From: Comamonadaceae bacterium | GTDB lineage: Bacteria > Pseudomonadota > Gammaproteobacteria > Burkholderiales > Burkholderiaceae_C | Length of the DNA stretch: 34,062 bases | Assembly (NCBI GenBank): GCA_027483085.1 | Contig: JAIXVK010000474.1 | Span: forward strand, 1-34,062 | Direction of reading: 5' to 3' | Shown here: one piece after another, positions 1-34,062 of the stretch | Layout: the number at the start of each line of letters is the position of its first letter | How positions within the stretch are numbered: the first letter of the stretch is position 1 | Position numbers and translations under genes: made by a program | Notes under the pieces: model-generated | What the model saw: the letters and a program-made list of their open reading frames with translations, nothing else | Databases searched by the model: none | Told to the model about the DNA's origin: nothing

Positions 1-116
1 TGGACTACCACGTGCCTTTTGGCGGGCGCAAAGGCAGCAGCTACGGCTCGCGCGAGCAGGGCAAATACGCGGCCGAATTCTTCACCACGGTGAAGACGGC
101 TTACACACTGGCATAA
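1..116 (+). CDS. Aldehyde dehydrogenase, C-terminal end (partial; likely alpha-ketoglutaric semialdehyde dehydrogenase)
   Basis: Frame 3 reads 37 residues to a TAA at 114-116. The reading contains GGRKGSSYGSREQG followed by AAEFFTTVKTAY, which is the typical C-terminal tail of NAD(P)-dependent aldehyde dehydrogenases. The wording is closest to the 2,5-dioxovalerate / alpha-ketoglutaric semialdehyde dehydrogenases of sugar-acid catabolism. The catalytic domain lies outside the window, so substrate cannot be fixed. A strong intrinsic terminator follows 28 bp after the stop, so this gene ends its operon. Confidence 0.8.
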   Translation, partial: DYHVPFGGRKGSSYGSREQGKYAAEFFTTVKTAYTLA

Positions 117-144
117 GCCAGTAAGTAGTTCACTGATTGGTGCT

Positions 145-178
145 AGAAAAAGGCTGAGCAGATGCTTAGCCTTTTTCT
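145..178 (+). terminator. Rho-independent terminator of the aldehyde dehydrogenase gene
   Basis: A 15-bp stem (145-159 with 164-178, one G-T pair) closes an AGAT tetraloop. The 5' arm begins AGAAAAAGGC and the 3' arm ends GCCTTTTTCT, so a T run lies inside the descending arm. The stem is A/T-rich at its foot on both sides, so it could also stop transcription from the right. Confidence 0.88.
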
Positions 179-180
179 CA

Positions 181-509
181 TCATTTATGGCACCAATCGC
201 TTGTTCCATCCCTTGGAAGGCGTTCGAAAGACTTCGGCTGATGTCGACCCAAAGCGGACTTCTGGCATGTAGTACAGGTTAACCAGCAGCTGACTTTGAA
301 GGAACGCTCATCAGGCACGTAAGCTGATTTACCAGAGCGTTCGCTGAAACGCTATGGAACGCCCCCGAGCTCCCATGCTTCACAGCTGATGGGTATCAAC
401 CTTGGCAGTTGGGCTGACACTTCCGCTCGCATTCAATGCACTTGTGAAGCCGGCTCTCGTTGCGAGACGGCCGACTTCTGGGTTTTGAGTCAACCTGGAT
501 GGCTTAGCT
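181..509. other. Intergenic region without a recognisable gene
   Basis: No credible open reading frame is seen. The only notable element is TCGACCCAAAGCGGA at 244-258, which recurs exactly at 2439-2453 in another gene-poor stretch and may be a dispersed repeat. Confidence 0.5.
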
Positions 510-887
510 TTACTTTGTTCGCTGTTTTGCCAGTTGCAGGCCGATCGCGATGAACAGTAGCTGTACCACCACGCGGATAGTCGCCGCTACTGGCGGAGGA
601 AACACGGGATCGGGTCTGAAGAAATCCCAGACGTGTAAGGGGAGGTATCCAAAGCAAAGTGCCGCAAAAGCAAGTCCTCCCCAGATGCGGTAGCGCGGGA
701 TTACAGCGGCTAGACCTATCGCAATTTGCAGAACACCTGCTCCCAGAATCACTGGAAGCGCAGGTAGAAAGCTTGGCACCAGAGGGGCAAAGCCTTGCGG
801 ATTCATGAGGTGAGCCAACCCACCTCCAATCATGACGATGGCGACGACTCCCGTGAGCAGCCATTCATAGAATTTGGATCTATTCAT
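510..887 (-). CDS. DoxX-like small integral membrane protein
   Basis: A 125-residue protein starting MNRSKFYEW. It has four hydrophobic segments, roughly residues 9-30, 42-62, 68-86 and 103-120, the usual size and topology of DoxX/DoxD-like membrane proteins. A polar tail (KQRTK) ends it. The longer reading from 938 is rejected because the ATG at 885-887 overlaps the stop of the upstream SDR gene in a TGATG arrangement, which predicts translational coupling. The role of DoxX-like proteins beside oxidoreductases is poorly defined; a link to the SDR product's redox chemistry or envelope stress is inference. It is the second gene of the SDR operon. Confidence 0.8.
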   Translation of the reverse strand: MNRSKFYEWLLTGVVAIVMIGGGLAHLMNPQGFAPLVPSFLPALPVILGAGVLQIAIGLAAVIPRYRIWGGLAFAALCFGYLPLHVWDFFRPDPVFPPPVAATIRVVVQLLFIAIGLQLAKQRTK

Positions 888-1711
888 CACTTCTGCACCT
901 TGGTAGCTGCGATGGCGACATCTTTCCAACTCTCCCATTCGGTCAAGCGAGCCTGGTAAGTGCTTGGAACGAGCATGGTGGGCAACACACCTAGGAAGAA
1001 CCTCAGCGGTGGCTTTTCAGCGTCGACCAACGCAAGGATTGCTGGCCCCACTGCCCCAGGTTCACCGAACACCTCTGCCGGCATTTGACGTGCAGCCAAT
1101 GCTTTGCGAACGGGTTCATACGCGGCAATTTGCGCTGCATGTATTGCTGATGAGCCCGCCCAATCAGTGGCATACGGACCTGGTTCTACCAAAGTCACCT
1201 TAACTCCAAACCCTGCGACTTCTTGAGCAAGTGCGTCACTCAGTCCTTCCACTGCCCACTTGGAAGCGTGGTATCCACCCAAGCCCGGGAACGTCATGAC
1301 ACCGCCGACAGTGGAAATTTGCACGATGTGACTTGAAGCTTGGCCTCGCAAGACTGGAAGCACCGCTTGCGTCATATTGAAGAGTCCAAAGAAGTTGACC
1401 TCCATCTGGTCTCTCATCTGCTGCTCGGTGAGCTCTTCTACCATCCCAAACAGGCCATAGCCTGCGTTGTTGACCACCACATCAATGGTGCCCAACGCCT
1501 CTTTAGCGTTTTCGGCCACATCAAAGCAGTTTTGACGATTGGTCACATCCAGCGCCATCGGTATGGCAGAGGAACCGAACTCATCTGACAGACCTGAAAG
1601 CGTCAACGGATCTCGCGCTGTGGCGACGACACGGTCACCGCGTGCCAAGGCGGCTCGTGTAAATTCGTATCCAAGTCCACGGTTCGCTCCTGTAATAAGC
1701 CAGTGTTTCAT
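887..1711 (-). CDS. Short-chain dehydrogenase/reductase (classical SDR)
   Basis: A 274-residue protein. The Rossmann glycine motif TGANRGLG is at residues 7-14, NNAG at 81-84, the catalytic serine at about 133 (QISTVGG) and the YxxxK pair at Y147/K151 (YHASK). It should be a cytoplasmic NAD(P)-dependent oxidoreductase; the substrate is unknown. The start at 1711 is chosen because an AAAGGA ribosome site precedes it, while the 31 residues of upstream extension are not SDR-like. It is divergent from the TetR-type gene at 1783 and shares with it a promoter region carrying two direct repeats, so it is probably repressed by that regulator. The DoxX-like gene follows by a one-base stop/start overlap. 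Confidence 0.93.
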   Translation of the reverse strand: MKHWLITGANRGLGYEFTRAALARGDRVVATARDPLTLSGLSDEFGSSAIPMALDVTNRQNCFDVAENAKEALGTIDVVVNNAGYGLFGMVEELTEQQMRDQMEVNFFGLFNMTQAVLPVLRGQASSHIVQISTVGGVMTFPGLGGYHASKWAVEGLSDALAQEVAGFGVKVTLVEPGPYATDWAGSSAIHAAQIAAYEPVRKALAARQMPAEVFGEPGAVGPAILALVDAEKPPLRFFLGVLPTMLVPSTYQARLTEWESWKDVAIAATKVQK

Positions 1712-1733
1712 GCTGTGATTTCCTTTCGAGTTA

Positions 1734-1783
1734 GCATCTGAACAGTGCAAAGATAACACTGCATCTAAACAGTGCATAGATAA
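1734..1783. promoter_or_regulatory. Tandem operator between the SDR and TetR-type genes
   Basis: Two 23-bp direct repeats at 1734-1756 and 1761-1783 differ at only two positions; each begins GCATCTRAACAGTGCA. Their period is 27 bp. Part of the second lies in an inverted repeat CACTG-N7-CAGTG (1757-1761 / 1770-1774). The second repeat ends on the A of the regulator's ATG, so binding there would block both divergent transcription and initiation of the regulator. This is the expected site for the adjacent TetR-type protein; that assignment is inference. Confidence 0.65.
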
Positions 1784-2388
1784 TGCTAGAAAACCCACAA
1801 ACAAAGTCCGGTTATCACCACGGGAACCTCAAGACTGCACTCATATCGGCAGCGGATGAGATCATCAGAGAGAAGGGAATTGAAGGTTTCTCACTGCGTG
1901 AGTGCGCACGTAAAGCAGGCGTTTCCGTTGGTGCACCGGCACACCACTTCGGAACTGCCACTGGTCTTCTGACAGAGGTTGCTTTACTGGGTTATGCCGA
2001 CCTCGGCTTGATGCTCAACGCTGTACCTGTTACTCCTGACCCGGGTAGCGATATGCGTGCGCTTGCAATTGCCTATGTCACCTTTGCGATGACTCACCCT
2101 GGTCGGTTCAGACTGATGTTCCGTCCTGATCTGATCAATCGTGAGGACCCTCGATATGGCCAGGCGAGTACGGAAGCGCTGTCAGGTTTCGCGGGCGCTA
2201 TTTCAAGACGTAAAGAAGTCGGGCCAGACAAAATGGCTGAAATCTTCGTCGTGTGGTCTTCCATTCACGGAATGGCCAACTTGGTTATTGACGGGAAGGC
2301 CCGTTACCTTTTTGGAGGAGTAACACCCGAGCAGTTTGTGGCGTCTGTACTGCCCGGTGTCTTAACCCGTTCTTGGCCGTTTAGCTGA
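1783..2388 (+). CDS. TetR/AcrR-family transcriptional regulator
   Basis: A 201-residue protein. The N-terminal domain carries the subfamily signature YHHGNLKTALISAA at about residues 11-24, then a helix-turn-helix with FSLRECARKAGVSVGAPAHHF (about 36-57). The C-terminal ligand domain is of the TetR WHG type. It probably represses the divergent SDR-DoxX operon and itself. No Shine-Dalgarno sequence precedes the ATG, and the start codon touches the second operator repeat, which suggests a very short leader or leaderless mRNA. The ligand is unknown. Confidence 0.9.
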   Translation: MLENPQTKSGYHHGNLKTALISAADEIIREKGIEGFSLRECARKAGVSVGAPAHHFGTATGLLTEVALLGYADLGLMLNAVPVTPDPGSDMRALAIAYVTFAMTHPGRFRLMFRPDLINREDPRYGQASTEALSGFAGAISRRKEVGPDKMAEIFVVWSSIHGMANLVIDGKARYLFGGVTPEQFVASVLPGVLTRSWPFS

Positions 2389-2610
2389 TTTCGCAAGAAC
2401 GAAGGCTGTCTCGTTAGTCGAGCCTCAAAGGGGGAATATCGACCCAAAGCGGAGTCTCCCTAATTACATTCAGAGCTCGAAGGAGACATTGCAGATTGCC
2501 TGCAGCTGGCCCTCAGCCGGTCAACGCCATTTGGCTTCTCCCGGACAAAACAATGTCAGCGAGTTACGTTACAAACCGATTGTGACTCGATGGCAAAAGC
2601 TAAGCCGCAC
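2389..2610. other. Intergenic region
   Basis: No gene seen. It carries the second copy of the 15-bp sequence TCGACCCAAAGCGGA (2439-2453). Confidence 0.4.
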
Positions 2611-3033
2611 CTAGGCGGCATCCTTTGAAGGATCAGAGGCTTTCACTACGTTCTCCGAATTAAGCATCTTCTCCGCCAGAACCTCTGCAATGCGGAGTGT
2701 TGCAATGGCCTCTGCTTTTGCAACGTTTAAGACATCTGCTGCTGTGCACCTAGCCACTTGCAGTGTTTCTTTGGCCGCGGCTGCCATTTGCACACCGTCG
2801 CTTCGTTCAATGGTTGTCATTGCACTTGCAGCAGCGGCAAGAGCGAGGTCGACAATCGCCTCCGCTCTTGCTACCTCTTTTGCAGTGAGTTTCGCCTGCT
2901 CCAAAATTCGTTGTGCTGCGTCGTTTCTCAATGAACTTGGTTCCGCCATAAGTGCTTTTGGATTGATCATCGTCAAGTCTAAACAGCGCTCTGCTTCACG
3001 TATGTGCGCTGACGGACATACGCCTACCAACAT
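2611..3033 (-). CDS. Alanine-rich helical hypothetical protein
   Basis: An open frame of 140 residues, strongly Ala/Glu/Lys-rich and predicted all-helical (for example AKLTAKEVARAEAIVDLAL, then AKETLQVARCTAADVLNVAK). I do not recognise a family; the composition resembles phasin-like or coiled helical proteins but no signature is visible. The start is uncertain: internal ATGs at residues 22 and 29 are alternatives and none has a convincing ribosome site. A mirror-image open frame runs on the plus strand, a common artefact of alanine-rich coding, so the gene itself is only moderately supported. Confidence 0.42.
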   Translation of the reverse strand: MLVGVCPSAHIREAERCLDLTMINPKALMAEPSSLRNDAAQRILEQAKLTAKEVARAEAIVDLALAAAASAMTTIERSDGVQMAAAAKETLQVARCTAADVLNVAKAEAIATLRIAEVLAEKMLNSENVVKASDPSKDAA

Positions 3034-3160
3034 GGATTCAGATCAGGATTGCAGACATCGCGAACGGCACTGTGACTTGAACATCTAGGCGGTGCAGTCG
3101 CGCCCCCCCGCGAAGTGCTGATTTGTGACCTTGAATTTGCACGACAGCATCAGTGCAAAG

Positions 3161-4054
3161 TCACCAAGGTTCACCGGCGAATCGTTCAACTAAATAGTCT
3201 AGTAAGGCTCTCACTGCTGTAGACAAATGCTTACGCGATGGGTAGAGCGCATAAATCATCATGGAAGGCAACTCCCAGTCTGTTAGGACCGCTTGAAGCT
3301 CGCCACTTTTGACATACGGATTCACGAGTGGTGCTGGCTGAAGCGCAATGCCGCCCCCCACTATTGCCGCACGCATCAATGTCGTAGCTTCGTTAGCGCT
3401 AAAAGCACTGGTTACAGCTACGTTCACCTCTTCCTCACCCTGCTTCAATTGCCAGATGCTTTTCCCAAAATTCGCATAGCTAAGGCACTGATGACGTGAT
3501 AAGTCCGAAGGGTGTTGAGGTACACCGTGCTTGGCTAAGTAGCCACTGGACGCCACAAGTACCGAATCACATCGCGCCAAAGGCCTGCCGATGAGCATTG
3601 GGTCGGGCTCTGCACTTACTCGTATAGCAAGATCAATACGTTTTTCAACAAGATTGAGGGCTCCTTCACTTGCGTCCAAATCAATTTTGAGACGTGGATG
3701 CTTAGCCAGAAAGTCAACAATTGCCGCACTCATCTGAGCATAGGCAAAAGATACGCTGCAGGTAAGCCGGAGCTGGCCGCGGAGTTCGTCGTCGATCGTC
3801 TTTGCTGTCTCTTCCTCTAAGTCCTGAACGAGTGTCAGGGTCTGTTGACAGCGTCGTAGCGCTTGCTCACCCGCATCAGTAAGCGAAACATTGCGCGTGG
3901 TTCGTTGCAGCAGCCGAGTATCCAACCACTGTTCCATCGCGCCGACATAGCGCGTGACCATCCCACGCGACATGTTGAGCTTGTCCGCCGTGGCACTGAA
4001 GCTGCCGCTAGTTGCAACTTCGACAAAAGCGCGCATAGCTATAAAACGGTCCAT
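3161..4054 (-). CDS. LysR-family transcriptional regulator
   Basis: A 297-residue protein of typical LTTR length. The N-terminal winged helix (MDRFIAMRAFVEVATSGSFS, then TADKLNMSRGMVTRYVGAME, residues 1-40) is followed by the wing sequence LLQRTTRNVSLTDAG. The remainder is a periplasmic-binding-like effector domain in two lobes. It is divergent from the MBL-fold gene at 4176, and the intergenic region holds two LTTR-type boxes, so it most likely controls that gene and itself. The effector is unknown. A glycine replaces the more usual serine/alanine in parts of the recognition helix but the HTH looks intact. Confidence 0.93.
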   Translation of the reverse strand: MDRFIAMRAFVEVATSGSFSATADKLNMSRGMVTRYVGAMEQWLDTRLLQRTTRNVSLTDAGEQALRRCQQTLTLVQDLEEETAKTIDDELRGQLRLTCSVSFAYAQMSAAIVDFLAKHPRLKIDLDASEGALNLVEKRIDLAIRVSAEPDPMLIGRPLARCDSVLVASSGYLAKHGVPQHPSDLSRHQCLSYANFGKSIWQLKQGEEEVNVAVTSAFSANEATTLMRAAIVGGGIALQPAPLVNPYVKSGELQAVLTDWELPSMMIYALYPSRKHLSTAVRALLDYLVERFAGEPW

Positions 4055-4062
4055 AAATTACC

Positions 4063-4131
4063 TATTTGATCGATTTATGCAACATGCATGCGTCCATTAT
4101 GGGGTTTATTTGATCGATATACGCAAATAAA
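4063..4131. promoter_or_regulatory. Two LysR-type boxes in the divergent promoter
   Basis: The perfect inverted repeat TTTATTTG-N11-CAAATAAA occupies 4105-4112 and 4124-4131, matching the T-N11-A rule for LTTR sites. A second, weaker site TTG-N11-CAA lies at 4066-4068/4080-4082. Both contain TATTTGATCGAT (4063-4074 and 4107-4118) and their period is 44 bp, about four helical turns, so a LysR tetramer could bind both on one face of the DNA. The distal strong site would be the recognition site for the gene at 4176. Confidence 0.75.
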
Positions 4132-4175
4132 CTTCGGGCTGCATTCAATGCAACCCCTAAACCCTGGAGATTTTT

Positions 4176-5042
4176 ATGTTCCGTACCTCGTTAACCGCAG
4201 CCGCAATTTCACTGGCCTTTGTAGGCGCTCAAGCCGGCCAGCCACTTCAAATCAAGGTCTATAACGCCGATGGCAATAGCTTTCATTTCAACTCTACGCT
4301 CGTCTACGGAGAGAAAGAGGCCATGGTCATCGATGCTGGCTATACCCGTGCCGATGCTTTACGAATTGCAGCCAATGTGCTCGACAGCGGCAAGACGTTG
4401 AAAACCATTTATGTCAGCCAAGCTGATCCGGACTACTACTTTGGAGTAGAGACCATAAAGCAGGTTTTTCCTGATGCCGACGTGGTGACTACGCCTGCAG
4501 TGTTGGAAAAAATCAATGCCAAGCTGGCAGGAAAGTTAGCCTTCTGGGTACCCAAAATGGGGGTGAATGCGCCCCGCACCCCTGTTTTGCCCAGAGCAAT
4601 TGAAGGTAATGTGCTCACGATTGAAGGACAGACTGTAGAGATCCGTGGAACAACCGGACCTCTGGCGCACCGCCCGTTTGCGTGGATTCCTTCTATCAAG
4701 GCTGTCGTGGGCACCATTGGCGTGTTTGGAGTTAACTCTCATGTGTGGACTGCCGATACCCAAACCGCAGCTCTGCGCGGTGCGTGGGTCGCACAACTTG
4801 ACGAGATGATTTCGCTGAAGCCCTCCATTGTTGTGCCTGGCCACATGCCCCAAGGTACTCCACTCGATGTGAAGAATGTGACCTACACGAAGGGATACCT
4901 ACAAGCCTTCGAGAAAAATGCTGCCGCCACAAAGTCAAGCGCCGAGCTGATTGATGCAATGAAAAAAGACTATCCAGCCGCTCCCCCAGATATGTCACTT
5001 GAACTCAGCGCAAAGGTGAATAAGGGCGACGTCAAGTGGTAA
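4176..5042 (+). CDS. Secreted metallo-beta-lactamase-fold protein with a degenerate metal site
   Basis: A 288-residue protein. Residues 1-20 form a Sec signal peptide ending AQA, so the product should be periplasmic. The fold signature TLVYGEKEAMVIDAG (41-55) is typical of the Vmh-like MBL group. Where active hydrolases have THxHxDH, this protein reads SQADPDYYFG (81-90): the three histidines are replaced by Gln82, Asp84 and Tyr87, while Asp86 is kept. The late PGH motif (H223) remains, but the usual aspartate bridging the two metals is not evident near 178-186. It is probably not a canonical zinc hydrolase; it may bind a ligand or a different metal. GGAG lies 8 bp upstream of the ATG. Divergent from a LysR regulator with boxes between. 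Confidence 0.82.
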   Translation: MFRTSLTAAAISLAFVGAQAGQPLQIKVYNADGNSFHFNSTLVYGEKEAMVIDAGYTRADALRIAANVLDSGKTLKTIYVSQADPDYYFGVETIKQVFPDADVVTTPAVLEKINAKLAGKLAFWVPKMGVNAPRTPVLPRAIEGNVLTIEGQTVEIRGTTGPLAHRPFAWIPSIKAVVGTIGVFGVNSHVWTADTQTAALRGAWVAQLDEMISLKPSIVVPGHMPQGTPLDVKNVTYTKGYLQAFEKNAAATKSSAELIDAMKKDYPAAPPDMSLELSAKVNKGDVKW

Positions 5043-5341
5043 CCATTCAGTTATTCGCTTCTTACTGATTCAGCAAAAAAGACATAGATTGTGAATGTCA
5101 TGTGCTCTGATCGAAGTGCTTTTGCACCTGTGTAAGGTCACCTCAATGATATTCATGATCTGTCTACGAATTACAGATTGTTTTGATGACTCCGTCACCC
5201 TGAAGACTGAATAGTAGAGCCTTCGGAGCTCGGATAGTCCTTCATCTTGACCCTCTAGTTTCTGAGAAAGGTTAACCGGCTTGATTCTCATGCAAGCGAC
5301 TTGGTTGACCAGGAAACTAAATATCGTTATTCCCTCACCCT
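5043..5341. other. Intergenic region
   Basis: No gene is supported. An open frame on the minus strand (5070-5291) lacks a ribosome site and recognisable features and is not called. Confidence 0.4.
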
Positions 5342-6019
5342 ATGACAAACACACCCTCGAAAATCACCACGTTGACGTATTTGCTCGACCCCCTCTGCGG
5401 CTGGTGCTACGCCGTGTCGCCCGCTTTGGAGTTCTTGCAAAAAATAGAAGGTATAAAAATCAATATCGCACCCACAGGTCTATTTACAGGTTCAGGTGCG
5501 CGAAAAATGGATGCTGAGTTTGGCGCTTATGCGTGGTCGAATGATGAGCGAATCGAGAAGCTAACTGGGCAACACTTTTCACAGGCTTACCGCGATGAAA
5601 TTCTTGGTAAGCCGGGTCAGTTTGACTCAGGTCCATTAAACACAGCACTTACGGCAGTTGCCTTAACCCAACCGGCGGCTGAACTTTCGACTTTGCACAG
5701 CTTGCAACATGCACGCTATGTGTTGGGTCTCGACACAAGTGATTTACATGTCGTGGTTCAGGTGCTTGAGGGTCTTGGCCAAAATGAAGCAGCCGAACTG
5801 CTTCAGAACTCAGATGCTGAACTTCTTACAAGTACAAAACGCCGCGTTGACTTGTCCCAACAAATCGCACAGCAGTTAGGTGTTCGCGGTGTGCCGAAAG
5901 TGGCAGTGCATCGAGGTCATGGCTTGGACCTTCATGTGTTGAATACGGAGTGGCTCTTGGGCCCTCGTGAAGCGTTGGTTTCTGCGGTTTTTACAGACAT
6001 AGGTACTGAATCAGTCTGA
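5342..6019 (+). CDS. DsbA-family thioredoxin-fold protein (CGWC)
   Basis: A 225-residue protein with no signal peptide. The redox motif CGWC (C19-C22) sits in DPLCGWCYA at the start of the thioredoxin fold, and the cis-proline loop is visible as GVRGVPKVAV near residue 185. The inserted helical domain between them is of the DsbA/FrnE/2-hydroxychromene-isomerase-like type. It is expected to be a cytoplasmic thiol oxidoreductase. The frame has a stop at 5318-5320, so ATG 5342 is the first plausible start, though no good ribosome site is seen. It stands alone between two intergenic regions. Confidence 0.87.
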   Translation: MTNTPSKITTLTYLLDPLCGWCYAVSPALEFLQKIEGIKINIAPTGLFTGSGARKMDAEFGAYAWSNDERIEKLTGQHFSQAYRDEILGKPGQFDSGPLNTALTAVALTQPAAELSTLHSLQHARYVLGLDTSDLHVVVQVLEGLGQNEAAELLQNSDAELLTSTKRRVDLSQQIAQQLGVRGVPKVAVHRGHGLDLHVLNTEWLLGPREALVSAVFTDIGTESV

Positions 6020-6210
6020 GTCAGAAAACTCCGTCTGCTTATTTCTCTGGAGTTCTAATTCCATTCAGTGATTACCGATGAATATGCTTTGACTTGGCAT
6101 TGCATTAGCAATTTTATTGAAATTTCACTGCCAAGAAATTATTTCAGAGTATCGATTCTATTTTTTAACTTTTTTCTCCCAAGTTGGTTCTCTAATTCGA
6201 GGTTACTAGA

Positions 6211-7752
6211 ATGTTTAAGTCATTACGTGGGGTCATGGCACTTTTAGGTGCCATAGGGGTTGCCGCAGCGCTGGCAATATCGGCACAGGGGTATGTGTTC
6301 ATAAACAAACTCGATACTTCCGCAAACAAGGTCTACGTTGCCAAGGATGTAGTGGCGGACATTCTCCCGCCGCCCATGTATCTGATTGAGATGCGGCTTG
6401 TGCTCTCCATGATGATGGATGGAAGCCTGTCGGCGACTGATGGGAAAAAACGTTTTGACGAACTGGCAGTCGAATACGCTCAGCGCGTCGAATATTGGAC
6501 AAAAGCCCCACCTTTCGGCTTGGAGGTCAAATTATTGGGGCCCCAGCATACGGCGGCCAAAGCCTTTATTGCCGCAGCGCGTATCCAGATAGTGGAGCCA
6601 GTGGTCTCAGGTCAGATGGATGTCGCCAATGGCAATCTCGCTGCGGTGCATAGCCTCTATATGGAACATCGCACGGGTGTGGATGCCACGGTAACGGAAG
6701 GTAATGCATTCGCCGCAGCCACGATGAAAGACTTTAACGACACGCACATCTTCAGCAATGGAGCCATGCTGGTTACTGCACTCGTGGCGGGGGTGATCGT
6801 GTTTGTGGTTTACCGCGTGGTACTGGCTAGCATCCAGAGACCTGTGCATGGCAGTACGCGGGCAGCCACGCTCATCGCAGCCGGAGACTTGGCTACGGTA
6901 GTTGAGTTGGACTTAGGGCGCACTGATAGTCTAGGTAATTTGCAAGATGCACTTCAGACTATGCGCACTGGCCTAAATGCTACGGTTTACTCCGTGCGAG
7001 AGGTTGCCCACAGCGTATCAGTGGCGAGTACAGAGATTGCCCAAGGTAATCACGACTTGTCTGCCCGGACTGAAAGCCAGGCGAGCGCTTTGCAAGAAAC
7101 TGCCGCCTCCATGGAAGAGTTGACTACCGTCGTGAACCAGAACGCCGAGTCCGCAGTGCAGGCCAATATCCTGGCAAAACAAGCGGCTGATGTTGCTCAG
7201 CGTGGCGGCGCTGCCGTTGAGCAGGTGGTGGAGACTATGCGTGGCATCAATGAGTCATCTCGCCAGATCGCGGGCATCGTGAGTGTGATTGAAGGTATTG
7301 CCTTTCAGACCAACATCCTGGCCTTGAATGCAGCAGTAGAAGCGGCAAGAGCGGGTGACCAAGGACGAGGTTTTGCCGTAGTGGCGTCAGAAGTACGCTC
7401 ACTGGCGGGGCGCAGTGCAGAAGCAGCCAAAGAGATCAAGATCTTGATTGGCGCCAGCGTGGAGCGAGTGAGCCATGGTTCCGCATTGGCAGATACAGCG
7501 GGTGTAACGATGTTGGATATGCTGCAAGCAACCCAGCGGGTGAGCAATATCCTTACCGAGATCAGCTCTGCCAGCCAAGAACAGTCCAGCGGAATCGCGC
7601 AAGTAAGAGATGCTGTCCTGCAAATGGACCAGGTCACGCAGCAAAACGCAGCAATTGTTGAAGAGATTGCAGCCGCAGCCAGCAGCCTCAAGACACAAGC
7701 TTCAGAACTGGTGAGCCAGATGGCACAGTTCTCACTCAGTGCAAAAAATTGA
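6211..7752 (+). CDS. Methyl-accepting chemotaxis protein
   Basis: A 513-residue membrane chemoreceptor. TM1 spans about residues 8-30, a four-helix-bundle type periplasmic sensor about 35-180, TM2 about 184-206, and a HAMP domain about 207-260. The signalling hairpin is intact, with the conserved tip [20 protein letters not shown] and [15 protein letters not shown] near residues 368-400, so it can engage CheA/CheW. The C-terminus ends SAKN, without the CheR/CheB-tethering NWETF-type pentapeptide. GAGG precedes the ATG. The ligand is unknown; the sensor contains [13 protein letters not shown], a wording seen in several betaproteobacterial receptors. It appears monocistronic. Confidence 0.96.
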
Positions 7753-7872
7753 AACGTTCCTGTTTTATTTCACGGCCGCAAAGCAGACATTAATTGTGGT
7801 CTGCAAATGGCCCGAAGCGGCTGTTTAGTTGGGATACTTTGACTGATGGAAAGCCTCACCAAATGACAACGC

Positions 7873-8661
7873 TCAATACATAACTTGAGATGGTTCCGCA
7901 TCTGATCGCTTCAACGGCGTAGCCTTAGCCAAGTTCATCCAAACATCAAAAGGTAAGTGATTGAACTGCCTCTTGGGCGCCATCCGCAAAATCTCTAGTC
8001 GTTCTTGAACCAACTGGATGACGCCACATTCAACCGGAATTTCGTCTGGTTCTGCGATGGGCCTGTCTTTGGCATCTCTACCCAGCACGTACCAGCACTG
8101 CCCTCCCAGCTCCAGATAAGCAGCTCGTTTCTCCGGTCGTTTGAGGTCGCCGAGCAAGTCCGCTCTGTTTACTTTGATCTCATGTACTACTGGCTCGAGG
8201 TAGGCCTGGACTGAGGAATTGCGGATAGAGAAGACATCCGGCATGCAGTAGCGCCAACTCCCCTGCTCCTCTGCCTGCAAAGTGACCTTCGCTCTAAGGC
8301 TCAGATTGGTCCATACAAGTCGTCCCTCTTTGAGCATGTCGTGGGCGACCTTTTCGACGAGCGCTTCATGAGGGTCTTTGGCTTGTCGGTTGGAGTTGGC
8401 AGCTAGTGCGAGGAACTGAATACCGACATCAGTGACTCGCATACGTTCATGACCACCCTCCTCTTGCAATCGCTCCAGCAGACCGGCAGCCAAGAGTTCA
8501 ATCTCCACAACATCCAGACAGGGCCATCCTGCGGACCGGTACATATCTCTTAGACGTTTGGCATGTACCTTCTTGAGTCCAATGCCATTGACGACCGCAA
8601 TGTGCTTTGCACTGCGCAGTTTGTTGGAGTCTTTACCGGTTTCTGTTTTGGTTTCTGTCAT
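7873..8661 (-). CDS. PD-(D/E)XK-like nuclease in the umuDC operon
   Basis: A 262-residue protein. Residues 20-85 look like a winged-helix DNA-binding part (LLAAGLLERLQEE... MRVTDVGIQFL). The C-terminal half carries a PD-(D/E)XK pattern: P141-D142 (MPDVFSI), then E161-I-K163 (HEIKVNRADLLGDL), followed by KRAAYLELGGQCWYVL, much like MmcB-type putative repair endonucleases. It starts 3 bp after the umuC stop and is therefore co-transcribed under the LexA box upstream of umuD. Inference: an SOS-induced DNA-processing enzyme working with polymerase V. The family name is not certain, but the motif order is clear. Confidence 0.72.
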   Translation of the reverse strand: MTETKTETGKDSNKLRSAKHIAVVNGIGLKKVHAKRLRDMYRSAGWPCLDVVEIELLAAGLLERLQEEGGHERMRVTDVGIQFLALAANSNRQAKDPHEALVEKVAHDMLKEGRLVWTNLSLRAKVTLQAEEQGSWRYCMPDVFSIRNSSVQAYLEPVVHEIKVNRADLLGDLKRPEKRAAYLELGGQCWYVLGRDAKDRPIAEPDEIPVECGVIQLVQERLEILRMAPKRQFNHLPFDVWMNLAKATPLKRSDAEPSQVMY

Positions 8662-8664
8662 GTC

Positions 8665-9966
8665 TCACGCCCTTGCCACTGGCATGTCATCCCACCGGGT
8701 GGTGTACGCGGGGGTTCTCCGCAGTTGCTTCATGGACCATTCCCTTCGCACTCCATCCAAGCCTGCACTGGCAGTCAGGACGGTGCCTTTACCGAAGCGT
8801 TGGTTCAGGGTGTCCATGGCAACCATGAGCCGGGTTCGGTCTTCTTCTGAGTCACCGTCTTCCAGATCGAGCTCTGTCTGCTGGTTGGTATCGGGTTGTA
8901 GGTCCAGCAGCATGACGCCTGCCTTGGCGTAGTTGAACCCCGGCTTGAAGATTTGATTCAGACCTTGAAGGGCTGCTTTGACGATACAAGTGGTATCGGC
9001 GCTAGGGCGTCGCAATGGCGTGACCATGGAGCGGCTGTACTGCTGGTCTTTGCGGAATGGACTGGTACGGATGTAGACATAGACCTGTCCTGCAAGGCTG
9101 TGTTGCTTCCGGACTTTTTCAGCGGCTCGGGAGGCGAACTCTGTGACTGCTTCAGCTATGTGATGCTGTTCGGTGATAGGGCGACCGAAGGAGCGGGTGC
9201 ATGCAATTTCCTTCTTGGCAGCCGGAGAGTGCTCCAGATCGATACACGGAGTGCCCTGAAGCTCCCGAACGGTTCTCTCCAGCACCACGGACCACTTGCT
9301 TCGCACAGTGGCCGGGTCCAGCTTCATCAGATCCCGCACCGTGTGGATGCCTCCGGCTTGAAGCTGCTTGCTGATCTGCCGGCCCACACCCCAGACTTCG
9401 CTCACTGCGGTTGCTGCGTACACAGCATCACGCTCTGCTTGATCCAGAGCTGCCAGATTGCAGACTTGAGCGAGCTTGTCAGGGTAGACACCAGGCTTGC
9501 GTTCGGCGGTCTTGGCGATGTGATTAGCTAGCTTGGCCAGAGTTTTGGTAGGGCCGATACCGATTCCGCAGGGAATGCCTACCCACTGCAGGATGCGAGC
9601 CCGGATCTTGTGACTGCGCTCTACGAGATCACCCTTGACGCCACTGAGGTCGATGAAGGACTCATCGATGCTGTAAACCTCTTGGGCGGGACCAAGTCCA
9701 GTTGCGAGGCTCATCATCCGGTCGGACATGTCACCGTACAAAGCAAAGTTGGCAGACAGGACCACTAAGCCGGCATCCTCGGCCAGGTGCTTGATCTGGA
9801 ACCAGGGAGCTCCCATGGCGATGCCCAGCGCCTTGGCTTCGTTGCTACGGGCGATGGCGCATCCGTCGTTGTTGGACAGAACAACGACCGGCAGACCATT
9901 CAGGCTGGGGCGGAAGACCCGCTCACAGGACACATAGAAGTTGTTGCCGTCTACCAGGGCGTACAT
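8665..9966 (-). CDS. umuC: DNA polymerase V catalytic subunit UmuC (Y family)
   Basis: A 433-residue Y-family polymerase, close to the 422 residues of the E. coli protein. Metal-binding acids are D6 ([13 protein letters not shown]) and D101/E102 ([12 protein letters not shown]). The helix-hairpin-helix/thumb region follows at about 190-230, and the UmuC-type C-terminal part includes a probable beta-clamp motif QTELDL near residue 374. It carries out mutagenic translesion synthesis in complex with processed UmuD. It lies 20 bp after umuD and 3 bp before the nuclease gene, all on the minus strand under one SOS promoter. Confidence 0.97.
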
Positions 9967-9986
9967 GGAGTCACCAAGCCAATGAT

Positions 9987-10430
9987 TTAGGCGGAAGGAA
10001 ACTGCTTGATGCAGCTGGTGACCACGCCCCAGATTTCTATGGTCTGACCTTCCTTGGGCACTATGTCCGGATAGGTCGGGTTGGCGGCTTGAAGCTTGAC
10101 CCTTCCCGCACGCTGATAGAGCTGTTTGACGGTGAACTCACCATCCACCACAGCGACCACGATCATCTTGTGCCGTGGCTTGATGGCCTTGTCGATCACC
10201 AAAATGTCGTTGTTGAAGATCCCTGCATCTTGCATTGAATCCCCGGCAACCCGCTGCACATAGGTGGCTTGCGGGTGGATCACGAGTTCCTTATTCAAAT
10301 CAATGCGGGATGCACCCTCATCTTCAGCCGGGCTCGGAAATCCGGCTACCACTTTGTTGGACACCATGTCTAACAGGCAGGGGAGGGCAGTGATATGGAT
10401 CGGGGGACCAGCGGAGATGATGCTGTACAT
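9987..10430 (-). CDS. umuD: UmuD, self-cleaving subunit of polymerase V
   Basis: A 147-residue LexA-superfamily protein (peptidase S24). The cleavage site is A29-G30 in VVAGFPSP, where E. coli has CG; the catalytic pair is S65 (GDSM) and K102 (DGEFTVKQL). RecA-stimulated autocleavage gives UmuD', which joins UmuC. The start at 10430 gives family length and keeps the N-terminal arm; it lies inside the LexA box, has no Shine-Dalgarno sequence, and sits about 9 bp after a possible -10 (TATTAA), which suggests a leaderless or nearly leaderless mRNA. First gene of the umuD-umuC-nuclease operon. Confidence 0.95.
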
Positions 10431-10438
10431 ACATACAG
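10423..10438 (-). promoter_or_regulatory. LexA (SOS) box overlapping the umuD start codon
   Basis: CTGTACATACATACAG fits the CTGT-N8-ACAG SOS consensus on both strands. The umuD ATG is at 10428-10430, inside the box, so LexA would cover both the transcription start and the start codon. A -10-like TATTAA abuts it upstream on the minus strand. Confidence 0.88.
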
Positions 10439-10462
10439 TTTAATAGAGTTGCTGCATTTGCG

Positions 10463-10518
10463 CTATTCCGGCCAGCGGAATAGGCACGCAATGTAAGTGC
10501 ACACGCCTGTTCGTGTGC
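10463..10518. repeat. Two hairpins upstream of umuD
   Basis: CTATTCCG/CGGAATAG (10463-10470/10476-10483, 5-nt loop) and GCACACG/CGTGTGC (10499-10505/10512-10518, 6-nt loop) are perfect inverted repeats between the umuD promoter and the repeat region to the right. Neither has a T tract, so they are not clear terminators. Confidence 0.5.
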
Positions 10519-10530
10519 CAGTTACACCTA

Positions 10531-10932
10531 ACAGCCGGTTGAGCAGGAGGGTACTGGAGGAGGGGGGGCAGGCTGTCTAGGTGGCGTATCTAACTCTTGC
10601 GGAAATCCGTCCCGCTTCGCTGCATGCCGCGCCAGCGCGGCATATGGGATACCGGGGCGAGACAGGAAGAAGCGTTACCGTTGAACGAGTTGGCGTCGAT
10701 CGGCGGTGCTGTTACTGTTGAACTATGAGCTGTCCCTTTACTCCAGTAAAGAGGTAAAAATCAAATGGCCATTCTCGTATTGAGCCTTGTCGCGGGCACC
10801 GTGGCAGCCGTAGGCATCTGGTTTGCCTCGCGAGATACTGCGCCGCTGCCGTCACGGCCAACCCACCCCATTGATGAAACCTAGTTCAACGGTAACCGCC
10901 TCTGGAGGTGGTGCTTGGCGTTACCGTTAAAC
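10531..10932. repeat. Repeat unit A (anchor, hairpin, 13-mers, micro-ORF)
   Basis: The unit begins with the anchor ACAGCCGGTTGAGCAGGAG (10531-10549), then a hairpin ATGCCGCGC-CA-GCGCGGCAT (10624-10643). Two direct 13-mers follow, GTTACCGTTGAAC (10674-10686) and GTTACTGTTGAAC (10711-10723), then the 39-codon micro-ORF (10765-10884), an inverted 13-mer GTTCAACGGTAAC (10884-10896, overlapping the stop codon) and a direct copy (10920-10932). The same order recurs at 12640-13184. Confidence 0.85.
10765..10884 (+). CDS. 39-aa single-span membrane microprotein (copy A)
   Basis: The frame reads MAILVLSLVAGTVAAVGIWF, then a short polar tail with ASRDTAPLPS, ending at TAG 10882-10884. The N-terminal 20 residues form one membrane helix, and the tail starts with a positive charge, so an N-out/C-in span is likely. 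GAGG at 10751-10754 is a good ribosome site 10 bp before the ATG. A paralogue of 36 residues lies at 12995-13105, sharing ILVLSLVAG and the motif RDTAP. Conservation of the protein and its ribosome site against otherwise diverged surroundings argues that it is translated. Function unknown; not recognised as any known holin, toxin or KdpF/CydX-type subunit. Confidence 0.68.
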   Translation: MAILVLSLVAGTVAAVGIWFASRDTAPLPSRPTHPIDET

Positions 10933-11042
10933 GAGTGGATGCGGAGTGGGGTAAATCAGCGTCGAAAGTGGGGCGCCGACGCCAAAATTAGCTCTTTTTG
11001 ATCCAAAACGGTTTGTTGCCTACACATTCTGTGGCTGACAGC

Positions 11043-11193
11043 GTTACCGTTGAATCGGCTTTTAAGGGTCCGAGCGTCGTTCGGAATCGGCTCTGTTACT
11101 GTTGATTTGCATGACAGCTTGCAGGCCCTGAGTGATGAAACACGGTTCAACAGTAACGGTCGACGAGAGTGTTGCTGAGCGTTACCGTTGATT
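11043..11193. repeat. Repeat block 2 (13-mers without an ORF)
   Basis: Copies at 11043-11055 (+), 11095-11107 (+), 11145-11157 (inverted) and 11181-11193 (+) repeat the plus-plus-inverted-plus order of the ORF-bearing blocks, but only 37 bp separate the second and third copies. Just before the inverted copy lies GATGAAAC, the same eight bases found at the end of micro-ORF A, so this looks like a block that lost its ORF. Confidence 0.8.
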
Positions 11194-11207
11194 AGCCCTT
11201 GAGTGTG

Positions 11208-11450
11208 ATACCGGCGCCATGGTGGCAGCGATCGTCCCGCTTTTGAGAGTTCCACTGGCGAGTAGCTGGCGTTTTTTTGCGGTGAACAACTCGAACTCGT
11301 AATGCTTCGGTCGGTATGCATCAAATTCCGCATTTGTTCCAACCCTCTGTGTGTTCTTAGCTGGATGGCCGCGTTGGCTTGTGCAGTGAGGCGCTCAAGG
11401 GTGCTACTTCGTAAAGCCGCTGCGCTTCAATGTCATTGTTTCGTTTATTT
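11208..11450. other. Gene-poor stretch before the toxin-antitoxin operon
   Basis: No supported gene. The minus-strand open frame across 10956-11342 includes block 2 repeats and is regarded as spurious. Confidence 0.4.
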
Positions 11451-11451
11451 C

Positions 11452-11477
11452 GTTTAGCCAGCTAAACACGCTATACT
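11452..11477 (+). promoter_or_regulatory. Promoter and operator of the antitoxin-PIN toxin operon
   Basis: The palindrome GTTTAGC-CA-GCTAAAC (11452-11467) is followed 4 bp later by a -10 TATACT (11472-11477). The palindrome covers the -35 region, as expected for autorepression by the antitoxin. Transcription would begin near 11484. Confidence 0.65.
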
Positions 11478-11541
11478 TTTGGGCGGGGATAGCACTTCGT
11501 ATCTGGCACACGAATGCCAGGCGATGCACAAGGGGCAAAAA

Positions 11542-12006
11542 ATGAGTCAAGAAAATCTATTGGAGCCGGTGACCAATGCACGTGAGGCCGAAATGGCCAA
11601 GGTAGCGCAGCGTTGCATCATGGCGGCACTGGATCACTCGCGCGCGCCCAAAATCGTTTTGGTGGAAGAGGGCAGTGATCCAGAAGCTGCTCCCACGATC
11701 GAGCTCCCTCCACAAGCGTTGCGTGCCATCGCTGATTTGTTGGGACTGATGGGTCAGCAGCAGCCGGTCATGCTCATGCCGCAAAAACATGAACTGACGA
11801 CTCAAGAAGCGGCGAACTTTCTGAATGTTTCTAGGCCGCATGTGGTCAAGCTGATCGAGCAAGGCTCCCTGAAGCACCGCAAAGTAGGCCGGCATCGCCG
11901 CGTCGAGTTTCAAGAGCTCGTCGCCTTTCAGCAGCAACTGCAACAGCGTTCGGACGATGCCTTGCAGCGTTTGACAGATATCTCTCAGGAGCTTGGGTTG
12001 TACTGA
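11542..12006 (+). CDS. Excisionase-fold antitoxin of a PIN toxin
   Basis: A 154-residue protein from ATG 11542, chosen because AAGGGG precedes it; the longer reading from 11479 would start inside the promoter. Residues about 85-135 contain the excisionase/MerR-like helix-turn-helix ELTTQEAANFLNVSRPHVVK, LIEQGSLKHRKVGRHRRV. This DNA-binding fold is usual for antitoxins paired with PIN-domain toxins. The C-terminal tail (FQQQLQQRSDDALQRL) should bind and block the toxin. The stop overlaps the toxin ATG (TGATG), so the genes are translationally coupled. It likely binds the palindrome at 11452-11467. Confidence 0.86.
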   Translation: MSQENLLEPVTNAREAEMAKVAQRCIMAALDHSRAPKIVLVEEGSDPEAAPTIELPPQALRAIADLLGLMGQQQPVMLMPQKHELTTQEAANFLNVSRPHVVKLIEQGSLKHRKVGRHRRVEFQELVAFQQQLQQRSDDALQRLTDISQELGLY

Positions 12007-12581
12007 TGGCGGGGTCTTCGCGTTACACGGCAATATTGGATGCAAATGTTTTGTATCCCAATCTGCTGCGCGATATCTTGTTAAGTCTTGCTGCATCGGG
12101 TCTCTATCACGCCCGATGGAGTACGGAGATCAACGATGAGTGGACACGAAATCTGGCGCGCAACCGGCCTGATATCGAGTCTAAGATTCCGTTGTTGCTG
12201 GAGCAGGTCAATCGCTCCGTTCCGGATTGCTTGGTAGAAAACTACGCTTTCATGGTCGAGAGTCTGAAGCTACCGGATCCGGACGACAGGCACGTATTGG
12301 CGGCGGCCATTGTGGGACACGCTGACGCTATCGTGACTTCCAACCTCAAAGACTTCCCAGCTGATGTATTGGCTGAGCATGGAATTGAGCCGCAACACCC
12401 CGACGACTTCATCATGAATCAACTGGAGTTGCGCCCCTTTGAGGCCTTGGAAGTGTTCAAGCGGGTGAGGGCGAGACGAAGGAATCCGCCATGTACCGCT
12501 GCTGAGCTGATCGATATGGTCGAAAGAAGTGGCCTGCCACAAGCTGCTCAGTATTTGCGTGCGCGTGTTGGACTGATTTAG
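12006..12581 (+). CDS. PIN-domain toxin (VapC-like ribonuclease)
   Basis: A 191-residue protein. PIN signatures are ILDANVLYPNLLRD (first catalytic Asp, residue 12), the acidic WSTEINDEW (about 39-47), LPDPDDRHVLAAAI (about 88-101) and ADAIVTSNLKDFP (about 107-119). The four-acid site for Mg-dependent RNA cleavage is present. A C-terminal extension after about residue 140 is typical of this longer PIN subgroup. Expected target is tRNA or rRNA, but the sequence does not say which. Coupled to the antitoxin by a one-base overlap; the pair sits between repeat block 2 and unit B. Confidence 0.88.
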   Translation: MAGSSRYTAILDANVLYPNLLRDILLSLAASGLYHARWSTEINDEWTRNLARNRPDIESKIPLLLEQVNRSVPDCLVENYAFMVESLKLPDPDDRHVLAAAIVGHADAIVTSNLKDFPADVLAEHGIEPQHPDDFIMNQLELRPFEALEVFKRVRARRRNPPCTAAELIDMVERSGLPQAAQYLRARVGLI

Positions 12582-12639
12582 CGGGTGTCCTATCGAGTCC
12601 ATCTGCCTGGAATATGGCTATGGACTGCGCTATGACCAA

Positions 12640-13184
12640 ACAGCCGGTTGATCAGGAGTGGAACTGAGGGCCTGGCGATTTGGGTGGTGGCTTGTTGGTT
12701 GGCTCCGGGCCGTCAAAGCCCGTACCGCTGCGCTACATGCCGCGCCGAGCGCGGCATACGAACCCGTGCAGACAGGCGTTACCGTTGGACTATGTGCTCC
12801 GGAGAGCGATACATCTTGGGACAAAACGGGGTTCTGCAGGCCCCTAAAGCCACTTCTCGCCTCCAAATTGCCTAATTTTTGAGCAAATTGAGGTGATGGC
12901 GTTACCGTTGATTCGCGTTTTGGAGTTTTGAGGCACCGGTTGGGGCCGGTGCGTTACTGTTAATTCACAAAACGCCCACATGGAAGGAATTGGAATGGAT
13001 ATTCTCGTTTTGAGCCTTGTTGCCGGGCTGGTGGTGGTCGGTGGCATATGGATGGCCAAACGTGACACTGCTCCGCCTTCCTCTACATCTGCCCATACGG
13101 AGTAAGTAAGTTCGGTTCAACGGTAACGGTAGAGTCAACCCACAGTGCGCGTTACTGTTGAACCAAGTTTTGTTACTCTTGATC
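12640..13184. repeat. Repeat unit B (anchor, hairpin, 13-mers, micro-ORF)
   Basis: Second full unit: anchor ACAGCCGGTTGATCAGGAG (12640-12658), hairpin ATGCCGCGC-CGA-GCGCGGCAT (12737-12757), then 13-mers at 12778-12790, 12901-12913 and 12953-12965 (all plus), the 36-codon micro-ORF, an inverted copy at 13115-13127, a plus copy at 13151-13163 and a degenerate plus copy at 13172-13184. The inverted/plus pair is 36 bp apart in all three blocks, and the preceding direct pair is 52 bp apart both here and in block 2. Confidence 0.85.
12995..13105 (+). CDS. 36-aa single-span membrane microprotein (copy B)
   Basis: The frame reads MDILVLSLVAGLVVVGGIWM, then AKRDTAPPSSTSAHTE and TAA at 13103-13105. 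It has the same plan as the protein at 10765: a 20-residue membrane helix, a basic residue, RDTAP, and a short polar tail. GGAAGGA at 12982-12988 is a strong ribosome site 6 bp before the ATG. Many differences from copy A are third-base or conservative changes (Leu/Val/Ala/Gly in the helix, Ser-Arg/Lys-Arg), which suggests selection on the protein. Function unknown. Confidence 0.68.
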   Translation: MDILVLSLVAGLVVVGGIWMAKRDTAPPSSTSAHTE

Positions 13185-13863
13185 AGCGCTTGCGCCCCGA
13201 AAACGCCTGCGCTGCAGCCTTGGCGAGCTCCAGAATTTCGACCTGCTGTTGAAGCTCCGTGATCAATTCCTTCAGGTCTTTCACTTCTGATTTTTTGAAT
13301 TGGACGTAGTTCCAGAGGCGCTGACGTCTAGCAGCTAATTTGGCTTTTCGATTGGAGAGTTCGGCCCTCATGGTTTGAACCTCCGCCAGACTCGCTGCTT
13401 TTTGTTGGGCTATTTTCTGCCGCACAGCGGCAGCTTCCTGGATTACTTCCAGTGCTTTTTGTCTCTTTTGGGCGCTTGGAAAGATCCAAGTGTTCATGAT
13501 CATTTGTGCAGCGCCGATCAACAGCAAAAAAACCAGTGGCAAAAAGACGAGCTTGAAAGCCATCCACGCCAGGAACTGCCAGGAGCCGTGGGCGGATAGC
13601 CCTTCCTGAACGAGTCCGGCCCCGATTTGATCGCGGCCGAAACAAGTGTTCACCAAAAAACGGCAGCCCTGGCTGAATGCAATTTCACCTATGCGCATCT
13701 CCTCATGGCGCTGAAGTTTCGTGTTTTGAATCTGGAGCTCTCTCACCTCGGCCTGAAGTTTGGAGATCGTCTGATTCGCTTTTTCGATTTCACGGTCGTC
13801 GGTAGAGCACCCGAGGAACGTGGTCAGAAGCGTCAGGATCAGAAGGAATCGAACAGCTGGCAT
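13183..13863 (-). CDS. Coiled-coil lipoprotein with an internal membrane span
   Basis: A 226-residue protein. A lipoprotein signal ends in LGC (Cys19). A heptad-rich segment follows (about 26-53), then a second strong membrane span at about 104-124 (FKLVFLPLVFLLLIGAAQMI), then a long basic coiled coil (about 130-220). The topology would place the last coil in the cytoplasm. It overlaps the end of the upstream gene by 25 bp, so the two are coupled. No family recognised. Association with a Replic_Relax-like protein suggests a role in plasmid or element transfer or maintenance, but this is inference. Its stop codon lies in the last, degenerate 13-mer repeat. Confidence 0.72.
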   Translation of the reverse strand: MPAVRFLLILTLLTTFLGCSTDDREIEKANQTISKLQAEVRELQIQNTKLQRHEEMRIGEIAFSQGCRFLVNTCFGRDQIGAGLVQEGLSAHGSWQFLAWMAFKLVFLPLVFLLLIGAAQMIMNTWIFPSAQKRQKALEVIQEAAAVRQKIAQQKAASLAEVQTMRAELSNRKAKLAARRQRLWNYVQFKKSEVKDLKELITELQQQVEILELAKAAAQAFSGRKR

Positions 13864-14636
13864 ACGACTTTTCCTTCAATCTCCGTGGGCACTGTGTACT
13901 GCTCAGAAATCTTCCATTTGGATGTGTTTTCGGCCCCCTCTTTTTTCCAATGATTGAACTTTGAACCGGGTTCGAATTGCGCGCGGTAGCGCTCTTGAAT
14001 AGCGGGGCTGTCAGTCAGTACTAACACTGTGTCAAATCTTGCGGGTGATTGTTTGGACGGCATCAGAGACAAGATGGTGGACAGCACAAATTGATCCAGA
14101 TGTCTGTCCCATTTGCTTGTAAGTTCAATTTCCACGGCAACACGTTTGCTATCCATGATCCACAGAATGTCGGGCTGTTTCATGTTCTTCACAGACATCA
14201 CTGCCAGTTCGCGTTCGGTCTGAAATGCAAAGTCTGGTCCAAGCATGTTTGCGGTGGCTTGCTGTCCCAAGGCGGAATGTCGAATATGGGTCTGTCGGAT
14301 CCGGAATGGATCTAGCTCGTACTTGATTAGTTTTTTTTGAAAACGCTCGACCTCTTGGAGACCTCGCTCAGTCAGGACGACTATTTTTTTTGGGATCCCT
14401 TTGATGCCGGCAGCTTCCGGGACCATGGTCCTGACGAGCTTGTTTTTCTCCAGCCTTGAAGTCAATCGGTTGTTTTTGGAGCCGCTGATTTGTTCTAAAA
14501 CGGTGGGCCAACTCCATCCCCATCTGTAAATCCACAGAAGGGCTTGTTGTTGTTTATGTTCTCCGATCTGTCGTGTGTTCAGGCCGGATTCGAGGCGAGT
14601 GCGCAGGGCGTCTTTGCTTTGCTTTGAAAAGGTCAT
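13839..14636 (-). CDS. Replic_Relax-like winged-helix/nuclease-like protein
   Basis: A 265-residue protein. Residues 20-100 form a winged helix (QQALLWIYRWGWSWPTVLEQ, then a wing ending VVLTERGLQEVERF). The C-terminal part contains QPDILWIMDSKRVAVEIELT, a PD-x9-VEIE pattern like the Replic_Relax family of plasmid replication-relaxation proteins, which occur with mobilization genes of plasmids and integrative elements. It probably binds DNA near the transfer or replication origin. It forms an operon with the lipoprotein gene and is read away from the hairpin array at 14828-15256. Family assignment is from motif wording only. Confidence 0.65.
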   Translation of the reverse strand: MTFSKQSKDALRTRLESGLNTRQIGEHKQQQALLWIYRWGWSWPTVLEQISGSKNNRLTSRLEKNKLVRTMVPEAAGIKGIPKKIVVLTERGLQEVERFQKKLIKYELDPFRIRQTHIRHSALGQQATANMLGPDFAFQTERELAVMSVKNMKQPDILWIMDSKRVAVEIELTSKWDRHLDQFVLSTILSLMPSKQSPARFDTVLVLTDSPAIQERYRAQFEPGSKFNHWKKEGAENTSKWKISEQYTVPTEIEGKVVCQLFDSF

Positions 14637-14827
14637 GCCGCGAAGTTACTGATTCATTTCAAAGTGGAGAAATTCAATTTCATGACGCTTGTTCTTAGCT
14701 GTAGCGAGGTAGCCACATCAGTTTTTCCATGGCAGTTTGTCGTGGTGCTAGGCATGGTGTGAGTTGGCACCATGTCTATCTGCCATATCTGTGTGTTACT
14801 ACAATGAGGGGGACGGAGGCCGGAGCG

Positions 14828-15256
14828 CACCCCCTCACGGGGGTGGTCGGCTAGGGCCGACTCCCTGCTCCTCAAGGGCTGGACGCCCTTGTCCTCCTAC
14901 CCTTCGCGCTGCTGTCGCAGCTCCAGCGGCCTGCGGCCTCGGGAGCCCCCCCGCTTGACAGCGGGTACCCAGCTTCCTGCAGGCTGAACTCGCGCCCTTC
15001 GGGACGGCTCATTCAGGTCAACGCCCTGGCGGGCTTTTGACTTGGCTACGCCAACCTTGGGAACCTGGGTACCCGTTGCCACGGGGGGGCGGAGCTCCGC
15101 TCCCCACTTGCCTGAACCGGCGCTGGGGCGCCTAAACCGCTGGGGCGGTTTTCAGGCCGCTGTCGTCGCTGCGCGACCCAGCTAAGCGGTTCCCCTCGGC
15201 TCGCAATTCCCGCCTGTCGGCGGTTGCGAGTCGTCCTGGCGGACGACCCTGACGGG
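14828..15256. repeat. Array of about a dozen GC-rich hairpins
   Basis: Perfect short stems with 3-5 nt loops follow one another: 14828-14845, 14846-14861, 14873-14891, 14908-14921, 14928-14938, 14950-14965, 15017-15041, 15119-15132, 15134-15151, 15165-15177, 15210-15223 inside 15200-15230, 15230-15247 and 15247-15256. Nearly all plus-strand loops begin with T and most read TGNC or TGGG. Some are nested: CCTGAA/TTCAGG (15111-15116/15151-15156) encloses two hairpins, giving a branched fold. No open frame here is credible. Possible structured RNA, transfer origin or replication origin. Confidence 0.75.
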
Positions 15257-15393
15257 CCTTTTGTTGGGCAGATCTGAGAATGAAGTTTCACTCAAATTCG
15301 TTCAGCATCCACGAGAAAACGCGGCGACTCCCATGCGTTGCAGTTATACGTTTCGATCGATAGACTCCGCTCGATTTTTAAATGGAGTCACAC

Positions 15394-15696
15394 ATGGATT
15401 TGGAAAAACGTATCGCTGATCTGGAGCAAAAACTCAAAGAAACAAAGGAGAAAGCTGCGAAAAAAGCTGCTGCCAAAAAGGCACAAGATCAAGCTGCTTT
15501 GAAAGCTGCCACCCAAAGAAAGCAAGCGCTGGCCGGTGAATTTCTACTGGATGGAGCGTTCGATGTTGGTGCTCTCGTTAACGTTAAAAATCAAAGATTT
15601 GATGCATGGCTCACTCACCCAGCCGATCGGAAGTTGTTTGGATTTCCTGTGGGATCCACGAACATATCGGGATCTCAAGGTGGAAATCATGCGTAA
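15394..15696 (+). CDS. Small basic coiled-coil protein, mobilization (TraD/MobC-like) candidate
   Basis: A 100-residue protein from ATG 15394; the GGAG at 15384-15387 serves as ribosome site for this ATG, so the ATG at 15382 is less likely. Residues 1-45 are a lysine/alanine-rich coiled coil (DLEKRIADLEQKLKETKEK). The C-terminal part ends DAWLTHPADRKLFGFP, resembling the 'L..p.DR.LFGL' ending of small TraD/MobC-type relaxosome accessory proteins. It would bind DNA at the transfer origin, perhaps the adjacent hairpin array. No relaxase gene is nearby, so the module may be a remnant or act in trans. It overlaps the next gene by 8 bp. Confidence 0.55.
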   Translation: MDLEKRIADLEQKLKETKEKAAKKAAAKKAQDQAALKAATQRKQALAGEFLLDGAFDVGALVNVKNQRFDAWLTHPADRKLFGFPVGSTNISGSQGGNHA

Positions 15697-15883
15697 AGAA
15701 TTTCGTGAAGAGTGGGCGAGGCTGAATCCTGTTTTTGTGCGTCCTGAGGACTCGGTTTTTCAAACTATTCGACATGCAATCAAAGAGACATTGCATGGAA
15801 TTTTTGCCCCACTTTTTCTGTTTGTCTGGGTCGTGAAGTTGGCAGGGCGACGCTTGAAAGCGTTCACTTGCGGGATGATCTAA
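15689..15883 (+). CDS. 64-aa one-span membrane protein coupled to the mobilization-like gene
   Basis: The frame starts at ATG 15689, 8 bp before the upstream gene's stop, with AAGGTGG at about 15679-15685 as ribosome site. A polar N-terminus (MRKEFREEWARLNPVFVRPE) precedes an amphipathic segment and one membrane span at about residues 38-55 (GIFAPLFLFVWVVKLAG). No family recognised; small membrane proteins of this kind often accompany mobilization genes. A perfect terminator follows 22 bp after the stop, which supports a two-gene operon. Confidence 0.6.
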   Translation: MRKEFREEWARLNPVFVRPEDSVFQTIRHAIKETLHGIFAPLFLFVWVVKLAGRRLKAFTCGMI

Positions 15884-15905
15884 GCAGTCCTTAGCGCAGC
15901 AAGAG

Positions 15906-15932
15906 TTACTGCACCAGAAAGCAGTAATTTTT
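15906..15932 (+). terminator. Rho-independent terminator of the mobilization-like operon
   Basis: Stem TTACTGC (15906-15912) and GCAGTAA (15921-15927), loop ACCAGAAA, followed at once by TTTTT (15928-15932). Confidence 0.88.
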
Positions 15933-16189
15933 CAACGTTCAACAGGTTGCCTTAATGTCTGCTTGAGGCTGGAAGTTATGCCGCACGAACGGCTGATCTT
16001 AGGGGCTTCTCCAAGATGCTGATCTACCCGTTTGCAGCTAATCATTTAGATGGCTGTCGTCGGTCACATAGGCATGTCCCAATAGTGCACATACGGGCCG
16101 ATATCGTTGCCTATAAGGAGCAGGTAGATAAACTTCCCCTTGTCCAGTTTTATTGCAAAATCCTTTGAAGAATTCGGGGAGCAGGAGCA

Positions 16190-16217
16190 TTGACAATGCT
16201 GAGTGGCGGGGTATACC
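16190..16217 (+). promoter_or_regulatory. Sigma70-type promoter of the Gabija operon
   Basis: TTGACA (16190-16195), 16-bp spacer, TATACC (16212-16217). Transcription would begin near 16224, leaving a leader of about 40 nt before the ATG at 16264. The perfect -35 box predicts constitutive expression and argues against the upstream start at 16153. Confidence 0.75.
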
Positions 16218-16263
16218 GGCGCGCTCAAAAGATCTCCCCGACAACACCTTGAGGGAGGACACA

Positions 16264-18669
16264 ATGAAGCTACAGGCCTACCGGCTGCAGAACTATCGCC
16301 GACTGCGCGACGTTGTCATCGAGCTCGATGACGAGATCTCCATATTTGTCGGCGCCAACAACAGCGGAAAAACCTCCGCTGTTCAAGGCCTGTACTCAAT
16401 GCTCCGTGGCGAAGCAAAGAAGTTTGAGCTCTTCGACTTCAGCGCTGCGCTGTGGGCTGAGATTGACGCTATTGGTAAGACTGCTCCAGGGGACCAGGAT
16501 GCACCCAAGAGATTGCCGTCGATCCTTTTGGACCTCTGGTTCCGCGTTAGTGAAGATGATCTCGCCACCGCAATGTCGCTCCTTCCCAGCACAGAGTGGG
16601 ACGGCAAGTGCGTCGGCATCCGTGTGGCGTTCGAGCCTCGTGATGCCTATGAACTCGTTCGAAACTTTCATGAACTGCATGAGAAAGCGAACAACGCGGC
16701 TATTGCACTGGCTGCCAAGCGTAAAAAAAGCATAGAGCCTGCTGCCGAGGGGGGTACGGATACGGTTGAGGAAATGGGCGAGGCCAGCGAGTACAAGCCC
16801 TGGCCGGAGAGCCTCACGAAGTACCTCACCAAAGAGTTGAGCAAGGAATACACCTTTCGCTACTACGTGCTCGATGAACGCTCTTTTGACGGCTACCTAA
16901 CAAAAGAAGTCGATTACGAGCCGCTGCCTCTTGGTAAGGAGCCGGGTGGTGCCGCTATCCTAAAGTCTCTAGTGCGAGTGGACTTTCTGCGAGCGCAGCG
17001 GCACCTCGATGATCCGGACGTCGGCAGCTCTGACCGTGCCGAAAGTCTGTCGAGACGACTGAGCCGTTTCTATCACCGTAACCTAGAGAAGCGTGGCGAC
17101 GACCATGCGGCGCTCAAAGCGCTCGATACCTCCGAGAAGGAGCTGAACATCCACCTTGAGGAGGTGTTTAGTGACACCCTCAAGCGGTTGACTAAGCTAG
17201 GCTATCCAGGCGTGAACAATCCCGAAATCGTGATTCGGGCGGCCCTGGATCCGACTACCGTTCTGGGGCAGGACGCCAGGGTCCACTATGTGATTCCGGG
17301 TGCAGCTAGCGCTCAACTCCCCGACAGCTACAACGGCCTGGGGTTCAAAAATCTGGTCTATATGGTGGTGGAACTGCTCGACCTGCACGAGCAGTGGAAG
17401 GCCGAGGAAGATAAGCGAGCGCCGCTACATTTGATGTTCATTGAAGAGCCTGAGGCGCATCTGCACGCACAGATACAGCAGGTCTTCATCAGGAACGTTT
17501 TGCGCCTCCTTGAGGAGCCCAATGACCACGCGACGCTTTTCCACACCCAGCTCGTTATTACAACGCACTCCCCACACATCCTTTATGAGCGCGGGTTTTC
17601 TCCCATACGGTACTTCCGACGTGTCAGCGACCAGGTTGACCATCACACCGATGTACGGAATCTATCGCTTTTCAAGACGGGCGAGGCCGACGCTCCTGCG
17701 CGCGAATTCCTGCAGCGCTATCTGAAGCTGACGCACTGCGATCTCTTCTTTTCCGATGCTGTCATCTTGGTTGAAGGCAACGTCGAGCGCCTGCTTTTGC
17801 CCGCCATGATCGAGTCAGCTGCCACGCGCCTGCGTTCTTCCTCGCTGACCATCCTTGAAGTCGGTGGCGCATTTGCACATCGGTTCCAGGAACTGATCGC
17901 CTTCGTTGGACTCACGACGCTCGTAATCACGGATCTAGACAGCGTGACGGTAAAGATGGATGCCGAGAAGGCTGCCGTGAAAGGCGCTGACACTGATGGC
18001 ACCATTGACGAAGATGACGAGGACAATGACCTCAAGCCCTTCGACCTCGAAGAAGACGACGAAACGGAACCGGGCCGAAAGAAGAAGACCAAGAAGCGCG
18101 GCAGCACCTGCCACGCGCATGTTGAAGACGCTGTCACATCCAACCAAACCCTTATTAGCTGGATCCCTAAGAAACGGTCCGTTGCAGAACTCTGGGAAGT
18201 GACAGCGGAGCAAAAGACGCTATCTCTGTCTAAGGGTTCTAGCGCTGAGGTTCGGGTTGCTTATCAGACCAAAGTTTCGGTAACGGTGGGTTCGGCGACC
18301 GCACAGCTCTGCGGCCGTACGCTTGAGGAGGCCTTTGGTCTTGAGAACGCAGATTGGTGTCAAGCTGAGGCCAATCGGTCGGTCGGCCTCAAGCTGAAGC
18401 GCGCACCCTGCAGCCCCGAAGAGCTGGCTGAGAAGTTGCATGACAGGGTGGTCGGAAAGAATTTCGACAAGACTCGCTTTGCCCTTGAAGTCCTCGCTAG
18501 TGGGCCACACAATGGCTGGAAAGTCCCCACTTACATCGTCGAAGGCTTGGTCTGGCTCGAAGCGAAAGTGGCCCATGAGCTTGAGGCGGATATTGCCATC
18601 GCCACCGAGATTGAGCCGACTGCGATCGGCGCTGCGGCGATCATTTCTGAAGCGGAGCAGACGGCATGA
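16264..18669 (+). CDS. gajA: GajA: OLD-family ATPase-TOPRIM endonuclease of a Gabija defence system
   Basis: An 801-residue protein; the start has GGGAGGA 6 bp upstream. The N-terminal ABC-type ATPase has Walker A GANNSGKTS (30-38), Walker B FIEEPEAHLHAQ (E394/E395) and the switch VITTHSPHILYERG (about 435-448). The TOPRIM nuclease follows with ILVEGNVERLLLP (E504) and the DxD pair in ITDLDS (D557/D559). In Gabija, GajA nicks phage DNA when nucleotides fall, together with GajB. It is longer than the well-known Bacillus GajA (about 580 aa); an acidic then basic insert at about 580-615 (EDDEDNDL... GRKKKTKKRG) lies inside the TOPRIM region. It overlaps gajB by ATGA. Confidence 0.88.
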   Translation: MKLQAYRLQNYRRLRDVVIELDDEISIFVGANNSGKTSAVQGLYSMLRGEAKKFELFDFSAALWAEIDAIGKTAPGDQDAPKRLPSILLDLWFRVSEDDLATAMSLLPSTEWDGKCVGIRVAFEPRDAYELVRNFHELHEKANNAAIALAAKRKKSIEPAAEGGTDTVEEMGEASEYKPWPESLTKYLTKELSKEYTFRYYVLDERSFDGYLTKEVDYEPLPLGKEPGGAAILKSLVRVDFLRAQRHLDDPDVGSSDRAESLSRRLSRFYHRNLEKRGDDHAALKALDTSEKELNIHLEEVFSDTLKRLTKLGYPGVNNPEIVIRAALDPTTVLGQDARVHYVIPGAASAQLPDSYNGLGFKNLVYMVVELLDLHEQWKAEEDKRAPLHLMFIEEPEAHLHAQIQQVFIRNVLRLLEEPNDHATLFHTQLVITTHSPHILYERGFSPIRYFRRVSDQVDHHTDVRNLSLFKTGEADAPAREFLQRYLKLTHCDLFFSDAVILVEGNVERLLLPAMIESAATRLRSSSLTILEVGGAFAHRFQELIAFVGLTTLVITDLDSVTVKMDAEKAAVKGADTDGTIDEDDEDNDLKPFDLEEDDETEPGRKKKTKKRGSTCHAHVEDAVTSNQTLISWIPKKRSVAELWEVTAEQKTLSLSKGSSAEVRVAYQTKVSVTVGSATAQLCGRTLEEAFGLENADWCQAEANRSVGLKLKRAPCSPEELAEKLHDRVVGKNFDKTRFALEVLASGPHNGWKVPTYIVEGLVWLEAKVAHELEADIAIATEIEPTAIGAAAIISEAEQTA

Positions 18670-20597
18670 GCAGGCGAGTCGATAGCCCGGACACCCAAGC
18701 CGACCGAGAGATCCATGCGTGCATTGCTGCGACGCCACCGCAGCCTTTCGTGGTTCGTGCCGGTGCAGGTTCCGGCAAAACCACATCTCTTATCAAGGCG
18801 TTGGACTGGGTGATGTCGGAACACGGGGCTACCATGAGGGCGAAGAAGCAGAAGGTCGCGTGCATCACCTACACAGACCTCGCTGCCAATGAAATCCTGG
18901 CGGACGTCAACGACGATCCATTGGTACATGTCTCGACTATCCACAGCTTCTATTGGACGATTGCCAAGACGTTTCAGGCGGATATCAAGGTCTGGTTGAA
19001 AAACGACATCCACAGGCGGATCTCCGAGCTGGAAGAAGAGTTCAAGAACTACGGCGTACGTGTTCGACAAACCACGCGCGACAGGAATAAGGCCGATCAG
19101 GCGCGCTATGTTCAGAATCTAGAAGCTCTTGGCGGCGTCAAGACGTTCAATTACGGCGTCGGAAGCGACTACGCGAAAGGCATCCTCGGCCATGAGGACA
19201 TCCTTCAGCTCGCCGACTTCCTGCTTCAAAACCGTCCTTTGTTCCGAAGAGTCGTTGCACTGAACTACCCGTTCGTTTTTATTGATGAGAGTCAAGACAC
19301 CTTCCCTGGTGTTGTGAAGTCGTTCAAGGATGTTGAAGCCCAGATGCAGGGCAAGTTTTGCCTCGGGTTTTTTGGCGACCCGATGCAGTCGATCTTCATG
19401 AGAGGCGCAGGGGACATTCCGCTCGAAGGCCATTGGCGAGCGATCACGAAGCCAGAGAATTTTCGCTGCGCCAGGCAGATTCTGGACATAGCCAACGCCG
19501 TGCGCGCTCAGGGCGACGGCATGGTACAGGTCCGCGGTTTGCACGAAAAGGTCGATGGAGTCCTCAAGCCGGTGGAAGGCTCGGCCCGGATGTTCGTCCT
19601 GCCGAACACGCAGAACAGAACCGAAACTCTGGCAAAAGTCCGAGCGTGGAGCGGAGCGACTAACAACGACCAGAGTTGGACTACACCAGATAACGCGGTC
19701 AAGATTCTTGTCATCGTACACCGCATGGCGGCAAACCGGCTCGGCTTCGGCGGCATCTACTCGGCGCTTAACGACAAAACGTCGGAGGCTATGAAGCAGG
19801 GGATGCAGGACGGCACCGGCTGGCCCGTTCGACCTTTCCTTAGTTTCGCGCTGCCGGTCACTGCAGCGATGAAGGCAGGCAATGAGTTCGCAGCGATGAA
19901 CCTGCTACGTGAGTTTAGCCCTCGCTTGGCACCTGCTGCACTGACCGGGCGCCGTGCTGCAGATGTGCTGTGCGGGCTGCGCGCAGCCGTTTTGAAGCTA
20001 GTCACCATGCTGGATGAGACGGAAACCACTGTTGGTGACATTGCCCTTCATCTCCGCGATGAGACCCTTTTCGAGTTCGACGAGCGCTATGCCCGCTTGC
20101 TTAGCTTGGTCGGAAGTCGTACCGATGCAGCTCAAGATACAGAGGCTGCCGATGCGGCTCCTACCGAGGTACGAACCTCGGACACAGCGATGCTCAAGTT
20201 TCTTAAGTGCTCTGCGAAAGAGCTACTGCCATACGAACGCTATGTATCAGAAGGCTCACCCTATGCCACACAGCATGGCGTGAAAGGCGCCCAGTTCGAG
20301 CGTGTCATCGTGGTGATGGATGAGGAGGAGAGCGAGTACCGAACCTACAACTACGAGCGTGTTTTCGCCAGTGCTGAGGCTCGTGCGGCAGATCGCGCAG
20401 GAGCCCAAGGCGGCGATGAAAACACCTGGAGTCGAACGATACGATTGCTATACGTCTGCTGCACTCGCGCTAAGCGAGGGCTAGTTTTAACGTTCTTTGT
20501 TGCCGACCCGGCGGCTACTATAGAAAACGTTGTGGCAAATGGAATACTTCCTCGGAGTGCAGTCTTCACACATGATGCGCTGACTGCAATGCCGTAG
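18666..20597 (+). CDS. gajB: GajB: UvrD/Rep-like superfamily 1 helicase of the Gabija system
   Basis: A 643-residue protein. SF1 motifs are in order: Walker A AGAGSGKTTSL (32-42), motif Ia region VACITYTDLAANEI, Walker B FIDESQD (D207-D211), motif III GDPMQSIF, motif V TQHGVKGAQFERVIVV and motif VI RLLYVCCTRAKRGL. In Gabija, GajB senses DNA ends or degradation products and activates GajA. The ATG overlaps the gajA stop (ATGA), so both are made from one mRNA. It is somewhat longer than the Bacillus GajB. The alternative name is a class 2 OLD nuclease-helicase pair, which is the same architecture. Confidence 0.88.
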   Translation: MSRRVDSPDTQADREIHACIAATPPQPFVVRAGAGSGKTTSLIKALDWVMSEHGATMRAKKQKVACITYTDLAANEILADVNDDPLVHVSTIHSFYWTIAKTFQADIKVWLKNDIHRRISELEEEFKNYGVRVRQTTRDRNKADQARYVQNLEALGGVKTFNYGVGSDYAKGILGHEDILQLADFLLQNRPLFRRVVALNYPFVFIDESQDTFPGVVKSFKDVEAQMQGKFCLGFFGDPMQSIFMRGAGDIPLEGHWRAITKPENFRCARQILDIANAVRAQGDGMVQVRGLHEKVDGVLKPVEGSARMFVLPNTQNRTETLAKVRAWSGATNNDQSWTTPDNAVKILVIVHRMAANRLGFGGIYSALNDKTSEAMKQGMQDGTGWPVRPFLSFALPVTAAMKAGNEFAAMNLLREFSPRLAPAALTGRRAADVLCGLRAAVLKLVTMLDETETTVGDIALHLRDETLFEFDERYARLLSLVGSRTDAAQDTEAADAAPTEVRTSDTAMLKFLKCSAKELLPYERYVSEGSPYATQHGVKGAQFERVIVVMDEEESEYRTYNYERVFASAEARAADRAGAQGGDENTWSRTIRLLYVCCTRAKRGLVLTFFVADPAATIENVVANGILPRSAVFTHDALTAMP

Positions 20598-20628
20598 GAG
20601 GACGGCGCATGTTGAAGACAGACAAAAG

Positions 20629-20653
20629 GCGTTTTCAGGTGATCCTGAAACGC
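20629..20653 (+). terminator. Possible terminator hairpin after gajB
   Basis: GCGTTTTCAGG (20629-20639) pairs with CCTGAAACGC (20644-20653) with a one-base bulge, 32 bp after the gajB stop. There is no downstream T tract, so termination is uncertain. Confidence 0.45.
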
Positions 20654-20685
20654 GCACATGGCTAAAGAACGCTAGAAAGACAAAC

Positions 20686-20702
20686 GGCCACCTAAGGTGG
20701 CC
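20686..20702 (-). terminator. Hairpin with minus-strand T-rich tail
   Basis: GGCCACC-TAA-GGTGGCC is a perfect 7-bp stem. On the minus strand it is followed by GTTTGTCTTTC, so it may end a minus-strand gene. A short minus reading ending ADNRSHLEWESRKAR-stop lies just upstream of it (about 20725-20785) and looks like the decayed 3' end of a gene. Confidence 0.4.
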
Positions 20703-20787
20703 ACTGCATGCAAGTCTATCTAGCCTTTCGGGACTCCCACTCCAGATGAGACCGGTTATCAGCAAAGAGTTTGGACCCTTCTTCATT

Positions 20788-20809
20788 ATTGATAAAATAT
20801 GTTATCAAT
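20788..20809. repeat. Perfect inverted repeat ATTGATAA-N6-TTATCAAT
   Basis: An AT-rich operator-like palindrome in a gene-poor stretch. It lies next to a minus-strand ATG but the frame that follows it is not convincing. Confidence 0.5.
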
Positions 20810-21035
20810 AGTAAATGTGGCTGAAAGGTAGGCTGACGATAGATCGTCTGTAGTGGTCTGTGTACTGGAGAAAAACTTGCCTATCCAGGTGGAGTCACCA
20901 GCTGGAGGGTACCAATTCGATTAACCTGACCATCCGCGCTTGGAATGACAAACCATCTTCAGCTGATTTTTTGTGTTGACCAGCGGCCGCCGCCCCAGAT
21001 ATAGGTAGTAAACGTTTTGAATGTCAGGGGTAGGG

Positions 21036-21242
21036 TCAGAGAAACTTGTCGCTCCAGCGGGCGGCGTCCGCCACGAGTTGCGTCAACCGCTGCGCTTGTC
21101 CAGCCACGAAGGTGGCGAGGCCTTGGACAAAAGCGCGTTCGTCCTCGCCCTGATAGTCACCGGCTTTGGCTTGTTCCGCAGCTTAAGCGGCAGCCAGCTC
21201 AGCCAATCGCTGACCCGGTTGGCTTTCACGAGTGCTTAACGC
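21036..21242 (-). pseudogene. Decayed coding end with an in-frame stop
   Basis: On the minus strand one frame reads RLAELAAA, a TAA, then AAEQAKAGDYQGEDERAFVQ and GLATFVAGQAQRLTQLV, ending WSDKFL-stop at 21036-21038. The text on both sides of the internal stop is protein-like and in the same frame, so this looks like a gene fragment with a nonsense mutation. Family not recognised. It abuts the transposase fragment at 21247. Confidence 0.4.
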
Positions 21243-21246
21243 CAAG

Positions 21247-21335
21247 CTGATTCGTTCGATGTCACGCAAAGGGTGTTCACCTGACAACGCCGCCTATGAG
21301 AGTTTCTTTGGGCGATTTAAAACAGAGCTGCCACC
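21247..21335 (+). mobile_element. IS3-family transposase (orfB) C-terminal fragment
   Basis: The frame reads LIRSMSRKGCSPDNAAYESF, then FGRFKTEL, the well-conserved region around the last catalytic Glu of IS3-family DDE transposases (SMSRKGNSPDNAACEGFFGRLK type). Only about 28 codons survive, without ends. The right border falls at about 21325-21340, inside the truncated secreted-protein gene. Confidence 0.75.
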
Positions 21336-21578
21336 GGAAGAAAACACTCCCAGATTGACCGAGCCAAACGAGTTCGTGGTGTTGCTGTAATAGGTGGTGC
21401 CACCCAATGTGCCTATCACACCGCCATTACCACCGCCGTAAGACGAGAACGAAATTGCGTCACCGCTGGCGATCAGGTGATTCCAGTCCAGAAAAATAGA
21501 CGCAGTGTTGTTCGCGTGAGCGGCCGAGATCGGAACGAGCGCTGCGACAAACGCCAAGGCACTGACGAGTTATTTCAT
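21330..21578 (-). pseudogene. Truncated secreted-protein gene with a stop at codon 3
   Basis: Minus strand: an AGGGAAG ribosome site precedes ATG at 21578; the frame then reads M-K-stop-LVSALAFVAALVPISAAHA. The TAA at 21570-21572 is where a Lys (AAA) would complete a classic MKKLVSALAFVA signal peptide. The mature part (NNTASIFLDWNHLIASGD, then Gly/Ser/Asn-rich sequence) runs about 55 residues before it fuses to antisense transposase sequence near 21335. The gene is thus dead twice: nonsense mutation and 3' loss. The Gly/Ser/Thr-rich text suggests a secreted surface protein. A TTG at 21557 could restart translation but would remove most of the signal. Confidence 0.6.
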
Positions 21579-21803
21579 TGGACTTCCCTGTGGGACCAAA
21601 TTTATAGAGACTGGGCTTTAGGAGATTGCCCCTGTTTGACCAATAGTCGGAATGGCCTATGGGAGCCAGTCGCTTCGAGTCAATTCAGGCGAATTCAAAG
21701 GCTTCGGAGGTCAGTCAGAAGAATTTTCCGTATTGAAATTGCCAGGGGTTGACGCAGAGGGGTTCAGTGATAGCTTGAATTTGCAACTTCACTTGAACCT
21801 ACT
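21579..21803. other. Intergenic leader of the AAA+ gene
   Basis: No gene seen. No clear promoter or ribosome site could be fixed for the gene at 21804. Confidence 0.35.
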
Positions 21804-23885
21804 ATGCAACCCATCATCGCTTTCTTCCAGTGGATATTCGTTCGCATTGGAATCTTCCTACTCGCCATCGTCCCCGCCTTGACCGTGCTGGGCATGACTG
21901 TCGAGTTCTTCAGTATTTGGTGGAAGTCTGACCTTCCCCTCACGTTTTCAGTCTTCTCGCGCTTGTCCAGTGAGGCCGGTTACGCCCTGTCGCTGCTGGC
22001 CATGGTTCTGATCAGCCATGCCCTGGAATACACAAACTCCTGGTGGGCCGTGCAGCAATACGGCACGCCCGCCATGCGCAGCGTGGTATTGCGCATGAGT
22101 TTTGTGTGCATCCAAACGGTTTCGCTCGCTGCTTTTGGAGGCGCTTTGGTCTTGTGGATGCTGTTTGCGACATCCACATCGTTCTCCGCATACCTGCTCC
22201 CCCTGCTTGTTCTGGCGGTGAGTGGTGTCGGTGCAGTGTGGGCCTGGTCGGACTACGGATACGGACTTGTCAAGCCGCAGAAAGTACGCATTGCCCATCC
22301 AAGCGCACCTCCAGCCGCGGGTCAAGCCGAGGAGGATCGCTTCGACAACGTCGCTCGCCGTCAAACATCCACGGTCACCTTCGGCGACATCATGGGGAAT
22401 AACGCCACCAAGGCCCGCCTCAAAGAATTCGGCAACGCGATCCTCCATGCCCAAGGGGGCGACCCCGCAAAACGAAACGGCATCATGCTGTTCGGCGAGC
22501 CCGGGAATGGCAAAACCGTGTTTGCAGAGGCGCTGGCCGGCGAACTCCGTCTTCCTATTCTCAAGCTGACCCACAGCGATGTCGCCAGCCGCTGGATTGG
22601 AGAGCGCACTGAAAAAATCGTGGCAGCGTTCCGCCAAGCCGAGGAGGCCGCGCCTTGCGTGCTGTTCATTGATGAAATCGACTCCTTCATCAGTGACCGA
22701 TCCAGTGGATCCCATCAAACCAAGGAAGACCTGGATGTCACCAATTCCCTGTTGACCCTGCTGGTGGACATCCGTCGGCACAAGGTGATCGTGATGGCGG
22801 CAACGAACTACATGGATCGCTTGGACGGCGCGGCAGTCCGCGAAGGGCGTTTTGACTTCAAGGTAGAGATTACCGCCCCTGATGAAGAAGCACGTCTTGG
22901 ACTGCTGATCACCGGGCTGCGCAAGAACCTGGGGGCGACCCAGACGGACATGGACACGCTCAAGAGCGTCGCCAAACGGTGGAATGGCTTCAGCGCCAAG
23001 CGGATTTTGGCAGTCACGGAGGAAATGCCGGCCTACCTGGCAGAACTCAAATCCTCTGGCAAAGCACCAACGCGCCTGGCTTTTGACGACTTCATGAACA
23101 CCCTGCGCAGGATCCAGGGGCGCAAAGGGGTGACACCGGAGAACGTGAAACCATTGCACGAGCTGATCCTGACGGAGTCCACCAAAGAGGCCTTGGAGAT
23201 GCTCTCAGGTCGGTTGACCGGGGTTGACGAGCTGGAACGACTGGGAGGCACGCTGCCGACCGGGGTGCTGTTCTACGGTCCACCGGGTACCGGTAAAACG
23301 GTAGCCGCCAAGGCCTTGGCCAAGGAAGCCGATTGGGCGTTTCTGATTTCCAGTGGCACCGACCTGGCACGGGACCCCAAGTCGCTGGACAAGCTTTACG
23401 CACAGGCCAAAGAGCTGCGCCCCTGCATCATCTTTGTGGACGAAGCCGATAACCTGATCCGGTCCCGGGAGACATCCGCCAATACGGAAGCCACCGACAA
23501 ACTGCTGACCTTGATGGATGGTGTGAACGATCGTGTCCGTGACGTGGTGTGGGTGGCTGCGACCAACTATCCCGAACAGATCGATGCGGCACTGCTACGC
23601 GGTGGCCGCTTTACGGAGAAAGTGGAGTTTGTCCGGCCGGATGAAACCCAATTGGCCACCCATATCGCGCAGTGGTTGGATACCCGCAAGGTACAGATGG
23701 CAGATACCTCGACACCGGCAGATATCGCCCGATGGATAGGGGATGAAAGCGTGGCCAACGTGGAAGCCATATTGCAATACGCGGTGAACCGGGCCATCTC
23801 CAAAATGAAATCACGAGGCACCACAGAGGTGCGCCTGACGCAAGAGGATGTACTGAAGGGCAAAGAAATGGTTTTGGGCGCATAA
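21804..23885 (+). CDS. Membrane-anchored tandem AAA+ ATPase
   Basis: A 693-residue protein. The first 150 residues are strongly hydrophobic, with about four spans (about 8-30, 58-76, 98-122, 128-148). Two AAA+ modules follow. Module 1: Walker A GEPGNGKT (231-238), Walker B LFIDEID (287-293), second-region arginine in EGRFDF. Module 2: Walker A GPPGTGKT (492-499), Walker B IFVDEAD (D546/E547), GGRFTEK. The tandem Cdc48-like arrangement on a membrane anchor is unlike FtsH, which has one AAA module and a protease; no HExxH motif is present. It is probably an unfoldase or remodelling machine at the membrane. Unknown small genes follow on the same strand. The start lacks a clear ribosome site. Confidence 0.85.
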   Translation: MQPIIAFFQWIFVRIGIFLLAIVPALTVLGMTVEFFSIWWKSDLPLTFSVFSRLSSEAGYALSLLAMVLISHALEYTNSWWAVQQYGTPAMRSVVLRMSFVCIQTVSLAAFGGALVLWMLFATSTSFSAYLLPLLVLAVSGVGAVWAWSDYGYGLVKPQKVRIAHPSAPPAAGQAEEDRFDNVARRQTSTVTFGDIMGNNATKARLKEFGNAILHAQGGDPAKRNGIMLFGEPGNGKTVFAEALAGELRLPILKLTHSDVASRWIGERTEKIVAAFRQAEEAAPCVLFIDEIDSFISDRSSGSHQTKEDLDVTNSLLTLLVDIRRHKVIVMAATNYMDRLDGAAVREGRFDFKVEITAPDEEARLGLLITGLRKNLGATQTDMDTLKSVAKRWNGFSAKRILAVTEEMPAYLAELKSSGKAPTRLAFDDFMNTLRRIQGRKGVTPENVKPLHELILTESTKEALEMLSGRLTGVDELERLGGTLPTGVLFYGPPGTGKTVAAKALAKEADWAFLISSGTDLARDPKSLDKLYAQAKELRPCIIFVDEADNLIRSRETSANTEATDKLLTLMDGVNDRVRDVVWVAATNYPEQIDAALLRGGRFTEKVEFVRPDETQLATHIAQWLDTRKVQMADTSTPADIARWIGDESVANVEAILQYAVNRAISKMKSRGTTEVRLTQEDVLKGKEMVLGA

Positions 23886-24061
23886 GCCCCTTCACTCAAC
23901 GCCCAAACCCCATCCCCATAACCCTCACCTGCAATTACATGGTTCTCTGAAGACGCATTTCAGGTACATCCCCTTTGAACTCGGCTTTTCGGCTGAAGGG
24001 AAAAGGGGAGTAGACCCTGGGTACCCAATCTTGAACTGACCACCCGACATTCCTTACTGCC

Positions 24062-24382
24062 ATGACCACTATTACCAGCCGCCAGTTGTTTCGCCAAAAC
24101 TATCCCTTGGAGTATGAGATTCAGGGGATGACGCGCCCTCGGCATTGGTTACTCGACCATCCGCCAGCCAGAGACCTGTTTATTTCCAAAATCAGTCAGG
24201 ATGCCTATCGGAACGATGTTTGCGGAATTTCTGACTCCCCCCACTATGACGAACTGATGGACCATCTGATCGACAGTTATGGAATTCGCGCCTGGACACC
24301 ACCCAGTACCCCGGAAGAATGCATACGCATGGACTGGAAACTGATATGGATGACCATCAAAACCTGGGTAGGGCTGCTGTAA
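24062..24382 (+). CDS. Hypothetical 106-aa protein downstream of the AAA+ ATPase
   Basis: The frame is soluble, acidic and tryptophan-rich at its end (ECIRMDWKLIWMTIKTWVGL). It contains HYDELMDHLIDSYGIRAW. No family recognised. It lies 176 bp after the AAA+ gene on the same strand with no terminator seen between, so co-transcription is possible. No good ribosome site precedes the ATG. Confidence 0.6.
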   Translation: MTTITSRQLFRQNYPLEYEIQGMTRPRHWLLDHPPARDLFISKISQDAYRNDVCGISDSPHYDELMDHLIDSYGIRAWTPPSTPEECIRMDWKLIWMTIKTWVGLL

Positions 24383-24558
24383 AGCCAACTGGGGCAGGGC
24401 GGGATACCTTGAATGAGGACCCGTTGGCTCGACGTCCCTGCCTTTGCCTGCAGCCCTTTTATATATAGGCAGCGCCTTGAATCCATCTGCACCATACTCA
24501 TGCCTACTCGCGACCTTGCCCTACAGGGTTTGCTTGCACATCACAGGGCCCCACACCC

Positions 24559-25161
24559 ATGAATTCAGAAAAAACCCTCGATGCCTTTGAGCGGATATTC
24601 AGCGCATTGATACAGCACGCTGCTGACAACGCCTCCGGTGAATCTCTGGATCCGGCACAACACTTCTATTCAGACCAGTACGCCTCGTCCCGTCCCTTGA
24701 TCATTCGCCGTGAGGATTACCACTCCGGGCGAGTCGGTCCCTTGGTGGATAGGCTGATGCATTTCAGTGACGATTCGGCGGAGTGTGCCAAGGCGTTCGG
24801 ATCCATGGACCTGCGCATCGTTGGCGCCTCCGTTCCCTTTTTATGCCGAGGACCAGACGACGAGCGAATCCGGAAGTACTTCGAGAAAGTTAGTGCCCAC
24901 TGGCCGTTCTGGCTCCATTTCTTGAAACCCACCCCAGAAAATCTGGCATCGCTTCTGCACCTTGTCTTTGAAGCCCACCATGTGCATCTCACCGGCAACC
25001 AGGTGCGCTCCCAGATTCTTCTGAAAGAGAGCGGGATGCAAAAATTGCACGATTTGGTCACCGCGACATTGGCTCTGCATACCCAACTGCAATTGGATCC
25101 GCGCAAAACTCAGCAACTGGGTTGGGATTTGAAGAAATCGATACGCCTGATATTGCAATGA
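24559..25161 (+). CDS. Hypothetical 200-aa protein downstream of the AAA+ ATPase
   Basis: A soluble, mixed alpha protein starting MNSEKTLDAFERIFSALIQH. Histidine- and leucine-rich stretch NLASLLHLVFEAHHVHLTGN near residues 133-152. No signal peptide, membrane span or known motif. Codon use is coherent through the frame. It may belong to the same functional group as the AAA+ gene and the 24062 gene, based only on strand and proximity. An AT-rich TATATATA at about 24459-24467 upstream could be a separate promoter. Confidence 0.65.
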   Translation: MNSEKTLDAFERIFSALIQHAADNASGESLDPAQHFYSDQYASSRPLIIRREDYHSGRVGPLVDRLMHFSDDSAECAKAFGSMDLRIVGASVPFLCRGPDDERIRKYFEKVSAHWPFWLHFLKPTPENLASLLHLVFEAHHVHLTGNQVRSQILLKESGMQKLHDLVTATLALHTQLQLDPRKTQQLGWDLKKSIRLILQ

Positions 25162-25228
25162 CAGATTGCTTTGAATTCGACACTGGACACTAATGATGCG
25201 CCGACTTACCTCAATACCCCAATAGTCT

Positions 25229-25363
25229 ATGGATGCCTCCACCATTCTCAATGCAGCGCTGCTGCTATTCATTGTTGTCGGACTCTTGTTCACCCGTTAT
25301 GTGGAGAAAATGAACCGGAAGTCACAAAAAGACTTAGACAACAAAAGAGATAGAACACAGTAA
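25229..25363 (+). CDS. 44-aa single-span membrane protein
   Basis: The frame reads MDASTILNAALLLFIVVGLL, then FTRYVEKMNRKSQKDLDNKR and a short end. One membrane helix (about residues 5-22) is followed by a strongly charged basic tail, a clear N-out/C-in design. The ribosome site is weak. It follows the 24559 gene by 67 bp. It is not related to the two microproteins at 10765 and 12995. Function unknown. Confidence 0.5.
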   Translation: MDASTILNAALLLFIVVGLLFTRYVEKMNRKSQKDLDNKRDRTQ

Positions 25364-25485
25364 TGTCCGACAAAGACTTAGCGTTGCTGTTGTCTGCAAT
25401 CTGAATAAGTAATCACTGATCCATTCCAATCGATATTGATCCCTCAAGTTACAATATTGAAACTTAACCCATCGAAGGAATATTT

Positions 25486-25785
25486 GTGAGCACACTGCAA
25501 GACCTGATCGCCCAAAAAGAAGCCCTTGAAGCACAAATTAATGCGCAACGCCAAAAAGAACTGGCAGATGCCATCGCTCAAGTGAAAGCCCTAGTTCAGG
25601 CCCACGGGTTGACTGCTGATGATGTATTCGGTGCTGCCGGACGCCGCGCTAAAACCAGTGAAAAAGCGGGAAGCAAAGTGGCAGCGAAATACCGCGACCC
25701 GGTTTCTGGCAAAACTTGGAGTGGCCGCGGTCTTGCTCCTAAATGGCTGGCTGGCAAGAATAAAGAAGAATTCTTGATTGTTTAA
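25486..25785 (+). CDS. H-NS family nucleoid protein
   Basis: A 99-residue protein starting at GTG 25486, with AAGGA 7 bp upstream. Residues 1-50 form the oligomerization coiled coil (LIAQKEALEAQINAQRQKEL), and the C-terminal DNA-binding domain carries KYRDPVSGKTWSGRGLAPKW, the H-NS core motif. It silences AT-rich and foreign DNA and may act on the island around it. A hairpin (25791-25800/25804-25813) and then a strong bidirectional terminator follow. Confidence 0.95.
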   Translation: MSTLQDLIAQKEALEAQINAQRQKELADAIAQVKALVQAHGLTADDVFGAAGRRAKTSEKAGSKVAAKYRDPVSGKTWSGRGLAPKWLAGKNKEEFLIV

Positions 25786-25790
25786 GTATT

Positions 25791-25813
25791 GAAAGCTTGC
25801 TATGCAAGCTTTC
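25791..25813 (+). terminator. Hairpin directly after the H-NS gene
   Basis: GAAAGCTTGC-TAT-GCAAGCTTTC, a perfect 10-bp stem, 6 bp after the stop; no T run follows. It may protect the mRNA 3' end or assist termination. Confidence 0.5.
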
Positions 25814-25895
25814 GGGGCTACATAAAAATGTGGCATCCGGATTTTTTGGTGGATGGCCTCTGATTGATGCAAAGTTCGCTTTCGAGCATCCAAAG

Positions 25896-25936
25896 AAAAA
25901 CCCCTGCAGTTGTTAGCTGCAGGGGTTTGGTTTTTT
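25896..25936. terminator. Bidirectional Rho-independent terminator
   Basis: CCCCTGCAG (25901-25909) pairs with CTGCAGGGG (25917-25925), extended by AAA/TTT. The plus side ends in TTTGGTTTTTT and the minus side in TTTTTCTTTG. It can end both the H-NS gene and the minus-strand pair at 25950-26379. Confidence 0.9.
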
Positions 25937-25949
25937 GAGTAACCGACAA

Positions 25950-26138
25950 CTACTCGTTGTCATCCTCCTGGAGGTTATCTGGCACCCGACCTTCAGGGTT
26001 GCCGGATACAACTGGGCCGCCTTCTAACTCATACGAGGCGTAGCTAGCTGCCTCTGCCACGCTCACAAAGCGCGGAGCAGCCTGCATGCGAGCCACTGCC
26101 TCTCGCACAATGATTGAATCTGTTTGCTGCGTTGACAT
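25950..26138 (-). CDS. Small hypothetical protein paired with DUF2442
   Basis: A 62-residue acidic protein starting MSTQQTDSIIVREAVARMQA, ending LQEDDNE. The ATG at 26138 is 7 bp after the DUF2442 stop; a TTG 15 bp further up (26153) would overlap that gene. No family recognised. As the second gene of a compact pair, it may be a partner protein, in the manner of small two-gene toxin-antitoxin-like modules. Confidence 0.6.
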   Translation of the reverse strand: MSTQQTDSIIVREAVARMQAAPRFVSVAEAASYASYELEGGPVVSGNPEGRVPDNLQEDDNE

Positions 26139-26145
26139 TACACGT

Positions 26146-26379
26146 TCAAGCAAAAATTAAGCGTTTATAAAACGTATCAGGCGCGATGCCCAGCTCTCCC
26201 GGCCAACTGACCGTGCTGTAAGCGACGTAAGCCTGATTAAAGAGCGAAACATCCTCTAACCGATCCCAAATGCCTCGGTTCAAAAATGGTTTTGCATCAA
26301 ATAAACGATGCTCACTACCTTCAAAGGTGACTTCAAGTTGATACCCATGAAGCGGTTTTACATGCTGCACGTACTCCAT
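26146..26379 (-). CDS. DUF2442-family protein
   Basis: A 77-residue protein with the family layout: HVKPLHGYQLEVTFEGSEHR, LFDAKPFLNRGIWDRLED, then a C-terminal STVSWPGELGIAPDTFYKR. DUF2442 proteins are small, of unknown function, and often lie in two-gene units with DUF4160 or other short proteins; here the neighbour is a different acidic protein. No DNA-binding motif is visible. Confidence 0.85.
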   Translation of the reverse strand: MEYVQHVKPLHGYQLEVTFEGSEHRLFDAKPFLNRGIWDRLEDVSLFNQAYVAYSTVSWPGELGIAPDTFYKRLIFA

Positions 26380-26778
26380 GCTCGCACTCCAATTTATCGA
26401 AATACTACAAGTAGATAAGGATGCCGAAAAACATGCTTATTGCCGGCATTCAAATTTCCACAAACAATGAGAACAACAGCATACCCCTATGGGCATGGTG
26501 CATGCCCCACAGGGTTAATGAATTCAGAGTCCTGAAACCCTGCTGGGTTTCTCCACTTGTTAGGTCGCCACATGGACGAAGGATTGGGACCTAGCCCAAA
26601 ACCGTGGCCAGTCTAGCAACCGGATGCGCACTCAGCAAGCCAAGTGGAGCGTCCCGTGAACACTACCCGGGATATGCCAGCTCTGAGGAAATGCACTGTG
26701 GTCGCTCTCTTGAAACTGCGCTGCAACCAGACCTACACCGCCACGGTACCGGAGGTGGATATCTGGCTCTAGCGTGAC
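26380..26778. other. Intergenic region with hairpins
   Basis: No gene is supported. It holds GGGCATG-GTG-CATGCCC (26491-26507, extended by CCCT/AGGG) and GAAACCC-TGCT-GGGTTTC (26534-26551). Their role is unknown. Confidence 0.45.
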
Positions 26779-26839
26779 TTGTGAGCAAACATTGGCACAA
26801 ATTATAATGTGTATTTTCAATTTACTGCTTATAATTTGT
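26779..26839 (+). promoter_or_regulatory. hipBA promoter and HipB-type operator
   Basis: A perfect 11-bp inverted repeat ACAAATTATAA (26797-26807) and TTATAATTTGT (26829-26839) has half-sites 32 bp apart, three helical turns. Each half contains a TATAAT. The first (26803-26808) has a -35 TTGTGA at 26779-26784 with an 18-bp spacer. Binding would cover the -10 elements, as in HipB autorepression. Confidence 0.65.
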
Positions 26840-26866
26840 AAATTGACTTAACAACTCTTGACTTGT

Positions 26867-27133
26867 ATGAATGAGTTCACTGCTCGTACGACGGATCAGC
26901 TCCCGGCTTTACTTAGAGCATTCCGCAAAGAAGCTGGCTTGACCCAACAAGAGGTTGCTTTGCGTCTGGGCGTCACGCAGCAGACGATGTCGGCCCTTGA
27001 GCGCAACGCGGAGACGGTCGGGGCAGCGCGCCTGATCAAGTTGCTCAATATTCTGGGGGTGGATCTCGTGCTGCGCAAAGCGGACATGACACCTCCTACC
27101 AGCTCCCAAAGCAAGTCTCCAACACCCTGGTGA
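26867..27133 (+). CDS. hipB: HipB-like antitoxin (XRE-type helix-turn-helix)
   Basis: An 88-residue protein from ATG 26867. The helix-turn-helix spans LRAFRKEAGLTQQEVALRLG and VTQQTMSALERNAETVG, and LLNILGVDLVLRK gives the dimerisation strand typical of HipB. It neutralises HipA and represses the operon through the inverted repeat at 26797-26839. Its stop is 3 bp before the hipA ATG. Confidence 0.9.
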   Translation: MNEFTARTTDQLPALLRAFRKEAGLTQQEVALRLGVTQQTMSALERNAETVGAARLIKLLNILGVDLVLRKADMTPPTSSQSKSPTPW

Positions 27134-27136
27134 TCC

Positions 27137-28480
27137 ATGGGACGTCGTTCACACTCCCGCGCACTTGGTCTCTGGGTGAATCATCACTTCGTCGGCACCT
27201 GGACGATGTCACCTCAAGGTGAGACTCTCCAATACGACAGTACCTGGTTAAGTGATCCGAGCGGGAGACCCCTGTCTTTGTCACTGCCCTTCACCCCCGG
27301 CAATCAGCCACACCGCGGAGCAGCAGTCGAAGCCTATTTTGAGAACCTGCTACCCGACAGCAAAGCGATCCGCGAGCGGGTGGCGCGGCGGTACAAAACC
27401 GACTCGACCGAAGCCTTTGATTTGCTCGAACAGATCGGGCGCGATTGTGTGGGTGCACTGCAACTCCTGCCTGCGGGAGAGAAGCCCAAAGCGAGTCTCA
27501 CCGCTGAAGGTACTCCGCTCTCGGAAGCGGAGGTGGCGCAACTGCTTCGCAGCGCGGTGGCTGCACCTGGTGTGCTGGGCCACACCGAAGACGAAGAGTT
27601 CCGGATTTCCATAGCCGGTGCTCAAGAAAAGACCGCTCTGTTAAGAATGAATGGCGAATGGTGCCGGCCACTCGGCGAGACCCCGACCACCCACATTTTC
27701 AAACTCCCCATGGGATTGGTCGGCAACCTCCAGTTTGACTTGCGCGATTCGGTCGAAAACGAGTGGTTGTGCGCATTGATATTGGAGGCGTTCGGATTAC
27801 CAGTTGCGGCTTGTGAACCTCTTCAATTTGAAGACATGAAGGTGCTCGCTGTCGAACGCTTCGATCGCCGGTGGATTCATGACAGTGGAAATAACGAACT
27901 CTTCCGGCTTCCGCAGGAAGACATGTGCCAGGCCACGGGGACACCGCCGCATCTGAAGTATGAAGCGGATGGCGGCCCCGGGGTGGACCGCATCATGAAA
28001 CTGTTGAACGGATCCTCCCATCGCGAACTGGACAAACGCACATTCTTCCAGGCCCAGATCCTGTTCTGGATGCTCTGCGCCACAGACGGGCATGCGAAGA
28101 ATTTCAGCCTGGCCATCGGGCCTCAAGGAAGCTACCGACTCACACCAGTCTATGACGTGCTGTCGGCCTACCCCTTACTTGGCGAAGGACCAGGAAAACT
28201 GTCCCCCTACAAGGCCAAGCTTGCGATGGCCGTAAGGGGCGCCAACCCACACTGGAAAATGCGCGAGATTCTGTTGCGACATTGGATCGCACTCGGAACC
28301 GGACATGGAGTCGTTACCGAGGATGGGCGCTCAGCAGAATTAGTGATCAATGACTTGGTTGATCAAACACCAAATGTCATTGAGGCAGTCCAAAAACGCT
28401 TGCCAGCAGGGTTTCCAAATCAGCTAGCAGATTGTGTTTTTAAGGGCTTACAGGAGGCTGCCAAAAAACTAAAAAGTTGA
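27137..28480 (+). CDS. hipA: HipA-like serine/threonine kinase toxin
   Basis: A 447-residue protein of normal HipA length. Features: P-loop-like region with ISIAGAQEKTALL (S158 aligns with the autophosphorylated S150 of E. coli HipA), the ATP-site lysine in HIFKLP (about 189), the kinase catalytic pair D317/N322 in CATDGHAKNFSL, and the metal Asp D340 in TPVYDVLSAYP, with the same 23-residue spacing as D309-D332 of E. coli. All catalytic residues are intact, so this should be an active toxin (glutamyl-tRNA synthetase is the E. coli target). Operon with hipB. Confidence 0.95.
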   Translation: MGRRSHSRALGLWVNHHFVGTWTMSPQGETLQYDSTWLSDPSGRPLSLSLPFTPGNQPHRGAAVEAYFENLLPDSKAIRERVARRYKTDSTEAFDLLEQIGRDCVGALQLLPAGEKPKASLTAEGTPLSEAEVAQLLRSAVAAPGVLGHTEDEEFRISIAGAQEKTALLRMNGEWCRPLGETPTTHIFKLPMGLVGNLQFDLRDSVENEWLCALILEAFGLPVAACEPLQFEDMKVLAVERFDRRWIHDSGNNELFRLPQEDMCQATGTPPHLKYEADGGPGVDRIMKLLNGSSHRELDKRTFFQAQILFWMLCATDGHAKNFSLAIGPQGSYRLTPVYDVLSAYPLLGEGPGKLSPYKAKLAMAVRGANPHWKMREILLRHWIALGTGHGVVTEDGRSAELVINDLVDQTPNVIEAVQKRLPAGFPNQLADCVFKGLQEAAKKLKS

Positions 28481-28503
28481 ATTGAAATTTTCGCATTCAA
28501 CTT
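28474..28503 (+). terminator. Hairpin at the end of hipA
   Basis: AAGTTGAAT (28474-28482) and ATTCAACTT (28495-28503) are perfect inverted repeats around a 12-nt loop and include the stop codon. GGCTGTTTTTCC follows, so weak intrinsic termination is possible. Confidence 0.5.
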
Positions 28504-28557
28504 GGCTGTTTTTCCAAGTCGTACTGAGGTGATTGCTTTGAAATGCGTCGGCAATGC

Positions 28558-28800
28558 CTATGCGGTCATTTGCGTACATGTTCGGACTCCTGAGGCGGGC
28601 GAAGTGATAAAAGTTAGAGCTACAGCCAAGTTCACCTCAGCCAACAAATCAGTCAACGTGTAGCCCAACTTGCGAAGAGTGGAACCGAGGTTCTCCCCGG
28701 GCTTTATGTAGAGCATGACTGCACGAATTCGCTCGTCGGATGAGGACATGAACTACTTCCAGGTAGTCCAAGATTCTTGCCTCAACCCTACTTTCAAACT
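28558..28800 (-). mobile_element. IS3-family orfA remnant, left copy
   Basis: Minus strand reads MSSSDERIRAVMLYIKPGEN, then LGSTLRKLGY, the N-terminus of an IS3-family OrfA; after about residue 35 the similarity is lost. Sequence from about 28690 to 28800 resembles 32770-32885, including CACGAATTC and TAGTCCAAGATT, so both are remnants of the same element in the same orientation. Confidence 0.65.
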
Positions 28801-28811
28801 GAGCCGAATGT

Positions 28812-29396
28812 TTATGGTTTCCTGGAAACTGGGACAAGGACTCGGCTATGCAAGAACATAGCTTTTACCATCGCCACAGCAGCAGAAGTTCCAGCCAGAA
28901 CTAAACAATCAAGAGAATGACAGGAGCAACGAAAAATTCGCAAGGAATGTTGCAGGCTCTGCCATTGTTTGGCAGAATGAATTTGTTCAGGGCTCATGCC
29001 CAGTCCGCAGCTCAACTCTAAGTTTGAGACTGCCTTCACCCGAGCAATACAGCTCAACTTAGGTGGGAAGTTTCCTTTCCCAAGTAGCGCCTTCTCGGCG
29101 TCATCCAAGCATATAGCGCCAGACGCTGTATGCAACGTCTCTACTCGTCCAAATATTTGAATTAACCAGTCGTGTTTTTGCACATCTGTGATTCGTTCAT
29201 TTTGCATTTTTTTGACGTAGTGACGCACTTCATCAAGCCCGCTTTCTCCCTTGGGGGATGGCACAACATGTCTGAATGACGCGGAATTTATATGAACGAA
29301 CAAATAGCAAATGACCACTGGCTGCCGCGGCAGCCCACGCAACGTTACCCACGTCAGTGGGAAGGTCCCCAGCGGGGAAATCTTTGTTGCCCACAC
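28812..29396 (-). CDS. Hypothetical protein divergent from the integrase (start uncertain)
   Basis: An open frame of 194 residues. From about residue 34 it reads like protein (SGLDEVRHYVKKMQNERITD, then DWLIQIFGRVETLHTASGAI) with a possible membrane segment at the end (DCLVLAGTSAAVAMVKAMFL). The first 30 residues correspond to palindromic DNA upstream of the integrase and are doubtful; the ATG at 29207 (residue 64) is an alternative. No ribosome site supports any start. Family not recognised. Confidence 0.4.
   Translation of the reverse strand: MWATKISPLGTFPLTWVTLRGLPRQPVVICYLFVHINSASFRHVVPSPKGESGLDEVRHYVKKMQNERITDVQKHDWLIQIFGRVETLHTASGAICLDDAEKALLGKGNFPPKLSCIARVKAVSNLELSCGLGMSPEQIHSAKQWQSLQHSLRIFRCSCHSLDCLVLAGTSAAVAMVKAMFLHSRVLVPVSRKP
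29320..29374. repeat. Cluster of palindromes upstream of the integrase
   Basis: The 16-bp perfect palindrome GGCTGCCGCGGCAGCC (29320-29335) is followed by CCCAC-GTCA-GTGGG and CCCC-AGC-GGGG within 40 bp. Possible attachment or regulatory site of the adjacent recombinase. Confidence 0.6.
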
Positions 29397-29487
29397 CTCA
29401 CCAAAGCCAGGAGCTCGGGGGTGGTCGTTTGGCAGTTTTCTGATGCGAACTGTCAGCTTGCCCGAGCCTCACATGGAGTCATTCAAC

Positions 29488-30384
29488 ATGTCGAAAAAAA
29501 CTGATAAGCAAGTACGTGACGCCACCCGCAATGCGGGTGGCTCCACGCTAACAAAAATAAATCGCAATGCTGGGCTGAGCAAGTTCTTTGTGGTCATGCA
29601 AAAGGTACTCAACCTTCAGGTCAATTCATTTCAAAATTTGAAAGCAAGTCAGCTCAAAGCCTATGTCGAGCATTTGAAAAATGAGGGCTTAACATACCGA
29701 TCTATTCAAAACCAATTAGCACACATCCGCCAAGCTCTGAGAGCTGTCAATAGAGATCATTTTGCTGGCAGCCAAGATATTTCAAACGCGGCCATGGGAG
29801 TCGCCGGAGCTAGCAGGGATGGCACGCACCGACCTCTCACTGAACTGCAATATAAGGCCGTCGTGGCGGCCACTAGAGTTGACAAACCAGGAGCTGCTGC
29901 CTGTATGACATTGCAGCGTGAGTTGGGGCTGCGTGCTCGCGAAGCAATTCAATGTGTAGAGAGTCTGGGAGCGTGGGAAAAAGCACTCATTGGCGAGATG
30001 CAATGTCAAATTTTGCATGGCACAAAGGGAGGTCGTGGACGCTGGACTGGACCTGTTGACATAAGCCGCGCATTAGCGGCTGTGCGCGATGCGATTGCCA
30101 TTTCTCACGCGCAGGGTGGATACCTCATCGTGTCAAAAAATTTGCAGTCGGCAGCTCGGGCATATGGCCGAGCATGTGAAAAAGTAGGGATGAAAGCGGA
30201 GCACGCCAGCCATTCATTGAGGTGCATGTATGCCCAAGATCGCTTTGTTCAGCATTTGGAACGCTTGGGCTCCAGAAACGAGGCGCTGGCAGCTACTAGT
30301 TTAGACCTTGGCCATGGAGATGGCAGAGGTACTTACATAGCACAGGTCTACTTGAAAAATTCACCACAGCTAAGCTGTGGCTGA
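29488..30384 (+). CDS. Tyrosine recombinase (integrase-domain protein)
   Basis: A 298-residue protein from ATG 29488; the GGAG in the upstream ATGGAGTCA serves as ribosome site. A SAM-like N-terminal domain (about 30-110, KASQLKAYVEHLKNEGLTYR) precedes the catalytic domain: Arg I in ELGLRAREAI (R149), a basic residue near K180, HxxR as H242-SLR245, H276 in DLGHGDGR and the nucleophile Y288 (or Y283) in TYIAQVYL. All catalytic positions are present. The style matches the 'integrase domain-containing protein' group of betaproteobacterial genomic islands. A small H-NS-N-terminus-like gene follows after 28 bp. Confidence 0.85.
   Translation: MSKKTDKQVRDATRNAGGSTLTKINRNAGLSKFFVVMQKVLNLQVNSFQNLKASQLKAYVEHLKNEGLTYRSIQNQLAHIRQALRAVNRDHFAGSQDISNAAMGVAGASRDGTHRPLTELQYKAVVAATRVDKPGAAACMTLQRELGLRAREAIQCVESLGAWEKALIGEMQCQILHGTKGGRGRWTGPVDISRALAAVRDAIAISHAQGGYLIVSKNLQSAARAYGRACEKVGMKAEHASHSLRCMYAQDRFVQHLERLGSRNEALAATSLDLGHGDGRGTYIAQVYLKNSPQLSCG
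29521..29541. repeat. Perfect hairpin inside the integrase reading frame
   Basis: GCCACCCGC-AAT-GCGGGTGGC, 9-bp stem, covers codons 12-18 of the integrase. It would put a stable structure close to the start codon of the mRNA. Confidence 0.6.
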
Positions 30385-30412
30385 GCATGGTTGTTTCAAA
30401 AAGAATTCGAAC

Positions 30413-30637
30413 ATGAAAAAGACGAACGCAACTTTAGAAAAACTTTTGGCACAGCGAAAGCTGATAGACGCCAAAATTGCAAAAATCCGGGAAGAAGAAA
30501 AGGCTGAGAAACGTGCCTCCATTCTTAAAGCAATTGAGGTCTCAGGATTGGCAGATCTTGAAGACATTGAGTTAAGAAATGCACTGGCTGGTCTCATGGC
30601 TGCACATGCTTCAAAGAAATCGCGGCAACAGGACTGA
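30413..30637 (+). CDS. 74-aa coiled-coil protein resembling an H-NS N-terminus
   Basis: Starting at ATG 30413, the protein reads MKKTNATLEKLLAQRKLIDA, KIAKIREEEKAEKRASILKA, then IEVSGLADLEDIE and ends in KKSRQQD. The order (AQ-[KR]-x-x-[LI] coil, basic region, 'GL-x-x-D-[DE]-[VI]') parallels the oligomerization half of the H-NS family protein at 25486, but the KYRDP...W DNA-binding domain is absent. It could be a truncated H-NS-type modulator, or an unrelated TraD/MobC-like small protein. It follows the integrase by 28 bp and is probably co-transcribed. Confidence 0.6.
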   Translation: MKKTNATLEKLLAQRKLIDAKIAKIREEEKAEKRASILKAIEVSGLADLEDIELRNALAGLMAAHASKKSRQQD

Positions 30638-30674
30638 ATCGCCCCGAATTCTGAGGATGCAGTTTGCCTTAAAT

Positions 30675-30700
30675 CAGGTCACCACTGCAGTGACCTGTTT
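30675..30700 (+). terminator. Probable terminator after the integrase operon
   Basis: CAGGTCAC (30675-30682) pairs with GTGACCTG (30690-30697), loop CACTGCA, followed by TTT. It ends 38 bp or more after the upstream stop. Confidence 0.6.
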
Positions 30701-30985
30701 AGCGGGTTGCTGATGGTACTTAAGCACACTTTTAAAGCCTACCACCCGCACATCCGGTGGGGGCTAAACAGTGCAGGGGGAAAGCGATTTGTAATGACGC
30801 GCCGAGCTACATAAATCCTCGGGCCAAATTCATGCGCCACCACCCGCATTGTGTAGTCGCATCAGGCAAAAGTAGCCACAAGCAACTCCTTGTCCTCAGG
30901 ACTGATTGGCGAATTCGGCCCCAAGAGCCTGTCAGGAATTTTGTGTGTGAGGCATAACATGTCACCAAGGAACATGAATGCCGAG
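30701..30985. other. Gene-poor region beside IS remnants
   Basis: No intact gene. On the minus strand a short reading LTHKIPDRLLGPNSPISPED, KELLVATFA-stop (about 30862-30960) looks like the surviving end of a gene broken by the IS at its right; its start is lost. Confidence 0.35.
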
Positions 30986-31258
30986 CAAGACACGCAAGTA
31001 CACCCGCCACAACACTGTCTTGCCCCAGGGCTGGTTCTGATGGCGGGCGCTTGCGTAAAGCAGGCCAAAACCATGCCGTGGATTGGTAGCCATATAAGTC
31101 TGCATGAACTGGATGACCCCGGAGTCGTAAGGCTGTGTGTGGCACCAGCGTAGTGTGGAGCGGGCAATGCCACTGGCAACACAGGCTTTACGTTGGCTCA
31201 TGCCATGGTCGGCAATGAGCGTTTGCACCATATCAATCCGACGCTGCGGGGTCAGAGC
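30962..31258 (-). pseudogene. IS3-family transposase orfB, 5' fragment
   Basis: Minus strand reads MVQTLIADHGMSQRKACVAS, GIARSTLRW and later HGFGLLYASARHQNQPWGKT, VLWRVY, the N-terminal part of an IS3-family OrfB. Similarity stops after VLWRVY (near 31000); the DDE catalytic core is missing. It follows the orfA at 31252-31518 in the usual order. Confidence 0.8.
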
Positions 31259-31518
31259 TTTCGGTCAACTACATCCTTCAAAGCGTGGTGTATGAGGGCA
31301 AGGTCGACATAGATGCGCTTGAGCTTGGCGTTCTCCTCCTGCAGTTCGCGCAGCTGAGAAAGATGCGGGACAGTCATCCCGTTGAACTGATTCTTCCACT
31401 TGTAATAGGTGGGTTCGCTGACGCCGTGCTTCCTGCAGGTCTCACCGACCTTGGCTCCCAGTTCAACCTCTTTCAAGATGCCGACAATTTGACTTTCGCT
31501 GAACTTTGATTTCTTCAC
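31252..31518 (-). CDS. IS3-family transposase orfA
   Basis: An 88-residue protein: MKKSKFSESQIVGILKEVEL, GAKVGETCRKHGVSEPTYYK, a leucine zipper QLRELQEENAKLKRIYVDLA, ending ALKDVVDRKL. This is a complete OrfA of an IS3-family element (IS407-type wording) with its helix-turn-helix and zipper. In an intact IS it would fuse with OrfB by programmed frameshift; here orfB is truncated, so the element cannot move. The outer end sequence CTCCATTGGGGGGATTTTCT lies at about 31526-31545. Confidence 0.88.
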   Translation of the reverse strand: MKKSKFSESQIVGILKEVELGAKVGETCRKHGVSEPTYYKWKNQFNGMTVPHLSQLRELQEENAKLKRIYVDLALIHHALKDVVDRKL

Positions 31519-31580
31519 GTAGAGACTCCATTGGGGGGGATTTTCTCTACTTCTAACTGGCTCAAGCTTTCAAGGAGGCT

Positions 31581-31770
31581 TCATTCGGCCTTCAAGCGAC
31601 GCAGTTCTTCGGTTTGTGACAACTGCTCCTGGCGTTGACCTGCGGGTGTTTGTTGTTCCTTGACCCACGTGTACAGGTGTGCTGGCTCACCCCTAGTTGG
31701 GATGCCTCTTCGGCTACCAGGTAGCCCTTGTCAACAATTTGCCTGACAGCTTCGATCGGGGGTGCGGCGT
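31581..31770 (-). pseudogene. Second IS3-type orfA remnant, frameshifted
   Basis: Minus strand reads VRQIVDKGYLVAEEASQLGV, SQH in one frame, then LYTWVKEQQTPAGQRQEQLS, QTEELRRLKAE in another, joining into a recognisable OrfA with a one-base shift near 31680. It belongs to a different IS3 subgroup from the orfA at 31252 and has lost its N-terminus. Confidence 0.75.
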
Positions 31771-31810
31771 AAAGCTTAGACTGGTTATGCCGTCCCCCGC
31801 TTGAGCAAGG

Positions 31811-32407
31811 TCAGAAACGTTTGCTTAACTTACAAATCGCTTCAGTTGCAACTATGTCCCCTTTCATTTCTGCATAGCGCAAAAGATACCAACCCAAATC
31901 TTTGTTTGATACAGATAAATACCCCCCTACGTGCAATAAACCAAGATTTGTAATTGCATAAACACTGCCCATTCTTATGGATCGCGAATAAAAGAAGGCC
32001 GCCAGATTAAAGTCTTTAGAAATTGGATATATCTTTCCAAATCGACCTTCAAAGAAAAGGCCAAGATTAAACGCTCCTTCTTCATGACCAATTTTATCGC
32101 ATTCAATTAAGTTTTTCAATGCGCGCTGAGGATCTGCCTTAACTCCTCTGCCATCTATATAATTCATAGCGCTAAAAATCAACGCCAAACCTCTTAATTC
32201 TATACTTATGCCTTCCAATTCCAACACACGTTCAATTAATTTGTGTGAATCAATAAAATCTTGTTCGCTATTGGCTCCAAGAGTTTTTTCTCGGGCATTC
32301 GAATAGAGTTCTTCAGCCATTTCAGCATTTAAATTCGCCGGCACAGGCTCAAGCAGCATCCCAACACATTTTGCAAAGAGTGACTTATGCGATTCATCGT
32401 TTTCCAT
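31811..32407 (-). CDS. Sel1-like repeat (TPR-type) protein
   Basis: A 198-residue protein with no signal peptide. Repeats of the Sel1 type are visible: GRGVKADPQRALKNLIECDK (about 92-111), HEEGAFNLGLFFEGRFGKIY plus AAFFYSRSIRMGS, and AITNLGLLHVGGYLSVSNKD. These form helical pairs for protein-protein contact. AAAGGAAG lies 7 bp before the ATG. The gene is markedly more AT-rich than its neighbours, which supports recent transfer. It sits alone between IS remnants. Role unknown; Sel1 proteins in islands often act as effectors or regulators. Confidence 0.8.
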   Translation of the reverse strand: MENDESHKSLFAKCVGMLLEPVPANLNAEMAEELYSNAREKTLGANSEQDFIDSHKLIERVLELEGISIELRGLALIFSAMNYIDGRGVKADPQRALKNLIECDKIGHEEGAFNLGLFFEGRFGKIYPISKDFNLAAFFYSRSIRMGSVYAITNLGLLHVGGYLSVSNKDLGWYLLRYAEMKGDIVATEAICKLSKRF

Positions 32408-32542
32408 TTTTGCTTCCTTTCAAGAAGAATCATCTTGCAAAACACAAAAAATCTGTCCCGGGCAACGCACTGTTTTCGTCTCGTTACGCAAGGATTTCGC
32501 AGCTATTTGTCCACAAATTGAGATTTTTACCTTTGCCTACCC

Positions 32543-32885
32543 TCAAGTACCTCGATATCCCCACGACCGCAAACCCAACTGCTGGTGGAGTTGGGAGGAC
32601 GTCGGGATAGATCCGTGATCGAGGTAATGCTGGACTGCATGCAGTTTGTGTTCAGCGGAGTATTTGCTGGGCGCACGGGAATAACTTAGCTGCAAGTCTT
32701 GCCCCCGCTTGTAATCGCGAAACCAGTTTATGAGTGTGTACTTGGTGGAATACCCCAGCTGACGAAGAGCTCCATCAAGACGGTCTCGGGCTTTATGTTG
32801 AGCTTGACTACACGAATTCACACTTTGTATGAACACATGAACTACCCCCAAATAGTCCAAGATTTTGTCCACACCCCTAGACTGT
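32543..32885 (-). mobile_element. IS3-family orfA remnant, right copy
   Basis: Minus strand reads LRQLGYSTKYTLINWFRDYK, then PSKYSAEHKLHAVQHYLDHG, the middle of an IS3-family OrfA with frameshifts on both sides. The region 32770-32885 resembles 28690-28800 in the same orientation, including CACGAATTC and TAGTCCAAGATT. Confidence 0.7.
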
Positions 32886-33005
32886 CAAATTTCGGTAGGC
32901 GGCAACACTCAAGATCTCAGAAATCGCTACTGAAAGCATCCACCTACCGTTACATTGCCACAAACCTCATCTACAAATGGATAATCCGTGGCAAGTACTC
33001 GGATA

Positions 33006-33227
33006 TTAAATTTCGTCGCTGCTCATGATGGGGCCAAGTAGCGAATCTCGACCTGGCGAATATCGAAATCCATCTGCTTTTAGTTCAAGGACCTCTTTTT
33101 CCGTCCACCCTTTTTTTACCATTTGGGGTCCCCTCGTTTTCAGTGCAATAACTGGCGGTATGCAAACCCAGCGCTGGCGCGTGGGTGGTATTGGTAGATC
33201 GTTGATTTCATTGGCTTTCCTGTTCAC
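33006..33227 (-). CDS. Small hypothetical protein beside the Tn3 transposase
   Basis: A 73-residue basic frame starting with GTG at 33227: NRKANEINDLPIPPTRQRWV, later KKGWTEKEVLELKADGFRYS. The second half is protein-like, but no family is recognised and the ribosome site is weak (GGAAA). It is divergent from the transposase gene at 33270. Confidence 0.42.
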   Translation of the reverse strand: MNRKANEINDLPIPPTRQRWVCIPPVIALKTRGPQMVKKGWTEKEVLELKADGFRYSPGRDSLLGPIMSSDEI

Positions 33228-33240
33228 TTTCCAAACGGGT

Positions 33241-33271
33241 ATCGTGACCCCCCACTAATGGGGTTCACGAT
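33241..33271 (+). promoter_or_regulatory. Hairpin over the transposase start codon
   Basis: ATCGTGACCCC (33241-33251) pairs with GGGGTTCACGAT (33260-33271) with one bulged T. The second arm includes the ATG at 33270, so the fold would hide the start codon. Confidence 0.5.
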
Positions 33272-34062
33272 GCAGGGTTGGCAGACGACGTTTTTGGGGA
33301 TGCGTGAGCTTCCTCGCGATATCAGCGACTTCGAGATGAATGTGTTTTTCACCTTTGACGGTGCCGAGCGCGAGGCAATCAATGCGCGTCGCGGTGACGC
33401 CCACAAACTGGGCTTGGCGCTACATATCGGTTTCTTGCGCATGAGTGGCCGCTTGCTTTATGCGTTTCGGGTGGTTCCCGTTGGACTATGGCGCCACCTC
33501 AGCGAAGAACTCGGCATCGCCACCCCGGACGTGGCTTCGCTGCGCACCTTGTATGGCCGTGAGAAGACACTGTTCGATCACCAGCAATTGGCCTGCACGG
33601 TTCTGGGGTTCCGATGGATGGCTACACCGACTTTGCCATGTCACATGCCCGTTTGCTTGGTTTTGATCTTTGCCCGCGGTTGAAGGAACTCAAACAGCGC
33701 CACCTGTTCGTGCCGCGCGGCACCAAAGTGCCCGCCGAAATTGCAGCTGTGTGCGAGGCTAATGTCGACATCGCTTTGATCGAAAAGCATTGGGATAGCC
33801 TCGTGCACTTGGCGGCTTCGGTCATGAGCGGACATGCCAGTGCGGTGGCAGCTCTTGCGCGGTTCGGATCTGCCGCCCAGGGCGACCCGATCTATGAGGC
33901 CGGCGTGCAATTGGGGCGGTTGCTGCGCACGGCATTTCTGGCGGACTACTTTGTCAAGGACGCTTTCAGGAACGAGTTGCGCCGGGTGCTCAATCGGGGC
34001 GAGGCTGTTAACGCCCTCAAGCGCGCCATTTATACCGGCCGGATCAGCCCGGCGCAGGCCAA
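33270..34062 (+). pseudogene. Tn3-family transposase with large internal deletion (partial at window end)
   Basis: The first part (to about 33615) reads MQGWQTTFLGMRELPRDISD, FEMNVFFTFDGAEREAINAR, ending TVLGFRWM: the N-terminal DUF4158-type domain of a Tn3-family transposase. From about 33613 another frame reads MDGYTDFAMSHARLLGFDLC, PRLKELKQRHLFVPRGTKVP and continues through GSAAQGDPIYEAGVQLGRLL to the window end, which is the C-terminal DDE region. Several hundred residues between them are missing and the join is out of frame, so the transposase is dead. The 3' end lies outside the window. Confidence 0.88.

Follow-up and report, generated by a model that had tools for sequence, protein, structure and literature searches.

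A conserved array of hairpins beside a probable MOBC-like relaxase gene in bacterial mobile elements

Between two open reading frames of the stretch of DNA analysed here (the window; 34,062 nucleotides, contig C269 of a source genome in 671 contigs that is 76.7% complete) lies a dense run of GC-rich hairpins. This raises the question of what such a run is for and whether it works as DNA or as RNA. The earlier note on this DNA had considered a structured RNA, a transfer origin or a single-strand initiation site.

Fold of the array in the window

Folded at minimum energy, the minus strand of 14796-15275 forms 16 hairpins between 14828 and 15258 (Table 1). The stems comprise at least 4 bp in 15 of them and the closing pair is C-G on the minus strand in all 16. 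The segment contains 13 non-overlapping perfect Watson-Crick hairpins of at least 5 bp, whereas 500 dinucleotide shuffles averaged 3.0 and never had more than 8. The fold stability of 14800-15270 against shuffles corresponds to z = -8.1 for the minus and z = -4.9 for the plus strand. The array noted earlier is thus real and far beyond chance. The description of its plus-strand loops as almost uniformly T-initial and of TGNC/TGGG-like classes was borne out as well, with 15 of the 16 starting with T (TGAC, TGGC, TGTC, TGC, TGGG and others). In the 3' domain, an outer stem surrounds a GTCCA-loop hairpin (14873-14891) and an inner stem, and the latter carries a CCTA-loop hairpin (14846-14861) followed by a hairpin at 14828-14845.

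Table 1. Positions of the array, its parts and the adjoining features in the window
Feature	Position	Strand	Description or basis
Whole structured element	14812..15262	-	5'->3' from 15262 down to 14812; fold z, homologous arrays
5' domain	15119..15258	-	six hairpins, from fold
Hairpins of 5' domain (loop)	15245-15258 (GTCA); 15233-15244 (GCCA); 15210-15223 (GACA); 15165-15177 (GCA); 15134-15151 (CCCA); 15119-15132 (CCCA)
Recurrent purine motif of 5' domain	15187..15197	-	GAGGGGAACCG in window; mostly GGGGGAGCCG elsewhere (by eye)
Hairpin 5' of central stem	15091..15103	-	GGGGGGC-NNN-GCCCC type in relatives (by eye)
Central long-range stem, left arm	15060..15076	-	includes GGGTACCC
Variable inner branch of central stem	14994..15054	-	hairpins 15042-15054, 15023-15034, 14994-15005
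Central long-range stem, right arm	14961..14977	-	inverted repeat and fold
Linker hairpins	14908..14938	-	14928-14938 and 14908-14921
Five-stem 3' domain	14812..14900	-	model match, covariation, fold
Imperfect inverted repeat	14729..14786	none	20-nt arms, 80%; between array and P0001
P0001	13839..14636	-	265 aa; MOBC/Replic_Relax-like relaxase candidate
P0002	13183..13863	-	226 aa; second gene of P0001 operon
Small gene on far side of array	15382-15696	+	Pfam: none above cut-off

Several candidate identities were rejected. An 81-aa open reading frame at 15046-15291 falls within stems, and we saw no support for coding. An integron attC array, a REP/BIME island and a CsrA-sponge RNA do not fit, because the stem sequences differ from one another, the long-range pairing is conserved and a series of GGA loops is absent. 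A group II intron was discarded, given the lack of an Rfam match. No family of Rfam 15 reached its gathering score in the window, and permissive Rfam searches with the window and six loci returned only matches below gathering scores.

The adjoining gene and related arrays

P0001 starts 159 nt past the end of the array segment at 14796, on the same (minus) strand. Nine aligned members of its family share H120, Q125, D156, E169, E171 and K175. Of these, D156, E169, E171 and K175 are invariant in all nine and are candidate catalytic residues of the PD-(D/E)XK type. One of the nine aligned members matches PF13814 (5.8e-4), and a relative at locus L077 reaches 31.3 bits against a cut-off of 25.3. 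As far as the accessible parts of the sources go, CONJscan assigns PF13814 (Replic_Relax) to MobC (PMC5357655), and MOBC relaxases are related to PD-(D/E)XK nucleases and to restriction endonucleases, whereas most plasmids have relaxases of the HUH kind (PMC12857230). Six enterobacterial plasmid records with P0001 relatives of about 24-26% identity are typed MOBC. The Sulfuriferula, Thiothrix and Sulfuricella plasmids are typed as non-mobilizable in PLSDB, although the first two carry both array and gene. An AlphaFold model of P0001 (two sequences) had a mean pLDDT of 47, too poor for fold comparison, and a PDB sequence search with the nine-member family gave weak matches, to one unrelated protein only. 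A Pfam search at E <= 1 gave no match for P0001 itself, and for this reason we call it, judging from its family's residues and domain matches, a probable rather than a proven MOBC-like relaxase.

The earlier note had placed the array between two probable mobilization genes. This applies to one side: P0001 is relaxase-like, whereas the gene across the array has no Pfam family above cut-off. The proposed link to mobilization is backed by the gene neighbourhood, with only one of the two flanking genes being probably a mobilization gene. P0002 shows by eye a coiled coil and a lipoprotein-like start; a Pfam search with it returned nothing above cut-off, and its weak match to LmuB in PADLOC (2.8e-6) is perhaps owed to the coiled coil. 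The inverted repeat between array and P0001 is a candidate relaxase or regulator site, and no common counterpart of it was found in the array-gene spacers of the other loci.

A collection scan revealed a P0001 relative of 46% identity in Burkholderia sp. TSV86. Its immediate upstream region holds another GC-rich hairpin array, different from that of the window yet as dense. In the family of the window, P0001 relatives are present in seven of 399 genomes (own included), six of which have an array upstream; by eye, none was found at the weak seventh relative (G443). At class level, six of 369 genomes matched P0001, namely the own one, G758 and four distant ones (G605, G762, G795, G866). By eye, the four distant relatives have no array. 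In G758 an array is present with its motifs on the opposite strand, the array being inverted relative to the relaxase-like gene. Among plasmids, 54 records contain a P0001 match, and of those read, the Sulfuriferula and Thiothrix plasmids carry an array and the Sulfuricella plasmid does not. In the enterobacterial records L016 and L082-L084, the array folds better on the strand opposite the relaxase-like gene and sits between this gene and a large divergent gene, which is annotated as TraM-recognition protein in L082, as triK in L083 and L084 and as hypothetical, with no Pfam match, in L016. In these plasmids the interval from the large divergent gene to the array holds direct repeats of AGTTTACTCYGCGTAAACT (L016 about 6985-7095, L082 about 1540-1632), each a short palindrome and a possible regulator or relaxosome site. 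Transfer genes found near arrays include TraG_N in L004 (in the Burkholderia locus, about 0.9 kb past the far side of the array), T4SS coupling-protein genes in L081 and L047, a coupling-protein gene in G758 and a TraM-recognition-annotated gene beside the array in an IncU-typed plasmid.

Searching plasmids by blastn gave no match for the window array, the array-like locus L037 or L043 (the G257 array), and blastn of the array against 198 relatives yielded only the own genome and two short matches in coding-looking sequence. In viral contigs, two DNA patterns returned 4 and 5 stretches with no array among them (by eye), and two protein queries found no relative.

R1 is a covariance model of the 3' domain that is blind to the gene and was built from five training sequences including the window, which it matches at 14900-14812. 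The Burkholderia array, which is outside the training set, was found at E 2.9e-6. The 3' domain was recognised in the window, L004, L007, L008, L009 and L014, and missed in three of the nine gene-linked arrays (L006 (L046), L012, L013); that of the inverted-type arrays was unrecognised at E <= 0.01. Searching the order with R1 at E <= 0.01 gave matches in eight of 270 genomes, own included, and eight new loci in seven genomes. Five of these eight loci are directly followed, on the same strand, by a P0001-family gene; of these five genes, one is short, probably cut by an insertion, and one runs off its contig. At L081, the array and a T4SS coupling-protein gene point away from each other, and 2.7 kb away there is a weak relaxase-family match (1.9e-7); the L080 array stands before a gene with a sub-threshold PF13814 match; and the neighbour gene of the L074 array is unassigned. 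Genome G1080 has the array plus relaxase-like gene twice, in diverged copies (L076, L078); in one of them the gene is short, an insertion element having probably cut it.

A search with the loop pattern matched nine of 399 genomes of the family, compared with five for the reversed pattern. Four of the nine are known gene-linked arrays and five are array-like by eye and gene-less, with R1 values of 1.1e-4 to 0.04. R1 scores a coding-looking viral stretch (L024) at E 0.013, and matches near 0.01 (L038, L040) were for this reason not trusted alone. The array-like loci L037, L039 and L038 precede a gene (L037 5647-7557, L039 5607-7430, L038 8567-9171, the last cut) whose product of about 607 aa shows a P-loop by eye. 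Neither the L039 copy nor the L038 fragment matched a Pfam family, and this P-loop protein represents a second partner family of array-like loci. L039 also encodes a reverse transcriptase (RVT_1, 14593-15495), some 7 kb from the array-like locus.

For comparison we assembled 19 arrays, consisting of the window, eight found via the P0001 gene and ten found via R1 or the loop pattern; L038 and L039 (close to L037), L040, L050 (partial) and the inverted-type L016, L018 and L082-L084 were excluded. The array lies directly upstream of a relaxase-like gene in most arrays studied: in 14 of the 19 (the window, the eight gene-found ones and five found by gene-blind R1) a P0001-family gene is located just downstream on the same strand, with an estimated start 13-297 nt past the array in the 13 cases with an assigned start. 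No P0001-family gene was found near the arrays and array-like loci L074, L037-L040 and L041. The array sequences align nowhere except in short motifs, and shape persists while sequence is nearly gone. By eye, the GGGGGGC-type hairpin and the central stem are common to nine window-type arrays, and a GGGGGAGCCG-like motif was seen in the 5' domain of most arrays read, twice in several. The longest long-range stem exceeds that of all 15 shuffles in 16 of the 19 arrays and does not do so in L076, L078 and L080. The core of the central stem varies by element (GGCTACC/GGTAGCC, GGCCACC/GGTGGCC, GGCAACC/GGTTGCC or GGGTACCC, with further variants in L041, L074, L075, L077, L079 and L081). The array is one conserved element, located on the minus strand in the window.

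Covariation, strand choice and the molecule

Covariation in homologues, the check that the earlier note had named, was strongly positive for the 3' domain in two alignments. Among five 3' domains, both sides had changed at 20 of 32 pairs with none of 500 shuffles performing as well, and the covariation score was 0.562, as compared with 0.217 for shuffles and 0.072-0.134 when slid. With 20 R1 matches, in an alignment fitted to the model, both-side changes occurred at 28 of 31 pairs (151 cells; 0 of 500 shuffles). A structure derived de novo from a MAFFT alignment of 12 R1 matches, the ends of which were set by the model, had both-side changes at 13 of 17 pairs. Between the two G1080 copies, which are 90.6% identical, ten pairs of the joint fold differ, seven by double Watson-Crick replacement and three by a wobble change. 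None is broken, but a joint fold of two sequences is built so as to avoid broken pairs; of the 147 unpaired sites, 28 have changed. Their complementary strand gives seven double and four wobble changes, and this comparison thus demonstrates pairing and not strand. L037 and L038 differ by four double and seven wobble changes (complement: four and four). Among L082, L083 and L084, wobble changes are not biased towards the motif strand (9 vs 14 and 12 vs 18 in two divergent pairs). One strand, the minus strand in the window, keeps a fixed secondary structure as its sequence turns over. Covariation combined with a strand-specific fold, as a structured non-coding RNA would show, is present, and folded single-stranded DNA predicts the same. 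That the array consists of GC-rich palindromes brought together by chance, or is an island of decayed repeats devoid of function, is hardly credible: the high GC content of the stretch is all that speaks for it, and the shuffles, the covariation and the compensated changes between recent copies contradict it.

The same strand had the lower energy in all 19 arrays with RNA and DNA parameters alike. The GTCCA and CCTA loops are ascertainment-biased in the ten arrays found by R1 or loop pattern, and the other nine (window plus eight), chosen without any loop or structure search, were counted separately. In these nine, loops of the types C(GNA)G, C(CNNA)G, C(GNNNA)G and C(GNYA)G close 56 of 102 hairpins on the favoured strand versus 5 of 103 on the other, with about 1.2 in shuffles. 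Since every one of the 19 arrays favours one strand and the loop classes are strand-specific, the main form is unlikely to be a double-stranded DNA cruciform.

RNase P RNA and tmRNA genes from the order of the window served as controls; the searches had hits in 60 of 60 and 41 of 41 genomes, respectively, and 29 of 30 RNase P and 24 of 30 tmRNA fetched loci were used, those with cut flanks being dropped. Strand asymmetry is as consistent in the arrays (19/19) as in RNase P (28/29) and tmRNA (24/24). The mean absolute asymmetry with DNA and RNA parameters, respectively, is -16.1 and -20.6 for the arrays, -8.4 and -16.7 for RNase P and -4.0 and -15.0 for tmRNA. That it is kept with DNA energies counts for single-stranded DNA; relative to total energy, however, the asymmetry of RNase P persists under DNA parameters as well (12.2% to 12.4%; arrays 8.4% to 11.3%). 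GNRA loops close 3 of 150 stems in the arrays, 36 of 101 in RNase P and 0 of 48 in tmRNA, and the last figure, obtained by the same count, makes their scarcity compatible with an RNA. Sigma-70-like sites of at least 8/12 were located upstream of 3 of 19 arrays (reverse control 4/19), 13 of 29 RNase P genes and 15 of 24 tmRNA genes, in a scan that covers the sigma-70-like type only and misses 25 of 53 true RNA genes at this threshold. A scan of 14600-15500 that left out promoters of mismatched-stem type found no promoter-like site on either strand. Terminators follow 1 of 19 arrays, 5 of 29 RNase P and 12 of 24 tmRNA genes. Unpaired bases in the arrays are 39% A, 32% G and 10% T (RNase P: 44% A, 26% G). 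G.T compared with A.C in stems amounts to 21 to 8 in the arrays, 15 to 9 in RNase P and 13 to 3 in tmRNA, and the 3' domain has 14 G.U vs 10 A.C cells. Loops of the C(GNA)G type are exceptionally stable in DNA.

The repeated presence of relaxase-like, coupling-protein and TraG genes next to the arrays leads us strongly to infer a role of the array in conjugative mobilization. The location beside relaxase or coupling-protein genes is that of an oriT, with the relaxase itself being only probable. A folded single strand, be it DNA or RNA, probably serves mobilization, and the evidence as to which is mixed. We lean slightly towards the transferred DNA strand, because there is no promoter excess nearby, terminators and GNRA loops are few, the loops are of DNA type and the orientation flips between elements. 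In our preferred, still tentative explanation, the array would be a folding module of the transfer (oriT) region in a family of mobile elements with MOBC/Replic_Relax-like relaxases, working as transferred single-stranded DNA. The strand would fold when unwound at nicking or as single-stranded DNA entering the recipient, and its hairpin loops would then be binding points of the relaxosome or single-strand starts for priming or transcription. Several findings count against this reading: R1 misses the 3' domain in three gene-linked arrays and, at E <= 0.01, in the inverted type; some relatives of the gene stand without an array and some arrays without a P0001-family gene; L076, L078 and L080 lack a long-range stem above shuffles; wobble changes among L082-L084 do not favour the motif strand; P0001 has no Pfam match; two plasmids with both array and gene are typed non-mobilizable; and the purine-rich unpaired bases and the wobble asymmetry of stems resemble those of RNase P. 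A more specific version, a single-stranded DNA machine of 450-550 nt with a fixed multi-branch fold, whose C(G..A)G and C(C..A)G loops are read by relaxosome or recipient proteins, is somewhat doubtful.

A possible, only slightly less favoured alternative is a large trans-acting non-coding RNA (about 450-550 nt) made from the minus strand and needed for, or regulating, mobilization. To our knowledge, the large covarying structures known so far are nearly all RNAs, and the control-like consistency of strand asymmetry, the purine-rich unpaired bases, a wobble asymmetry in stems like that of RNase P and a terminator-like hairpin with T-run after the L074 array agree with it, as does the precedent of the SGI1 sRNA at a comparable position (PMC9299015, accessible part). 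Promoter signal no higher than in the reverse control, a terminator in a single array, few GNRA tetraloops and the small excess of G.U over A.C cells in the 3' domain argue against it. Were the array instead a cis-acting mRNA leader, that is the 5' UTR of the relaxase-like operon controlling its translation or decay, one would understand why array and gene are co-stranded in 14 of 14 gene-linked window-type arrays and why the gene starts so soon after the array. The inverted arrays of the enterobacterial plasmids and G758, the arrays that precede other genes and the lack of excess of promoter-like sites upstream make this unlikely. A single-strand origin, or an origin from which the excised element replicates, that plays no part in transfer would suit L037-L039, which adjoin the gene for the 607-aa protein and no P0001-family gene, and the array of plasmid pTunz3, which has a RepB gene at a distance of 3 kb; given that the relaxase-like gene is the dominant neighbour and T4SS genes recur, we consider such an origin very unlikely.

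Known systems and the surrounding island

Our searches suggest that the array, a probable folded element of transfer regions, is without earlier description in open-licence PMC literature or Rfam; in that literature we found no description of the element, of its gene family or of large conserved structures at relaxases. For comparison we take GOLLD, ROOL, OLE and HEARO/omega RNA as the large structured RNAs of Rfam, which the array resembles in size and in a multi-hairpin architecture kept by covariation, while matching no Rfam family at its gathering score. According to the accessible part of the source, transfer of SGI1 requires a self-encoded sRNA, the sgm-sRNA, encoded between the relaxase gene mpsA and oriT and yielding derivatives of about 330-450 bases (PMC9299015). 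Like the array, which adjoins a probable relaxase gene, it is a non-coding element beside a relaxase gene, in its case on a mobilizable island; unlike the array, it has been demonstrated as an RNA and supplied in trans, and its relaxase is called atypical (PMC9299015). No such hairpin array is described for it in that part of the source, the comparison being one of descriptions, unaligned (PMC9299015). Frpo and ssi sequences, folded single-stranded DNA of transferred elements like the form proposed for the array, lie in leading regions, and Frpo mimics a -35/-10 duplex promoter (PMC11541004, PMC7736820). By contrast, no sigma-70-like site was found in the region of the array, which has some 16 hairpins in a branched arrangement and keeps its loops conserved. 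The oriTs of MOBC systems (CloDF13 MobC, pAD1 TraX) likewise lie beside relaxase-like and sometimes coupling-protein genes in what could be consulted of PMC12857230. A MOBC oriT with a conserved fold of 450 nt did not appear in the literature searched, and no nic site was identified for the array. R1 found nothing in the CloDF13 record, in the annotation of which MobC is unrecognisable.

A large conserved fold beside a probable MOBC-type relaxase offers a concrete, deletable target. R1 provides a marker that goes by shape more than by sequence and would indicate transfer regions in elements typed as non-mobilizable. If the array acts as single-stranded DNA, functional structure in such DNA would extend far beyond attC sites and Frpo, and we know of no larger functional single-stranded DNA fold conserved by covariation. 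Such a machine, if real, would occur on chromosomal islands as well as environmental plasmids, and enterobacterial plasmids would carry a related, inverted form. If the array acts as RNA, it would represent large RNAs of a class not listed so far and connected with horizontal transfer, similar to the SGI1 sRNA but present in many elements.

The window is likely a mobile island, because it contains a UmuD/UmuC pair (homologues at 8665-10430, -) and a phage-type integrase (Integrase_1 type, 29311-30384, +), the latter probably being the integrase of the island. umuDC is also present near the P0001 relative on the Sulfuricella plasmid. Beside the array lies a complete-looking Gabija pair (16153-20597, +; GajA 979 bits, GajB 857 bits), followed by a double AAA ATPase (21804-23885, +) that is matched by IetA models of PADLOC (best E 1.9e-51). 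In addition, the window encodes an HTH_17 protein followed by a PIN-domain protein (11479-12581, +), a possible toxin-antitoxin pair, and a HipA-like toxin kinase (27137-28480, +).
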